Assembly: GCA_035268685.1 (NCBI GenBank)
Contig: DATFKK010000142.1
Coordinates: 1 to 39,148, forward strand
Length of the DNA: 39,148 bases
Source: Candidatus Krumholzibacteriia bacterium
GTDB taxonomy: Bacteria > Krumholzibacteriota > Krumholzibacteriia > JAJRXK01
Direction of reading: 5' to 3'
Made by a program: the position numbers and the translations under genes. The notes under the pieces are model-generated. The model did no database searches and was not told where the DNA came from. It was given only the letters and a program-made list of their open reading frames with translations. The first letter of the stretch is position 1; each line of letters opens with the position of its first letter. Of the stretch, positions 1 to 39,148 are shown one piece after another.

Positions 1-1085
1 TGCAGGGACGCCTCGCCGACTTCACCCTGGAGGAGATCCTCCAGCTGATCGCACTCCAGCAGAAGACCGGTGTGCTCACGGTCGACGCCTCGTATCCCAT
101 GGTGCTGGCCTTCGAGTCGGGCATGCTGGTGGGATATCGCGACGTCCGGCGTCTCGGACTCGACCCGCTCGAGAACTTCCTCAAGGCCTACGGCTACTTC
201 GGGAGCGAGACCTGGGAACACATCGACTTCGTCCAGCGACACAGCAAGCTGGATCTCACCGAGATCCTGGTGAACGAGGGCGTGGTCGACGCCGACGAAC
301 TGGGCACACTGCAGATGGAGTCGGCACAGGAGGACATCTTCCGCGGGATGCAGCTCCGCGACGGTCGCTATCAGTTCACGCCGGGCCGCGACGGGATGGC
401 CGGCCTCGAGGGCCGTGTGCGGATCAAGGTGGACGGACTGCTCATGGAGGCCGTCCGTCGGATCGACGAGATCGGGGCTCTTCGCGATCGTTTCTTCTCG
501 AACGACATCAAGATCCGTCTGGCCGATCCCACCGCCGACACCTCGGCTCGATCGGCGACGGAACGACGTCTGCTCGCGCTGCTCGGGCGGACCGAGACCC
601 TGGGACGCGTCGTGGCCCAGGCCCGCATGTCCGAGTTCGACACCCTGAGTACGCTCGACGGCCTGCGCGAAGACGGACTCGTCGTCCTGCAGTCGACGCC
701 GAAGGTGCAGACCCGCGACGTCGAGGCCTCCACGCGGGACACGCGTCACGACCGCATGCTGCGCGACGCGTCGGTGGTCTCGATCGTCACGGTCTTGCTG
801 GCGGTCCTGCTGGGGCTCTGGCAACCCTGGTCGGCGTACCGCGCGACCGGACCCGCGGGAGAGGGCCTGCAGTACGAACGAGCCCGACAGCGCGCGAGGA
901 TCGAAGCGGCCGTCCAGCTCTTCGAGCAACGGCACGGTCGCCTGCCCACCTCGATCGACGCCCTCGCACCCGAGGGTTGGCTCGACCCCGACACGGCGGA
1001 GTCCCTCGGCGACGACTTCGAGATCCGGATCGACCGGGCCACGGGCCGGTGGTCGGTGCGACCCCTTTCCGGCCCACGCGGCTAG
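1..1085 (+). CDS. DUF4388 (PATAN) domain protein with C-terminal membrane anchor, 5' partial
   Basis: The reading frame is open at the left edge of the window, so the start is missing, probably by only a few codons. The first visible residues (QGRLADFTLEEILQLIALQ, then KTGVLTV) match the start of a DUF4388/PATAN domain, a fold found in bacterial regulatory and gliding or polarity proteins. A mixed helical region follows. One membrane segment (IVTVLLAVLLGLW) lies about 100 residues from the end. The tail after it (ARIEAAVQLFEQRHGRLPTS, then a Leu/Asp-rich stretch) resembles the soluble C-terminal part of GspG-like pseudopilins. The role is unknown; a signalling or scaffold protein at the inner membrane is an inference. 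Its TAG stop overlaps the stop of the convergent downstream gene within CTAG at 1082-1085. Confidence 0.8.
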   Translation, partial: QGRLADFTLEEILQLIALQQKTGVLTVDASYPMVLAFESGMLVGYRDVRRLGLDPLENFLKAYGYFGSETWEHIDFVQRHSKLDLTEILVNEGVVDADELGTLQMESAQEDIFRGMQLRDGRYQFTPGRDGMAGLEGRVRIKVDGLLMEAVRRIDEIGALRDRFFSNDIKIRLADPTADTSARSATERRLLALLGRTETLGRVVAQARMSEFDTLSTLDGLREDGLVVLQSTPKVQTRDVEASTRDTRHDRMLRDASVVSIVTVLLAVLLGLWQPWSAYRATGPAGEGLQYERARQRARIEAAVQLFEQRHGRLPTSIDALAPEGWLDPDTAESLGDDFEIRIDRATGRWSVRPLSGPRG

Positions 1086-1777
1086 ACCGCGCGGGCCGCT
1101 CGCAGGCAGCGATCGGCGATCGCGCGTGCGATCCGGTTCGCCGACTGCCATGGCCGGGGCACGACGGCCGGCCACCGCAGCGGATCGGGCCGGAGGTGAC
1201 GACCACTCTCACGCACGACGCCGGCCTCGAACCCCAGGTCACGGGCCAGTCGCGCGATCTCCGGCCGCACCCCACTGCCCCGGTGACACAACAACCAGGT
1301 CTGGGCACCGAGCCGCCGTTCGATCTCCTGCCGACTCGCCGCGAGTTCGCCGAAGATCCTCTCGTCGGGCAGGCGATCGAACTCCGCGACGTGGTGACCC
1401 GACGAGGCGATCGCCACGCCCTGCGAATGCAGGATCCGGAGTTCGCCCCACGTGACGGTCGGCGTGTCGTCCGATCGCCCTGCCGGAGTGCGCGTGCGCA
1501 CCAGCGCCGAGGTCACGGCAACGGCGAAGACCAGGTGCGCATCGAGGAGCGCAGGGAAGACCGAACGCAGTGCCGTCGCGGTCGGTGCATCGAACACGAA
1601 GACACAGCCGGTGGGCGGCGTGGGCCTACGCAGGACCTCGGGCGGCAGCACGGCGACGCCGGCTTCGCGCAGGGCGTCGACGGTGGCGAGCACACGCGTG
1701 GCGGGGAACCAGTCGGCACCGAACCGCGGACGGCGCACGAGGCGTGGCCACAGGATGACCTGGACGGGATCGGGCAC
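1082..1777 (-). CDS. NodB-fold (polysaccharide deacetylase-like) protein, probably non-catalytic
   Basis: 231 residues. The order of segments follows the NodB homology domain: a strand followed by FDAP where active enzymes have TFDDG, then TWGELRILHSQGVAIASSGHH where they have an HSxxH motif, the typical helix ERIFGELAASRQEIERRLG, and LLCHRGSG in place of the RxPYG motif. The second Asp and both metal-binding His residues appear to be replaced, so hydrolysis of N-acetyl groups is doubtful. It may bind glycans or be an inactive paralogue. There is no signal peptide. The start is GTG with GGAAGG 7 nt upstream (1785-1790). The stop overlaps that of the DUF4388 gene. The fold call is by motif order only. 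Confidence 0.65.
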   Translation of the reverse strand: MPDPVQVILWPRLVRRPRFGADWFPATRVLATVDALREAGVAVLPPEVLRRPTPPTGCVFVFDAPTATALRSVFPALLDAHLVFAVAVTSALVRTRTPAGRSDDTPTVTWGELRILHSQGVAIASSGHHVAEFDRLPDERIFGELAASRQEIERRLGAQTWLLCHRGSGVRPEIARLARDLGFEAGVVRESGRHLRPDPLRWPAVVPRPWQSANRIARAIADRCLRAARAV

Positions 1778-1987
1778 GCGAAGACCTTCCGAACACCGGG
1801 GCCGATCGACGGATGAGCGTCGGCGGTGGATGCGATGACGATCGAACGGGAACGGAACGACCCTCGCGGGACGGGGTCGACCTCGACGAGGGTCCTCGAA
1901 ACTACCACGTCCGATCCTCGACCCTCAAGCGGCCAGGCCTGTGGTAGAGTGCGGCTCGGCCCTGTCCCGCACCCGGAGGCTCCCCCG

Positions 1988-3166
1988 ATGCGCGCACCGG
2001 CCCGGCGCCTGCGAGCACTGCCGCCCTACGTCTTCCTCGAGCTGCAACGGCTGCGCGACGAGGCCCGCGACGCCGGTCACGAGGTCATCGACCTCACCAT
2101 CGGCAATCCCGACGCACCGGTGCCCGAAGCCGTCAACCGCGCGCTGACCGGCGCGCTCTCGGCCGCGGGCGTGCACGGTTACCCTCCTTTCCGCGGCTCC
2201 GAACGGCTGCGTCGCTCGGTCGCAGCGTGGTACCGCCGCCGCTTCGGCGTCGAGATCGATCCCGGTCGCGAAGTCCTTCCGGTGCTCGGCAGCAAGGAGG
2301 GCCTGTACCACCTGATGCAGGCCTACCTCGACCCCGGGTCGTCGGTCCTCGTCCCCACGCCGTGCTATCCCGCCTACCTTGGCGCGGCACGGCTCTGCGA
2401 TGCCGAGCCCGTCGAGATCCCCCTGCGCGCCGAGAACGACTTCGTCCTCGACCTGCGCGACGTCCCCGCCGACGCGGCGCGCGCGGCGTCGATGTTGATC
2501 GTGAACTCGCCGCACAATCCGACCGGCGCCGTCACCGGACGGGACGTGTGGCGCGACGTCGTCGCCTTCGCCCGTGATCACGACCTGCTCCTGGTCAGCG
2601 ACATCCCCTACAGCGAGCTGGTGCTCGACGACACGGCGCCGCCGCCGAGCGTGCTCGAGTTCCCGGGGGCACGCGAGATCGCCGTCGAGCTGCAGTCGCT
2701 GAGCAAGAGCCATTCGATGGCGGGGTGGCGCGTCGGCTTCGCGGTGGGGAACGCCGAAGCGATCGGCAGCCTCGCCAAACTGAAGAGCAACGCGGACTTC
2801 GGAATGTTCCTGGCGATCCAGCACGCCGCCGCAGCCGCTCTCGACGCCAGCGAGGACACGGTGGTCATCACGCGACAGGTCTACCGCGAACGCCGCGACG
2901 CCGTGTGCGACGGACTCGACGCGATCGGCTGGCCCGTGCGTCGGCCCCGAGCGGGAATGTACGTGTGGACCCGACTCCCCGACCGGGCCGGGGACGACGA
3001 CCAGGCTTTCGTCCGCGAACTCTTCGATCGCACCCGTGTCCTGCTGTCCCCGGGCAGCGGCTTCGGCGCCGCCGGGCGCGGCTGGGTCCGGATGTCCCTC
3101 GTCGGCGACGTGCCCCAGCTGCGCAGGGCCGTCCACCGGATCGGCGACTCGGGCTTGATCGGTTGA
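1988..3166 (+). CDS. Class I/II PLP-dependent aminotransferase, DapL/AlaC-like
   Basis: 392 residues, fold-type I aminotransferase. Visible landmarks are DLTIGNPD near the N-terminus, YPPFRGSERLRRSVAAWY (substrate and PLP region), NSPHNPTGAV (the conserved Asn), SDIPYSELV (Asp and Tyr that contact PLP), and SLSKSHSMAGWRVGFAVGN, where the Lys of SKS should form the Schiff base. MAGWRVGFAVGN and the overall spacing resemble LL-diaminopimelate aminotransferase (DapL), which makes LL-DAP from tetrahydrodipicolinate in one step for lysine and peptidoglycan; alanine aminotransferase AlaC is close in sequence, so substrate is uncertain. The frame is open 54 codons further upstream, but ATG 1988 has GGAGG at 1975-1979 with 8-nt spacing and begins at the family's usual N-terminus. 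Confidence 0.85.
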   Translation: MRAPARRLRALPPYVFLELQRLRDEARDAGHEVIDLTIGNPDAPVPEAVNRALTGALSAAGVHGYPPFRGSERLRRSVAAWYRRRFGVEIDPGREVLPVLGSKEGLYHLMQAYLDPGSSVLVPTPCYPAYLGAARLCDAEPVEIPLRAENDFVLDLRDVPADAARAASMLIVNSPHNPTGAVTGRDVWRDVVAFARDHDLLLVSDIPYSELVLDDTAPPPSVLEFPGAREIAVELQSLSKSHSMAGWRVGFAVGNAEAIGSLAKLKSNADFGMFLAIQHAAAAALDASEDTVVITRQVYRERRDAVCDGLDAIGWPVRRPRAGMYVWTRLPDRAGDDDQAFVRELFDRTRVLLSPGSGFGAAGRGWVRMSLVGDVPQLRRAVHRIGDSGLIG

Positions 3167-3176
3167 ATCCGCGGCC

Positions 3177-4451
3177 TCAGTGGCCGGGCCATTCCATCGA
3201 CGTGAGCGGGCCGTAGCCGACCACCGTCTGCTGGGCGGGGTCGAGGAGTTCCTGCGCGAGGCCGATGATCTCGTCGGACGTGACCGCATCGATGCGCTCG
3301 ACGATCTCCGCGATCGGCACGAAGCGTCCGTACAGCTGTTCGCTACGGGCCAGCCGGAGGGCCTGGCTCAACACGCTCTCCATCCCCAGCACCACCGAGC
3401 TCACGAGCTGCGCTTTGTTCGATTCGAGCTCGTCCGCGTCGAGCTCACCGCGGCGCATGCGCTCGTACTCCTCGGCCACGATCGCGAGCGCACGGGCACA
3501 CTTGTCGGGACTCGCCGAGAACGACGTCGCCAGCATGCCGGTGTCGCGGAAGAAGTCGCAGTAGTTGAAGATCCCGTAGGCCAGGCCCTCTTCCTCGCGA
3601 ACGCGCTGGAAGAGTCGACTGCTCATGCCGCCGCCGAGCAGGTTGCTCAGCAGCGACAGTGCGTACCGGCCCGGATGATCGGTGGGCAGACCGGGAATCC
3701 CGATCTCGACGTACTGCTGGCTCAGGCCCTCGCGCCGGTGGCACCAGGTACCCGGCGTGGGCGAGGCCTCGGTGTCGACGTCACGCTCGACCTCTCCTTC
3801 GCCGAAACCGAAGGAGCGTTCCAGGAGCCGTTCGATGTCCTCGGTCAACGCACCGGCTGCACCCACGACCACGTTGCGGCCGCGATGGACGTGCTCCGCG
3901 AACTCGGTGAGTTCGTCGCGCGAGATCCCGCGCACCGATTCCTCGGTGCCCAGGATGGGGCGGCGCAAGGCGTGCTGAGGCCAGAGGTGCTCGCAGAAGC
4001 GCTCGTGGGCCACGTCGTCGGGGGTGTCGTCGGCCGAGAGGATCTCCTCGATCACCACCTGTTTCTCGAGCTCGAGCTGGTCGGGCGGGTGGATCGAGTG
4101 CTCGAGCATGTCGGCCAGGATCCCGAGCGCGTCCTCGAGCTGATCGGGCAGCACCTTGAGCGTGTAGGCCGTGTGTTCCTTCGTGGTGTAGGCGTCGAGC
4201 TGACCGCCGAGGGCCTCCATATCGCGCGCGAGTTCGAAGGCCGTCCGGTGTCGCGTGCCCTTGAACACCATGTGCTCGAGGAGGTGGCTGATCCCACCCT
4301 GGTCCTCGCGCTCGTCGCGGGTGCCGGTCCCGATCACCACGGACACACCGACCCCGTAGGTCTCGGGCAGGCTCCGGGTGAGCAACACGCTGCCGTTGTC
4401 GAGCAGGCGGCGGCGGGGAGCGGACTCGGGTCGCAGGACGGGACGTTGCAC
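3177..4451 (-). CDS. M16 family zinc metallopeptidase (insulinase/processing-peptidase type)
   Basis: About 424 residues, the usual size of single-unit bacterial M16 peptidases. The inverted zinc motif HxxEH is present as HLLEHMVFKGT, and the downstream metal-binding Glu lies in QVVIEEILS. The C-terminal half carries FQRVREEEGLAYGIFN, with the Arg and Tyr that bind the substrate carboxylate in this family. It should act as a protease in the cytoplasm or periplasm; no clear signal peptide is seen. Two GTG starts are possible (4457 and 4451). I choose 4451 because GAGGTGATC, a long match to the anti-Shine-Dalgarno sequence, sits directly upstream with the GAGG core 5 nt away. It lies downstream of pnp, a common bacterial order, but a strong terminator separates the two. 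Its stop is 10 bp from that of the convergent aminotransferase gene. Confidence 0.88.
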   Translation of the reverse strand: MQRPVLRPESAPRRRLLDNGSVLLTRSLPETYGVGVSVVIGTGTRDEREDQGGISHLLEHMVFKGTRHRTAFELARDMEALGGQLDAYTTKEHTAYTLKVLPDQLEDALGILADMLEHSIHPPDQLELEKQVVIEEILSADDTPDDVAHERFCEHLWPQHALRRPILGTEESVRGISRDELTEFAEHVHRGRNVVVGAAGALTEDIERLLERSFGFGEGEVERDVDTEASPTPGTWCHRREGLSQQYVEIGIPGLPTDHPGRYALSLLSNLLGGGMSSRLFQRVREEEGLAYGIFNYCDFFRDTGMLATSFSASPDKCARALAIVAEEYERMRRGELDADELESNKAQLVSSVVLGMESVLSQALRLARSEQLYGRFVPIAEIVERIDAVTSDEIIGLAQELLDPAQQTVVGYGPLTSMEWPGH

Positions 4452-4481
4452 GATCACCTCGCGAGGGAGGGCCGGGGGAAC

Positions 4482-4513
4482 GAAAGAGGGCGGGCCGGAC
4501 GCGGCCCACCCTC
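4482..4513 (-). terminator. Intrinsic terminator after pnp
   Basis: On the minus strand, a 12-bp stem (4502-4513 paired with 4486-4497, one G:U pair) closes a CGTC tetraloop and is followed by TTTCGTT. It lies 23 bp after the pnp stop and just before the M16 gene. Confidence 0.8.
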
Positions 4514-4535
4514 TTCACACGGAACGCGGCGGGAG

Positions 4536-6650
4536 TCAGCTCCCGGCGCGCTGCGGCTTGTCGAGGAGGGCCTTGCGGCTCAGGCGGATACGGCCCTTGG
4601 CCGAGTCCACCTCGAGCACGGTCACGTCGACCGTCTCGCCCTCCTTCAACACGTCGGTCACCTTGGCGATCCGCTCGTGGGCGACCTCGCTGATGTGGAG
4701 CAGGCCCTCCTTGTTCGGGAGGATCTCCACGAAGGCACCGAAGTCGGTGATCCGCTTGATCTTCCCGTGGTAGGTCTTGCCCACCTCGGGTTCGGCCATC
4801 ATGCCGGCGATCAGGTCCACACAGGCCTGACCGGCTGCCTGGTCCGGGCTCGAGACGAACACGATGCCGTCGTCGTTGACCTCGACGTTCGCGCCGGTCT
4901 CTTCCTGGATCCGCTTGATGTTCTTGCCGCCCGGACCGATCAGCTCGCCGATCTTGGTCGTCGGGATCTGGATGGTGCTGATCTTCGGTGCGAACTGGCT
5001 CAGCTGCTCACGGTGCTTCGGCATGGCCTTGGCCATCTCCGCGAGGATGTGCAGCCGCGCCTTGCGCGCGTTGTCCAGCGCCTCCTCCATGATCTCGCGG
5101 CTCAGGCCCTTGATCTTGGTGTCGAGCTGGAAGGCGGTGATGCCGTTCTCGGTGCCCGTGACCTTGAAGTCCATGTCGCCGAGGTGGTCCTCGACGCCCA
5201 GGATGTCGGTCAGGATCGCGACCTTGTCGCCTTCCTTGATCAGGCCCATGGCCACACCGGCCACCGGAGCGTGCATGGGCACGCCGGCGTCCATCATGGC
5301 CAGCGAACCGCCGCAGACCGACGCCATGGAGCTCGAGCCGTTGCTCTCCATGATGTCGCTGACGATGCGGATCGTGTAGGGGAAGTCCTCGTTCGCGGGC
5401 ACCATGGGCTCGAGCGCGCGCTCGGCCAGCATGCCGTGACCGATCTCGCGTCGGCCGGCGCCGCGGAAGAAGCCGACCTCGCCCACGCTGAACGGTGGGA
5501 AGTTGTAGTGGAGCATGAAGCTCTTCCAGCTCTCGCCCTCGAGAGCGTCGATCTTCTGCTCGTCCTGCTGGGTGCCGAGCGTGACCGCGACCAGGGCCTG
5601 GGTCTCGCCGCGCGTGAACAGCGCCGAACCGTGGGCCCGCGGCAGCAGACCGCTCTCGATCTCGATCGGACGCACGTCGGTGGTGTTCCGGCCGTCGGCC
5701 CGCACGCCCTCGTCGAGGATGCGGTTGCGCATGAGCGACTTCTCGAGCTGGCCGAAGGCGGCCGAGACGGTCTTGGCCACGTCGGGACCCGAGTCCTCGG
5801 TGACGATCGCCTCGTTCACCTCGTCGCGGATCGCGTCGATCGCCGCCTGCCGCTCGTGCTTGGCCCCGATCTTCACGGCCTCGGCCAACTTGTCGGCCGC
5901 GATGCCCTGGACCTTCTCGACGATCTCCTCGTCGAGCGAGGGCGCCTCGATCTTCAGCTTCTCGGGCGCGCCCACCATCTCGACGAGCTGCTTCTGCAGG
6001 GCGTTCTGCTTGCGGATGACCTCGTGGCCGAACTCGATCGCGTCGAGCATCTCGCTCTCGCTGACCTCTTCGCAGCCGCCCTCGATCATCATGATCATGT
6101 CGTCGGAACCGGCGATGATCAGATCGAGCAGGCTCTCCTCGAGCTGCTCGAAGTTCGGGTTCGCGACGAACTCACCGTCGATCAGACCGACCCGCACGCC
6201 GCTGATGATCTCCTCGACGGGGATCCCGCTCAGTGCGAGCGCGGCCGAGGCCCCGGTGATGCTCATGACGTCCGCAGAGTGCACGCCGTCGGCACTCACG
6301 GTGTGACTCGCGAGCTGGACCTCGTGACGCATTCCCTTGGGGAACAGCGGACGGAACGGACGGTCGATCAGGCGCGCGCAGAGCGTCTCGCGGTCGGACG
6401 GACGTGCTTCACGCTTGAAGAAACCACCGGGAATCTTGCCGGCGGCGTAGGTACGCTCGCGATACTCGACGAAGAGCGGGAGGAAGTCCTTGTCGACCGG
6501 GCGCGAACCCATGCACGCGGTGACGAGGGCCATGGTGTCTCCGTGACGGATCATCACCGAACCGTCGGCTTGCTTCGCGATGCGGCCGGTCTCGATGACC
6601 AGCTCCGCACCGTTGATCTCCATCGAAACGCGCTGGGGATTGTTCAGCAA
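4536..6650 (-). CDS. pnp: Polyribonucleotide nucleotidyltransferase (PNPase)
   Basis: 704 residues, full length. PNPase degrades RNA 3' to 5' with phosphate, releasing nucleoside diphosphates, and often works in the RNA degradosome. Domains in order: first RNase PH domain (about 10-140), helical linker, second RNase PH domain (about 310-530, with [14 protein letters not shown] and [14 protein letters not shown]), a KH domain ([17 protein letters not shown]) and a C-terminal S1 domain ([17 protein letters not shown]). I use the TTG start at 6650, which has AGGAGA 8 nt upstream; the alternative ATG nine codons in (6623) has no ribosome binding site. It follows rpsO, the common rpsO-pnp order, with a 174-bp gap that contains a hairpin. 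Confidence 0.97.
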
Positions 6651-6677
6651 CGTTGGTGTCTCCTGGCTAGATGACGC

Positions 6678-6720
6678 CGAGACGTCTCGTTCGCCGCGGT
6701 GATGCGCACACGCGCACCGC
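6678..6720 (-). promoter_or_regulatory. Stem-loop and palindrome in the rpsO-pnp intergenic region
   Basis: GCGGTG at 6696-6701 pairs with CACCGC at 6715-6720, with a further inner GCG/CGC pairing. A 12-bp perfect palindrome, CGAGACGTCTCG, lies at 6678-6689. In Escherichia coli a hairpin at the same place is cut by RNase III and used for PNPase autocontrol; the same use here is inference from position only. Confidence 0.4.
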
Positions 6721-6824
6721 CGCCTCGACGTGACCGGTCGGGGCAGGGATCGTGAAGTCGAAGGGGTGGAGGAACGCGCAGCGTGCTCCGGACCGGTGGC
6801 CGCGTGGCCGGCCGGCGGATGCGA

Positions 6825-7094
6825 TCAGCCGCGGATCCCCAGTTCCTTGATCAGGGCTCGGTAGCCTTCGATGTCCTTGGACTTCAAGTAGTTCAGAAGG
6901 CGCTTGCGCTGACCCACCATCTTGAGCAGGCCCCGGCGCGAGTGATGGTCCTTCTTGTGGACCTTGAAGTGTTCGGTGAGGTGGGCAATGCGCTCGCTGA
7001 GCAGAGCGATCTGCACCTCGGGTGAACCCGAGTCCTGGTCGTGCTTCTTGTACTTCGCGATGACCTCAGCCTTGATGGCCTTGTCGAACGCCAT
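6825..7094 (-). CDS. rpsO: 30S ribosomal protein S15
   Basis: 89 residues, the standard length. It binds the central domain of 16S rRNA early in 30S assembly and helps form a subunit bridge. The family core is clear: [20 protein letters not shown], then [20 protein letters not shown] with the rRNA-binding His/Asp/Ser cluster, and the ending [21 protein letters not shown]. The start is ATG with an AAGGA element about 9 nt upstream. It has its own promoter (7214-7242) and a leader of about 110 nt with a stable hairpin near the ribosome binding site, compatible with the S15 autoregulation known in many bacteria. Confidence 0.97.
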
Positions 7095-7110
7095 GATTCA
7101 TCGTCCTTCC

Positions 7111-7125
7111 GGACCCGAAGGGCCC
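7111..7125 (-). promoter_or_regulatory. Hairpin next to the rpsO ribosome binding site
   Basis: GGGCCC (minus strand, 7125-7120) pairs with GGGTCC (7116-7111) around a TTC loop, giving six pairs including one G:U. It ends about two bases before the GGAAGGA ribosome-binding region. S15 is known to repress its own mRNA through leader structures; whether this hairpin is the binding site is untested. Confidence 0.35.
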
Positions 7126-7213
7126 ATGCGATGAGGGCAGACTTCCGGAGCGGGAGCCCCGGCACCACCGGCGTGAACGGATTTCTCGTTTTTTGGTGTT
7201 TCTGGACCGCTGC

Positions 7214-7242
7214 AGTCTAGGAACGGACCGCCATCGTGTCAA
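7214..7242 (-). promoter_or_regulatory. Sigma-70-type promoter for rpsO-pnp
   Basis: On the minus strand, a perfect -35 box TTGACA (7242-7237), a 17-bp spacer and a -10 box TAGACT (7219-7214, four of six matches). The -35 box overlaps the ribF stop codon. Transcription should begin near 7207, leaving a leader of about 110 nt before rpsO. Confidence 0.75.
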
Positions 7243-8240
7243 CCGGCCGCCGCTTCCGGGGGGTCGAGGCGGTCGATCCGTTCGGGCCGGCCCCACCCCC
7301 CGACCGCCGCGAGGCGGGCGGGCAGGGATTCCACGTCGCGGTGGATCGCGGTGCGCAGGGCCTCGAGACCCGGGAAACGGACCTCGGGGCGGATCCGGAC
7401 CGAGAGGGCCAGTTCCAGGCGCCGGTCGTACAAGTCGACCGCGCGGCCGGGGACGTGGACCTCGACCCGGGGCGGTTCGCCGTCGGCCACGGTGGGTCCC
7501 CGCCCGACGTTCGCGATCGCCGGGGTCCAGGCCGCGCCGTCCCAGCGCGTCCACCCCCCGTACACGCCCAGAGCCGGCCGCAGCCGATCCGGGGCCAGAT
7601 CCAGGTTCGCGGTCGCGAAACCCAGCTGTCGACCGAGCCCCCGGCCGCGCACGACCCGACCGACGAAGAGATAGGGGTGGCCCATGAGGTCGACCGCGTG
7701 CCCGAAGTCTCCCTCGAGCAGTGCCCGGCGGATCCGCGTGCTGCTCACGGGAGCCCCGTCGATGCTCAGGCTGCCGACCTCTTCGACTCCGAAGCCCGAT
7801 CGCGGAGCGATGGCGCGCACGGTGTGGGCGTTGCCACCCCGCCCCCGTCCGAAATGGACGTCGTGACCGAGCACGAAGTGCGACATCTGCAGACGCTCCT
7901 GCAGGACGTCACGCACGAAGTCCTCGAAGGGCAGTCCCGAGAGACGGGCGTCGAAGTCGAGCACCACGAGCGCATCGATTCCCGAGGCCTCGAGCAGCCG
8001 GGCCCGCTCGTCCAGGGTCGTCAGGAGTTCGGGGGCGGGCCCGCGATCGAGAAACGCGCGGGGATGCGGGTCGAAGGTGACCGCACAGCTACCGGAGATC
8101 CCGTTGCGTCGCGACGCCGCCGACAGCGCCTGCAGAACCGCCGCGTGTCCACGGTGCACACCGTCGAAGGTGCCCAGCGTGACCGCCCACCGCCCCTGGA
8201 GACGCGGCAGGTCGGCGACGGTCGTGCGCTCGTACCTCAC
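7239..8240 (-). CDS. ribF: Bifunctional riboflavin kinase / FAD synthetase
   Basis: 333 residues. It phosphorylates riboflavin to FMN and adenylylates FMN to FAD. The N-terminal nucleotidyltransferase domain shows LGTFDGVHRGHAAVLQ and TFDPHPRAFL, and ends with SSTRIRRALLEGD. The C-terminal kinase domain begins GRVVRGRGLGRQLGFATANL (most relatives have PTAN, here ATAN) and contains LGVYGGW. The same frame stays open far upstream, but the homology begins at the GTG at 8240. That GTG overlaps the truB stop in GTGA and has GGAGG 7 nt upstream (8248-8252), so it is the likely start. Last gene of the rimP-nusA-infB cluster before the separate rpsO promoter. Confidence 0.93.
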   Translation of the reverse strand: MRYERTTVADLPRLQGRWAVTLGTFDGVHRGHAAVLQALSAASRRNGISGSCAVTFDPHPRAFLDRGPAPELLTTLDERARLLEASGIDALVVLDFDARLSGLPFEDFVRDVLQERLQMSHFVLGHDVHFGRGRGGNAHTVRAIAPRSGFGVEEVGSLSIDGAPVSSTRIRRALLEGDFGHAVDLMGHPYLFVGRVVRGRGLGRQLGFATANLDLAPDRLRPALGVYGGWTRWDGAAWTPAIANVGRGPTVADGEPPRVEVHVPGRAVDLYDRRLELALSVRIRPEVRFPGLEALRTAIHRDVESLPARLAAVGGWGRPERIDRLDPPEAAAG

Positions 8241-9148
8241 GCGGTGACCTCCGCCGGGAGGACCACGGCCAGCCGCAGGGAGCCGTCGTCGCGGCGCACG
8301 GCGACGGCCACGAGCTCGCCCGTCACGTCGACGAGCGCGACATACGGCGCGCCCCCGGTGCCTTCCGACCAGGCGGGAGGTGGTTGGTCCCCGTGGCGGA
8401 TCCGGCGGGCGTCCTCGTCGTCGAGGTGCACCTGCGGCCAGTCCCGCGCCAGCTCGACCGGTGAGCGCAGGAGTCTCCCGGCCGCGTGAGCACTCTCGAT
8501 CGTGTCGAGGCCCACGGCCTCGTCGACGCTCAGGGCTCCGATCGCGGTGCGACGGAGCGCGACGAGGTGGGCGGCGCTCCCCATCGCACGCCCGAGGTCG
8601 CGCGCGAGGCTGCGGACGTAGGTCCCGGCGCTGCACCGGATCTCGAAGTCGGCGAAGGGAGGATCGAAGGAGAGCAGATCGAAGGTGTCGACGGTCACGC
8701 GCCGGGACGGGACCTCGAAGTCCTCGCCCGCGCGGACGCGATCGTAGGCGCGCCGGCCCTCGATCTTCAGCGCGCTGTGGCGGGGCGGTACCTGTTCGAT
8801 GGTCCCCAGGAAACTCCGGGCCGCGGCGGCGATCTGCTCGGAGTCCGGAGGCAGTCCGGATTCCTCCACCACCACCCCGGTGGGATCGCCACTGTCCGTC
8901 TCCTGCCCGAACCGCGCGCGGGCGCGATAGGTCTTCCGTCCGGCCACAACCAGATTCAGCAGGCGCGTGGCCGGCCCGATCCCCAGGACGAGCAGCCCCG
9001 TCGCGAAGGGATCCAGAGTGCCTCCGTGACCGACGCGCCGCACGCCGAGCAGACGCCGCACCGCACGCACCGCGTCGAAGCTGGTCGGCCCCTCCGGCTT
9101 GTCGATCAGGACGATCCGCGCCGGTCCCGCGTGGCGTCGCGCACTCAC
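8237..9148 (-). CDS. truB: tRNA pseudouridine(55) synthase
   Basis: 303 residues. It makes pseudouridine 55 in the T-loop of tRNAs. The catalytic Asp is in GGTLDPFATG (residues 42-51, Asp46). Other family marks are IDKPEGPTSFDAVRAVRRLL at the N-terminus, RKTYRARARFGQETDSGDPTG, VPPRHSALKIEGRRAYDRVR and CSAGTYVRSLARDLG. The C-terminal part (ALVDVTGELVAVAVRR) resembles the small PUA-like tail. The GTG start overlaps the stop of the DHH gene (GTGA) and its stop overlaps the start of ribF in the same way, so translation is probably coupled through all three. The order rbfA, DHH gene, truB, ribF is a common bacterial arrangement. Confidence 0.95.
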   Translation of the reverse strand: MSARRHAGPARIVLIDKPEGPTSFDAVRAVRRLLGVRRVGHGGTLDPFATGLLVLGIGPATRLLNLVVAGRKTYRARARFGQETDSGDPTGVVVEESGLPPDSEQIAAAARSFLGTIEQVPPRHSALKIEGRRAYDRVRAGEDFEVPSRRVTVDTFDLLSFDPPFADFEIRCSAGTYVRSLARDLGRAMGSAAHLVALRRTAIGALSVDEAVGLDTIESAHAAGRLLRSPVELARDWPQVHLDDEDARRIRHGDQPPPAWSEGTGGAPYVALVDVTGELVAVAVRRDDGSLRLAVVLPAEVTA

Positions 9149-10152
9149 GGCCGCTCCGGCGCTCCCGGGATCTCGTTGGCGATCCGATCGAGCAGTTCGG
9201 CCTCGAGGGTCTCACGCGACACGCCGTCGACACTGAAGGCCGCCGCCCGGTGGTGCCCCCCACCCCCGAAGTCGCGGGCGATGCGGTCGACACGGACCTC
9301 GGCCCCCGAACGCAGACTCACGCGCCAGCTGTCCGCGTCCACCTGCTTGAGCATCACGGCCACGGCGACGCCCTCGACGCTCGTGAGGTACGACACCAGG
9401 CCCTCGGTCTCGTCGGACGCCGCCCCCGTACGGTCGAGCAGATCGTGGTCGATCACCATGGCCGCCACGCGACCGTCGAGATGGTATCCGGTGGCCAGGA
9501 GCACCTCACCCAGCAGGTGCAGGGCCTCCGGCCTGCGGCGGTACAGCATGGTGTCGGCGATGGCCGCGGCGTCGGCCCCCTGGTCCACCAGGTCGGCGGC
9601 GGCCAGCAGGGCGTCGCGCGTGGTGTTCGCGTGGCGGAAGCCGCCCGTGTCGGTGAGAAGCCCCGCGTACAGACACGACGCCTTGTCGGCACCCAGCGGC
9701 ATGTCGTGGAGCTCTCGCAGGAGCGACAGGACCATCATGGCCGTGGCGGGCGCGTCGTCCACCAGCCAGACCTCGTCGCAATCGCTCCCTCGCGGATCGA
9801 GAGGATGGTGATCGATCGCGACCACCCGATCTGCCTGCTCCAGCCGATCGTGACCTGGACCCAACCGCTCACGACGGTGGCAGTCGAAGATCAGAGCCAG
9901 ATCGTAACGGGACGGATCGCCGTCGAGACGAGGGATCCGGTCGAGTCCGGTCAGTTCGCCGAGGGTACCGGGAACCTCGTCGATCGCGACCATCGCCACG
10001 TCGCGTCCGCGCTCGAGCAGGGCGAGGCCGGTGGCCACCAGACTGCCCAGGCCATCGGCATCGGGGTTCTCGTGCGTGCCCAGCAGCACCCGCTCGCTGC
10101 GCTCGAGCGAGGCCAGCACCGACTCGGGAACCGGATAGGGGAACGCGGTCAA
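9145..10152 (-). CDS. nrnA: DHH/DHHA1 phosphoesterase, NrnA-like (oligoribonuclease / pAp phosphatase)
   Basis: 335 residues. The DHH domain shows HENPDADGLGS (metal motif I), LIFDCHRRER, AIDHHP (the DHH motif) and TDTGGFRHANTT; the DHHA1 domain ends with FGGGGHHRAAAF, which binds the substrate. NrnA-type enzymes finish RNA decay by degrading 2-5-nt RNAs and in many bacteria also dephosphorylate pAp from sulfur assimilation. Some relatives instead hydrolyse c-di-AMP, so the exact substrate is not settled. It starts with TTG overlapping the rbfA stop (TTGA) and its stop overlaps the truB start. Confidence 0.85.
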   Translation of the reverse strand: MTAFPYPVPESVLASLERSERVLLGTHENPDADGLGSLVATGLALLERGRDVAMVAIDEVPGTLGELTGLDRIPRLDGDPSRYDLALIFDCHRRERLGPGHDRLEQADRVVAIDHHPLDPRGSDCDEVWLVDDAPATAMMVLSLLRELHDMPLGADKASCLYAGLLTDTGGFRHANTTRDALLAAADLVDQGADAAAIADTMLYRRRPEALHLLGEVLLATGYHLDGRVAAMVIDHDLLDRTGAASDETEGLVSYLTSVEGVAVAVMLKQVDADSWRVSLRSGAEVRVDRIARDFGGGGHHRAAAFSVDGVSRETLEAELLDRIANEIPGAPERP

Positions 10153-10556
10153 GCCTTCCCGTCCTCGTCGTTCCCGCCCTCTTCGTTGCCGCCGGGGTCC
10201 TCGCCGGCCTCGGACTCGTCGCCGCGGTGGATGCGATCGAGGAGCTCTTCGACCCGGAAGCTGCGGTCGAGCGACTCGTCGTAGCGGAACCGGAGCTCCG
10301 GGACCTGCCGCAAGCGCGTGTTCTCGCCCACGGCCTGGCGCAGGAAACCGCGCGCTCGCTTGAGACCGGCCAGACTCGTTCGCCGTTCCTCGTCGCCGCC
10401 CAGTACCGTGTAGAAGACCTCGGCCACGGTGCGGTCGCGGTTCAACCGGACCTCGCTCACGGTGACGAAACCCACACGCGGATCGTCGACCGCCTGTGCC
10501 AGGGTCGCGGCCAACACACGGCGTAGCGTCTCCTCGAGGTGTCCGTCCCGACCCAT
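10149..10556 (-). CDS. rbfA: Ribosome-binding factor A
   Basis: 135 residues. It assists late 30S maturation by helping process the 16S rRNA 5' end. The KH-like core is visible: LEETLRRVLAATLAQAVDDP, VGFVTVSEVRLNRDRTVAEV, LKRARGFLRQAVGENTRLR and VPELRFRYDESLDRSFRVEE, followed by the helix LLDRIHRG. The C-terminal 20 residues are a Gly/Glu/Asp-rich tail, probably disordered. It lies 34 bp after the DUF503 gene. Confidence 0.95.
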   Translation of the reverse strand: MGRDGHLEETLRRVLAATLAQAVDDPRVGFVTVSEVRLNRDRTVAEVFYTVLGGDEERRTSLAGLKRARGFLRQAVGENTRLRQVPELRFRYDESLDRSFRVEELLDRIHRGDESEAGEDPGGNEEGGNDEDGKA

Positions 10557-10590
10557 TGCGGATCCCCGTGCGTCGCGGCCCGTGCCGGGC

Positions 10591-10872
10591 TCAGTGGATC
10601 TCCACGTCCCGTTCGATCATCTCGAACCGGACGTCGCCGTCGAGGAAGCGCGTGATCGCATCGACCTCGCGATCGGCGAGTCTGCCCTCGCTGGCCACCG
10701 TCACCAGACCCAGTACGGCCGTCCGCCACTCGTCCTGCGCACCGACCTCGGCCACGGCCACGTTGAAACGATTCCGCAGCCGCTCGCGCACGCTCTTCAC
10801 GACCTGCCGCTTCTCCTTGATGGAGTTCGAGGCGTAGAGCCGAAGGGTCACGTGCAGGGAGACGACGATCAT
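10591..10872 (-). CDS. DUF503 family protein
   Basis: 93 residues matching the whole DUF503 family: MIVVSLHVTLRLYASNSIKE at the start, KRQVVKSVRERLRNRFNVAV, a conserved AEVGAQDEWRTAVLGLVTVA segment, and a helix that ends the domain. The biochemical role is unknown; the gene is widely found between infB and rbfA, which hints at a link to translation or ribosome assembly. I place the start at ATG 10872, where the homology begins, not at possible upstream codons inside infB. The start is 8 bp after the infB stop, and the ribosome-binding GGAGA lies within the end of infB. Confidence 0.9.
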   Translation of the reverse strand: MIVVSLHVTLRLYASNSIKEKRQVVKSVRERLRNRFNVAVAEVGAQDEWRTAVLGLVTVASEGRLADREVDAITRFLDGDVRFEMIERDVEIH

Positions 10873-10880
10873 GGACGGGA

Positions 10881-13733
10881 CTACATCTCCTGGGCCACCT
10901 GCTGGATCTCGAACACCTCGAGGATGTCGCCCACCTTGATGTCGTCGTACCCGCTGATCCCGATCCCGCACTCGTAGCCACTGGACACCGTGCGGGCGTC
11001 CTCCTTGAAGCGCTTGAGCGACGCGACCGTGCCCTGGTAGACCGGCACCTGGTCGCGCAGCACGCGCACGCGCGCGTTGCGCCGGATCTCGCCCTCGAGC
11101 ACGTAGGAACCGGCGATCACACCGACCTTCGGCACCTTGAACAGCTCGCGCACCTGGGCCGAGCCGATCGAGACCTCCTTGTCGACCGGCGCCAGCATGC
11201 CCTTCATGGCCGCCTTCACGTCGTCGACTGCCTCGTAGATGATGTCGTAGGTCTTCAGCTCGACGTTCTGGTTCTTGGCCAGCTGCCGCGTAGCCGGATC
11301 GGGCCGCAGGTGGAAGCCGATGATGATCGCCTCGCTCGCCGCGGCCAGCATGACGTCGTTGTCGTTGATCGCGCCGACGCCGCGGTGGATGACGTTGACC
11401 TCCACCTTCTCGTTGCTCAGGTTCATCATGGCGTCGCAGACGGCCTCGACCGAACCCGACACGTCGCCCTTCACGAGCAGGTTGAGCTCGACGGCCTCCT
11501 CCGACTGCATGCGGTCGAACAGGCTCTCGAGCGTGGCCTTCTTCTTGGGCGCGTGCAGCGTCTGCTCGCGCTGGAGCACCTGACGCTTGCGCGCGATCTC
11601 CTTCGCCTCGCTGTCGGTCGGGACCACGTCCATCTGGTCGCCGGCACGCGGAACGTCACTGGCCCCCAGCACGAGGACCGGACGTGACGGACCCGCCGAC
11701 TCGACCGGCTGGTCGAACTCGTCGAGCATGGCGCGGACACGGCCGTCGACCGATCCCACGACGAAGGGGTCGCCCACGTGCAGCGTGCCCCGGGTCACGA
11801 GCGCCGTGAACACGGCACCGCGCCCCATGTCCTTGCGTGCCTCGACCACGGTGGCTCGGGCACGGCCCTCGTCGACCGCCTCGAGCTCCATGATCTCGGC
11901 CTGCAACTGGACCGATTCCAGCAGGGCCTCGATGTTCGTGCCCTTCTTCGCGCTGACCTCCACCGCCTGCACGTCGCCGCCGAAGTCCTCGACCAGCACG
12001 TTGTGCTGCATCAGGGCCTGCTTGACCCCGTCGGGGTCGGCGGCCGGGAGATCGACCTTGTTGATCGCGATGATGATCGGGCAGTCCGAAGCGCGCGCGT
12101 GGTCGATGGCCTCGACCGTCTGCGGCATGACCTTGTCGTCGGCGGCGACCACCACGACCACGATGTCGGTGACCCGCGCGCCGCGCGCACGCATGGCCGT
12201 GAAGGCCTCGTGACCGGGAGTGTCGAGGAATGTGATCCTACCGCGCGCGGTCTCGACCTGGTACGCGCCGATGTGCTGCGTGATCCCGCCGGACTCGCCC
12301 GCGGTGACCTTGGTCTTGCGCAGGTAGTCGAGCAACGTGGTCTTACCGTGGTCGACATGGCCCATCACGGTCACGACCGGCGGACGCCCGTGCTTCTCTC
12401 CACCTTCGTCCTCGGTCGGGACGGCAATGTCCTCACCCGCGGCGGTGTCGAGCCAGTGGACCTCGACGTCCTCGTAGTCGGCGAGGATCATCTCGATCTG
12501 ATCCCGCTCGAGACGCTGGTTCATGGTGGCCATCACGCCAAGGCTCATGAGCTTCATGATCAACTGCTGCGGCTTGGCCTCGAGCTTCTCGGCCAGCTCA
12601 CCGACGGTGATGAACTCGGTGATGCGGATCTCGTTCTCCTTGGACTGCAGCGCCTCCTCGCGCGCGCGGTGACGTTCGACCTTTGCGCGCTTCTCGTCGC
12701 GGATCGACACGCGCCCACGACGGCGCCCGGGAGGACCCACCGCCTGACGACCCGGACCACCGCCCGGACCGCGATCGCGACCGCGGGACACGTTGATGCC
12801 ACCGAGGGCCTTGCGGACGCTGTTGCGGATCGAGTTCGGATCGATCGGCTTCGGCGCCTCCTCGCCCCCGGCACCGACACCGGCGCCGGGCGTGGGCTTG
12901 GGCGGCACCTTGCCGGGCCGACCCCGCGGGGTCGGCGCGGGGTGCTCGCCGCGCGTCGATCGCTGCGGCTCGGGCTCGGCCATGCGCGTGCGCATGTCGT
13001 CGGCGATCCGCTCGCGGGTCTTCGCGGCTGCGCGCGCAATGGCCTTGAGATCGAGGCGCTGCTGGGTCTTGAGTGGACGCGACTCCTGCGCTTCCGAAGG
13101 ACCTTCGCCCGTGCCCTGGTCCGCGGCCGCGGCGCTCTCCGACGCCACGCTACCCGCGGCGCCCGATTCGCCCGAGACCGTCTCCTCGACGACCCCCTCG
13201 TCCACGGGCTCGGCGGGGGCTCCGGGCTCCACCACCGATTCGTCCACGACCTCCGCCGGCTTGAAGGGAGTGACCTTCTGCAACTTCGGTCCTTCCTCGG
13301 CGGGCGTCGGCTCGGAGACCTCGGCGGGCTCGGCCTTCTTCGGGAGCTCGACCTTCTGCATCTTCTTCTTCGGCGCGGCCGTCTCGGCCTCCGTCGGTCC
13401 GGGCGCGGCCTCCTCGGCCTTCGCCTCGTCCTGGGCCCGGCGCCGTGCTTCTTCCTTCTCGCGCTGCTTGGCCGCGATCTTCTCGCGAGCCGACATGCGC
13501 TTCGGCTTGGACCTGGCCTTCTCGACCTCGACGCGGGCGGTCTTCTCGACCACCTTCTCGCCACGCTCCTCGAGCTGACGGAAGTGACGCTCGACCAACT
13601 CGAGGTCCTCGTCGTTGAGCACCGACATGTGTGACTTGGCCACGACCCCGAGCTCCTGCAATAGGTTGAGAATGGCCTTGCTGGTCGTGCCGTGGGCCTT
13701 CGCGATTTCGTAGACGCGGTTCTTCTCCGCCAA
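10881..13733 (-). CDS. infB: Translation initiation factor IF-2
   Basis: 950 residues, a long form. IF-2 is the GTPase that brings fMet-tRNA to the 30S subunit and promotes subunit joining. The N-terminal IF2_N domain is RVYEIAKAHGTTSKAILNLL. A disordered Ala/Pro/Glu-rich linker spans roughly residues 70-330. A second IF2_N-like segment (ITEFITVGELAEKLEAKPQQ) precedes the GTPase domain, with G1 GHVDHGKTTLLD near residue 457, G3 DTPGHEAF, G4 NKVD and G5 SAKKG. Domains II to IV follow, including ANSNEK-region equivalents and a C-terminal GYECGIGISGYDDIKVGD. The start is TTG with GAGGTGATC upstream (GAGG core 9 nt away). It follows the L7Ae-like gene by 6 bp. Confidence 0.97.
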   Translation of the reverse strand: MAEKNRVYEIAKAHGTTSKAILNLLQELGVVAKSHMSVLNDEDLELVERHFRQLEERGEKVVEKTARVEVEKARSKPKRMSAREKIAAKQREKEEARRRAQDEAKAEEAAPGPTEAETAAPKKKMQKVELPKKAEPAEVSEPTPAEEGPKLQKVTPFKPAEVVDESVVEPGAPAEPVDEGVVEETVSGESGAAGSVASESAAAADQGTGEGPSEAQESRPLKTQQRLDLKAIARAAAKTRERIADDMRTRMAEPEPQRSTRGEHPAPTPRGRPGKVPPKPTPGAGVGAGGEEAPKPIDPNSIRNSVRKALGGINVSRGRDRGPGGGPGRQAVGPPGRRRGRVSIRDEKRAKVERHRAREEALQSKENEIRITEFITVGELAEKLEAKPQQLIMKLMSLGVMATMNQRLERDQIEMILADYEDVEVHWLDTAAGEDIAVPTEDEGGEKHGRPPVVTVMGHVDHGKTTLLDYLRKTKVTAGESGGITQHIGAYQVETARGRITFLDTPGHEAFTAMRARGARVTDIVVVVVAADDKVMPQTVEAIDHARASDCPIIIAINKVDLPAADPDGVKQALMQHNVLVEDFGGDVQAVEVSAKKGTNIEALLESVQLQAEIMELEAVDEGRARATVVEARKDMGRGAVFTALVTRGTLHVGDPFVVGSVDGRVRAMLDEFDQPVESAGPSRPVLVLGASDVPRAGDQMDVVPTDSEAKEIARKRQVLQREQTLHAPKKKATLESLFDRMQSEEAVELNLLVKGDVSGSVEAVCDAMMNLSNEKVEVNVIHRGVGAINDNDVMLAAASEAIIIGFHLRPDPATRQLAKNQNVELKTYDIIYEAVDDVKAAMKGMLAPVDKEVSIGSAQVRELFKVPKVGVIAGSYVLEGEIRRNARVRVLRDQVPVYQGTVASLKRFKEDARTVSSGYECGIGISGYDDIKVGDILEVFEIQQVAQEM

Positions 13734-13739
13734 ACCCGA

Positions 13740-14066
13740 TCACCTCGAATCCGTCAGGTGACGCTTCAATCCGGACACGAACCCCGGTTCGTGCACCGAG
13801 ACCACCGACAGTCTCTCGCGGCCGAGGGCCCCGGCGAGATCGTCGGTGTCGAGCAGCGCATCGTCGACGACCGAATCGCCGCGTGCGCGCTGGATCTTTC
13901 CCGCGAGGTCCTTCCCCGCGTCGCGAGCCAGGAGGACGACGCCCGGAGCCTCGTGGCGCAGCGCCCGGAGAACCGGGCCCGCACCGAGTCGCAGGGCTCC
14001 TGCGCGGTGCGCCAGGCCCAACAGCCCCAGCACCGCGCGACGTCGCTCGCTCTCCGCTCCGCTCAT
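13740..14066 (-). CDS. L7Ae/L30e/S12e-family small RNA-binding protein (YlxQ-like)
   Basis: 108 residues. The pattern VLGLLGLAHRAGALRLGAGPV, then ALRHEAPGVVLLARDAGKD and a C-terminal LSVVSVHEPGF, matches the L7Ae/L30e fold as in Bacillus YlxQ, encoded between nusA and infB. These proteins bind kink-turn RNA; the bacterial YlxQ role is not well defined. Its ATG overlaps the nusA stop (ATGA) and its stop is 6 bp before infB. No YlxR (DUF448) gene separates it from nusA, although that small gene is common at this spot in other bacteria. Confidence 0.8.
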   Translation of the reverse strand: MSGAESERRRAVLGLLGLAHRAGALRLGAGPVLRALRHEAPGVVLLARDAGKDLAGKIQRARGDSVVDDALLDTDDLAGALGRERLSVVSVHEPGFVSGLKRHLTDSR

Positions 14067-15547
14067 TCCTCGGACGACTCACCCCGGAAGATGTCTTCCT
14101 CGGTGAGCTTCTTCCCGTCTTCCTTCTTCTTCTCGTCGCCCTCGCCGGCCGCTGCCTGCTCGCCGAAGATGTCCTTCTCCTCGAGCTTCTTCTCGGCCTC
14201 GCCGGCCTCTTCGCCGAAGATCTCCTGGTCGAAGAAGCTCCTCGACTGCTCGGCCTTCTCCCGCTCGATCATCTCCTCGACCTGCTTGCGCAGCTCCTCG
14301 AGCGTGGCCTGGGCGGTGGCGATCAGTTCCTCCGCCTGCTCGGCCTCGAGACCCGCCAGCAACGTGAGCTGCTCGACGGTGACCGAGGCCATCTCCTCGA
14401 CCGTGTCGATGCCGGCGCCCTTGATCTGGACGGCCATCTGCTCGTCGACACCCGACATGTCGCCGATGTCCATGGACAGTTCCTCGGCGATACGCTGGCG
14501 CATGTACTGCTCGCTGGCGCTCACCAGGTCGATCTTCCATCCGGTGAGCTTGCTCGCGAGGCGCACGTTCTTGCCCTCGCGGCCGATGGCCAGGCTGAGC
14601 TGGTCGTCGTCGACCACGGCCGTGACCTGCTGGGCGTCTTCCTCGGGCAGGATCTGATTGACCCGCGCCGGCGACAAGGCCCGCGTGACCAGGGTCATGG
14701 GATCCTCGCTCCAGGGCACGATGTCGATCTTCTCGCCACCGAGCTCGCGGGTCACCGCCTGCACGCGACTGCCCTTCATGCCGACGCAGCTACCGACGGC
14801 GTCGACCCGCTCGTCGTGACTGACCACGGCGATCTTGCTACGGGTCCCCGGTTCGCGGGCAACGGCCTTGATCTCGACGATGCTCTCTTCGATCTCGGGC
14901 ACCTCGGCCTCGAAGAGCACGCGAAGGAAGCCCGGATGTGTCCGGCTCAGGATGACCTGCGGGCCGCGGCTGCTGTTCTGGACCTCGATGATGAAGGCCT
15001 TGATGGTCTTGCCCTGGTGGTAGTTCTCTCCGCGGATGCGCTCGCGGAACGGAAGCAGGGCCTCGATCCGGCCCAGGGTGACGTAGATGTTGCCCTTGTC
15101 GACCTGCTGGACGACGCCGACCACGACCTCACCGACCTGATCGCGGAACGTCTCGTAGACCTGGGTGCGCTCGGCGTCGCGCACCTTCTGCAGGAGGACC
15201 TGCTTGGCCACACCGATCGCGTTGCGGCCGAACTCGTTGTAGTCGAGGTAGGTCTTCACGACGTCGCCGACATCGATCTCGTCGCCGTATTCGAGCTGGG
15301 CGTCTTCGACCGAGACCTGGGTCTCGCTGTCGAGCACGCGGTCGACCACGCTCTTCCGCTGGACGATCTCGATGTCGCCGGTGTCGATGTCGACGTCGAC
15401 GCTGATGTCCGCGTTGAGCCCGACCTTCTTCTTCGCCGCCGACTGCAGACCGACGACGAGACTCTCGATCAGGGTCGAGGTCTCCACGTTCTTCTCGCGG
15501 ACCACGGCCTGCAGGGCCTCGACGATGTTGTAGTCCATCGACTCCAC
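14063..15547 (-). CDS. nusA: Transcription termination/antitermination factor NusA
   Basis: 494 residues. NusA binds RNA polymerase and modulates pausing, termination and antitermination. Domains: N-terminal polymerase-binding domain (about 1-130), S1 domain (about 137-203), KH1 (GMKGSR at 256-261) and KH2 (GREGKN at 322-327), then one helix-hairpin-helix region (about 375-412, IKGAGIDTVEEMASVTVEQL). The acidic, Lys/Glu-rich tail (430-494) carries three short [DE]IF[GR] motifs at 442, 459 and 485. I use the GTG start at 15547, which has GGAAG 7 nt upstream; ATG three codons later is the alternative. It lies 49 bp after rimP, as in most bacteria. Confidence 0.96.
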   Translation of the reverse strand: MESMDYNIVEALQAVVREKNVETSTLIESLVVGLQSAAKKKVGLNADISVDVDIDTGDIEIVQRKSVVDRVLDSETQVSVEDAQLEYGDEIDVGDVVKTYLDYNEFGRNAIGVAKQVLLQKVRDAERTQVYETFRDQVGEVVVGVVQQVDKGNIYVTLGRIEALLPFRERIRGENYHQGKTIKAFIIEVQNSSRGPQVILSRTHPGFLRVLFEAEVPEIEESIVEIKAVAREPGTRSKIAVVSHDERVDAVGSCVGMKGSRVQAVTRELGGEKIDIVPWSEDPMTLVTRALSPARVNQILPEEDAQQVTAVVDDDQLSLAIGREGKNVRLASKLTGWKIDLVSASEQYMRQRIAEELSMDIGDMSGVDEQMAVQIKGAGIDTVEEMASVTVEQLTLLAGLEAEQAEELIATAQATLEELRKQVEEMIEREKAEQSRSFFDQEIFGEEAGEAEKKLEEKDIFGEQAAAGEGDEKKKEDGKKLTEEDIFRGESSEE

Positions 15548-15596
15548 GTGACTTCTTCCTTCCGGTCCCGGCGGACGTGCTACGGGACCCAGCGGC

Positions 15597-16130
15597 TCAG
15601 CGTCGTTCGCTCCGGCCCCCGAAGTCCAGATCGGGGTCCAGTTTGGCGCGGCGTACCCGGTCGAGTTCGATCTCGACCTCGCCGCGCTCGGCGTCGTCGA
15701 CCCGGATCCGGCCGTCTTCGTAGGCCAGCAATCGACCGCGCACCTGCTCGGTGCCGTCGTCCGGGGCGTCGGCCACCACCTTCACGATCTCGCCGACGTA
15801 GCGGCGGTAGTGGTCGGGGCGGGTCAGCTTCCGGAAGATCCCCGGGCTGCTCACCTCGATGGTGTAGCGCCCGATGAACTCCCCCGCCTCGGCCTCCTCG
15901 GCTTCGATCACCTTCGCGATCGCACGGCTCGCCCGCGAGATCTCGTCGACGGTGATGCCCCCGGTCGGCGTCACCTCTCCCTCGGCCGGCATGCGGTCGA
16001 CCGCGAAGCGCAGCGTCAGGCGGTTCCCCCCGGCCAGGGTCTCGAACTCCACGAGGTCGAAGCCCAGCAGCTCGAGTTCGGGCGCCGCCAGGGCCAGCAC
16101 CCGGTCGTGCACCGCTTGCCTGGCGTCCAT
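15597..16130 (-). CDS. rimP: Ribosome maturation factor RimP
   Basis: 177 residues. RimP helps assemble the 30S 3' domain. The N-terminal alpha/beta domain shows LGFDLVEFETLAGGNRLTLR, GGITVDEISRASRAI and YTIEVSSPGIFRKLTRPDHY (the conserved SSPGxxRxL motif); a C-terminal SH3-like barrel follows (YVGEIVKVVADAP and VRGRLLAYEDGRIRVDD). The start is ATG. It opens the nusA-infB operon. About 250 nt of leader precede it, with a possible promoter at 16386-16414 and a terminator-like element between promoter and gene. Confidence 0.95.
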   Translation of the reverse strand: MDARQAVHDRVLALAAPELELLGFDLVEFETLAGGNRLTLRFAVDRMPAEGEVTPTGGITVDEISRASRAIAKVIEAEEAEAGEFIGRYTIEVSSPGIFRKLTRPDHYRRYVGEIVKVVADAPDDGTEQVRGRLLAYEDGRIRVDDAERGEVEIELDRVRRAKLDPDLDFGGRSERR

Positions 16131-16337
16131 CCTCGACTCCCCGAGCTCCGACCGGCCGCCGGATCACGACCGACGGCCCACGCCCCGCCACACCCGGGCG
16201 GAACGCGATGATTCCAGATGCCTGCGTCGGTTCCGGGCTGGCCAGGAGCCAACCCTCTCGATGACGCGGTCGGGCGACGGCGTACAGGGCCAACGCCGAA
16301 CCGGTCTGGGGAGTTGGCCCGGGCGGGCCAGGAACGC

Positions 16338-16378
16338 GGCGGGCAAAAAAAAGAAGGGAGCGTGCCCGCCCACTTCCC
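16338..16378 (-). terminator. Terminator-like element with T8 tract upstream of rimP
   Basis: On the minus strand, GAAG/CTTC with an inner GGGCG/CG..CCC pairing is followed by TTC and eight T residues (16352-16345), striking in such G+C-rich DNA. A competing 8-bp hairpin, GGCGGGCA (16370-16363, minus strand TGCCCGCC complement) with 16338-16345, would sequester the T tract in its loop. It may end the M28 gene transcript 50-90 bp after its stop, or act as an attenuator in the rimP leader. Confidence 0.5.
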
Positions 16379-16385
16379 AGGTGAG

Positions 16386-16414
16386 TGGATAGCACGGAGG
16401 GCGCCGTTTGGCAA
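16386..16414 (-). promoter_or_regulatory. Candidate promoter for the rimP-nusA-infB operon
   Basis: On the minus strand, TTGCCA (16414-16409, five of six -35 matches), a 17-bp spacer and TATCCA (16391-16386, three of six -10 matches). It would place the start near 16379 with a leader of about 250 nt. Between 16131 and this site (298 bp without a gene up to the M28 stop) I see only this promoter and the T8 element. Confidence 0.4.
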
Positions 16415-16428
16415 GTTCGCAGACCGTC

Positions 16429-17355
16429 TCAGCCGCGCGGGATCGCCCCCGAGGCGAAGTCCAGCCAGATCAGGTGCAGGACCAGGGTCCCCATCTGGTC
16501 GAGGCTCTCGGGACTGCACTTGTCCAGGGTGTCCTGCAGGGTGTGCCAGTACGGATAGTCGAAGTCGATCAGGTTCACCGCCGGGATCCCCGCCCGCAGG
16601 AAGGGGACGTGGTCGTCGAGCACGGCCTGGCCCGCGACGGGCTCGAAGGCGGGCAGGCCCAGGCTGGCCGCCCGGCGGAAGACCAGGCGCGTGAGCTGGG
16701 GCGCCTGCCGCAACGAGTATCCCTCCATGGGGATGCGCACCCCCTTCTCGCCCACCAGATCCAACAGGATCAGGGCCGCGGGGCGATAACGCGGGAAATC
16801 CCGCACGAAACGGCGGCTGCCCACCAGGTAGTACTGGGGGTCGCCCTCCTTGCCCCAGTCCTCGGCGTCGAAGAAGAGCAGGTCGACCCCGATCGGCGGC
16901 GGGTTCTCGGCCAGGACGTCGGCCAGCGCGAGCAGCACCGCCGTCCCGCTGCCCCCGTCGTTCGCGCCGGGGATCGGCAGATGCGCCACGCTCGCACTGT
17001 CACGGTCGGCCCGCGGACGCGTGTCCCAGTGCGCGGCGACGGCGATCCGCGTGTCCAGCTCGGGCCGGAAGCTCGCCTTGATGTTGGTCAGCTGGAGTCG
17101 TTGGTCCGAATACGGATCATCCCAGACGAAACCGTGCGGAACGACCCGGTCGGCGCGATCGCGCAGGACCTCGAGCATCCAGTCCGCGCAGGCGGCGTGC
17201 CCTTCGGTTCCCGGGGCCCGCGGTCCGAACTCGAGCTGGGCCTCGAGGTATTCCCAGGCGGCGTCGCGGTCGAAGGACGGGACGGCATCGGCCGGCGCCG
17301 CCGGAGCCACGAGCAGGGCCAGGGCCAGGAGCGCGGCCCGGATCGGGGTTCGCAT
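16429..17355 (-). CDS. M28-fold glutaminyl-peptide cyclotransferase (glutaminyl cyclase), exported
   Basis: 308 residues with a signal peptide (hydrophobic 7-20, cleavage near ADA at 22-24). It should convert an N-terminal Gln of exported proteins to pyroglutamate outside the cytoplasm. The M28 metal-site motifs are present: AAHWDTRP (107-114), PGANDGGSGTA (Asp133), LLFFDAEDWG (Glu165 and Asp166), LLDLVG (Asp199) and YWHTLQD (His271). The stretch LDDHVPFLRAGIPAVNLI closely follows the corresponding region of animal-type glutaminyl cyclase (DDHIPFLRRGVPV), including the catalytic Asp, and Trp270 before His271 is also kept. A general aminopeptidase of M28 remains possible. ATG has GGGAG 8 nt upstream. 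It lies 18 bp after the sprA-like gene and is probably co-transcribed with it. Confidence 0.83.
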   Translation of the reverse strand: MRTPIRAALLALALLVAPAAPADAVPSFDRDAAWEYLEAQLEFGPRAPGTEGHAACADWMLEVLRDRADRVVPHGFVWDDPYSDQRLQLTNIKASFRPELDTRIAVAAHWDTRPRADRDSASVAHLPIPGANDGGSGTAVLLALADVLAENPPPIGVDLLFFDAEDWGKEGDPQYYLVGSRRFVRDFPRYRPAALILLDLVGEKGVRIPMEGYSLRQAPQLTRLVFRRAASLGLPAFEPVAGQAVLDDHVPFLRAGIPAVNLIDFDYPYWHTLQDTLDKCSPESLDQMGTLVLHLIWLDFASGAIPRG

Positions 17356-17373
17356 CGGGTGGTCTCCCGTCGA

Positions 17374-20300
17374 TCAGAAGTTCAGGGTGGCCTCGAAGAA
17401 CAGCCCCACCCGGGTGGTCGAGATGTCGGTCTGCGTGACCGTGTCGCGCGAGAAGTCGAACTGCAGCGACGCCCTCAGGTTCCGGCTGAACTGATAGCTG
17501 AACTGCGGCGAAATGCCGAACGAACGGCGCCCCTGTTCCTGGTCGCGCTCGATCAGCGTCTCGCCCGGGACCGACGGATTCGGGCGCTCGATCTCGCGGT
17601 AGGAACTCCGGGTCGAGAAGTTGGCATTGATCGTCATGTCGATGGTCGTGCCCGTTCCCTCCTGGCCGAAGCGCAGGAACGACAGGGCGCCCGTGGCGTC
17701 GAAGTTCTGCCGGACCGTCAGGTTGAACCGCAGGTTGTTCGAGAAGTTCTTCGCCTGCAGCGAACTCGACTCGTCGGTCCCGTAGGTGACGTTCAGGTTG
17801 GCGTCGAGCCCGTTCTCCAGACCCACGTTCCAACGCGGCGAGATTGTCCGCGAGATCCGCGGCGGCAACGGCGACGAGAGCGGGGCGTTGGGCCGGGTCT
17901 CGGTCTTCTTGTACGAGAAGTCCATGTTGCTCGACTGGAAGGGGTCGCCGATGGCGTCCCAGATCCCCCACTCGTGCACCCGCTGCACCCGGATGTTGTA
18001 GCTCGGCCACTCGACACTGCTGTTCGCGGTCGTGCCGGCCGGTCCGTCGCGTTCGCTCTCGGTGCGGCGGTAGCTCGCATCGACGTTGATGGTGCGGCTC
18101 AACTTGCTCTGCACGCTGAGGTTGACGGTTCGATTGGTCCGGCGGCTGCTGCTCTGGAAATCCTCGCGGATCAGGACCTTCTGGCCGGGCACGGTCACCG
18201 AGTCGATGGTCGAGGGCACTCCCGTGATCGCCGTGAAGTCGGGCTCGTCGCGGAATCCCAGGCGATAGGCCAGGTCCGCGCGTCCACCGATCTGGTTGTA
18301 GCTCGACGTCCGCTGTTGCTGCCATGTCGCATTGATGGGCCGGAGGTTCTCGTACAGGCTCACGAAGGGCAGCCGGATCTTCTTGAACAGGTCCAGGTAG
18401 TCCAGCCGGAGCAGCAGCGGAGGCTGATCGACCGCGGTGGTGTCGGCTGCCGCGACGGCCGTGGTGTCGGCGGCGGCAGCGGTGGACGTCGTGTCGCCGC
18501 TCGCGGTCGTCGGGCGGCCGGGTCGAACGGGCGGCGCCTGGCCGTCCCCCTGGTCCGCTGCAGGGTCGTCCGTCCGGTCCGGTGCCCGGTCCCGATTCGG
18601 GGCGACGTTGTACGGGCTCGCCGCCCGGTCGTCCCCCCCGTCCTGATCTTCGTCGTCTCCGGTGGGGACGAGACCGCCGAGCCACCCACCGACCGTCTTC
18701 ACGGGCCCTCCCACCGTACTCAGCAGGCGCTTCAGGTCGAGGTCGCCGCGCACGTTCCAATCGGCGCTGTTGCTCACGTTCCGCACCTCGCCCGCACGGC
18801 CGATCTTGCCGTCGCCTTCCGGGACGAGCAGCGGCTCGTCCTGCTCACGCGAGGTGGCGTTCAACCGGATGCTCTCGCGCCGGTTCTCGTTGTAGCGGCC
18901 GTTGAACCCGATGGTGGGACGCGCCCACTGCAACCACCGGAACTCGGGCTTGTACTGCAGACTCAGGTTCTGGCTGAAGGTCTCCTCGGCCCCGAAGTCG
19001 ATGCCGAGGAAGGTGAAGCCGCGATCGAGCAGCTGGTTGCGCCCGGAGTTGAGGACCAGACTCCCGGTGAGGCTCTGCAAGGGGGCCAGCGTCATCTGCA
19101 TCTGATTGGTGTTGCGCTTGACGATGTTCGGGGTCTGCTCGATCACCTCGTCACTCTGTAGCGACTTCTGCAGCGATCTCGTCTCGCTGAACTGCCAGTT
19201 GCTGGTCACCGTGACCTGTCGCGGCAGGACCCCGAGCTCGATCCCGGTGAACGGGATCGGCAGCGCCGGCGCCCGGCGGAGCTGCAGGTCGTAGCTGTAG
19301 CGCTGGTCCGCCGACTTCGTCCGGGTCTCGCGGGTGGGGCTGAAGGTCTCCGAACGCGTGCCGTTGATCGTGTAGTTGAAGCGATCGAGGGTGTACTGGA
19401 GGATCGGGTTGTCGCTCGGTCGGGGTTTGCGGAACTGCAGGCTGAACCGTTCGGTGGTCGACTCGGTACGGAAGCTGTCCTGTTCGGCCTCGGGCAGTTC
19501 GCGGTCGCTCAACGGCTCGAACTTGGGCAGCTCCAGGCTGTTCTGCCGTTGCACCGAGATGGGGATGTCGAGACCGAAGGTCGGGATCCAGTTGCGGACG
19601 TTGCTACTCAGTCGGGCGTTCCACCGCGTCGAGTTCACACCCGAGCCGAAGTCCCGGTTCAGGCCCCGGAACTCCGCGTCGGTGCGTTGGTAGTCGACCT
19701 GCAGATCGGCCACGCCGGGGATCTGGGCGTTGACCGAGTAGCGCTGGGCCAGACCGACCTCCCGGTTCACGCCGCGCAGGCGCAGCTCGTTGAACAGGAC
19801 CTCGCCCCGGTAGGACACGAGCGACGCGTCCGAGGGCGCACGCAGGCCGACGTAGAACCGTTTGACGCGTTGCAGATCGGGCCGGCCGCGCAGCGTCACC
19901 GTGTACGGCACACCGGTCCGGGTGTCGCGCACGACGGTCCGCTTCACGAGCGGGTTCTCACGCGTGGAGTCGACGACCGCCGGATCGAACAGAGGCACCC
20001 GCGCGTCGTCGGGCACGCCCTTCACCGAGGTCAGGTCCTCGATCGCCACGCTGACCTCCACCCAGTCGCCGTCGATCAACGCACTCCGCGGCACGTCGCG
20101 GAAGGGGAAGGAGATCTCGTAGTAGTTCACGGAATCCGTCCCCACCCAGTAGAAGGCCTCGAGGTCCTCCTGCGCAGGATCGAGCTCGAAGACCGATTCG
20201 TCGTCGGGGGCCGGGGCGTAGGGAAGCCTCCAGAAGAAGTTCATCTCGTCGTAGTTCAGGTAGTTCTCGCCGTTGCGCCCCGGGATCTCACGGAAAGCGC

Positions 20301-23300
20301 GGAACCCGAAGCCCCGATCGAGGGTGTAGGTGAGCTGCAAGGACTGCTCGAGCTCGTCCTGGTTGTTGCGCCGCACGACTTCGATCGGTGGCACGTAGGT
20401 GCCCGCGTTGTCCTTGTTGTTCAGCACGCCCAGCCGGAAGTCCTGCTGACCTCGTTCGGCCGGCTCGACGATGTCGCCGTAGGGACCGCGGACCTGATCC
20501 CCGATCCAGCGGTTGCCCAGGAAACGCATGTCGGCGAAGCGGAAGCGACGGGTGTTGGGCTCGTCGGCCTCGGCATCGGGCTCGTACCAGATGCGCAACG
20601 TGCGCACGCGCGACAGATCGGGCTGACGTCCGAAGTAGGGTGTCGTGTCGCCCTCGTCCTCCTGGCCCCGGATCAGGGTGATCGCCTCGCGCAGGTCGAG
20701 ACGGTAGCGACGCCAGGTCCGACGGTCCTCGAGTGCGTCCTCGATGAAGCCGGTCAGGCCGGGCAAGGGCTGGAACTGGTTGTCGGTGAAGTCGCGGTAG
20801 ATGTCGACGATCGCATTCGAGGGATCGTCGAGGTCGACACTCACCCGGAAGAAGCCGTCCTCCAGATTGAAACTACCGTCGCGATCGATGTCCTCGGTGT
20901 CGAGGCGCTGGTTGCCCTCGGTTCCGTTGACGAAGACGAATTCGCCGCGCTCGGCCCGTGCAGCGTCGTCGTCGCCGAGCTTGAAGTTGTCGCCCGCGGG
21001 ATCCCCGCGCTGGGACGGACGACCCTCGACCGGACGCAGCTCGGCCGACTCCTCGGAATCGAGCAGGCCGTCGAGTCCGCGATCCTCGGTCTGGCCGTCG
21101 TCGGCCACGATCCCCAGCACCCCGTCGTTGTCCTCGTCCTCCCGGTCCTCCACGCCCAGCAGGAACGAACCGTCCTGACCCCTGCCCCAGAAGAAGTCCT
21201 CGTTGATGTACCCGAAATCGAAGTGCAGGGTCCCCGAGCGCGACGACTGGAAGGCCTCGAGTGCGCTGCCGAAGCCCGGCGGATTCGTTTCGCGGCCTTC
21301 GAAGATCTGGGCGTCGCCGGCTTCGACCCAGAACTCCAGGAACTGGGCCTGCGTGAGATCGATCTCGCCGAGCGAGCGCATGATCCCGGCGTACTCGCCC
21401 TCCTGCCAGCCGCCGACCTCGTCGGGGTCGGTGGTCGTGCTGGAATCGGCGCGGACGATCATCTCCAGCGTCGGCAGCAGATCGTTCTGCTCGAGCTCGG
21501 TCAGCGTGGGGTTGATCTGACCCTGGACCAGGCTTCCTCCGGATGCCGGACGGTGCCATCCCGCGTAGGCGCGATCCTCGGGTCCGAAGGCCTGCCGCGC
21601 CATCTCGTTGCCGGGGTCCTCGCGCAGATCGGGCCCGCGCACGGGCAGGCTCGCCCACCACCAACCCTCGCGGTTCAACGAGATCTGCACCGTCTGATCG
21701 ACCTGCTCGAAGTCCTCGAGGTAGGCAATGTCACGCGTGTTCGGATTCGGAACGCTGATCGCGACCTCGGCGTTGAGGTCGAAGCTCGGGGTCCGGTCGA
21801 CGTCCTGACGACTGATCATGTCGGCGACGTCGCGCAACCACTCGGGCTCGATGCGCGTCTTGGTGTTCAGGTTGCCCACGAGGTTGCGCTTCGGCTCCTC
21901 GCCCAGGCGGACCTTGGTCTGCGCGTTCGGGCGCGTCTGGTAGAGCCAGGTCGTGCTGAGCTGGGAACGACGGCCGAAGTCGATCCCGAGGTTCAGACCG
22001 CTCAGGCTGGTGCGCCCTCCCCCGAACAGGGGGTTCTGTTCGTAGCGCACCTGGATGTTGCTCTGGGCGTTCAGCTCGGCCAGGGCGTCGCCCTTCAGGT
22101 TCACCTCGCCGCTGAAGTAGTCGATGTCGTAGTCGGTCCCGCGGGTCAACACCCGTCCGTTCAGGATGACCTCTTCGCTCCCCTCGCGGATGTTGAAGGC
22201 GTTCAACCGAAGATTGCTGCTCACACCCGACTGCCGCACCACGATGTTGAAGCGGTGCAGGTCGATGCGCTCCTGGGGCGTGTTCACGACCGTGCGATAC
22301 AGCCCCGGCACGCGCAGGTCGTCGTCGAGCCCGTCGACCCCGCCGTTCGTGAAGTCCTGCACGACCTCGTCGGGCATGTCGAAGGGCCGCGAGAAGGGGA
22401 ACTGCAGGATGCCGCGCGACAGGTTGAACAGGCCGGTGTCGTTGATGTCGACCTGTTCGTCGGGCTGGTTCTGGCCCGAGGCGTTGCGGCGGTCGAGTCC
22501 GAAGACCTGGATCCAGCGTGTGCCCGTGGTGGGATCGCGTTCCGGGAATTCCAGCGAGTTGTCGTCGCGTTCGATCTGCAGCTCGAAGGTCTGGGGATCG
22601 ATGTCCCGGCCGCGCAGGTCGTAGAAGTTGCGGAACTCGTATTCCCAGGTGAGGGCGAGGGAAGTGAAGCTCCCGTCGTCACGGACCGGATCGTCGGGGG
22701 TGCGCGGTTTCAGCAGTTTGAAGAAGTGGACGCTCGGCACGTCGGCCGTGGTCTCGTTGATCAGGTCGCCGAGATCGTTGGCGTCGCCGTCGAGATTCAG
22801 ATTGGGTAGCTGCCCGGCCGTGGGATCGTTGATCGACCGGCCCACCCGGCGCACCAGCGATCCGTTCTCGTCGACGATGTCGTAGGAGACGGCCAGGACC
22901 TCGTTGTCGGTGTAGGCGCGGGCCATCTCGATCCCGATCACCTGTTCGGTCCCGAGCTGGGTCAGGGGGAACCAGTCGCCCCGTCCGCCGAGGTCGCCCG
23001 CATCCCCTCGCACCAGACGCCGCCAACGGGTTCCCGTCTGCAGCCGTCCGGTGCGGCCGTAGGTCTCGATGACGTAGGCGGCCAGCTCCTCGTCGGTCGC
23101 CTGTGGGTCCAGGCCGGGCGGGCCGACCCCGGTGCCGGCGCCGAAGCCCTCCCACCCCAGACCGGAGTCGTCGAGCACGGCGATCCCGTGGTCGACCGTG
23201 TTCTCGTCCGAGGCTCCGCTGCGGGCCAGTGTGTAGACGTCGATCGACTCGGGATCGATCCGCCAGCGGGCGTCGGGGATCCCGAACTGCTGCAGGTCGG

Positions 23301-24567
23301 CCCCGCTGCCGTCCAGCGGGAAGTCGGGCCGGTCGGGGAAGTAGAGCGGGAAGGGGGCGGTCAGTCGGAAGAACCGGCCACGGGAGTAGTCGACGTCGCT
23401 GATGACGATCTCTTCCTCTTCGCGGCTGCCACCGGACTGGCTGAAGGTCCGGCTCTCCTGCGTCGCCTCCTCCTTGCTCGTGAGCACGGTGTAATCGACC
23501 GGCCCCACGGCCCCCGTGAGCTTCAGGCCGAACAGGCCACCGCGGCTCGCCCCCACGCCGAGCAGTCCCGAGCCCGGCAGCGTGACGTCGATGTTCCCCG
23601 CGCGGATCGTCTGGATGATGTCGTCCTCGTCGCCCTCGAAACTCAGCCGGATCTCCGTGGACTCCGAACCGACGCGCTGGCTGTCGTGACTCACGCGGAC
23701 CTTGATCTTCTCGCCCACCTGACCGTCGAGATTCACTCGCAGTGACTGCTCCAACTCCAACTGGGGAAACAAGCTCTGGCTCTGTTGGATCTCGTTCCCG
23801 ATGAAGTCGTCGCGCACGGTCGACTGCCCGCCGATCCGGATGCGTTCGGTCCCCGAGATCCGGATGCTGGTGGCCTCGCCCTTGCCGATGATCCGCTCGA
23901 TCGTGCGCGGAATGTTGAGGGGCAGCGTGAAGTTCAGCAGTTCCCCCTGGGATTCCCCGGCGGCCGCGCGGTTGCGCACCTGCTCGCTCCACTGGTCCTG
24001 TAGCGCCCGGCTGGCGGCCACACGCAGATGGGCGTCGAACCGATCCACGTCGACGTCGAGATCGGAGCGCGAGAAGTCCCGCTGCGACCGGAAGGCGACG
24101 CCGACGGCGTTGGTGTCGACCACGGCGCTGAACAGGGCCCTCTCGGGGATCTCGACCCGGGCGGCGATCTCCTGGTCGAAATCGTAGATCCACTCGGTCC
24201 GGGTCCTCTCCGCGTCGAAGGGGTCCCACTCGTTGCGTTCGGCCGAGCGCGCCAGGAACAGGGTCGCCAGCGAGGGCGTTGCACCGCCGGGCCGGACACC
24301 GAGACGCCGCCAGTGCTCCCGCAGGACGGCCTGCCGCGCCGTGAGCAGATCGGCGTCCTCGACGTTGCGGACGATCAGATCGAAGAGGAGGCGATCCTGT
24401 GGAAGCAGAGGGCGCCGCAGTGGGGCCCCGTCGGCGGGCTCGACGGTGGATGCGAGGAAGGCGAGCGCGACCGCGAGGAACGCCGCGGCGATCCCCGTCG
24501 GCAGCGTCGGGATGCCGCCCTGGCGCCCGGACCGACCGGGCGAATGTCCCCGTCTGGAGACGGCCAC
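17374..24567 (-). CDS. sprA: SprA/Sov-like giant outer-membrane protein (type IX secretion translocon homologue)
   Basis: About 2,397 residues, in the size range of Bacteroidota SprA, the outer-membrane channel of type IX secretion. The signal segment is hydrophobic 25-39 with a cleavage-like ADGA at 45-48. Then comes the family block LLNFTLPLNIPRTIERIIGK, RISGTERIRIGGQSTVRDDF and VNLDGQVGEKIKVRVSHDSQ, typical of SprA N-terminal regions. Long Asp-rich beta segments repeat through the middle, and the protein ends FFEATLNF, with the terminal Phe usual for outer-membrane barrels. Residues about 1,960-2,050 are a low-complexity Asp/Ala/Pro/Thr insert. Start: the frame is open further upstream to 24762, but GTG 24567 has GGGAGG just before it and leaves room for divergent promoters with lptF. 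Function as a translocon here is inferred from homology. Confidence 0.8.
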   Translation of the reverse strand: MAVSRRGHSPGRSGRQGGIPTLPTGIAAAFLAVALAFLASTVEPADGAPLRRPLLPQDRLLFDLIVRNVEDADLLTARQAVLREHWRRLGVRPGGATPSLATLFLARSAERNEWDPFDAERTRTEWIYDFDQEIAARVEIPERALFSAVVDTNAVGVAFRSQRDFSRSDLDVDVDRFDAHLRVAASRALQDQWSEQVRNRAAAGESQGELLNFTLPLNIPRTIERIIGKGEATSIRISGTERIRIGGQSTVRDDFIGNEIQQSQSLFPQLELEQSLRVNLDGQVGEKIKVRVSHDSQRVGSESTEIRLSFEGDEDDIIQTIRAGNIDVTLPGSGLLGVGASRGGLFGLKLTGAVGPVDYTVLTSKEEATQESRTFSQSGGSREEEEIVISDVDYSRGRFFRLTAPFPLYFPDRPDFPLDGSGADLQQFGIPDARWRIDPESIDVYTLARSGASDENTVDHGIAVLDDSGLGWEGFGAGTGVGPPGLDPQATDEELAAYVIETYGRTGRLQTGTRWRRLVRGDAGDLGGRGDWFPLTQLGTEQVIGIEMARAYTDNEVLAVSYDIVDENGSLVRRVGRSINDPTAGQLPNLNLDGDANDLGDLINETTADVPSVHFFKLLKPRTPDDPVRDDGSFTSLALTWEYEFRNFYDLRGRDIDPQTFELQIERDDNSLEFPERDPTTGTRWIQVFGLDRRNASGQNQPDEQVDINDTGLFNLSRGILQFPFSRPFDMPDEVVQDFTNGGVDGLDDDLRVPGLYRTVVNTPQERIDLHRFNIVVRQSGVSSNLRLNAFNIREGSEEVILNGRVLTRGTDYDIDYFSGEVNLKGDALAELNAQSNIQVRYEQNPLFGGGRTSLSGLNLGIDFGRRSQLSTTWLYQTRPNAQTKVRLGEEPKRNLVGNLNTKTRIEPEWLRDVADMISRQDVDRTPSFDLNAEVAISVPNPNTRDIAYLEDFEQVDQTVQISLNREGWWWASLPVRGPDLREDPGNEMARQAFGPEDRAYAGWHRPASGGSLVQGQINPTLTELEQNDLLPTLEMIVRADSSTTTDPDEVGGWQEGEYAGIMRSLGEIDLTQAQFLEFWVEAGDAQIFEGRETNPPGFGSALEAFQSSRSGTLHFDFGYINEDFFWGRGQDGSFLLGVEDREDEDNDGVLGIVADDGQTEDRGLDGLLDSEESAELRPVEGRPSQRGDPAGDNFKLGDDDAARAERGEFVFVNGTEGNQRLDTEDIDRDGSFNLEDGFFRVSVDLDDPSNAIVDIYRDFTDNQFQPLPGLTGFIEDALEDRRTWRRYRLDLREAITLIRGQEDEGDTTPYFGRQPDLSRVRTLRIWYEPDAEADEPNTRRFRFADMRFLGNRWIGDQVRGPYGDIVEPAERGQQDFRLGVLNNKDNAGTYVPPIEVVRRNNQDELEQSLQLTYTLDRGFGFRAFREIPGRNGENYLNYDEMNFFWRLPYAPAPDDESVFELDPAQEDLEAFYWVGTDSVNYYEISFPFRDVPRSALIDGDWVEVSVAIEDLTSVKGVPDDARVPLFDPAVVDSTRENPLVKRTVVRDTRTGVPYTVTLRGRPDLQRVKRFYVGLRAPSDASLVSYRGEVLFNELRLRGVNREVGLAQRYSVNAQIPGVADLQVDYQRTDAEFRGLNRDFGSGVNSTRWNARLSSNVRNWIPTFGLDIPISVQRQNSLELPKFEPLSDRELPEAEQDSFRTESTTERFSLQFRKPRPSDNPILQYTLDRFNYTINGTRSETFSPTRETRTKSADQRYSYDLQLRRAPALPIPFTGIELGVLPRQVTVTSNWQFSETRSLQKSLQSDEVIEQTPNIVKRNTNQMQMTLAPLQSLTGSLVLNSGRNQLLDRGFTFLGIDFGAEETFSQNLSLQYKPEFRWLQWARPTIGFNGRYNENRRESIRLNATSREQDEPLLVPEGDGKIGRAGEVRNVSNSADWNVRGDLDLKRLLSTVGGPVKTVGGWLGGLVPTGDDEDQDGGDDRAASPYNVAPNRDRAPDRTDDPAADQGDGQAPPVRPGRPTTASGDTTSTAAAADTTAVAAADTTAVDQPPLLLRLDYLDLFKKIRLPFVSLYENLRPINATWQQQRTSSYNQIGGRADLAYRLGFRDEPDFTAITGVPSTIDSVTVPGQKVLIREDFQSSSRRTNRTVNLSVQSKLSRTINVDASYRRTESERDGPAGTTANSSVEWPSYNIRVQRVHEWGIWDAIGDPFQSSNMDFSYKKTETRPNAPLSSPLPPRISRTISPRWNVGLENGLDANLNVTYGTDESSSLQAKNFSNNLRFNLTVRQNFDATGALSFLRFGQEGTGTTIDMTINANFSTRSSYREIERPNPSVPGETLIERDQEQGRRSFGISPQFSYQFSRNLRASLQFDFSRDTVTQTDISTTRVGLFFEATLNF

Positions 24568-24663
24568 CGACCCCTCCCGTGGTCGAACCCCACCCTTTCC
24601 GGGTGGGCCGACGACCGACCGGAGCGCGGGTGGATGGTCTCTACCTGGCGGCGGGGCGCCTGC

Positions 24664-24692
24664 TTGTGCACCGGACCGGCCGCCCCTATGCT
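24664..24692 (+). promoter_or_regulatory. Candidate promoter for lptF-lptG
   Basis: TTGTGC (24664-24669), a 17-bp spacer and TATGCT (24687-24692, four of six -10 matches), in the 184-bp divergent gap between the sprA-like gene and lptF. I see no equally good promoter for the sprA-like gene on the other strand. Confidence 0.4.
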
Positions 24693-24751
24693 GCGCGAGC
24701 CGTCGAAGGAACGAACGACGTGCCTGCCCCGCCAACTGCGCGAAACGAGCC

Positions 24752-26119
24752 ATGAAGCTCATCGATCGTCATCTGCTGGCCACGTTCGTCCCGCCGTTCC
24801 TCTTCGGGCTGTCGATCACGACCTTCCTGCTGATGATCAACGTCCTCCAGGTGTACATCAATCTGTTCCTGGAGAAGGGCATCTCGATCGTGACGGCGAG
24901 CGAGGTCCTCGTTCTCAGCCTGGGGCACACGATTGCATTGACCGTGCCCATGGCGACGCTCATCGGCGTGCTGATGGCCGTGGGGCACCTGGCGGGCGAC
25001 CACGAGGTGACCGCCCTGAAGGCCTGCGGGGTGGGTCTGTACCGTCTCGCGCGGCCGCTGCTGGTCACCGGCGTGGTCCTGACCGCGGGCATGATCGCCT
25101 ACAACCACTACGTGCTGCCCGACGGCAATCACCGGCTGCGCAACACCCTGTTCGAGATCCAGCAGATGCGGCCGACGCTCGAGATCCGGCCGAACACCTT
25201 CGCCGAGATCAGCGATCGCTACACCATCTTCGTGCGCTTCAAGGACGATCAGACCGGCGAGCTGCAGGACGTGGTGCTGTACCAGCGGGAGGGCCGCGGA
25301 GACCTCGCACCCGACGTGGTCGTCGCCGACCACGGTCGCCTGAAGACCCTGGGTCCCTCGCGCATCCGACTGGAACTCTTCGACGGCGAGATCCACCGCG
25401 TGCCCGATCCCGAGAATCCCTCCACCTACAATCGCACACGCTTCACGCGGCAGACCTTCATGCTGGTCCTCGAACGCGAAGAGACCCGTGTCCGCCGGGG
25501 CAACCGTCGCGGCGACCGCGAGATGGACCTGAACATGCTCGCCGCCGCCATCGCCGAGCAGGAGTCGCTCGCGGTGCAGAAGTCGGAGTCGGCGCAGAAA
25601 CACCTGCGCGACGTGATCGACAAGGCCTACCTGGAGCGCGATCCGGACACCGCCCCCGAGCTCGGGGCCACCCGCACCGCGCTGGACGAATACACCCAGT
25701 GGCAGAGCCTGACCTCGTCGCGACAGCGCTCGCTGTCGCTGAACGCACAGACCCGCCAGGATCATCGGACCCGGGCCGGCAAGTACGCGGTCGAGTGGCA
25801 CAAGAAGTTCTCCATACCCGTGGCTTGCGTCGTCTTCGTGGTCCTGGGCATTCCCCTGGCGGTGGTGAGCGCGCGCGGCGGGCGCGGCGTGTCGGTGGGA
25901 CTGAGCCTGCTCGGGTTCATCGTCTACTACGTCTTCCTGTCCACCGGCGAGAAGATGGCCGATCGCGGGCGGGTGGACGCCTGGATCGCCATGTGGAGTC
26001 CGAACCTCGTCCTGGGCGTCGTGGGCGTCTTCCTGCTGCACCGCGCGGTGCAGGAGAACCCCACGGTGGAACTGCGGTGGCCGTCGTGGCTGCCGTCGCT
26101 GCGGAAGCGGTCGTCATGA
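24752..26119 (+). CDS. lptF: LptF-family permease subunit of the LPS export ABC transporter
   Basis: 455 residues. With LptG and the ATPase LptB, LptF extracts lipopolysaccharide from the inner membrane and passes it to the periplasmic bridge. Visible: MKLIDRHLLATFVPPFLFGL (N-terminal amphipathic helix and first membrane segment), two more N-terminal membrane segments around LVLSLGHTIALTVPMATLIG and ARPLLVTGVVLTAG, a long periplasmic beta-jellyroll domain, and three C-terminal segments starting WHKKFSIPVACVVFVVLG. A charged insert of about 100 residues (VRRGNRRGDREMDLN to RTRAGKYAVE) makes it longer than the proteobacterial form. The ATG start was chosen by homology; its ribosome binding site is weak. 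Its stop overlaps lptG (ATGA). Confidence 0.9.
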   Translation: MKLIDRHLLATFVPPFLFGLSITTFLLMINVLQVYINLFLEKGISIVTASEVLVLSLGHTIALTVPMATLIGVLMAVGHLAGDHEVTALKACGVGLYRLARPLLVTGVVLTAGMIAYNHYVLPDGNHRLRNTLFEIQQMRPTLEIRPNTFAEISDRYTIFVRFKDDQTGELQDVVLYQREGRGDLAPDVVVADHGRLKTLGPSRIRLELFDGEIHRVPDPENPSTYNRTRFTRQTFMLVLEREETRVRRGNRRGDREMDLNMLAAAIAEQESLAVQKSESAQKHLRDVIDKAYLERDPDTAPELGATRTALDEYTQWQSLTSSRQRSLSLNAQTRQDHRTRAGKYAVEWHKKFSIPVACVVFVVLGIPLAVVSARGGRGVSVGLSLLGFIVYYVFLSTGEKMADRGRVDAWIAMWSPNLVLGVVGVFLLHRAVQENPTVELRWPSWLPSLRKRSS

Positions 26120-27195
26120 CGCTGATCGACCGGTACGTCCTGAGCACCTTCGTCCGCGTCTTCCTGTGGTCGGTCCTGGCCTTCCTGGCCGTGTTCATCC
26201 TCATGGACCTGATCGACCACATCGACGACTTCGTCGACGACGAAGCCACCCTGCTCGAGATCGGGCGCTACTACTTCTTCCGACTGCCCTACCTGATCGA
26301 TTTCGTCACCCCGATCAGCATGCTGATGGCGTCGATGTTCACGGTGGGCATCCTGAGCAAGAATCGCGAGTACGCGTCGATGCTCGCCGCCGGGGTGAGC
26401 CTGCTCCGCCTGAGCCGCACGCTGCTGGTGCTGGGCGTGCTGGTGACGATCGCGGCGATCGGCTGGCGCGAGTACGTGGTCGCAGCCGCGAACCACCGGC
26501 ACTACGACGTGCGCGACTACGAGATCGAGGAGAAGGAGCGCCACAACCTCAAGGGCCGCAGTGACTTCACCCATGTCGACGCATGGGGGCGCGTGTACGT
26601 CGTCCACCGCTTCCGGACACGTCCCCCCACGCTGGACCGGCTCTCGGTGCAGACCTTCACCGATTCCACGCTGGTCGAGCGGATCGACGCCCGGCGGGCC
26701 CTCTGGCAGGAGAACCACTGGGAGCTGCGCGACGGTTCGATCCGCCGCTTCGCCCCCGACGGCACCGAGTCGATCGAGCGATTCACCTCGCGCCGGCTCG
26801 AGGGGCCGGTCGAGAAACCCAGCGAGCTGTCGCGGCGCCGGATCAAGCACGAGGAAATGAACTGGAGGCAGTTGCGGGACTTCGCGAACTGGGTCGATCG
26901 CACGGGCGGGGATTCCACGCAGTATCGGGCCGAGATGGCCCACAAGATCAGCTTTCCCGTGATCAACCTGCTCGTCGTGATCCTGGGCCTCGCCATCGGA
27001 GCCGCGAGGCGCCGGACCAATCTCTGGGCCGGTTTCGGCCTGACTGTCGCCCTGGCCTTCGGCTACTACCTGATGATGGACTTCGGCCTCGAGCTCGGCC
27101 GGGGCGGGAAGGTGCCGATCTGGGCCTCGGCCTGGACCGGGAACATCGTCTACGCAGTGACCGGAACGTGGCTGTTCGTGCGAGCCAACCGATGA
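26116..27195 (+). CDS. lptG: LptG-family permease subunit of the LPS export ABC transporter
   Basis: 359 residues, the usual length. It is the partner permease of LptF in the LptB2FG complex. The N-terminus MTLIDRYVLSTFVRVFLWSV is the family start, followed by membrane segments around FLAVFILMDLIDHI and LLVLGVLVTIAAIGW, a periplasmic domain, and C-terminal segments starting ISFPVINLLVVILGLAIGA and WAGFGLTVALAFGYYL. The short helix YRLPYLIDFVTPISML-like part (RLPYLIDFVTPISMLMASMF) is the coupling-helix region that contacts LptB. The start overlaps the lptF stop in ATGA, so translation is coupled. The family also carries the name YjgQ. Confidence 0.92.
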   Translation: MTLIDRYVLSTFVRVFLWSVLAFLAVFILMDLIDHIDDFVDDEATLLEIGRYYFFRLPYLIDFVTPISMLMASMFTVGILSKNREYASMLAAGVSLLRLSRTLLVLGVLVTIAAIGWREYVVAAANHRHYDVRDYEIEEKERHNLKGRSDFTHVDAWGRVYVVHRFRTRPPTLDRLSVQTFTDSTLVERIDARRALWQENHWELRDGSIRRFAPDGTESIERFTSRRLEGPVEKPSELSRRRIKHEEMNWRQLRDFANWVDRTGGDSTQYRAEMAHKISFPVINLLVVILGLAIGAARRRTNLWAGFGLTVALAFGYYLMMDFGLELGRGGKVPIWASAWTGNIVYAVTGTWLFVRANR

Positions 27196-27207
27196 AAAGA
27201 GAGTCCC

Positions 27208-27236
27208 TTGCCCCTTGCGCGGGCACGCGATACCCT
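27208..27236 (+). promoter_or_regulatory. Candidate promoter for the secreted repeat protein
   Basis: TTGCCC (27208-27213), a 17-bp spacer and TACCCT (27231-27236, three of six matches), 12 bp after lptG. The rest of the 204-bp gap before the next gene holds no other feature that I can support. Confidence 0.3.
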
Positions 27237-27399
27237 GCATTTTCCGCTCGTCGAGCGCTCCGTCCCGGCGCCGGTCCGCGGGCCTGATTCCGGTCGTCCG
27301 AACCGGCACGAGGTCGAGCGCCGCCGGGTCCGAGTCCGCTCTCGCCGTTCGACCGCGGAGCCCGTTGCTGCCGCGTCACCCCATCGGGAGATTTCGCCG

Positions 27400-30252
27400 A
27401 TGATCCGCTGCTCTCGTCGCGGGGCCGACCTCGCACGGTCGCTCCTGTTCGTCGCCCTCGTGCTGCCCCTGCCCTTCCTGGGCACCGGCTGTGAAGAGGA
27501 CACCAAGCCCTACATCACGAAATTGTCGGCCAACCCGCTGTGCGGGGCCATGACCGTGCAGGAACCCGACTCGACCCTGGGGCTGGAGGTCTCGTTCTTC
27601 GCACGGGCCAGCAGCGGCAACCGCTTCGACGATCCCACGGGCGCCAACTCGGCGCTCGACTGGTTCTGGGACTTCGACGGCGACGGACGGGTCGACGCCG
27701 AGAACGTGGTCGAACCCCGTTTCGTGTACGACCGCGTGGGTGACTACGAGGCCAGCCTGACGGTGCAGGACGACGACGGCGACACCGACACCCGCACCCT
27801 CCTGGTGCAGGTCCGCGGTCGGTCGAACGAGCTCGACATCCTCGACTTCGAGGCCGAGGTCCGCACCGGGTTGCGCTTCGACGAGAGCCTGCCGGAGAAC
27901 ACGGGGCTCGATCCCGAGGGCGAAGAGCGTCCGATCGAGGTGATTCCCCTCCGCGATCGCGTCGTGCTGTCGACCCAGCCCGAGTTCGAGGGATGGCAGG
28001 CGACCTTCGACGGAATCCTGCGTCCGACCTGCGAGATCACCGACATCTTCGCCCAGTACGACTGGGAGTGGGGCTTCGACACCGGAGATGTACGACCCGA
28101 CCAGAACCCGGTCACCCTGAGCTTCGACGTCGACCAACGCGGTGACGTCTCGGGGGTCGTGAGCGTCACCGAGGTCGTCACCGGAGTCCGCAGGACCGAC
28201 ACCATCACGAGCACGCTGCCGGTGGGCGGTGCGCTCACCAACCCCGTCTTCGCCTACGTCGCGCCCGGGGCGCCCGATTCGATCGACGTACGGGGCTACT
28301 ACCTCGACGGCGCGAACGAGGTCTCGGTCCGGATCGAGTACGATCCCGGCCTGACCCTCGACCGCGTCGAGCTGAACAGCCCGCTGATCGACCAGGGCTT
28401 CTCGGGCACCAGCGAGACCGAGGAGAACTTCGTCGACATCCGCTTCGAGTCCGACACGGCCCTGGACGATCCGTCCGCCGAGATCCAGATCGCCCGGCTC
28501 TACTTCACCAACGCCCCCGACACGCTCTCGGTCCCGCAGATCCGACCGATCCGCCTGCGCGAGTTCACGGCCGTGCGCGACACCACCGTCGCCCCGACCA
28601 GCACGCGCGACGCCTTCCTGGTGCACGACGTCGCCGACTGCAACGGCAACCGTCTGGGCGACACCATGGAACTCCTGGCCCGCGAGAGCTTCGTCGACCG
28701 TTCCGGCGACGGCGTTCTCGACTATTGCGCCGACTGCAACGACAACGGCAGGAAGGACGGCGCCGAGATCGCTGACGAAGCCACCGTCGACATCGACATC
28801 AACGGCATCCCCGACGAGTGCGACTGCAACAGCGACGGTGAGTACGACGAGCTGCAGCTCGCGAGTGGCGACGTCGACGACGAAGACCAGAACAATCTGC
28901 CCGACGACTGCGACTGCGACTGGAACGGCGTCGCCGACCTGGTCGAGATCCGCCAGGACCCGAGCTTCGAGCTCGTCCTCTGGCGGAACCTGCCGCAGGA
29001 CCAGCAGGATCTCGTGACCGTGCCGCACAACGAGGCCTTCGGCTACACCAGCGATCTCGACCAGTTCGCCGGAGAATCGAACGGCGTGCTCGACTTCTGC
29101 GAGGACTGCGACGACAACGGCGTGCTCGACTTCCTGCAGTACACGGTGGGCCTCCCCCCCGAAGACGGCGGCTTCGATCCCGACCGCCGTCGGGTCGACG
29201 TCGACGCCAACGGCGTCCTCGACGAGTGCGACTGCAACGGCAACGGACGCTTCGACCGCGGAGAGATCGAGCGTGGCTTCGTCACCGCCAGCGACGGCGA
29301 GCTGATCGACGACTGCGACTGCAACGACAACCAGACCGCCGATCTGGTCGACATCGGCGACGCGATCACCGAGGTCGAGAACCGCGACGGGACCATCGTC
29401 TACACCAGCACCCTCGACGCGAACCGTGACCAGGTCATCGACGCCTGCGCCGACTGCAACGAGAACGGCACGCCCGACGGTGACGACTTCGCCGCGGGCG
29501 GCCCGCTGCTCGACGTCGATTCGAACGGGCTGCTCGACGAGTGCGATTGCAACAGCGACGAGATCTACGATCCGCCGCTCGACCCGACCACGAACGATCT
29601 CGACCAGAACGGTGTGTTCGACCTCTGCGACTGCGATCGCAACGCCGTTCCCGACCTCGACCAGATCGCCGACGCGATCACCGACTTCACCGTCGGCCCC
29701 GACGGCCGCCTCGCCTCGTACGTGAGCGAGGAGGACCAGATCACCCTGATCGACTTCAACGAAGAGGACAGCGGCGACTTCATCCCCTTGGAGCTCGAGG
29801 CCGGGCCCGACCAGATCCCTGATCTGTGCCAGGACTGCAACGCGAACGGTGTTCCCGATCGCAACGAGACCTTCGAGGACATCGAGAACCTCGGTCCGAA
29901 CCGCTCCGACCTCGACCGTGACGGCCTGCTCGACGAGTGCGACTGCAACCTCAACGGCGACTTCGACGTGGTGGAGATCACGCTCGATCCCGCGCTCGAC
30001 GGCGACGGTGACGAAGTCATCGACGACTGCGACTGCAACGAGAACGGTCGCCTGGACATCGTCGAGATCCAGGAGTTCGCGATCTTCGACCAGGCCACCG
30101 GGATCTACCTCCGAGCGGAGGGAACCAACGACCTCGGTCAGGACATCATCGACGCCAACGGCAACGGCGTGCTCGACCAGTGCGAGGAACAGGCGGCGGC
30201 CGATCAGCTGCTGGCTCCGATCAACGGACGGGTCGTCGGCTCGGATCGCTAG
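27400..30252 (+). CDS. Secreted, probably lipid-anchored protein with PKD domain and Cys/Asp calcium-loop repeats
   Basis: 950 residues, very acidic. The N-terminus (MIRCSRRGADLARSLLFVAL, then PFLGTGC) is a signal peptide ending in a weak lipobox, Gly-Thr-Gly-Cys. A PKD-like domain follows (about 60-145; WFWDFDGDGRVD, FVYDRVGDYEASLTVQD). Next is a beta-rich region with VRIEYDPGLTLDRVELNS, reminiscent of cohesin-type domains. From residue about 410 to the end are 13 units built on C-x(0-1)-D-C-[ND]-x-[ND]-G-x-x-D, like calcium loops of thrombospondin type 3 or dockerin repeats. They form four super-repeats of 116-127 residues (Cys at 443, 567, 683, 810 and 928). ATG 27400 has GGGAG 9 nt upstream, so I prefer it to the open frame upstream. 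A surface or extracellular calcium-stabilised structural protein is inferred; function unknown. Confidence 0.8.
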   Translation: MIRCSRRGADLARSLLFVALVLPLPFLGTGCEEDTKPYITKLSANPLCGAMTVQEPDSTLGLEVSFFARASSGNRFDDPTGANSALDWFWDFDGDGRVDAENVVEPRFVYDRVGDYEASLTVQDDDGDTDTRTLLVQVRGRSNELDILDFEAEVRTGLRFDESLPENTGLDPEGEERPIEVIPLRDRVVLSTQPEFEGWQATFDGILRPTCEITDIFAQYDWEWGFDTGDVRPDQNPVTLSFDVDQRGDVSGVVSVTEVVTGVRRTDTITSTLPVGGALTNPVFAYVAPGAPDSIDVRGYYLDGANEVSVRIEYDPGLTLDRVELNSPLIDQGFSGTSETEENFVDIRFESDTALDDPSAEIQIARLYFTNAPDTLSVPQIRPIRLREFTAVRDTTVAPTSTRDAFLVHDVADCNGNRLGDTMELLARESFVDRSGDGVLDYCADCNDNGRKDGAEIADEATVDIDINGIPDECDCNSDGEYDELQLASGDVDDEDQNNLPDDCDCDWNGVADLVEIRQDPSFELVLWRNLPQDQQDLVTVPHNEAFGYTSDLDQFAGESNGVLDFCEDCDDNGVLDFLQYTVGLPPEDGGFDPDRRRVDVDANGVLDECDCNGNGRFDRGEIERGFVTASDGELIDDCDCNDNQTADLVDIGDAITEVENRDGTIVYTSTLDANRDQVIDACADCNENGTPDGDDFAAGGPLLDVDSNGLLDECDCNSDEIYDPPLDPTTNDLDQNGVFDLCDCDRNAVPDLDQIADAITDFTVGPDGRLASYVSEEDQITLIDFNEEDSGDFIPLELEAGPDQIPDLCQDCNANGVPDRNETFEDIENLGPNRSDLDRDGLLDECDCNLNGDFDVVEITLDPALDGDGDEVIDDCDCNENGRLDIVEIQEFAIFDQATGIYLRAEGTNDLGQDIIDANGNGVLDQCEEQAAADQLLAPINGRVVGSDR
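28726..30183 (+). repeat. Four coding super-repeats of about 350-380 bp, each of three calcium-loop units
   Basis: Each super-repeat begins with a C-x-D-C unit (tgc at 28726, 29098, 29446, 29827), followed by a short C-D-C unit and a long C-D-C unit. The next C-x-D-C equivalent (30181) begins the truncated end. Period lengths are 124, 116, 127 and 118 codons. Confidence 0.75.
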
Positions 30253-30282
30253 GCCCCGACCCCGACCCCACCGCTGTTCACG

Positions 30283-30318
30283 GAAGAGGGGCCCCGGCAT
30301 CACGCCGGGGCCCCCTTC
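30283..30318. terminator. Hairpin between convergent genes, probable bidirectional terminator
   Basis: An 11-bp perfect stem, GGGGCCCCGGC (30288-30298) with GCCGGGGCCCC (30304-30314), closes an ATCAC loop; GAAG/CTTC extends it past a one-base bulge. It lies between the stops of the repeat protein (30252) and metK (30352). The T tract is weak (TTCTTCGTC), so termination efficiency is uncertain. Confidence 0.65.
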
Positions 30319-30351
30319 TTCGTCTCCCACCTCCGGCCGATCGCCGGGCGA

Positions 30352-31527
30352 TCAGAGGCCCAGGTACTGCTTCACGTCGTCGACGCGATCGAGGCGCTCC
30401 CACGTGAAGGCGTCGTCGCTACCCGGCCGGCCGAAGTGACCGTAGGCCGCGGTGCGCCGGTACATCGGGCGCTTGAGGTCCAGCGAAGTGATGATCCCGT
30501 TCGGCGTCAGCTTCCAGAGCTCCCGGACACAGGCCTCGATCTTCTCCTCGTCGGCCCGGGCCGTCCCGAAGCTCTCGACGCGCACCGACACCGGCTCGGC
30601 CACGCCGATGGCGTAGGCCAGCTGTACCTCGATGCGGTCGGCGGCGCCGGCGGCCACGAGGTTCTTGGCCACGTGGCGCGCCGCGTAGCAAGCGGAGCGA
30701 TCGACCTTGCTCGGGTCCTTGCCGCTGAAGGCGCCCCCACCGTGGCGGCCCATGCCCCCGTAGGTGTCGACGATGATCTTGCGCCCGGTCAGCCCGGCAT
30801 CGGCCTGGGGACCGCCCAGCACGAAGCGGCCGGTCGGGTTCACATGGATCCGCGTGGTGTCCATGGAGTACTCGAGGCCACTGTCGTCGAGAACGGGTCG
30901 GACCACGGCCGCCACCATGTCCTCGCGGATGCGATCGAGCTTGGCGGCCTCATCGTGCTGGGTCGAGAGCACCACGGTGTGGCAACGAACGGCCCGCTCG
31001 CCATCGTACTCGACGGTCACCTGGGTCTTGCCGTCCGGGCGCAGGTAGGGATGACGGCCATCCTTGCGGACCTCCGCCAGACGCTGCGACATGCGGTGCG
31101 CCAGGTGGATCGGCATGGGCATGTACGCATCGGTCTCGGTGGTCGCGTAGCCGAACATCATGCCCTGGTCGCCGGCGCCCTGCTCCTCGGGGCTCTCGCG
31201 ATCGACGCCCTGGGCGATGTCGCCGCTCTGCTCGTCGATCGAGGTCATGACGGCGCAGGTCTCGTAGTCGAAGCCGTAGGAGGCGTCCGTGTAGCCGATC
31301 GCCTTGATGGTGCCGCGCACGAGCTTCGGAATGTCCACGTAGGTGTTGGTGGAGATCTCACCGGCGAGCAGCGCCAGGCCCGTGGTCACCATCGTCTCGC
31401 AGGCCACGCGCCCGTTCGGGTCGGCCTCGAGGATCGCATCGACCACGGTGTCGGAGATCGCGTCCGCGACCTTGTCGGGGTGACCCTCGGTCACCGATTC
31501 CGACGTGAACAACTGCTTCTCGGACAT
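30352..31527 (-). CDS. metK: S-adenosylmethionine synthase
   Basis: 391 residues, full length. It makes SAM from methionine and ATP in the cytoplasm. Landmarks: [14 protein letters not shown] (ATP-binding His and Asp), [13 protein letters not shown] (the family signature hexapeptide region), [20 protein letters not shown], and [17 protein letters not shown] (the phosphate-binding loop). ATG has GGAGG at 31537-31541, 9 nt upstream. The gene has its own promoter (31630-31658) and a structured leader of about 96 nt. The neighbouring isomerase gene lies 155 bp upstream, so metK is probably a separate transcription unit. Confidence 0.98.
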
Positions 31528-31623
31528 ACTTCGATTCCTCCACCAGGTTGAGACCGGTTGTGACGGGACCCGGCTGGGTACGCGGAACGGGGCATCGGAA
31601 CCCCTGTCCGCACCGGACGTGAA
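31528..31623 (-). promoter_or_regulatory. Structured metK 5' leader, possible cis-regulatory RNA
   Basis: Three successive hairpins read on the minus strand: GCGGA/TCCGC with inner GGGG/CCCC (31611-31582), ACCC/GGGT with a 4-nt loop (31579-31568), and ACCGG/CTGGT with a 7-nt loop (31558-31542) that directly abuts the GGAGG ribosome binding site (31541-31537). It matches no SAM riboswitch class that I can recognise. Confidence 0.45.
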
Positions 31624-31629
31624 GAGAAA

Positions 31630-31658
31630 ATGCTAGCACCTGGACCCCGGGCTGGCAA
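31630..31658 (-). promoter_or_regulatory. Sigma-70-type promoter for metK
   Basis: On the minus strand, TTGCCA (31658-31653, five of six matches), a 17-bp spacer and TAGCAT (31635-31630, four of six matches). The predicted start is near 31623. Confidence 0.7.
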
Positions 31659-31682
31659 TCGAACGGCGGGCCGCGCACGGGA

Positions 31683-32729
31683 TCAGGGGCGGCCGAGACG
31701 ATCCTTCAGAGTATCGATGGCCGACACGGGCATGGGATCCACTTCGTGGTGTGACGCCAGGGCCACGGACAATGCGTCACCCCACTGGACCGACTCCAGG
31801 CAGCGCGCGAGCGGAGCACCGTCTTGCACCGAGACCTCGCCCCAGTGCGCGACACGGTCCGCGAGCACCTCGCGGGTGATCTCGAAACGACGCGCCACCC
31901 GTGGATGCTCTCCGGGATCGCGCAGAGCGACGACGACGGCCTCGGACCGCACGGACGTCGCATGCCCCCATCCCACGATCTCGTTGTGATCGAGCTCCGG
32001 GAGTTCTGCGGTCGACACGAGCATCTTCGAGTTCTCGTTCAGCTGGGCCCGGAGTCGCCGCATGGATGCGATCGCGACCGGTGCCCCGGCGTAGACCACG
32101 GGCAGGCGGCCGCTCAAGCGCTCGGCCCAGCCGGACACCGAGTCGTCGCCGGGGGCGTCACCGTCGAGGCCGTGACGCCGCACGCCGTCGTCGAGCCGAC
32201 CGGCGGCCTCCTCCACCTGCGCGGTCAGGTCCCCGACCATCCCCGCACGCTGCAGGATTCCGCAGAGAAGACCGACACCGTGACCCAGACTGGCGCGAGG
32301 AGGCAGGCCACCGGGAATCGGCAGGACGGGAACGTCGGCGGCCTCGGCCAGCTCGGCCAGGCGTCCGCCCGAACCCAGCGCCACGGCCCGGTCCGCGTGC
32401 TCGCCCTCGAGCACCGCTTCGAAGGACGAGAGGGTCTCTTCGGTGTTGCCGGAATAGCTGCTGAACACCAGCAGATCGCGATCGCGCAGAGGGAAGGGGG
32501 GAGCGTAGGTCCGCACGATCCGCAGATCGAAAGTGCCGGCAGCCAGGCTCCCACCCACCACCTCGGCCGCGGCCGCGCTGCCACCCATGCCGAACACCAC
32601 GACGCGATCGGCGTCGGTCGGAATCACGACGTCGTGACCGCACGCAATGGCGTACGAGCTGCGGAGCTGCTCACCCAGGCGCGCCACCAACGCCGCCATC
32701 TCGCGGACTCCCGCGCGGGTCATGTCCAT
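31683..32729 (-). CDS. Bifunctional phosphoglucose/phosphomannose isomerase
   Basis: 348 residues, SIS-fold protein of the bacterial PGI/PMI family, which interconverts glucose-6-phosphate, mannose-6-phosphate and fructose-6-phosphate. The first SIS domain shows VVFGMGGSAAAAEVVGG and LLVFSSYSGNTEETLSSFEA; the second ends with LRAQLNENSKMLVSTAELPE then LDHNEIVGWGH, the family's active-site signature with Glu and His. ATG 32729 has GGAGG 6 nt upstream (32736-32740); the longer open frame upstream lies inside the enzyme I gene and is not homologous. Last gene of the PTS cluster, 29 bp after enzyme I. It could channel hexose-6-phosphate from the mannose-type PTS to glycolysis. Confidence 0.87.
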   Translation of the reverse strand: MDMTRAGVREMAALVARLGEQLRSSYAIACGHDVVIPTDADRVVVFGMGGSAAAAEVVGGSLAAGTFDLRIVRTYAPPFPLRDRDLLVFSSYSGNTEETLSSFEAVLEGEHADRAVALGSGGRLAELAEAADVPVLPIPGGLPPRASLGHGVGLLCGILQRAGMVGDLTAQVEEAAGRLDDGVRRHGLDGDAPGDDSVSGWAERLSGRLPVVYAGAPVAIASMRRLRAQLNENSKMLVSTAELPELDHNEIVGWGHATSVRSEAVVVALRDPGEHPRVARRFEITREVLADRVAHWGEVSVQDGAPLARCLESVQWGDALSVALASHHEVDPMPVSAIDTLKDRLGRP

Positions 32730-32758
32730 GGAGATCCTCCCCGTCGGTCGTGGACCGA

Positions 32759-34510
32759 TCACTCCTGATCGGATCCGAGGAAATCGCGCAGACGCTCGTG
32801 CGCGCGGGTCCGCAGGTAGCGGTCGACCTCCGCGGTCGTCGAGAGCTGCGCCACGTCCTCGGCCCAACCCCGCACCTGCTCGTAGCTCACGCTGCGGATC
32901 GCCTTCTTCACCAGCGGCACGGCTGCCGCATGGGTACTGAGCTCGTCGATGCCGATGCCCACCAAGAGCAGGGCGTGCAGCGGATTCGCCCCCATCTCTC
33001 CACAGCAACCGACCCAGATCCCGGCGTCGTGCGCGGCCCGTACGGTGTCGCGGATGGCCCGCAGGACCGCCGGGTGGTGTGCCTGCGCCAGATGGGCGAC
33101 CCGTGCATTCGTGCGGTCGACCGCGAGCAGGTACTGCGTCAGGTCGTTCGTCCCGATGCTGAAGAAGTCGCACTCGCGCGCGAGCTCCGGTGCCATGGCG
33201 ACCGCCGACGGCGTCTCGATCATGATCCCGAGCTCGAGTTCGGCGTCGAATTCGTGGCCCTCGCGGTGCAGCACGTCACGCACGGCCGCCGCCTCGCTCT
33301 GGAAGGCCCGCAGTTCCTCGAGGTCGCACACCATGGGGAACATGATCTTCATGCTGCCGTAGCGACTCGCCCGGTACAGGGCCCGCAGCTGCGTGTGCAG
33401 GATTTCGGGGTGGCTCAGCAGGAAACGGGCACCGCGGAGACCGAGGAAGGGATTGTACTCCCGCATGCCTCCCATGGCCGCGAGCAGCTTGTCGCCCCCG
33501 ACGTCGAGCGCGCGGAAGATCACGGGTGCGTCGCCCACGCGTTCGAGCAGGTCACGGTAGCTGGCGACCTGCTCCTCCTCGCTCGGCAGGTGCGACGTCG
33601 ACAGGTAGAAGTACTCGGTGCGCACCAGTCCGATCCCACGCGCGCCGTTCGCCAACGCCAGATCGACCTCCTGCGGCAACTCGATGTTCGCCGACAACTC
33701 CACGCGGCGGCCGTCGGTGGTCTCGGCTGCGACGTCGCGGATCCGGAGCAGCCGCTCCTCGGCCTGCCGCCGGCGACGGATGCGAACCTCGAAACGCCGC
33801 AGCGTCGCTGCGTCCGGGTCGACCATGACCTCACCCGTGGCCCCGTCGATGGCCAGGTCGACACCGTCCTCGACGCGACCGCTGAAGTCACGGAGACCGA
33901 CCACGGCGGGCACGCCCAGACTGCGCGCGATGATGGCGGTGTGCCCGGTGTGCCCCCCCTCGTCCACGCAGAAGCCGCGCACATGGGCGAGGTCCAGGGC
34001 TGCCGTCTCGCTCGGGGTGAGTTGGGGCGTGACCAGGATGCACGCTTCGTCGAGCTGCGGAACGGGATCACTGCCCCCGGTGAGGGCGCGGACGACGCGC
34101 TGCTCGACGTCGCGGAAGTCGGTCATGCGCTCGCGGAACAGGCCATCGCCGCGCAGGTCGAGCGGAATCAGGGCCTCGGCCATGGCCCGGGTGAAGGCGG
34201 CTTCGGCCGACAGCCGCTCCGACTCGATCGCGCGGTCGACGACCGACAGGAAGTCCTCGTCCTCGAGGATCAGCAGCTGCGCGTCCAGGATCTGCGCCTG
34301 TTCCTCACCGAGCTGCTGGCGCAGTTGTGAGCGGAGCGAACTCAGCTCGGCGCGGGTCATCTCGAGGGCCCGTTCGAGGCGCTCTCTCTCGTGTGCTGCG
34401 TCCCCACCGGGGGGCGTACGCCAGTCGACGCGCAACGCGGCGCGACGCCAGGTCTTCGCCGGAGCGATCACGAGTCCCGGAGACGCACTGATTCCTCGCC
34501 AGCGCTGCAC
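32759..34510 (-). CDS. ptsI: PTS enzyme I (phosphoenolpyruvate-protein phosphotransferase)
   Basis: 583 residues, the usual length. It takes phosphate from PEP and passes it to HPr. The phosphorylated His is in GGHTGHTAIIARSLG (His190, as expected near 189). The PEP-binding barrel shows VRTEYFYLS, GGDKLLAAMGGMREYNPFLG, FPMVCDLEELRAF, SIGTNDLTQYLLAVDR and GCCGEMGANP with the active-site Cys. The start is GTG 34510, 1 nt after the HPr stop, with GGAGG 6 nt upstream inside the HPr gene; codons before it do not match the family. Confidence 0.95.
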   Translation of the reverse strand: MQRWRGISASPGLVIAPAKTWRRAALRVDWRTPPGGDAAHERERLERALEMTRAELSSLRSQLRQQLGEEQAQILDAQLLILEDEDFLSVVDRAIESERLSAEAAFTRAMAEALIPLDLRGDGLFRERMTDFRDVEQRVVRALTGGSDPVPQLDEACILVTPQLTPSETAALDLAHVRGFCVDEGGHTGHTAIIARSLGVPAVVGLRDFSGRVEDGVDLAIDGATGEVMVDPDAATLRRFEVRIRRRRQAEERLLRIRDVAAETTDGRRVELSANIELPQEVDLALANGARGIGLVRTEYFYLSTSHLPSEEEQVASYRDLLERVGDAPVIFRALDVGGDKLLAAMGGMREYNPFLGLRGARFLLSHPEILHTQLRALYRASRYGSMKIMFPMVCDLEELRAFQSEAAAVRDVLHREGHEFDAELELGIMIETPSAVAMAPELARECDFFSIGTNDLTQYLLAVDRTNARVAHLAQAHHPAVLRAIRDTVRAAHDAGIWVGCCGEMGANPLHALLLVGIGIDELSTHAAAVPLVKKAIRSVSYEQVRGWAEDVAQLSTTAEVDRYLRTRAHERLRDFLGSDQE

Positions 34511-34511
34511 C

Positions 34512-34781
34512 TCAGGCCTCCTCGGCCAACTCGACCTCGATGAGATGGACGAGGGCATCGAGCGCCTCCGCCTCGTCGGGCCCCACGGCGATCACGTCGA
34601 TCGGATCCCGATGCCTCGCGACCAGCGAGGCCAGGCCCAGGATGCTCTTGGCGTTCGTCTCCACGCCGCTGTAGGCGATCCGGATGTCGCACTCGAACTG
34701 CTTGGCCACCTGGACGATGCGGCTCGCCGCCCGCAGGTGGAGTCCCACCGGATCTCCGATGTGCGCCGTTCTCAGAGCCAT
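34512..34781 (-). CDS. ptsH: PTS phosphocarrier protein HPr
   Basis: 89 residues. It carries phosphate from enzyme I (on His15, in VGLHLRAASRI) to the EIIA domain. Ser46 (NAKSILGLASL) is present, the residue phosphorylated by HPr kinase, whose gene is in the same cluster. The C-terminal half (VGPDEAEALDALVHLIEVEL) is also typical. Exact positions 15 and 46 agree with well-studied HPr proteins. The start is ATG; the stop lies 1 nt before the enzyme I start. Confidence 0.96.
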   Translation of the reverse strand: MALRTAHIGDPVGLHLRAASRIVQVAKQFECDIRIAYSGVETNAKSILGLASLVARHRDPIDVIAVGPDEAEALDALVHLIEVELAEEA

Positions 34782-34800
34782 GGCCCGGCTTCCCCCGTCC

Positions 34801-35523
34801 TCAACCTTGGAGCCGGGTGACGGCCCACACGAGCAACCCCACGCTCAGCAGAGCCCACTCGGGGCCCGAACGCTTCCAGGCGAGCACGGCGACCATCGCC
34901 GTGGCTCCGGCGGTCGACAGGGGGAACTCCGCAATCGTCGGTCCCGCGCCGCTGCCGAGCAGCGAGGCCGCGAGGACACCGGCACCGACCGCCCCGGCGC
35001 GACGGAAACGATCCGCCAGGGCGTGGAGCGGGAGCCGGCGCAACGCCAGTCCGATCGCCGGACCCTGGACGTACCCCCAACGCAGACCCCAGTGACGCAA
35101 CCACCCTTGTCCGATCCCCAGCACCGCCCACGCGACCAGCGCGGCCCACGGGCCGGCCCAGAGAGCGGCGACCGCGGCCCACACCATCACCGCGGGGCGC
35201 AGTCCCGTCCACACGAGTCGGTCGCCGAGTGCGCCGAGCGTGCTCGGCAGGGTCTCGGTGAGCGCCCGCGCAAGATCCCGATTCCCCTGCTCGTCGACGG
35301 CGACCCGCGCACCCGCGAGAACGCCGAACAGGAAGGGATTCGTGTTCACGACCCCCGGCTCGGCCCGGACCCAGTCCGCATCGGGTCGGGCCGCCTCCTC
35401 GCGGGTGGGCTCGAGGGCGACGATCCAGCCCAGCCACTGCCGCCGCGACGGCGAGAAGCTGCCCTGGACGCTCCAGAGCCTCCACCACGAGATGGCTGCC
35501 ATCCCGGACCGGCCCCGTCGCAT
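34801..35523 (-). CDS. PTS mannose-class EIID membrane subunit
   Basis: 240 residues, shorter than typical EIID (about 270-280). With EIIC it forms the sugar channel in the inner membrane. Family signs: VNTNPFLFGVLAGARVAVDE, GNRDLARALTETLPSTLGAL and GDRLVWTGLRPAVMVWAAVA, followed by several membrane segments. The ATG start overlaps the EIIC stop by one base (TGATG) and has GGAGG 10 nt upstream. Sugar specificity cannot be read from sequence. Confidence 0.87.
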   Translation of the reverse strand: MRRGRSGMAAISWWRLWSVQGSFSPSRRQWLGWIVALEPTREEAARPDADWVRAEPGVVNTNPFLFGVLAGARVAVDEQGNRDLARALTETLPSTLGALGDRLVWTGLRPAVMVWAAVAALWAGPWAALVAWAVLGIGQGWLRHWGLRWGYVQGPAIGLALRRLPLHALADRFRRAGAVGAGVLAASLLGSGAGPTIAEFPLSTAGATAMVAVLAWKRSGPEWALLSVGLLVWAVTRLQG

Positions 35524-36203
35524 CACGACGGCACCTCCGTGCCGAGGACCAGGAGGGCCAGTCCCACCGCGAACCCGAGCAGGAGTGCCGACCACTGGTG
35601 GCGAGCACGACCCAGGTCGCCGTGAAAGCGCCAGAGTAAGGGCAAGAGGGCGATGGGCGCCAGTTCCCAGAATCGCGCCAGCGCGGTGACTTCGGCCGTG
35701 TCCAGGCGGGGCACGAGCAGATCGAGGAATGCTCCTCCGACCGGAACGGCTGCCCCGACGACCAGGCCCCCACGCAACGCGTGGAGGGCGGTGCAGCGCA
35801 GGTGCAGCGCGGTGGGCCCGACGGAGGTCTCGTCGGTCTCGCGCCAGTCCTCGACCCACCGACCGACCATCGCCCGGGTCGTTCCGACGATACGTCCGGC
35901 GAGGTGAGCCAGTGCGACCGACAGGAGCAGGGCCAGGGCCCATCGTTCCGGCCCGGCATCGGGACCCGCCCACCAGGGAGCGGCCACCGCGGCCGAGGTC
36001 CAGTCCCGGACCCGTTGCTCTCCCACCGGGATCCGGGCCACCGAGAGCAGGAGCAGGCCGATCCCGAGCCAGACGCCCTGGCCCGGCACACCGGCGATCC
36101 AGGCCGACAGACACGCCGCGACGAAGGGATTGGCGAGAGCGGTCTGTCCGAATGCGGTGCGATCGAGTCCCGCCAGCGCACCCAGGGCAGCGGCCGCGAT
36201 CAA
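35523..36203 (-). CDS. PTS mannose-class EIIC membrane subunit
   Basis: 226 residues. It begins LIAAAALGALAGLDRTAFGQ, the usual EIIC opening, and has about six hydrophobic segments, including PGQGVWLGIGLLLLSVARIP, LHALRGGLVVGAAVPVGGAF and WSALLLGFAVGLALLVLG. The TTG at 36203 overlaps the EIIB stop (TTGA). An open frame continues 27 codons upstream, but the homology begins at the TTG. Translational coupling to EIIB is likely. Confidence 0.83.
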   Translation of the reverse strand: MIAAAALGALAGLDRTAFGQTALANPFVAACLSAWIAGVPGQGVWLGIGLLLLSVARIPVGEQRVRDWTSAAVAAPWWAGPDAGPERWALALLLSVALAHLAGRIVGTTRAMVGRWVEDWRETDETSVGPTALHLRCTALHALRGGLVVGAAVPVGGAFLDLLVPRLDTAEVTALARFWELAPIALLPLLWRFHGDLGRARHQWSALLLGFAVGLALLVLGTEVPS

Positions 36204-36700
36204 GGCGAAGTCCCCGTGTCCCCGAGCACGGTCTCGGCACCGACCTCTGCCGCTCCGGGGACGGACTGGAAGGCCACCCGACAACCGGCCCGGATCAACG
36301 CGACCAGGTCGTTGCGGTCCGCCTCGGTCAGGTGGAACCCCTCGACGACCTCGACCGCACCGGGGCGGCGATGCAAGCCCCCGACGACGACACGATCGAT
36401 CCCGGAACCGGACTCGACGAGGGTGCGCATGGTTGCACAGTCGCGGGTGAGCAGGATCGTCACGGCGTTCTCACCGACGTCCGACAACGCCTGCAGCCGC
36501 GCCGGGCAGCGCGCGGGCTCGAGGAACTCGACTTCGATGTCGGGTGGGACCGCGGCGGCGAAGAGCGATTGCCGAACCGAGTCCCGCGAGACCACGTCGT
36601 CGCAGACGAGGATCCTGCGGCCCCCGAGCGGCTCGCAGCAACCGACGATCACCTGACCGTGTACCAGACGGTCGTCGATCCGCGCCATGAGCAGGGTCAT
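36200..36700 (-). CDS. PTS mannose-class EIIB subunit
   Basis: 166 residues, a single cytoplasmic domain. The phosphorylated His is His14 in RIDDRLVHGQVIVG, the family signature. Other marks are RRILVCDDVVSRDSVRQSLF and VVVGGLHRRPGAVEVVEGFH. It receives phosphate from EIIA and transfers it to the sugar bound by EIIC/EIID. It starts 3 bp after the EIIA stop and overlaps EIIC by 4 bp. Confidence 0.93.
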   Translation of the reverse strand: MTLLMARIDDRLVHGQVIVGCCEPLGGRRILVCDDVVSRDSVRQSLFAAAVPPDIEVEFLEPARCPARLQALSDVGENAVTILLTRDCATMRTLVESGSGIDRVVVGGLHRRPGAVEVVEGFHLTEADRNDLVALIRAGCRVAFQSVPGAAEVGAETVLGDTGTSP

Positions 36701-36703
36701 CGC

Positions 36704-37096
36704 TCATCCCCCTCTGTCGTCGACCTCGAGCAGGGCCACCGCGTTGTGCGCTCGATCGAGCAGTCGTGACAGCAGATCGTCGGGACCGACCTGACCGTGA
36801 TGACTGAGATAGGTCAGGACCATGGGCAGGTTGGCACCGGCGAGGAGCCAGGTTCCAGGGCGCCCCGTGGCGGCCGCCCGGGCCGCGACTCCACAACTCC
36901 CGCCCCCGACGTCGACCATGATCAGCGCCGGACCCGGCTCCCGGTCGAGCCATCCACGGATCGCGGCCACCAGGTCCTCGAGTCCGAGCGACGCGTTGCT
37001 CAACACCGAGATCGGGGCCTCGACGGCGTAGATCAGGCGCGCACTCTCGAGGAGGGCGTCCCCGAGCTCACCGTGGGTCACCAGGAGTGCGCGCAT
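36704..37096 (-). CDS. PTS mannose-class EIIA subunit
   Basis: 130 residues. The phosphorylated His is His8 in LLVTHGELGDALLESARLIY. ALIMVDVGGGSCGVAARAAA and LLAGANLPMVLTYLSHH follow the family; the last corresponds to the usual GVNLPML. It receives phosphate from HPr and passes it to EIIB. It is separate from EIIB, not fused as in E. coli ManX. It lies 34 bp after hprK. Confidence 0.92.
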   Translation of the reverse strand: MRALLVTHGELGDALLESARLIYAVEAPISVLSNASLGLEDLVAAIRGWLDREPGPALIMVDVGGGSCGVAARAAATGRPGTWLLAGANLPMVLTYLSHHGQVGPDDLLSRLLDRAHNAVALLEVDDRGG

Positions 37097-37130
37097 CGCG
37101 AGGGCGTGGCGAGGGGTGGGGGCGTGGGAG

Positions 37131-38117
37131 TCACTCGGGGTCGTGTTCCAGGTACCGCTTCGTGAATCCCTGTTCGGACATGGTCTCGATCAGCTTTCGG
37201 TTGAAGTCCTCGGCCGAATCGATTCCGTAGGTCTTCAGCATGAAATCTAGCGCAATGACCTCGGCGATCACAGTGTTGTTCTTCCCGGGGAAGATCGGGG
37301 CCGTGACCCGGGGAATCCTCACACCCAGGATCTCGGTGGAGTCGCGATCGAGACCGTGCCGGTCGTAGTCCTTGGTCTCGCTCCATTCCTCGAGCGCGAG
37401 CTCGACCTCGATCCGCTTCTGCATGCGGATGGCGCGGACACCGAAGAGCGGGAACACGTCGATCACGCCGAGTCCGCGGATCTCCATGAGGTGTTCGACG
37501 TTGTCGCGGCTCCGCCCCATGAGCACGTCGCGCGAGGTCCGCCGGATCACCACGATGTCGTCGGCGACCAGACGGTGCCCGCGCTCGACCAGGTCGAGCG
37601 CCGTCTCGCTCTTGCCGATTCCGCTCGGGCCGGTGACGAGCACACCCACGCCGTAGACGTCGACCAGCGTGGCGTGGCGGGTGGTCTTCGGGGCGAAGAA
37701 GCGCGCGAGCACGTCGCGCACCGCGGTGCTGAGCTCGTCGGTCGCCAGATCGACGATGGCCAGCGGCACGCGATGGCGCAGGGCCGACTCGACCAGGCCG
37801 GAGCCGGCGGGCAAGCCCTTGGCCACGAAGATCCCCGGCAGGTCGAGGGAGAACACCCGCTCGAGCGCCTGACGCTCCAGCTCGGGGTCGAGTGTGCGGA
37901 GGTATCCCATCTCGGTCTCGCCGAAGACCTGGATCCGCTCTCGATGGAACCCCTCGACGTAGCCCATGAGAGCCATGCCGGGACGATGGATGTCGAGATG
38001 GGAGACGGTTGGTGTCTCCGGACCGGAGTCGGTGAGCGCCTCCACCTCGGCCACGTGGCGGAGACGCTCGACGACCGCTTCGAAGGGAACGCTGTGTTCC
38101 GGGTCGTGGGAGGTCAT
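37131..38117 (-). CDS. hprK: HPr kinase/phosphorylase
   Basis: 328 residues. It phosphorylates HPr on Ser46 and can reverse this, linking carbon status to PTS activity. The N-terminal domain is followed by the catalytic domain with RHATLVDVYGVGVLVTG (His148 in the place of the conserved His), the Walker A motif GPSGIGKSE (163-171), ADDIVVIRRTS, and the family signature MEIRGLGVIDV (211-221). ATG start. It lies 8 bp after hpf, as in many Gram-negative rpoN clusters; ptsN is not between them here. Confidence 0.96.
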   Translation of the reverse strand: MTSHDPEHSVPFEAVVERLRHVAEVEALTDSGPETPTVSHLDIHRPGMALMGYVEGFHRERIQVFGETEMGYLRTLDPELERQALERVFSLDLPGIFVAKGLPAGSGLVESALRHRVPLAIVDLATDELSTAVRDVLARFFAPKTTRHATLVDVYGVGVLVTGPSGIGKSETALDLVERGHRLVADDIVVIRRTSRDVLMGRSRDNVEHLMEIRGLGVIDVFPLFGVRAIRMQKRIEVELALEEWSETKDYDRHGLDRDSTEILGVRIPRVTAPIFPGKNNTVIAEVIALDFMLKTYGIDSAEDFNRKLIETMSEQGFTKRYLEHDPE

Positions 38118-38125
38118 GCGGGGAC

Positions 38126-38512
38126 TCAGCGGTCGATCTCGTCCTCGTCGGGCTCGCTCGCGGCCTCGGACGCGAGCGTGGCCTCGAGGGCGTTCGCGGA
38201 GTTCATGCCCGACGCGTCCGGCGCCTTGCGGCGATCCTCGCGCTTGCTCTTGTACCGACGCAACTGCTTCTCGAGAGCTGCGCTGGCCTGGTCCACGGAG
38301 TTCAGCATGTCTTCGCTGCTGGCCTTCGCGTGGAAGTCCTTCCCCATGACGTGCAGATGGACCTCGCAGACGAGGTCGAGATTCTCCTCCGAGAGGGTGT
38401 ACCGCACGCGATCGACGTCGGCGTACTTCAGGAGCTTCTGCGACTTGTCCTCTATGGTTTCGCGAACGCGGGCGGTGGGCTTGTAATTGCGGGGCTGAAT
38501 GTCCAGGTGCAC
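38126..38512 (-). CDS. hpf: Ribosome hibernation-promoting factor (HPF/RaiA family, short form)
   Basis: 128 residues. It binds idle ribosomes in stationary phase. The S30AE fold is visible: IQPRNYKPTARVRETIEDKS, YTLSEENLDLVCEVHLHVMG and SVDQASAALEKQLRRYKSKR. After the basic helix, a tail of about 35 residues is Ala/Glu/Asp-rich and probably disordered; the long-form dimerisation domain is absent. GTG start with AGGAGG 7 nt upstream (38520-38525). It follows rpoN by 143 bp. Confidence 0.92.
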   Translation of the reverse strand: MHLDIQPRNYKPTARVRETIEDKSQKLLKYADVDRVRYTLSEENLDLVCEVHLHVMGKDFHAKASSEDMLNSVDQASAALEKQLRRYKSKREDRRKAPDASGMNSANALEATLASEAASEPDEDEIDR

Positions 38513-38598
38513 CGGAATCCCTCCTGGAGTGACGACCCTGCGCTCGGGCCGCCGGGTTCGGGTCTGCGGTCGACCTTACCGTTCCGTCCCGACCGGAG

Positions 38599-38617
38599 CC
38601 AGCCCTTTCGGGGCCGG
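38599..38617 (-). other. Stem-loop in the rpoN-hpf gap
   Basis: CCGGCCC (minus strand, 38617-38611) pairs with GGGCTGG (38605-38599) with one G:U pair around CGAAA, 38 bp after the rpoN stop. There is no T tract, so it may be a processing or attenuation element and not a terminator. Confidence 0.3.
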
Positions 38618-38655
38618 GTCACGAAGTCGAGCGAGGCGGCGGCTCGGTGCCGAGA

Positions 38656-39148
38656 TCAGTAGGTCTTGCGCATCCGAGCAGGCAGGATGTTGAGCTGCTC
38701 GCGATACTTCGCGACCGTCCGCCGGGCGATGTTCAGACCCTCGGCCTTGAGCATGTCCACGATCTTCTGGTCGCTCATGGGCTTTGCCTTGTCCTCCTTC
38801 TCGATGATCTCACGGATCCGGGTTTTTGCCGCCTTCGACGACATGCTGTCGCCGTCGTCGGTGTCGAGGGACGAACTGAAGAAGTACTTGAGCTCGAAGA
38901 CCCCGCGCGGGGTCTGCACGTACTTGTTCGTCGTCACGCGACTGACCGTCGACTCGTGCATGCCGATCCGGTTGGCGACCTGTTGGAGGGTCAGCGGCTT
39001 CAGCGCCACCGGACCCTTGTCGAAGAAGTCCCGCTGTTCCTCGACGATGCTCTGCATGACCTTGACGATCGTACGACGGCGCTGCTCGATGGTCTGGATC
39101 AGCCAGCGCGCGCTCTGCAACTTGTCGACGATGAACTTGCGGGTCTCG
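38656..39148 (-). CDS. rpoN: RNA polymerase sigma-54 factor, C-terminal part
   Basis: The frame continues past the right edge, so only the last 164 or so codons are here. Visible are the core-binding to DNA-binding region ending with the helix-turn-helix (LTLQQVANRIGMHESTVSRV), YVQTPRGVFELKYFFSSSL, and the RpoN box ARRTVAKYREQLNI, which contacts the -24 element of sigma-54 promoters. It directs transcription that needs enhancer-binding ATPases. The order rpoN, hpf, hprK and PTS genes is a known arrangement in Gram-negative bacteria. Confidence 0.96.
   Translation of the reverse strand, partial: ETRKFIVDKLQSARWLIQTIEQRRRTIVKVMQSIVEEQRDFFDKGPVALKPLTLQQVANRIGMHESTVSRVTTNKYVQTPRGVFELKYFFSSSLDTDDGDSMSSKAAKTRIREIIEKEDKAKPMSDQKIVDMLKAEGLNIARRTVAKYREQLNILPARMRKTY

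Follow-up and report, generated by a model that had tools for sequence, protein, structure and literature searches.

Analysis of the window (the whole 39,148-nucleotide stretch of DNA) revealed a gene for a 950-aa predicted lipoprotein whose C-terminal array of putative calcium loops follows the cysteine order CxDC-CDC-CDC four times, with zero exceptions across residues 413-928. The array probably serves as the lipid-anchored, calcium- and disulfide-stabilised C-terminal stalk of an envelope lipoprotein, for which we infer a stalk or display role, a rod shape, and a surface location. The chances appear about even that its building block, a pair of loops termed b and a, represents a calcium-binding repeat family of its own, undescribed so far and widespread among diderm bacteria, with a staggered disulfide ladder. 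The window protein would then be the most elaborate form seen here, with 13 rungs, a nested 3-6-12 organisation, and long linkers between bonded loops. The features of the gene and its neighbours are located as follows.

27400-30252, + strand: whole gene, encoding a 950-aa lipoprotein that comprises two PKD domains, a cohesin-like domain, and the calcium-loop array (open reading frame and translation; the ATG at 27400 agrees with the orthologs)
27400-27492, + strand: putative signal peptide with a lipobox and lipidated Cys31 (ortholog conservation; predicted helix at residues 6-21)
27511-27813, + strand: PKD domain 1 (Pfam PF18911, phmmer, and Foldseek)
27982-28215, + strand: second PKD-like domain (aligned to ortholog stretches; Pfam calls two PKD domains there)
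28240-28587, + strand: cohesin-like beta-sandwich (pLDDT and Foldseek)
28636-30183, + strand: calcium-loop array of 13 b-a loop pairs, with 26 cysteines and 26 loops (motif and cysteine anatomy)
28636-28686, + strand: opening half unit b0 (DCNGNRLGD, Cys414, without the position-11 cysteine)
28687-29058, + strand: higher-order copy 1 (CADC, CDC, CDC)
29059-29406, + strand: higher-order copy 2 (CEDC, CDC, CDC)
29407-29787, + strand: higher-order copy 3 (CADC, CDC, CDC)
29788-30183, + strand: higher-order copy 4 (CQDC, CDC, CDC), ending in the closing half unit a13 (DANGNGVLDQC, Cys928)
24028-27195, + strand: upstream neighbour, an open reading frame ending in an LptF/LptG permease (Pfam PF03739, E=1.5e-74)
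30352-31527, - strand: downstream neighbour, S-adenosylmethionine synthetase, metK (Pfam)

Cys31 follows a hydrophobic segment and was invariant in all 16 orthologs compared, several of which carry a canonical LLTGC-type lipobox. The signal peptide and the lipobox cysteine together indicate that the 950-aa protein is probably a lipoprotein. PKD domain 1 matched Pfam PF18911 (E=5e-8; 33.3 bits, cutoff 27), was matched by phmmer to PKD domains from known proteases, and gave Foldseek TM-scores of up to 0.78 of the target. In the full-length predicted model, this domain and residues about 284-393 were confident, and the second PKD-like domain was modelled with low confidence in the window protein. 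Residues about 284-393 form a beta-sandwich (pLDDT about 80-95 across residues 290-370), and several cohesin modules were among its matches in a whole-model Foldseek search (probability 1.0, E 2e-3 to 1e-2); a Pfam search of this domain returned no match. Two further cysteines, Cys48 (27541-27543) and Cys211 (28030-28032), lie in the two PKD regions and were likewise invariant in 16/16 aligned lipoprotein orthologs; they possibly form an interdomain disulfide.

The first-pass annotation divided the array into thirteen calcium-loop-like units. The motifs do resemble calcium loops; however, each such unit is really a junction between two loops, in which CxDC or CDC couples the end of an a loop to the start of the following b loop. 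The better building block is a b loop, a linker, and an a loop, so defined that the array reads b0-a1, b1-a2 ... b12-a13 and contains exactly 13 complete pairs. Loop b has the form DC[ND]xNGxxD with a cysteine at position 2, and loop a the form DxDxNGxxDxC with a cysteine at position 11. The loop pattern with its first Asp was found in 23 of the 26 loops; the remaining three, all a loops (ending at Cys567, Cys639, and Cys810), are degenerate, and because they lack the first Asp some loop sites may not bind calcium. DxDxDG motifs are an established calcium-binding context, thrombospondin included (PMC3123361), and loops of this form in the array are predicted to bind calcium. The boundaries of the array also had to be redrawn in part: the order of its units stood, but it opens at 28636 with the lone C414 loop, earlier than the start at 28726 first given, and ends at 30183 with the lone C928 loop.

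The cycle of C-x-D-C, short C-D-C, and long C-D-C units claimed at the outset proved exact. Past residue 440, the 12 cysteine junctions read CADC, CDC, CDC, CEDC, CDC, CDC, CADC, CDC, CDC, CQDC, CDC, CDC. Only 3 of the 495 arrangements of four CxDC among twelve junctions are perfectly period-3, and the units are thus not randomly ordered. Motifs of the C(x)DC type were observed 12 times, against a mean of 1.6 and a maximum of 8 in 20,000 shuffles of the region. Loop sequences are more alike within than between the three junction classes (permutation p=0.0018), and the spacing to the next cysteine follows the class (A, 28/40/29/34; B, 28/27/26/28; C, 61/42/65/49; permutation p=0.00035). The CxDC positions (507, 631, 747, and 874 in ORF numbering) give periods of 124, 116, and 127 residues, as had been claimed (116-127).

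Column bootstraps grouped copy 1 with copy 3 and copy 2 with copy 4 in 93% of cases, which suggests, on modest evidence, that a duplication series of 3, 6, and then 12 junctions lies behind the array. The threefold order would thus go back to an internal duplication of a three-unit block, probably doubled twice. With units only about 57-60% identical at the nucleotide level, these duplications are old. The same divergence bears on neutral repeat growth, in which an acidic tail expands and decays with no fixed role. This explanation draws on the loss of the first Asp in the three degenerate a loops, on syntenic orthologs outside the genus that have no tail, and on a same-genus ortholog whose array is built differently. 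However, 26 of 26 cysteines and the pairing register have remained intact despite the low identity, suggesting selection, and we consider neutral growth unlikely.

The pairing register was derived from covariation among relatives. We termed the position-2 cysteine C1 and the position-11 cysteine C2; the loops of canonical relatives carry either, both, or neither. Among 54 distinct loop strings from arrays of other phyla, which are related and not statistically independent, C1 of loop i and C2 of loop i+1 covaried with phi 0.87. In contrast, C1 and C2 of the same loop gave phi -0.22 and junction neighbours (C2 of i and C1 of i+1) gave phi 0.12. The remaining offsets between -3 and +4 stayed at or below phi 0.26, and shuffles of the loop order within chains reached at most 0.30. 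Relatives from the same lineage gave phi 0.86 for C1(i) and C2(i+1). Every cysteine of the 13 b and 13 a loops in the window array fits this rule, down to the lone cysteine at either end, and the array of the same-genus ortholog (bFFFFFFFFFFFa) obeys the identical end rule. The simplest reading of these covariations is therefore a predicted staggered disulfide ladder, in which every b cysteine would pair with its counterpart in the a loop that follows.

The junction cysteines lie close together, as in CxC metal sites, and could instead bind a soft metal such as zinc or copper through the CDC and CxDC junctions, making the array a metal store or sensor. The covariation argues against such sites, since it joins successive loops and hardly the junction pair; the single cysteines at the two ends follow the staggered rule, and disulfides are to be expected in a protein that is probably exported. 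We regard a metal-binding role as very improbable. With the staggered ladder, the covariation would yield a specific disulfide map for the whole repeat group from sequence alone. It would also define a bacterial counterpart to thrombospondin-like calcium stalks and give a simple rule by which to locate array ends and recognise insertions of domains between bonded loops. At locus L057, for example, a first array ends in an unpaired b loop; an NHL-type insertion follows, and the array after it starts from an unpaired C2. It is as if a whole domain were insertable between bonded loops in the metalloproteases, of which the 42-65 residue spacings after every third junction in the window would be smaller cases.

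The AlphaFold model of the array (39 rows) had a mean pLDDT of 63.7, a low to medium confidence, and the array fell below pLDDT 50 in the full-length model. The array model showed short helices after the b loops, with pLDDT 75-87 for most of residues 20-110 of the modelled piece; because model confidence was low, the array fold was not used as evidence beyond these helices. A Foldseek search of the array model against the PDB found no match, and a PDB search found no convincing homolog of solved structure. The earlier proposal of a disulfide-linked calcium rod was borne out in one respect, as the regular cysteines are best explained by disulfides on the covariation evidence, whereas a rod shape is only putative, given the mean pLDDT and the failure of the model to match any solved structure.

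In the stalk reading, lipidated Cys31 would anchor the protein and be followed by the two PKD domains, the cohesin-like domain, and the thirteen b-a units. Both loop types, being of the DxDxDG form, would hold calcium, and each b cysteine would bond the next a-loop cysteine across the linker, closing 13 staggered disulfides. Together, loop calcium and disulfides could stiffen a chain that is otherwise highly acidic (net charge -124), and the long linker past every third junction could act as a periodic protrusion or hinge. Counting against a stalk, no neighbouring gene requires one.

The array could alternatively be a docking module whose loop pairs, being dockerin-like, bind cohesin-like domains of the same or neighbouring molecules in self-assembly or enzyme carriage. 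As in dockerin type I (Dockerin_1, PF00404), an acidic loop is followed by a short helix, the predicted helix after loop b recalling the dockerin F-hand, and a cohesin-like fold stands before the array in the same protein. For freshwater Planctomycetes, a non-cellulosomal use of cohesin/dockerin pairs has been suggested, within a hypothetical complex that includes M12B peptidases along with thrombospondin type 3 repeats (PMC6461901). However, Dockerin_1 has two F-hands, far from the thirteen tandem cysteine-bearing pairs of the window array, which had no Pfam match to Dockerin_1 and an hhalign probability of only 0.6% against a true dockerin. Furthermore, Dockerin_1 and the loop-pair module are separate regions within a single relative, L082. 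Docking is therefore improbable in our judgement.

Thrombospondin type 3 repeats (TSP_3, PF02412) also consist of tandem DxDxDG-type calcium loops, and TSP1 has at least one disulfide between cysteines 20 residues apart in its type 3 region (C856-C876) (PMC6526912). Membership of the window array in TSP_3 was rejected, as a Pfam search of the window gave no TSP_3 match at E up to 10 and the DNCP motif occurred 0 times. Unlike in thrombospondin, no EGF or L-type lectin domain was found. TSP_3 was the nearest Pfam model; it matched 13 of 36 module relatives, weakly and mostly below the cutoff (best E=9e-6). In L082, which served as a positive control, Pfam marked TSP_3 and Dockerin_1 in separate regions and left the loop-pair module unmarked. 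In the stalk reading, the array would work like thrombospondin type 3 repeats without being a member by the tests run.

The architecture had been described as one without a named family. Pfam and NCBIfam indeed cover nothing in the array: searches of Pfam, NCBIfam, and PDB sequences recognised the PKD domain alone in this protein and gave, for the array, no fitting model and only chance-level or composition-driven matches, among them GRXCR1-2_C, EF-hand_10, and calcium sensors, which were dismissed as identities for the array. A literature search for the motif strings and the repeat found no description. The building block, however, is not peculiar to this protein, as the same loop pair occurs in Planctomycetota, Zixibacteria, GN15, and Myxococcota as well as in its own lineage. 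When the four higher-order copies were used as queries against 84,980 species genomes, 146 relatives were recovered, and the best 80 of these, which were inspected, are mostly from Planctomycetota and also from GN15, Zixibacteria, and Myxococcota. A 146-residue module, made up of four b-a pairs and one b loop with junction spacers of 1, 2, 2, and 1 residues, recurs in about forty of the best 80 (L057-L136, e.g., L057:2489-2926 and L082:4995-5429); the module member scanned is an M12B reprolysin-type metalloprotease with NHL repeats.

A profile built from Planctomycetota, Zixibacteria, and Myxococcota proteins only (alignment A4), with the window sequence left out, found the window array at E=1.1e-23 in a whole-genome search. 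In hhalign, the window-free module profile matched the window repeat with a probability of 99.7% (7e-26, 49% identity over 89 columns). Because a window-free profile detects the window array, the b-a loop pair is, at the level of sequence, widespread, and lineage specificity is limited to the zero-length CDC spacing and the threefold order. Planctomycetota and allied lineages commonly carry such repeats, yet none of the Pfam or NCBIfam models tested covers them, so the proteins look unannotated.

The DCNxNGxPDEC arrays of M12B-type metalloproteases in Planctomycetota, Zixibacteria, and Myxococcota, for which no database name was found, share with the window the b-linker-a unit, the position-2 b and position-11 a cysteines, and CxDC junctions (CEDC and CQDC), which are standard there. 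They differ in being limited to four pairs plus one b loop with 1,2,2,1 spacers and short uniform linkers, and they have no zero-spacer CDC junction, threefold order, or long linkers. Because 8 of its 12 junctions are zero-spacer CDC, outside the 1-2 residue spacers of the metalloprotease module, the window array was filed as a variant and not as the standard module. Relatives with canonical DCNGNGIPDECDIASGTS repeats, the same-genus ortholog among them, have the same loops and cysteine register as the window, and the gene and N-terminal domains of that ortholog are orthologous to those of the window. In these repeats, however, most loops carry both cysteines, the linker is a short DIAxGTS, and the array is near-uniform with no threefold order.

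When the threefold order was sought in related genomes, as the first-pass annotation had proposed, the loop pair was found to be widespread but the order occurred in the window gene only, among everything examined; it was absent from the other genomes of the relatives search and from the best 80 of the 146 loci in the 84,980-species collection. Zero-spacer CDC loop junctions were likewise seen solely in the window gene, among everything examined. L132 was considered as a second array with CDC junctions and rejected, the CDC motifs there being spacers and not loop junctions. It is a variant array (L132:1-1719) with extra cysteines (DCNRNCVDD ... DECDCNPHVDCNENC), with CDC in the spacer and a second cysteine in loop b. 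A second protein in the window's own genome (L055, G000:C56) has canonical DCDGNGxxDxC repeats followed by FG-GAP repeats. In a distant genome (G091:C1:3054388-3064482; L030, L044, L049, L052, and L054), a 5038-aa frame carries dozens of canonical DCNxNGxPDECDIxxGTS repeats between other domains.

The gene itself belongs to a conserved block. Other families of the class retain the order sprA - lptFG - lipoprotein - metK - PGI - PEP-utilising enzyme, and in the window a divergent SprA-like gene lies beyond lptFG. The syntenic orthologs elsewhere in the class are mostly PKD lipoproteins of about 220-280 aa with invariant Cys31, Cys48, and Cys211, and the calcium array was absent from those in other families. 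A same-family genome (G003) has a short two-PKD version of the lipoprotein, and in a same-genus genome (G001) a 647-aa open frame encodes the corresponding third domain and a canonical array. Because the short orthologs have no tail and G001 has a canonical array, these genomes indicate that the array was added at the lineage level to a lipoprotein that is itself old, and that the two species of the genus seen built it in different ways. In G001 (C49, L021), metK is missing from the otherwise conserved block, with PGI and the PEP-utilising enzyme still adjacent.

The divergent gene beyond lptFG (17374-24762, - strand) encodes a 2462-aa protein with a Pfam match to SprA_N (E=8.6e-7) and a weak C-terminal beta-barrel match, and this protein is a candidate SprA-like type IX secretion translocon. 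The SprA-like gene was present in 38 of the 38 genomes searched and stood beside lptFG and the lipoprotein in several of them.
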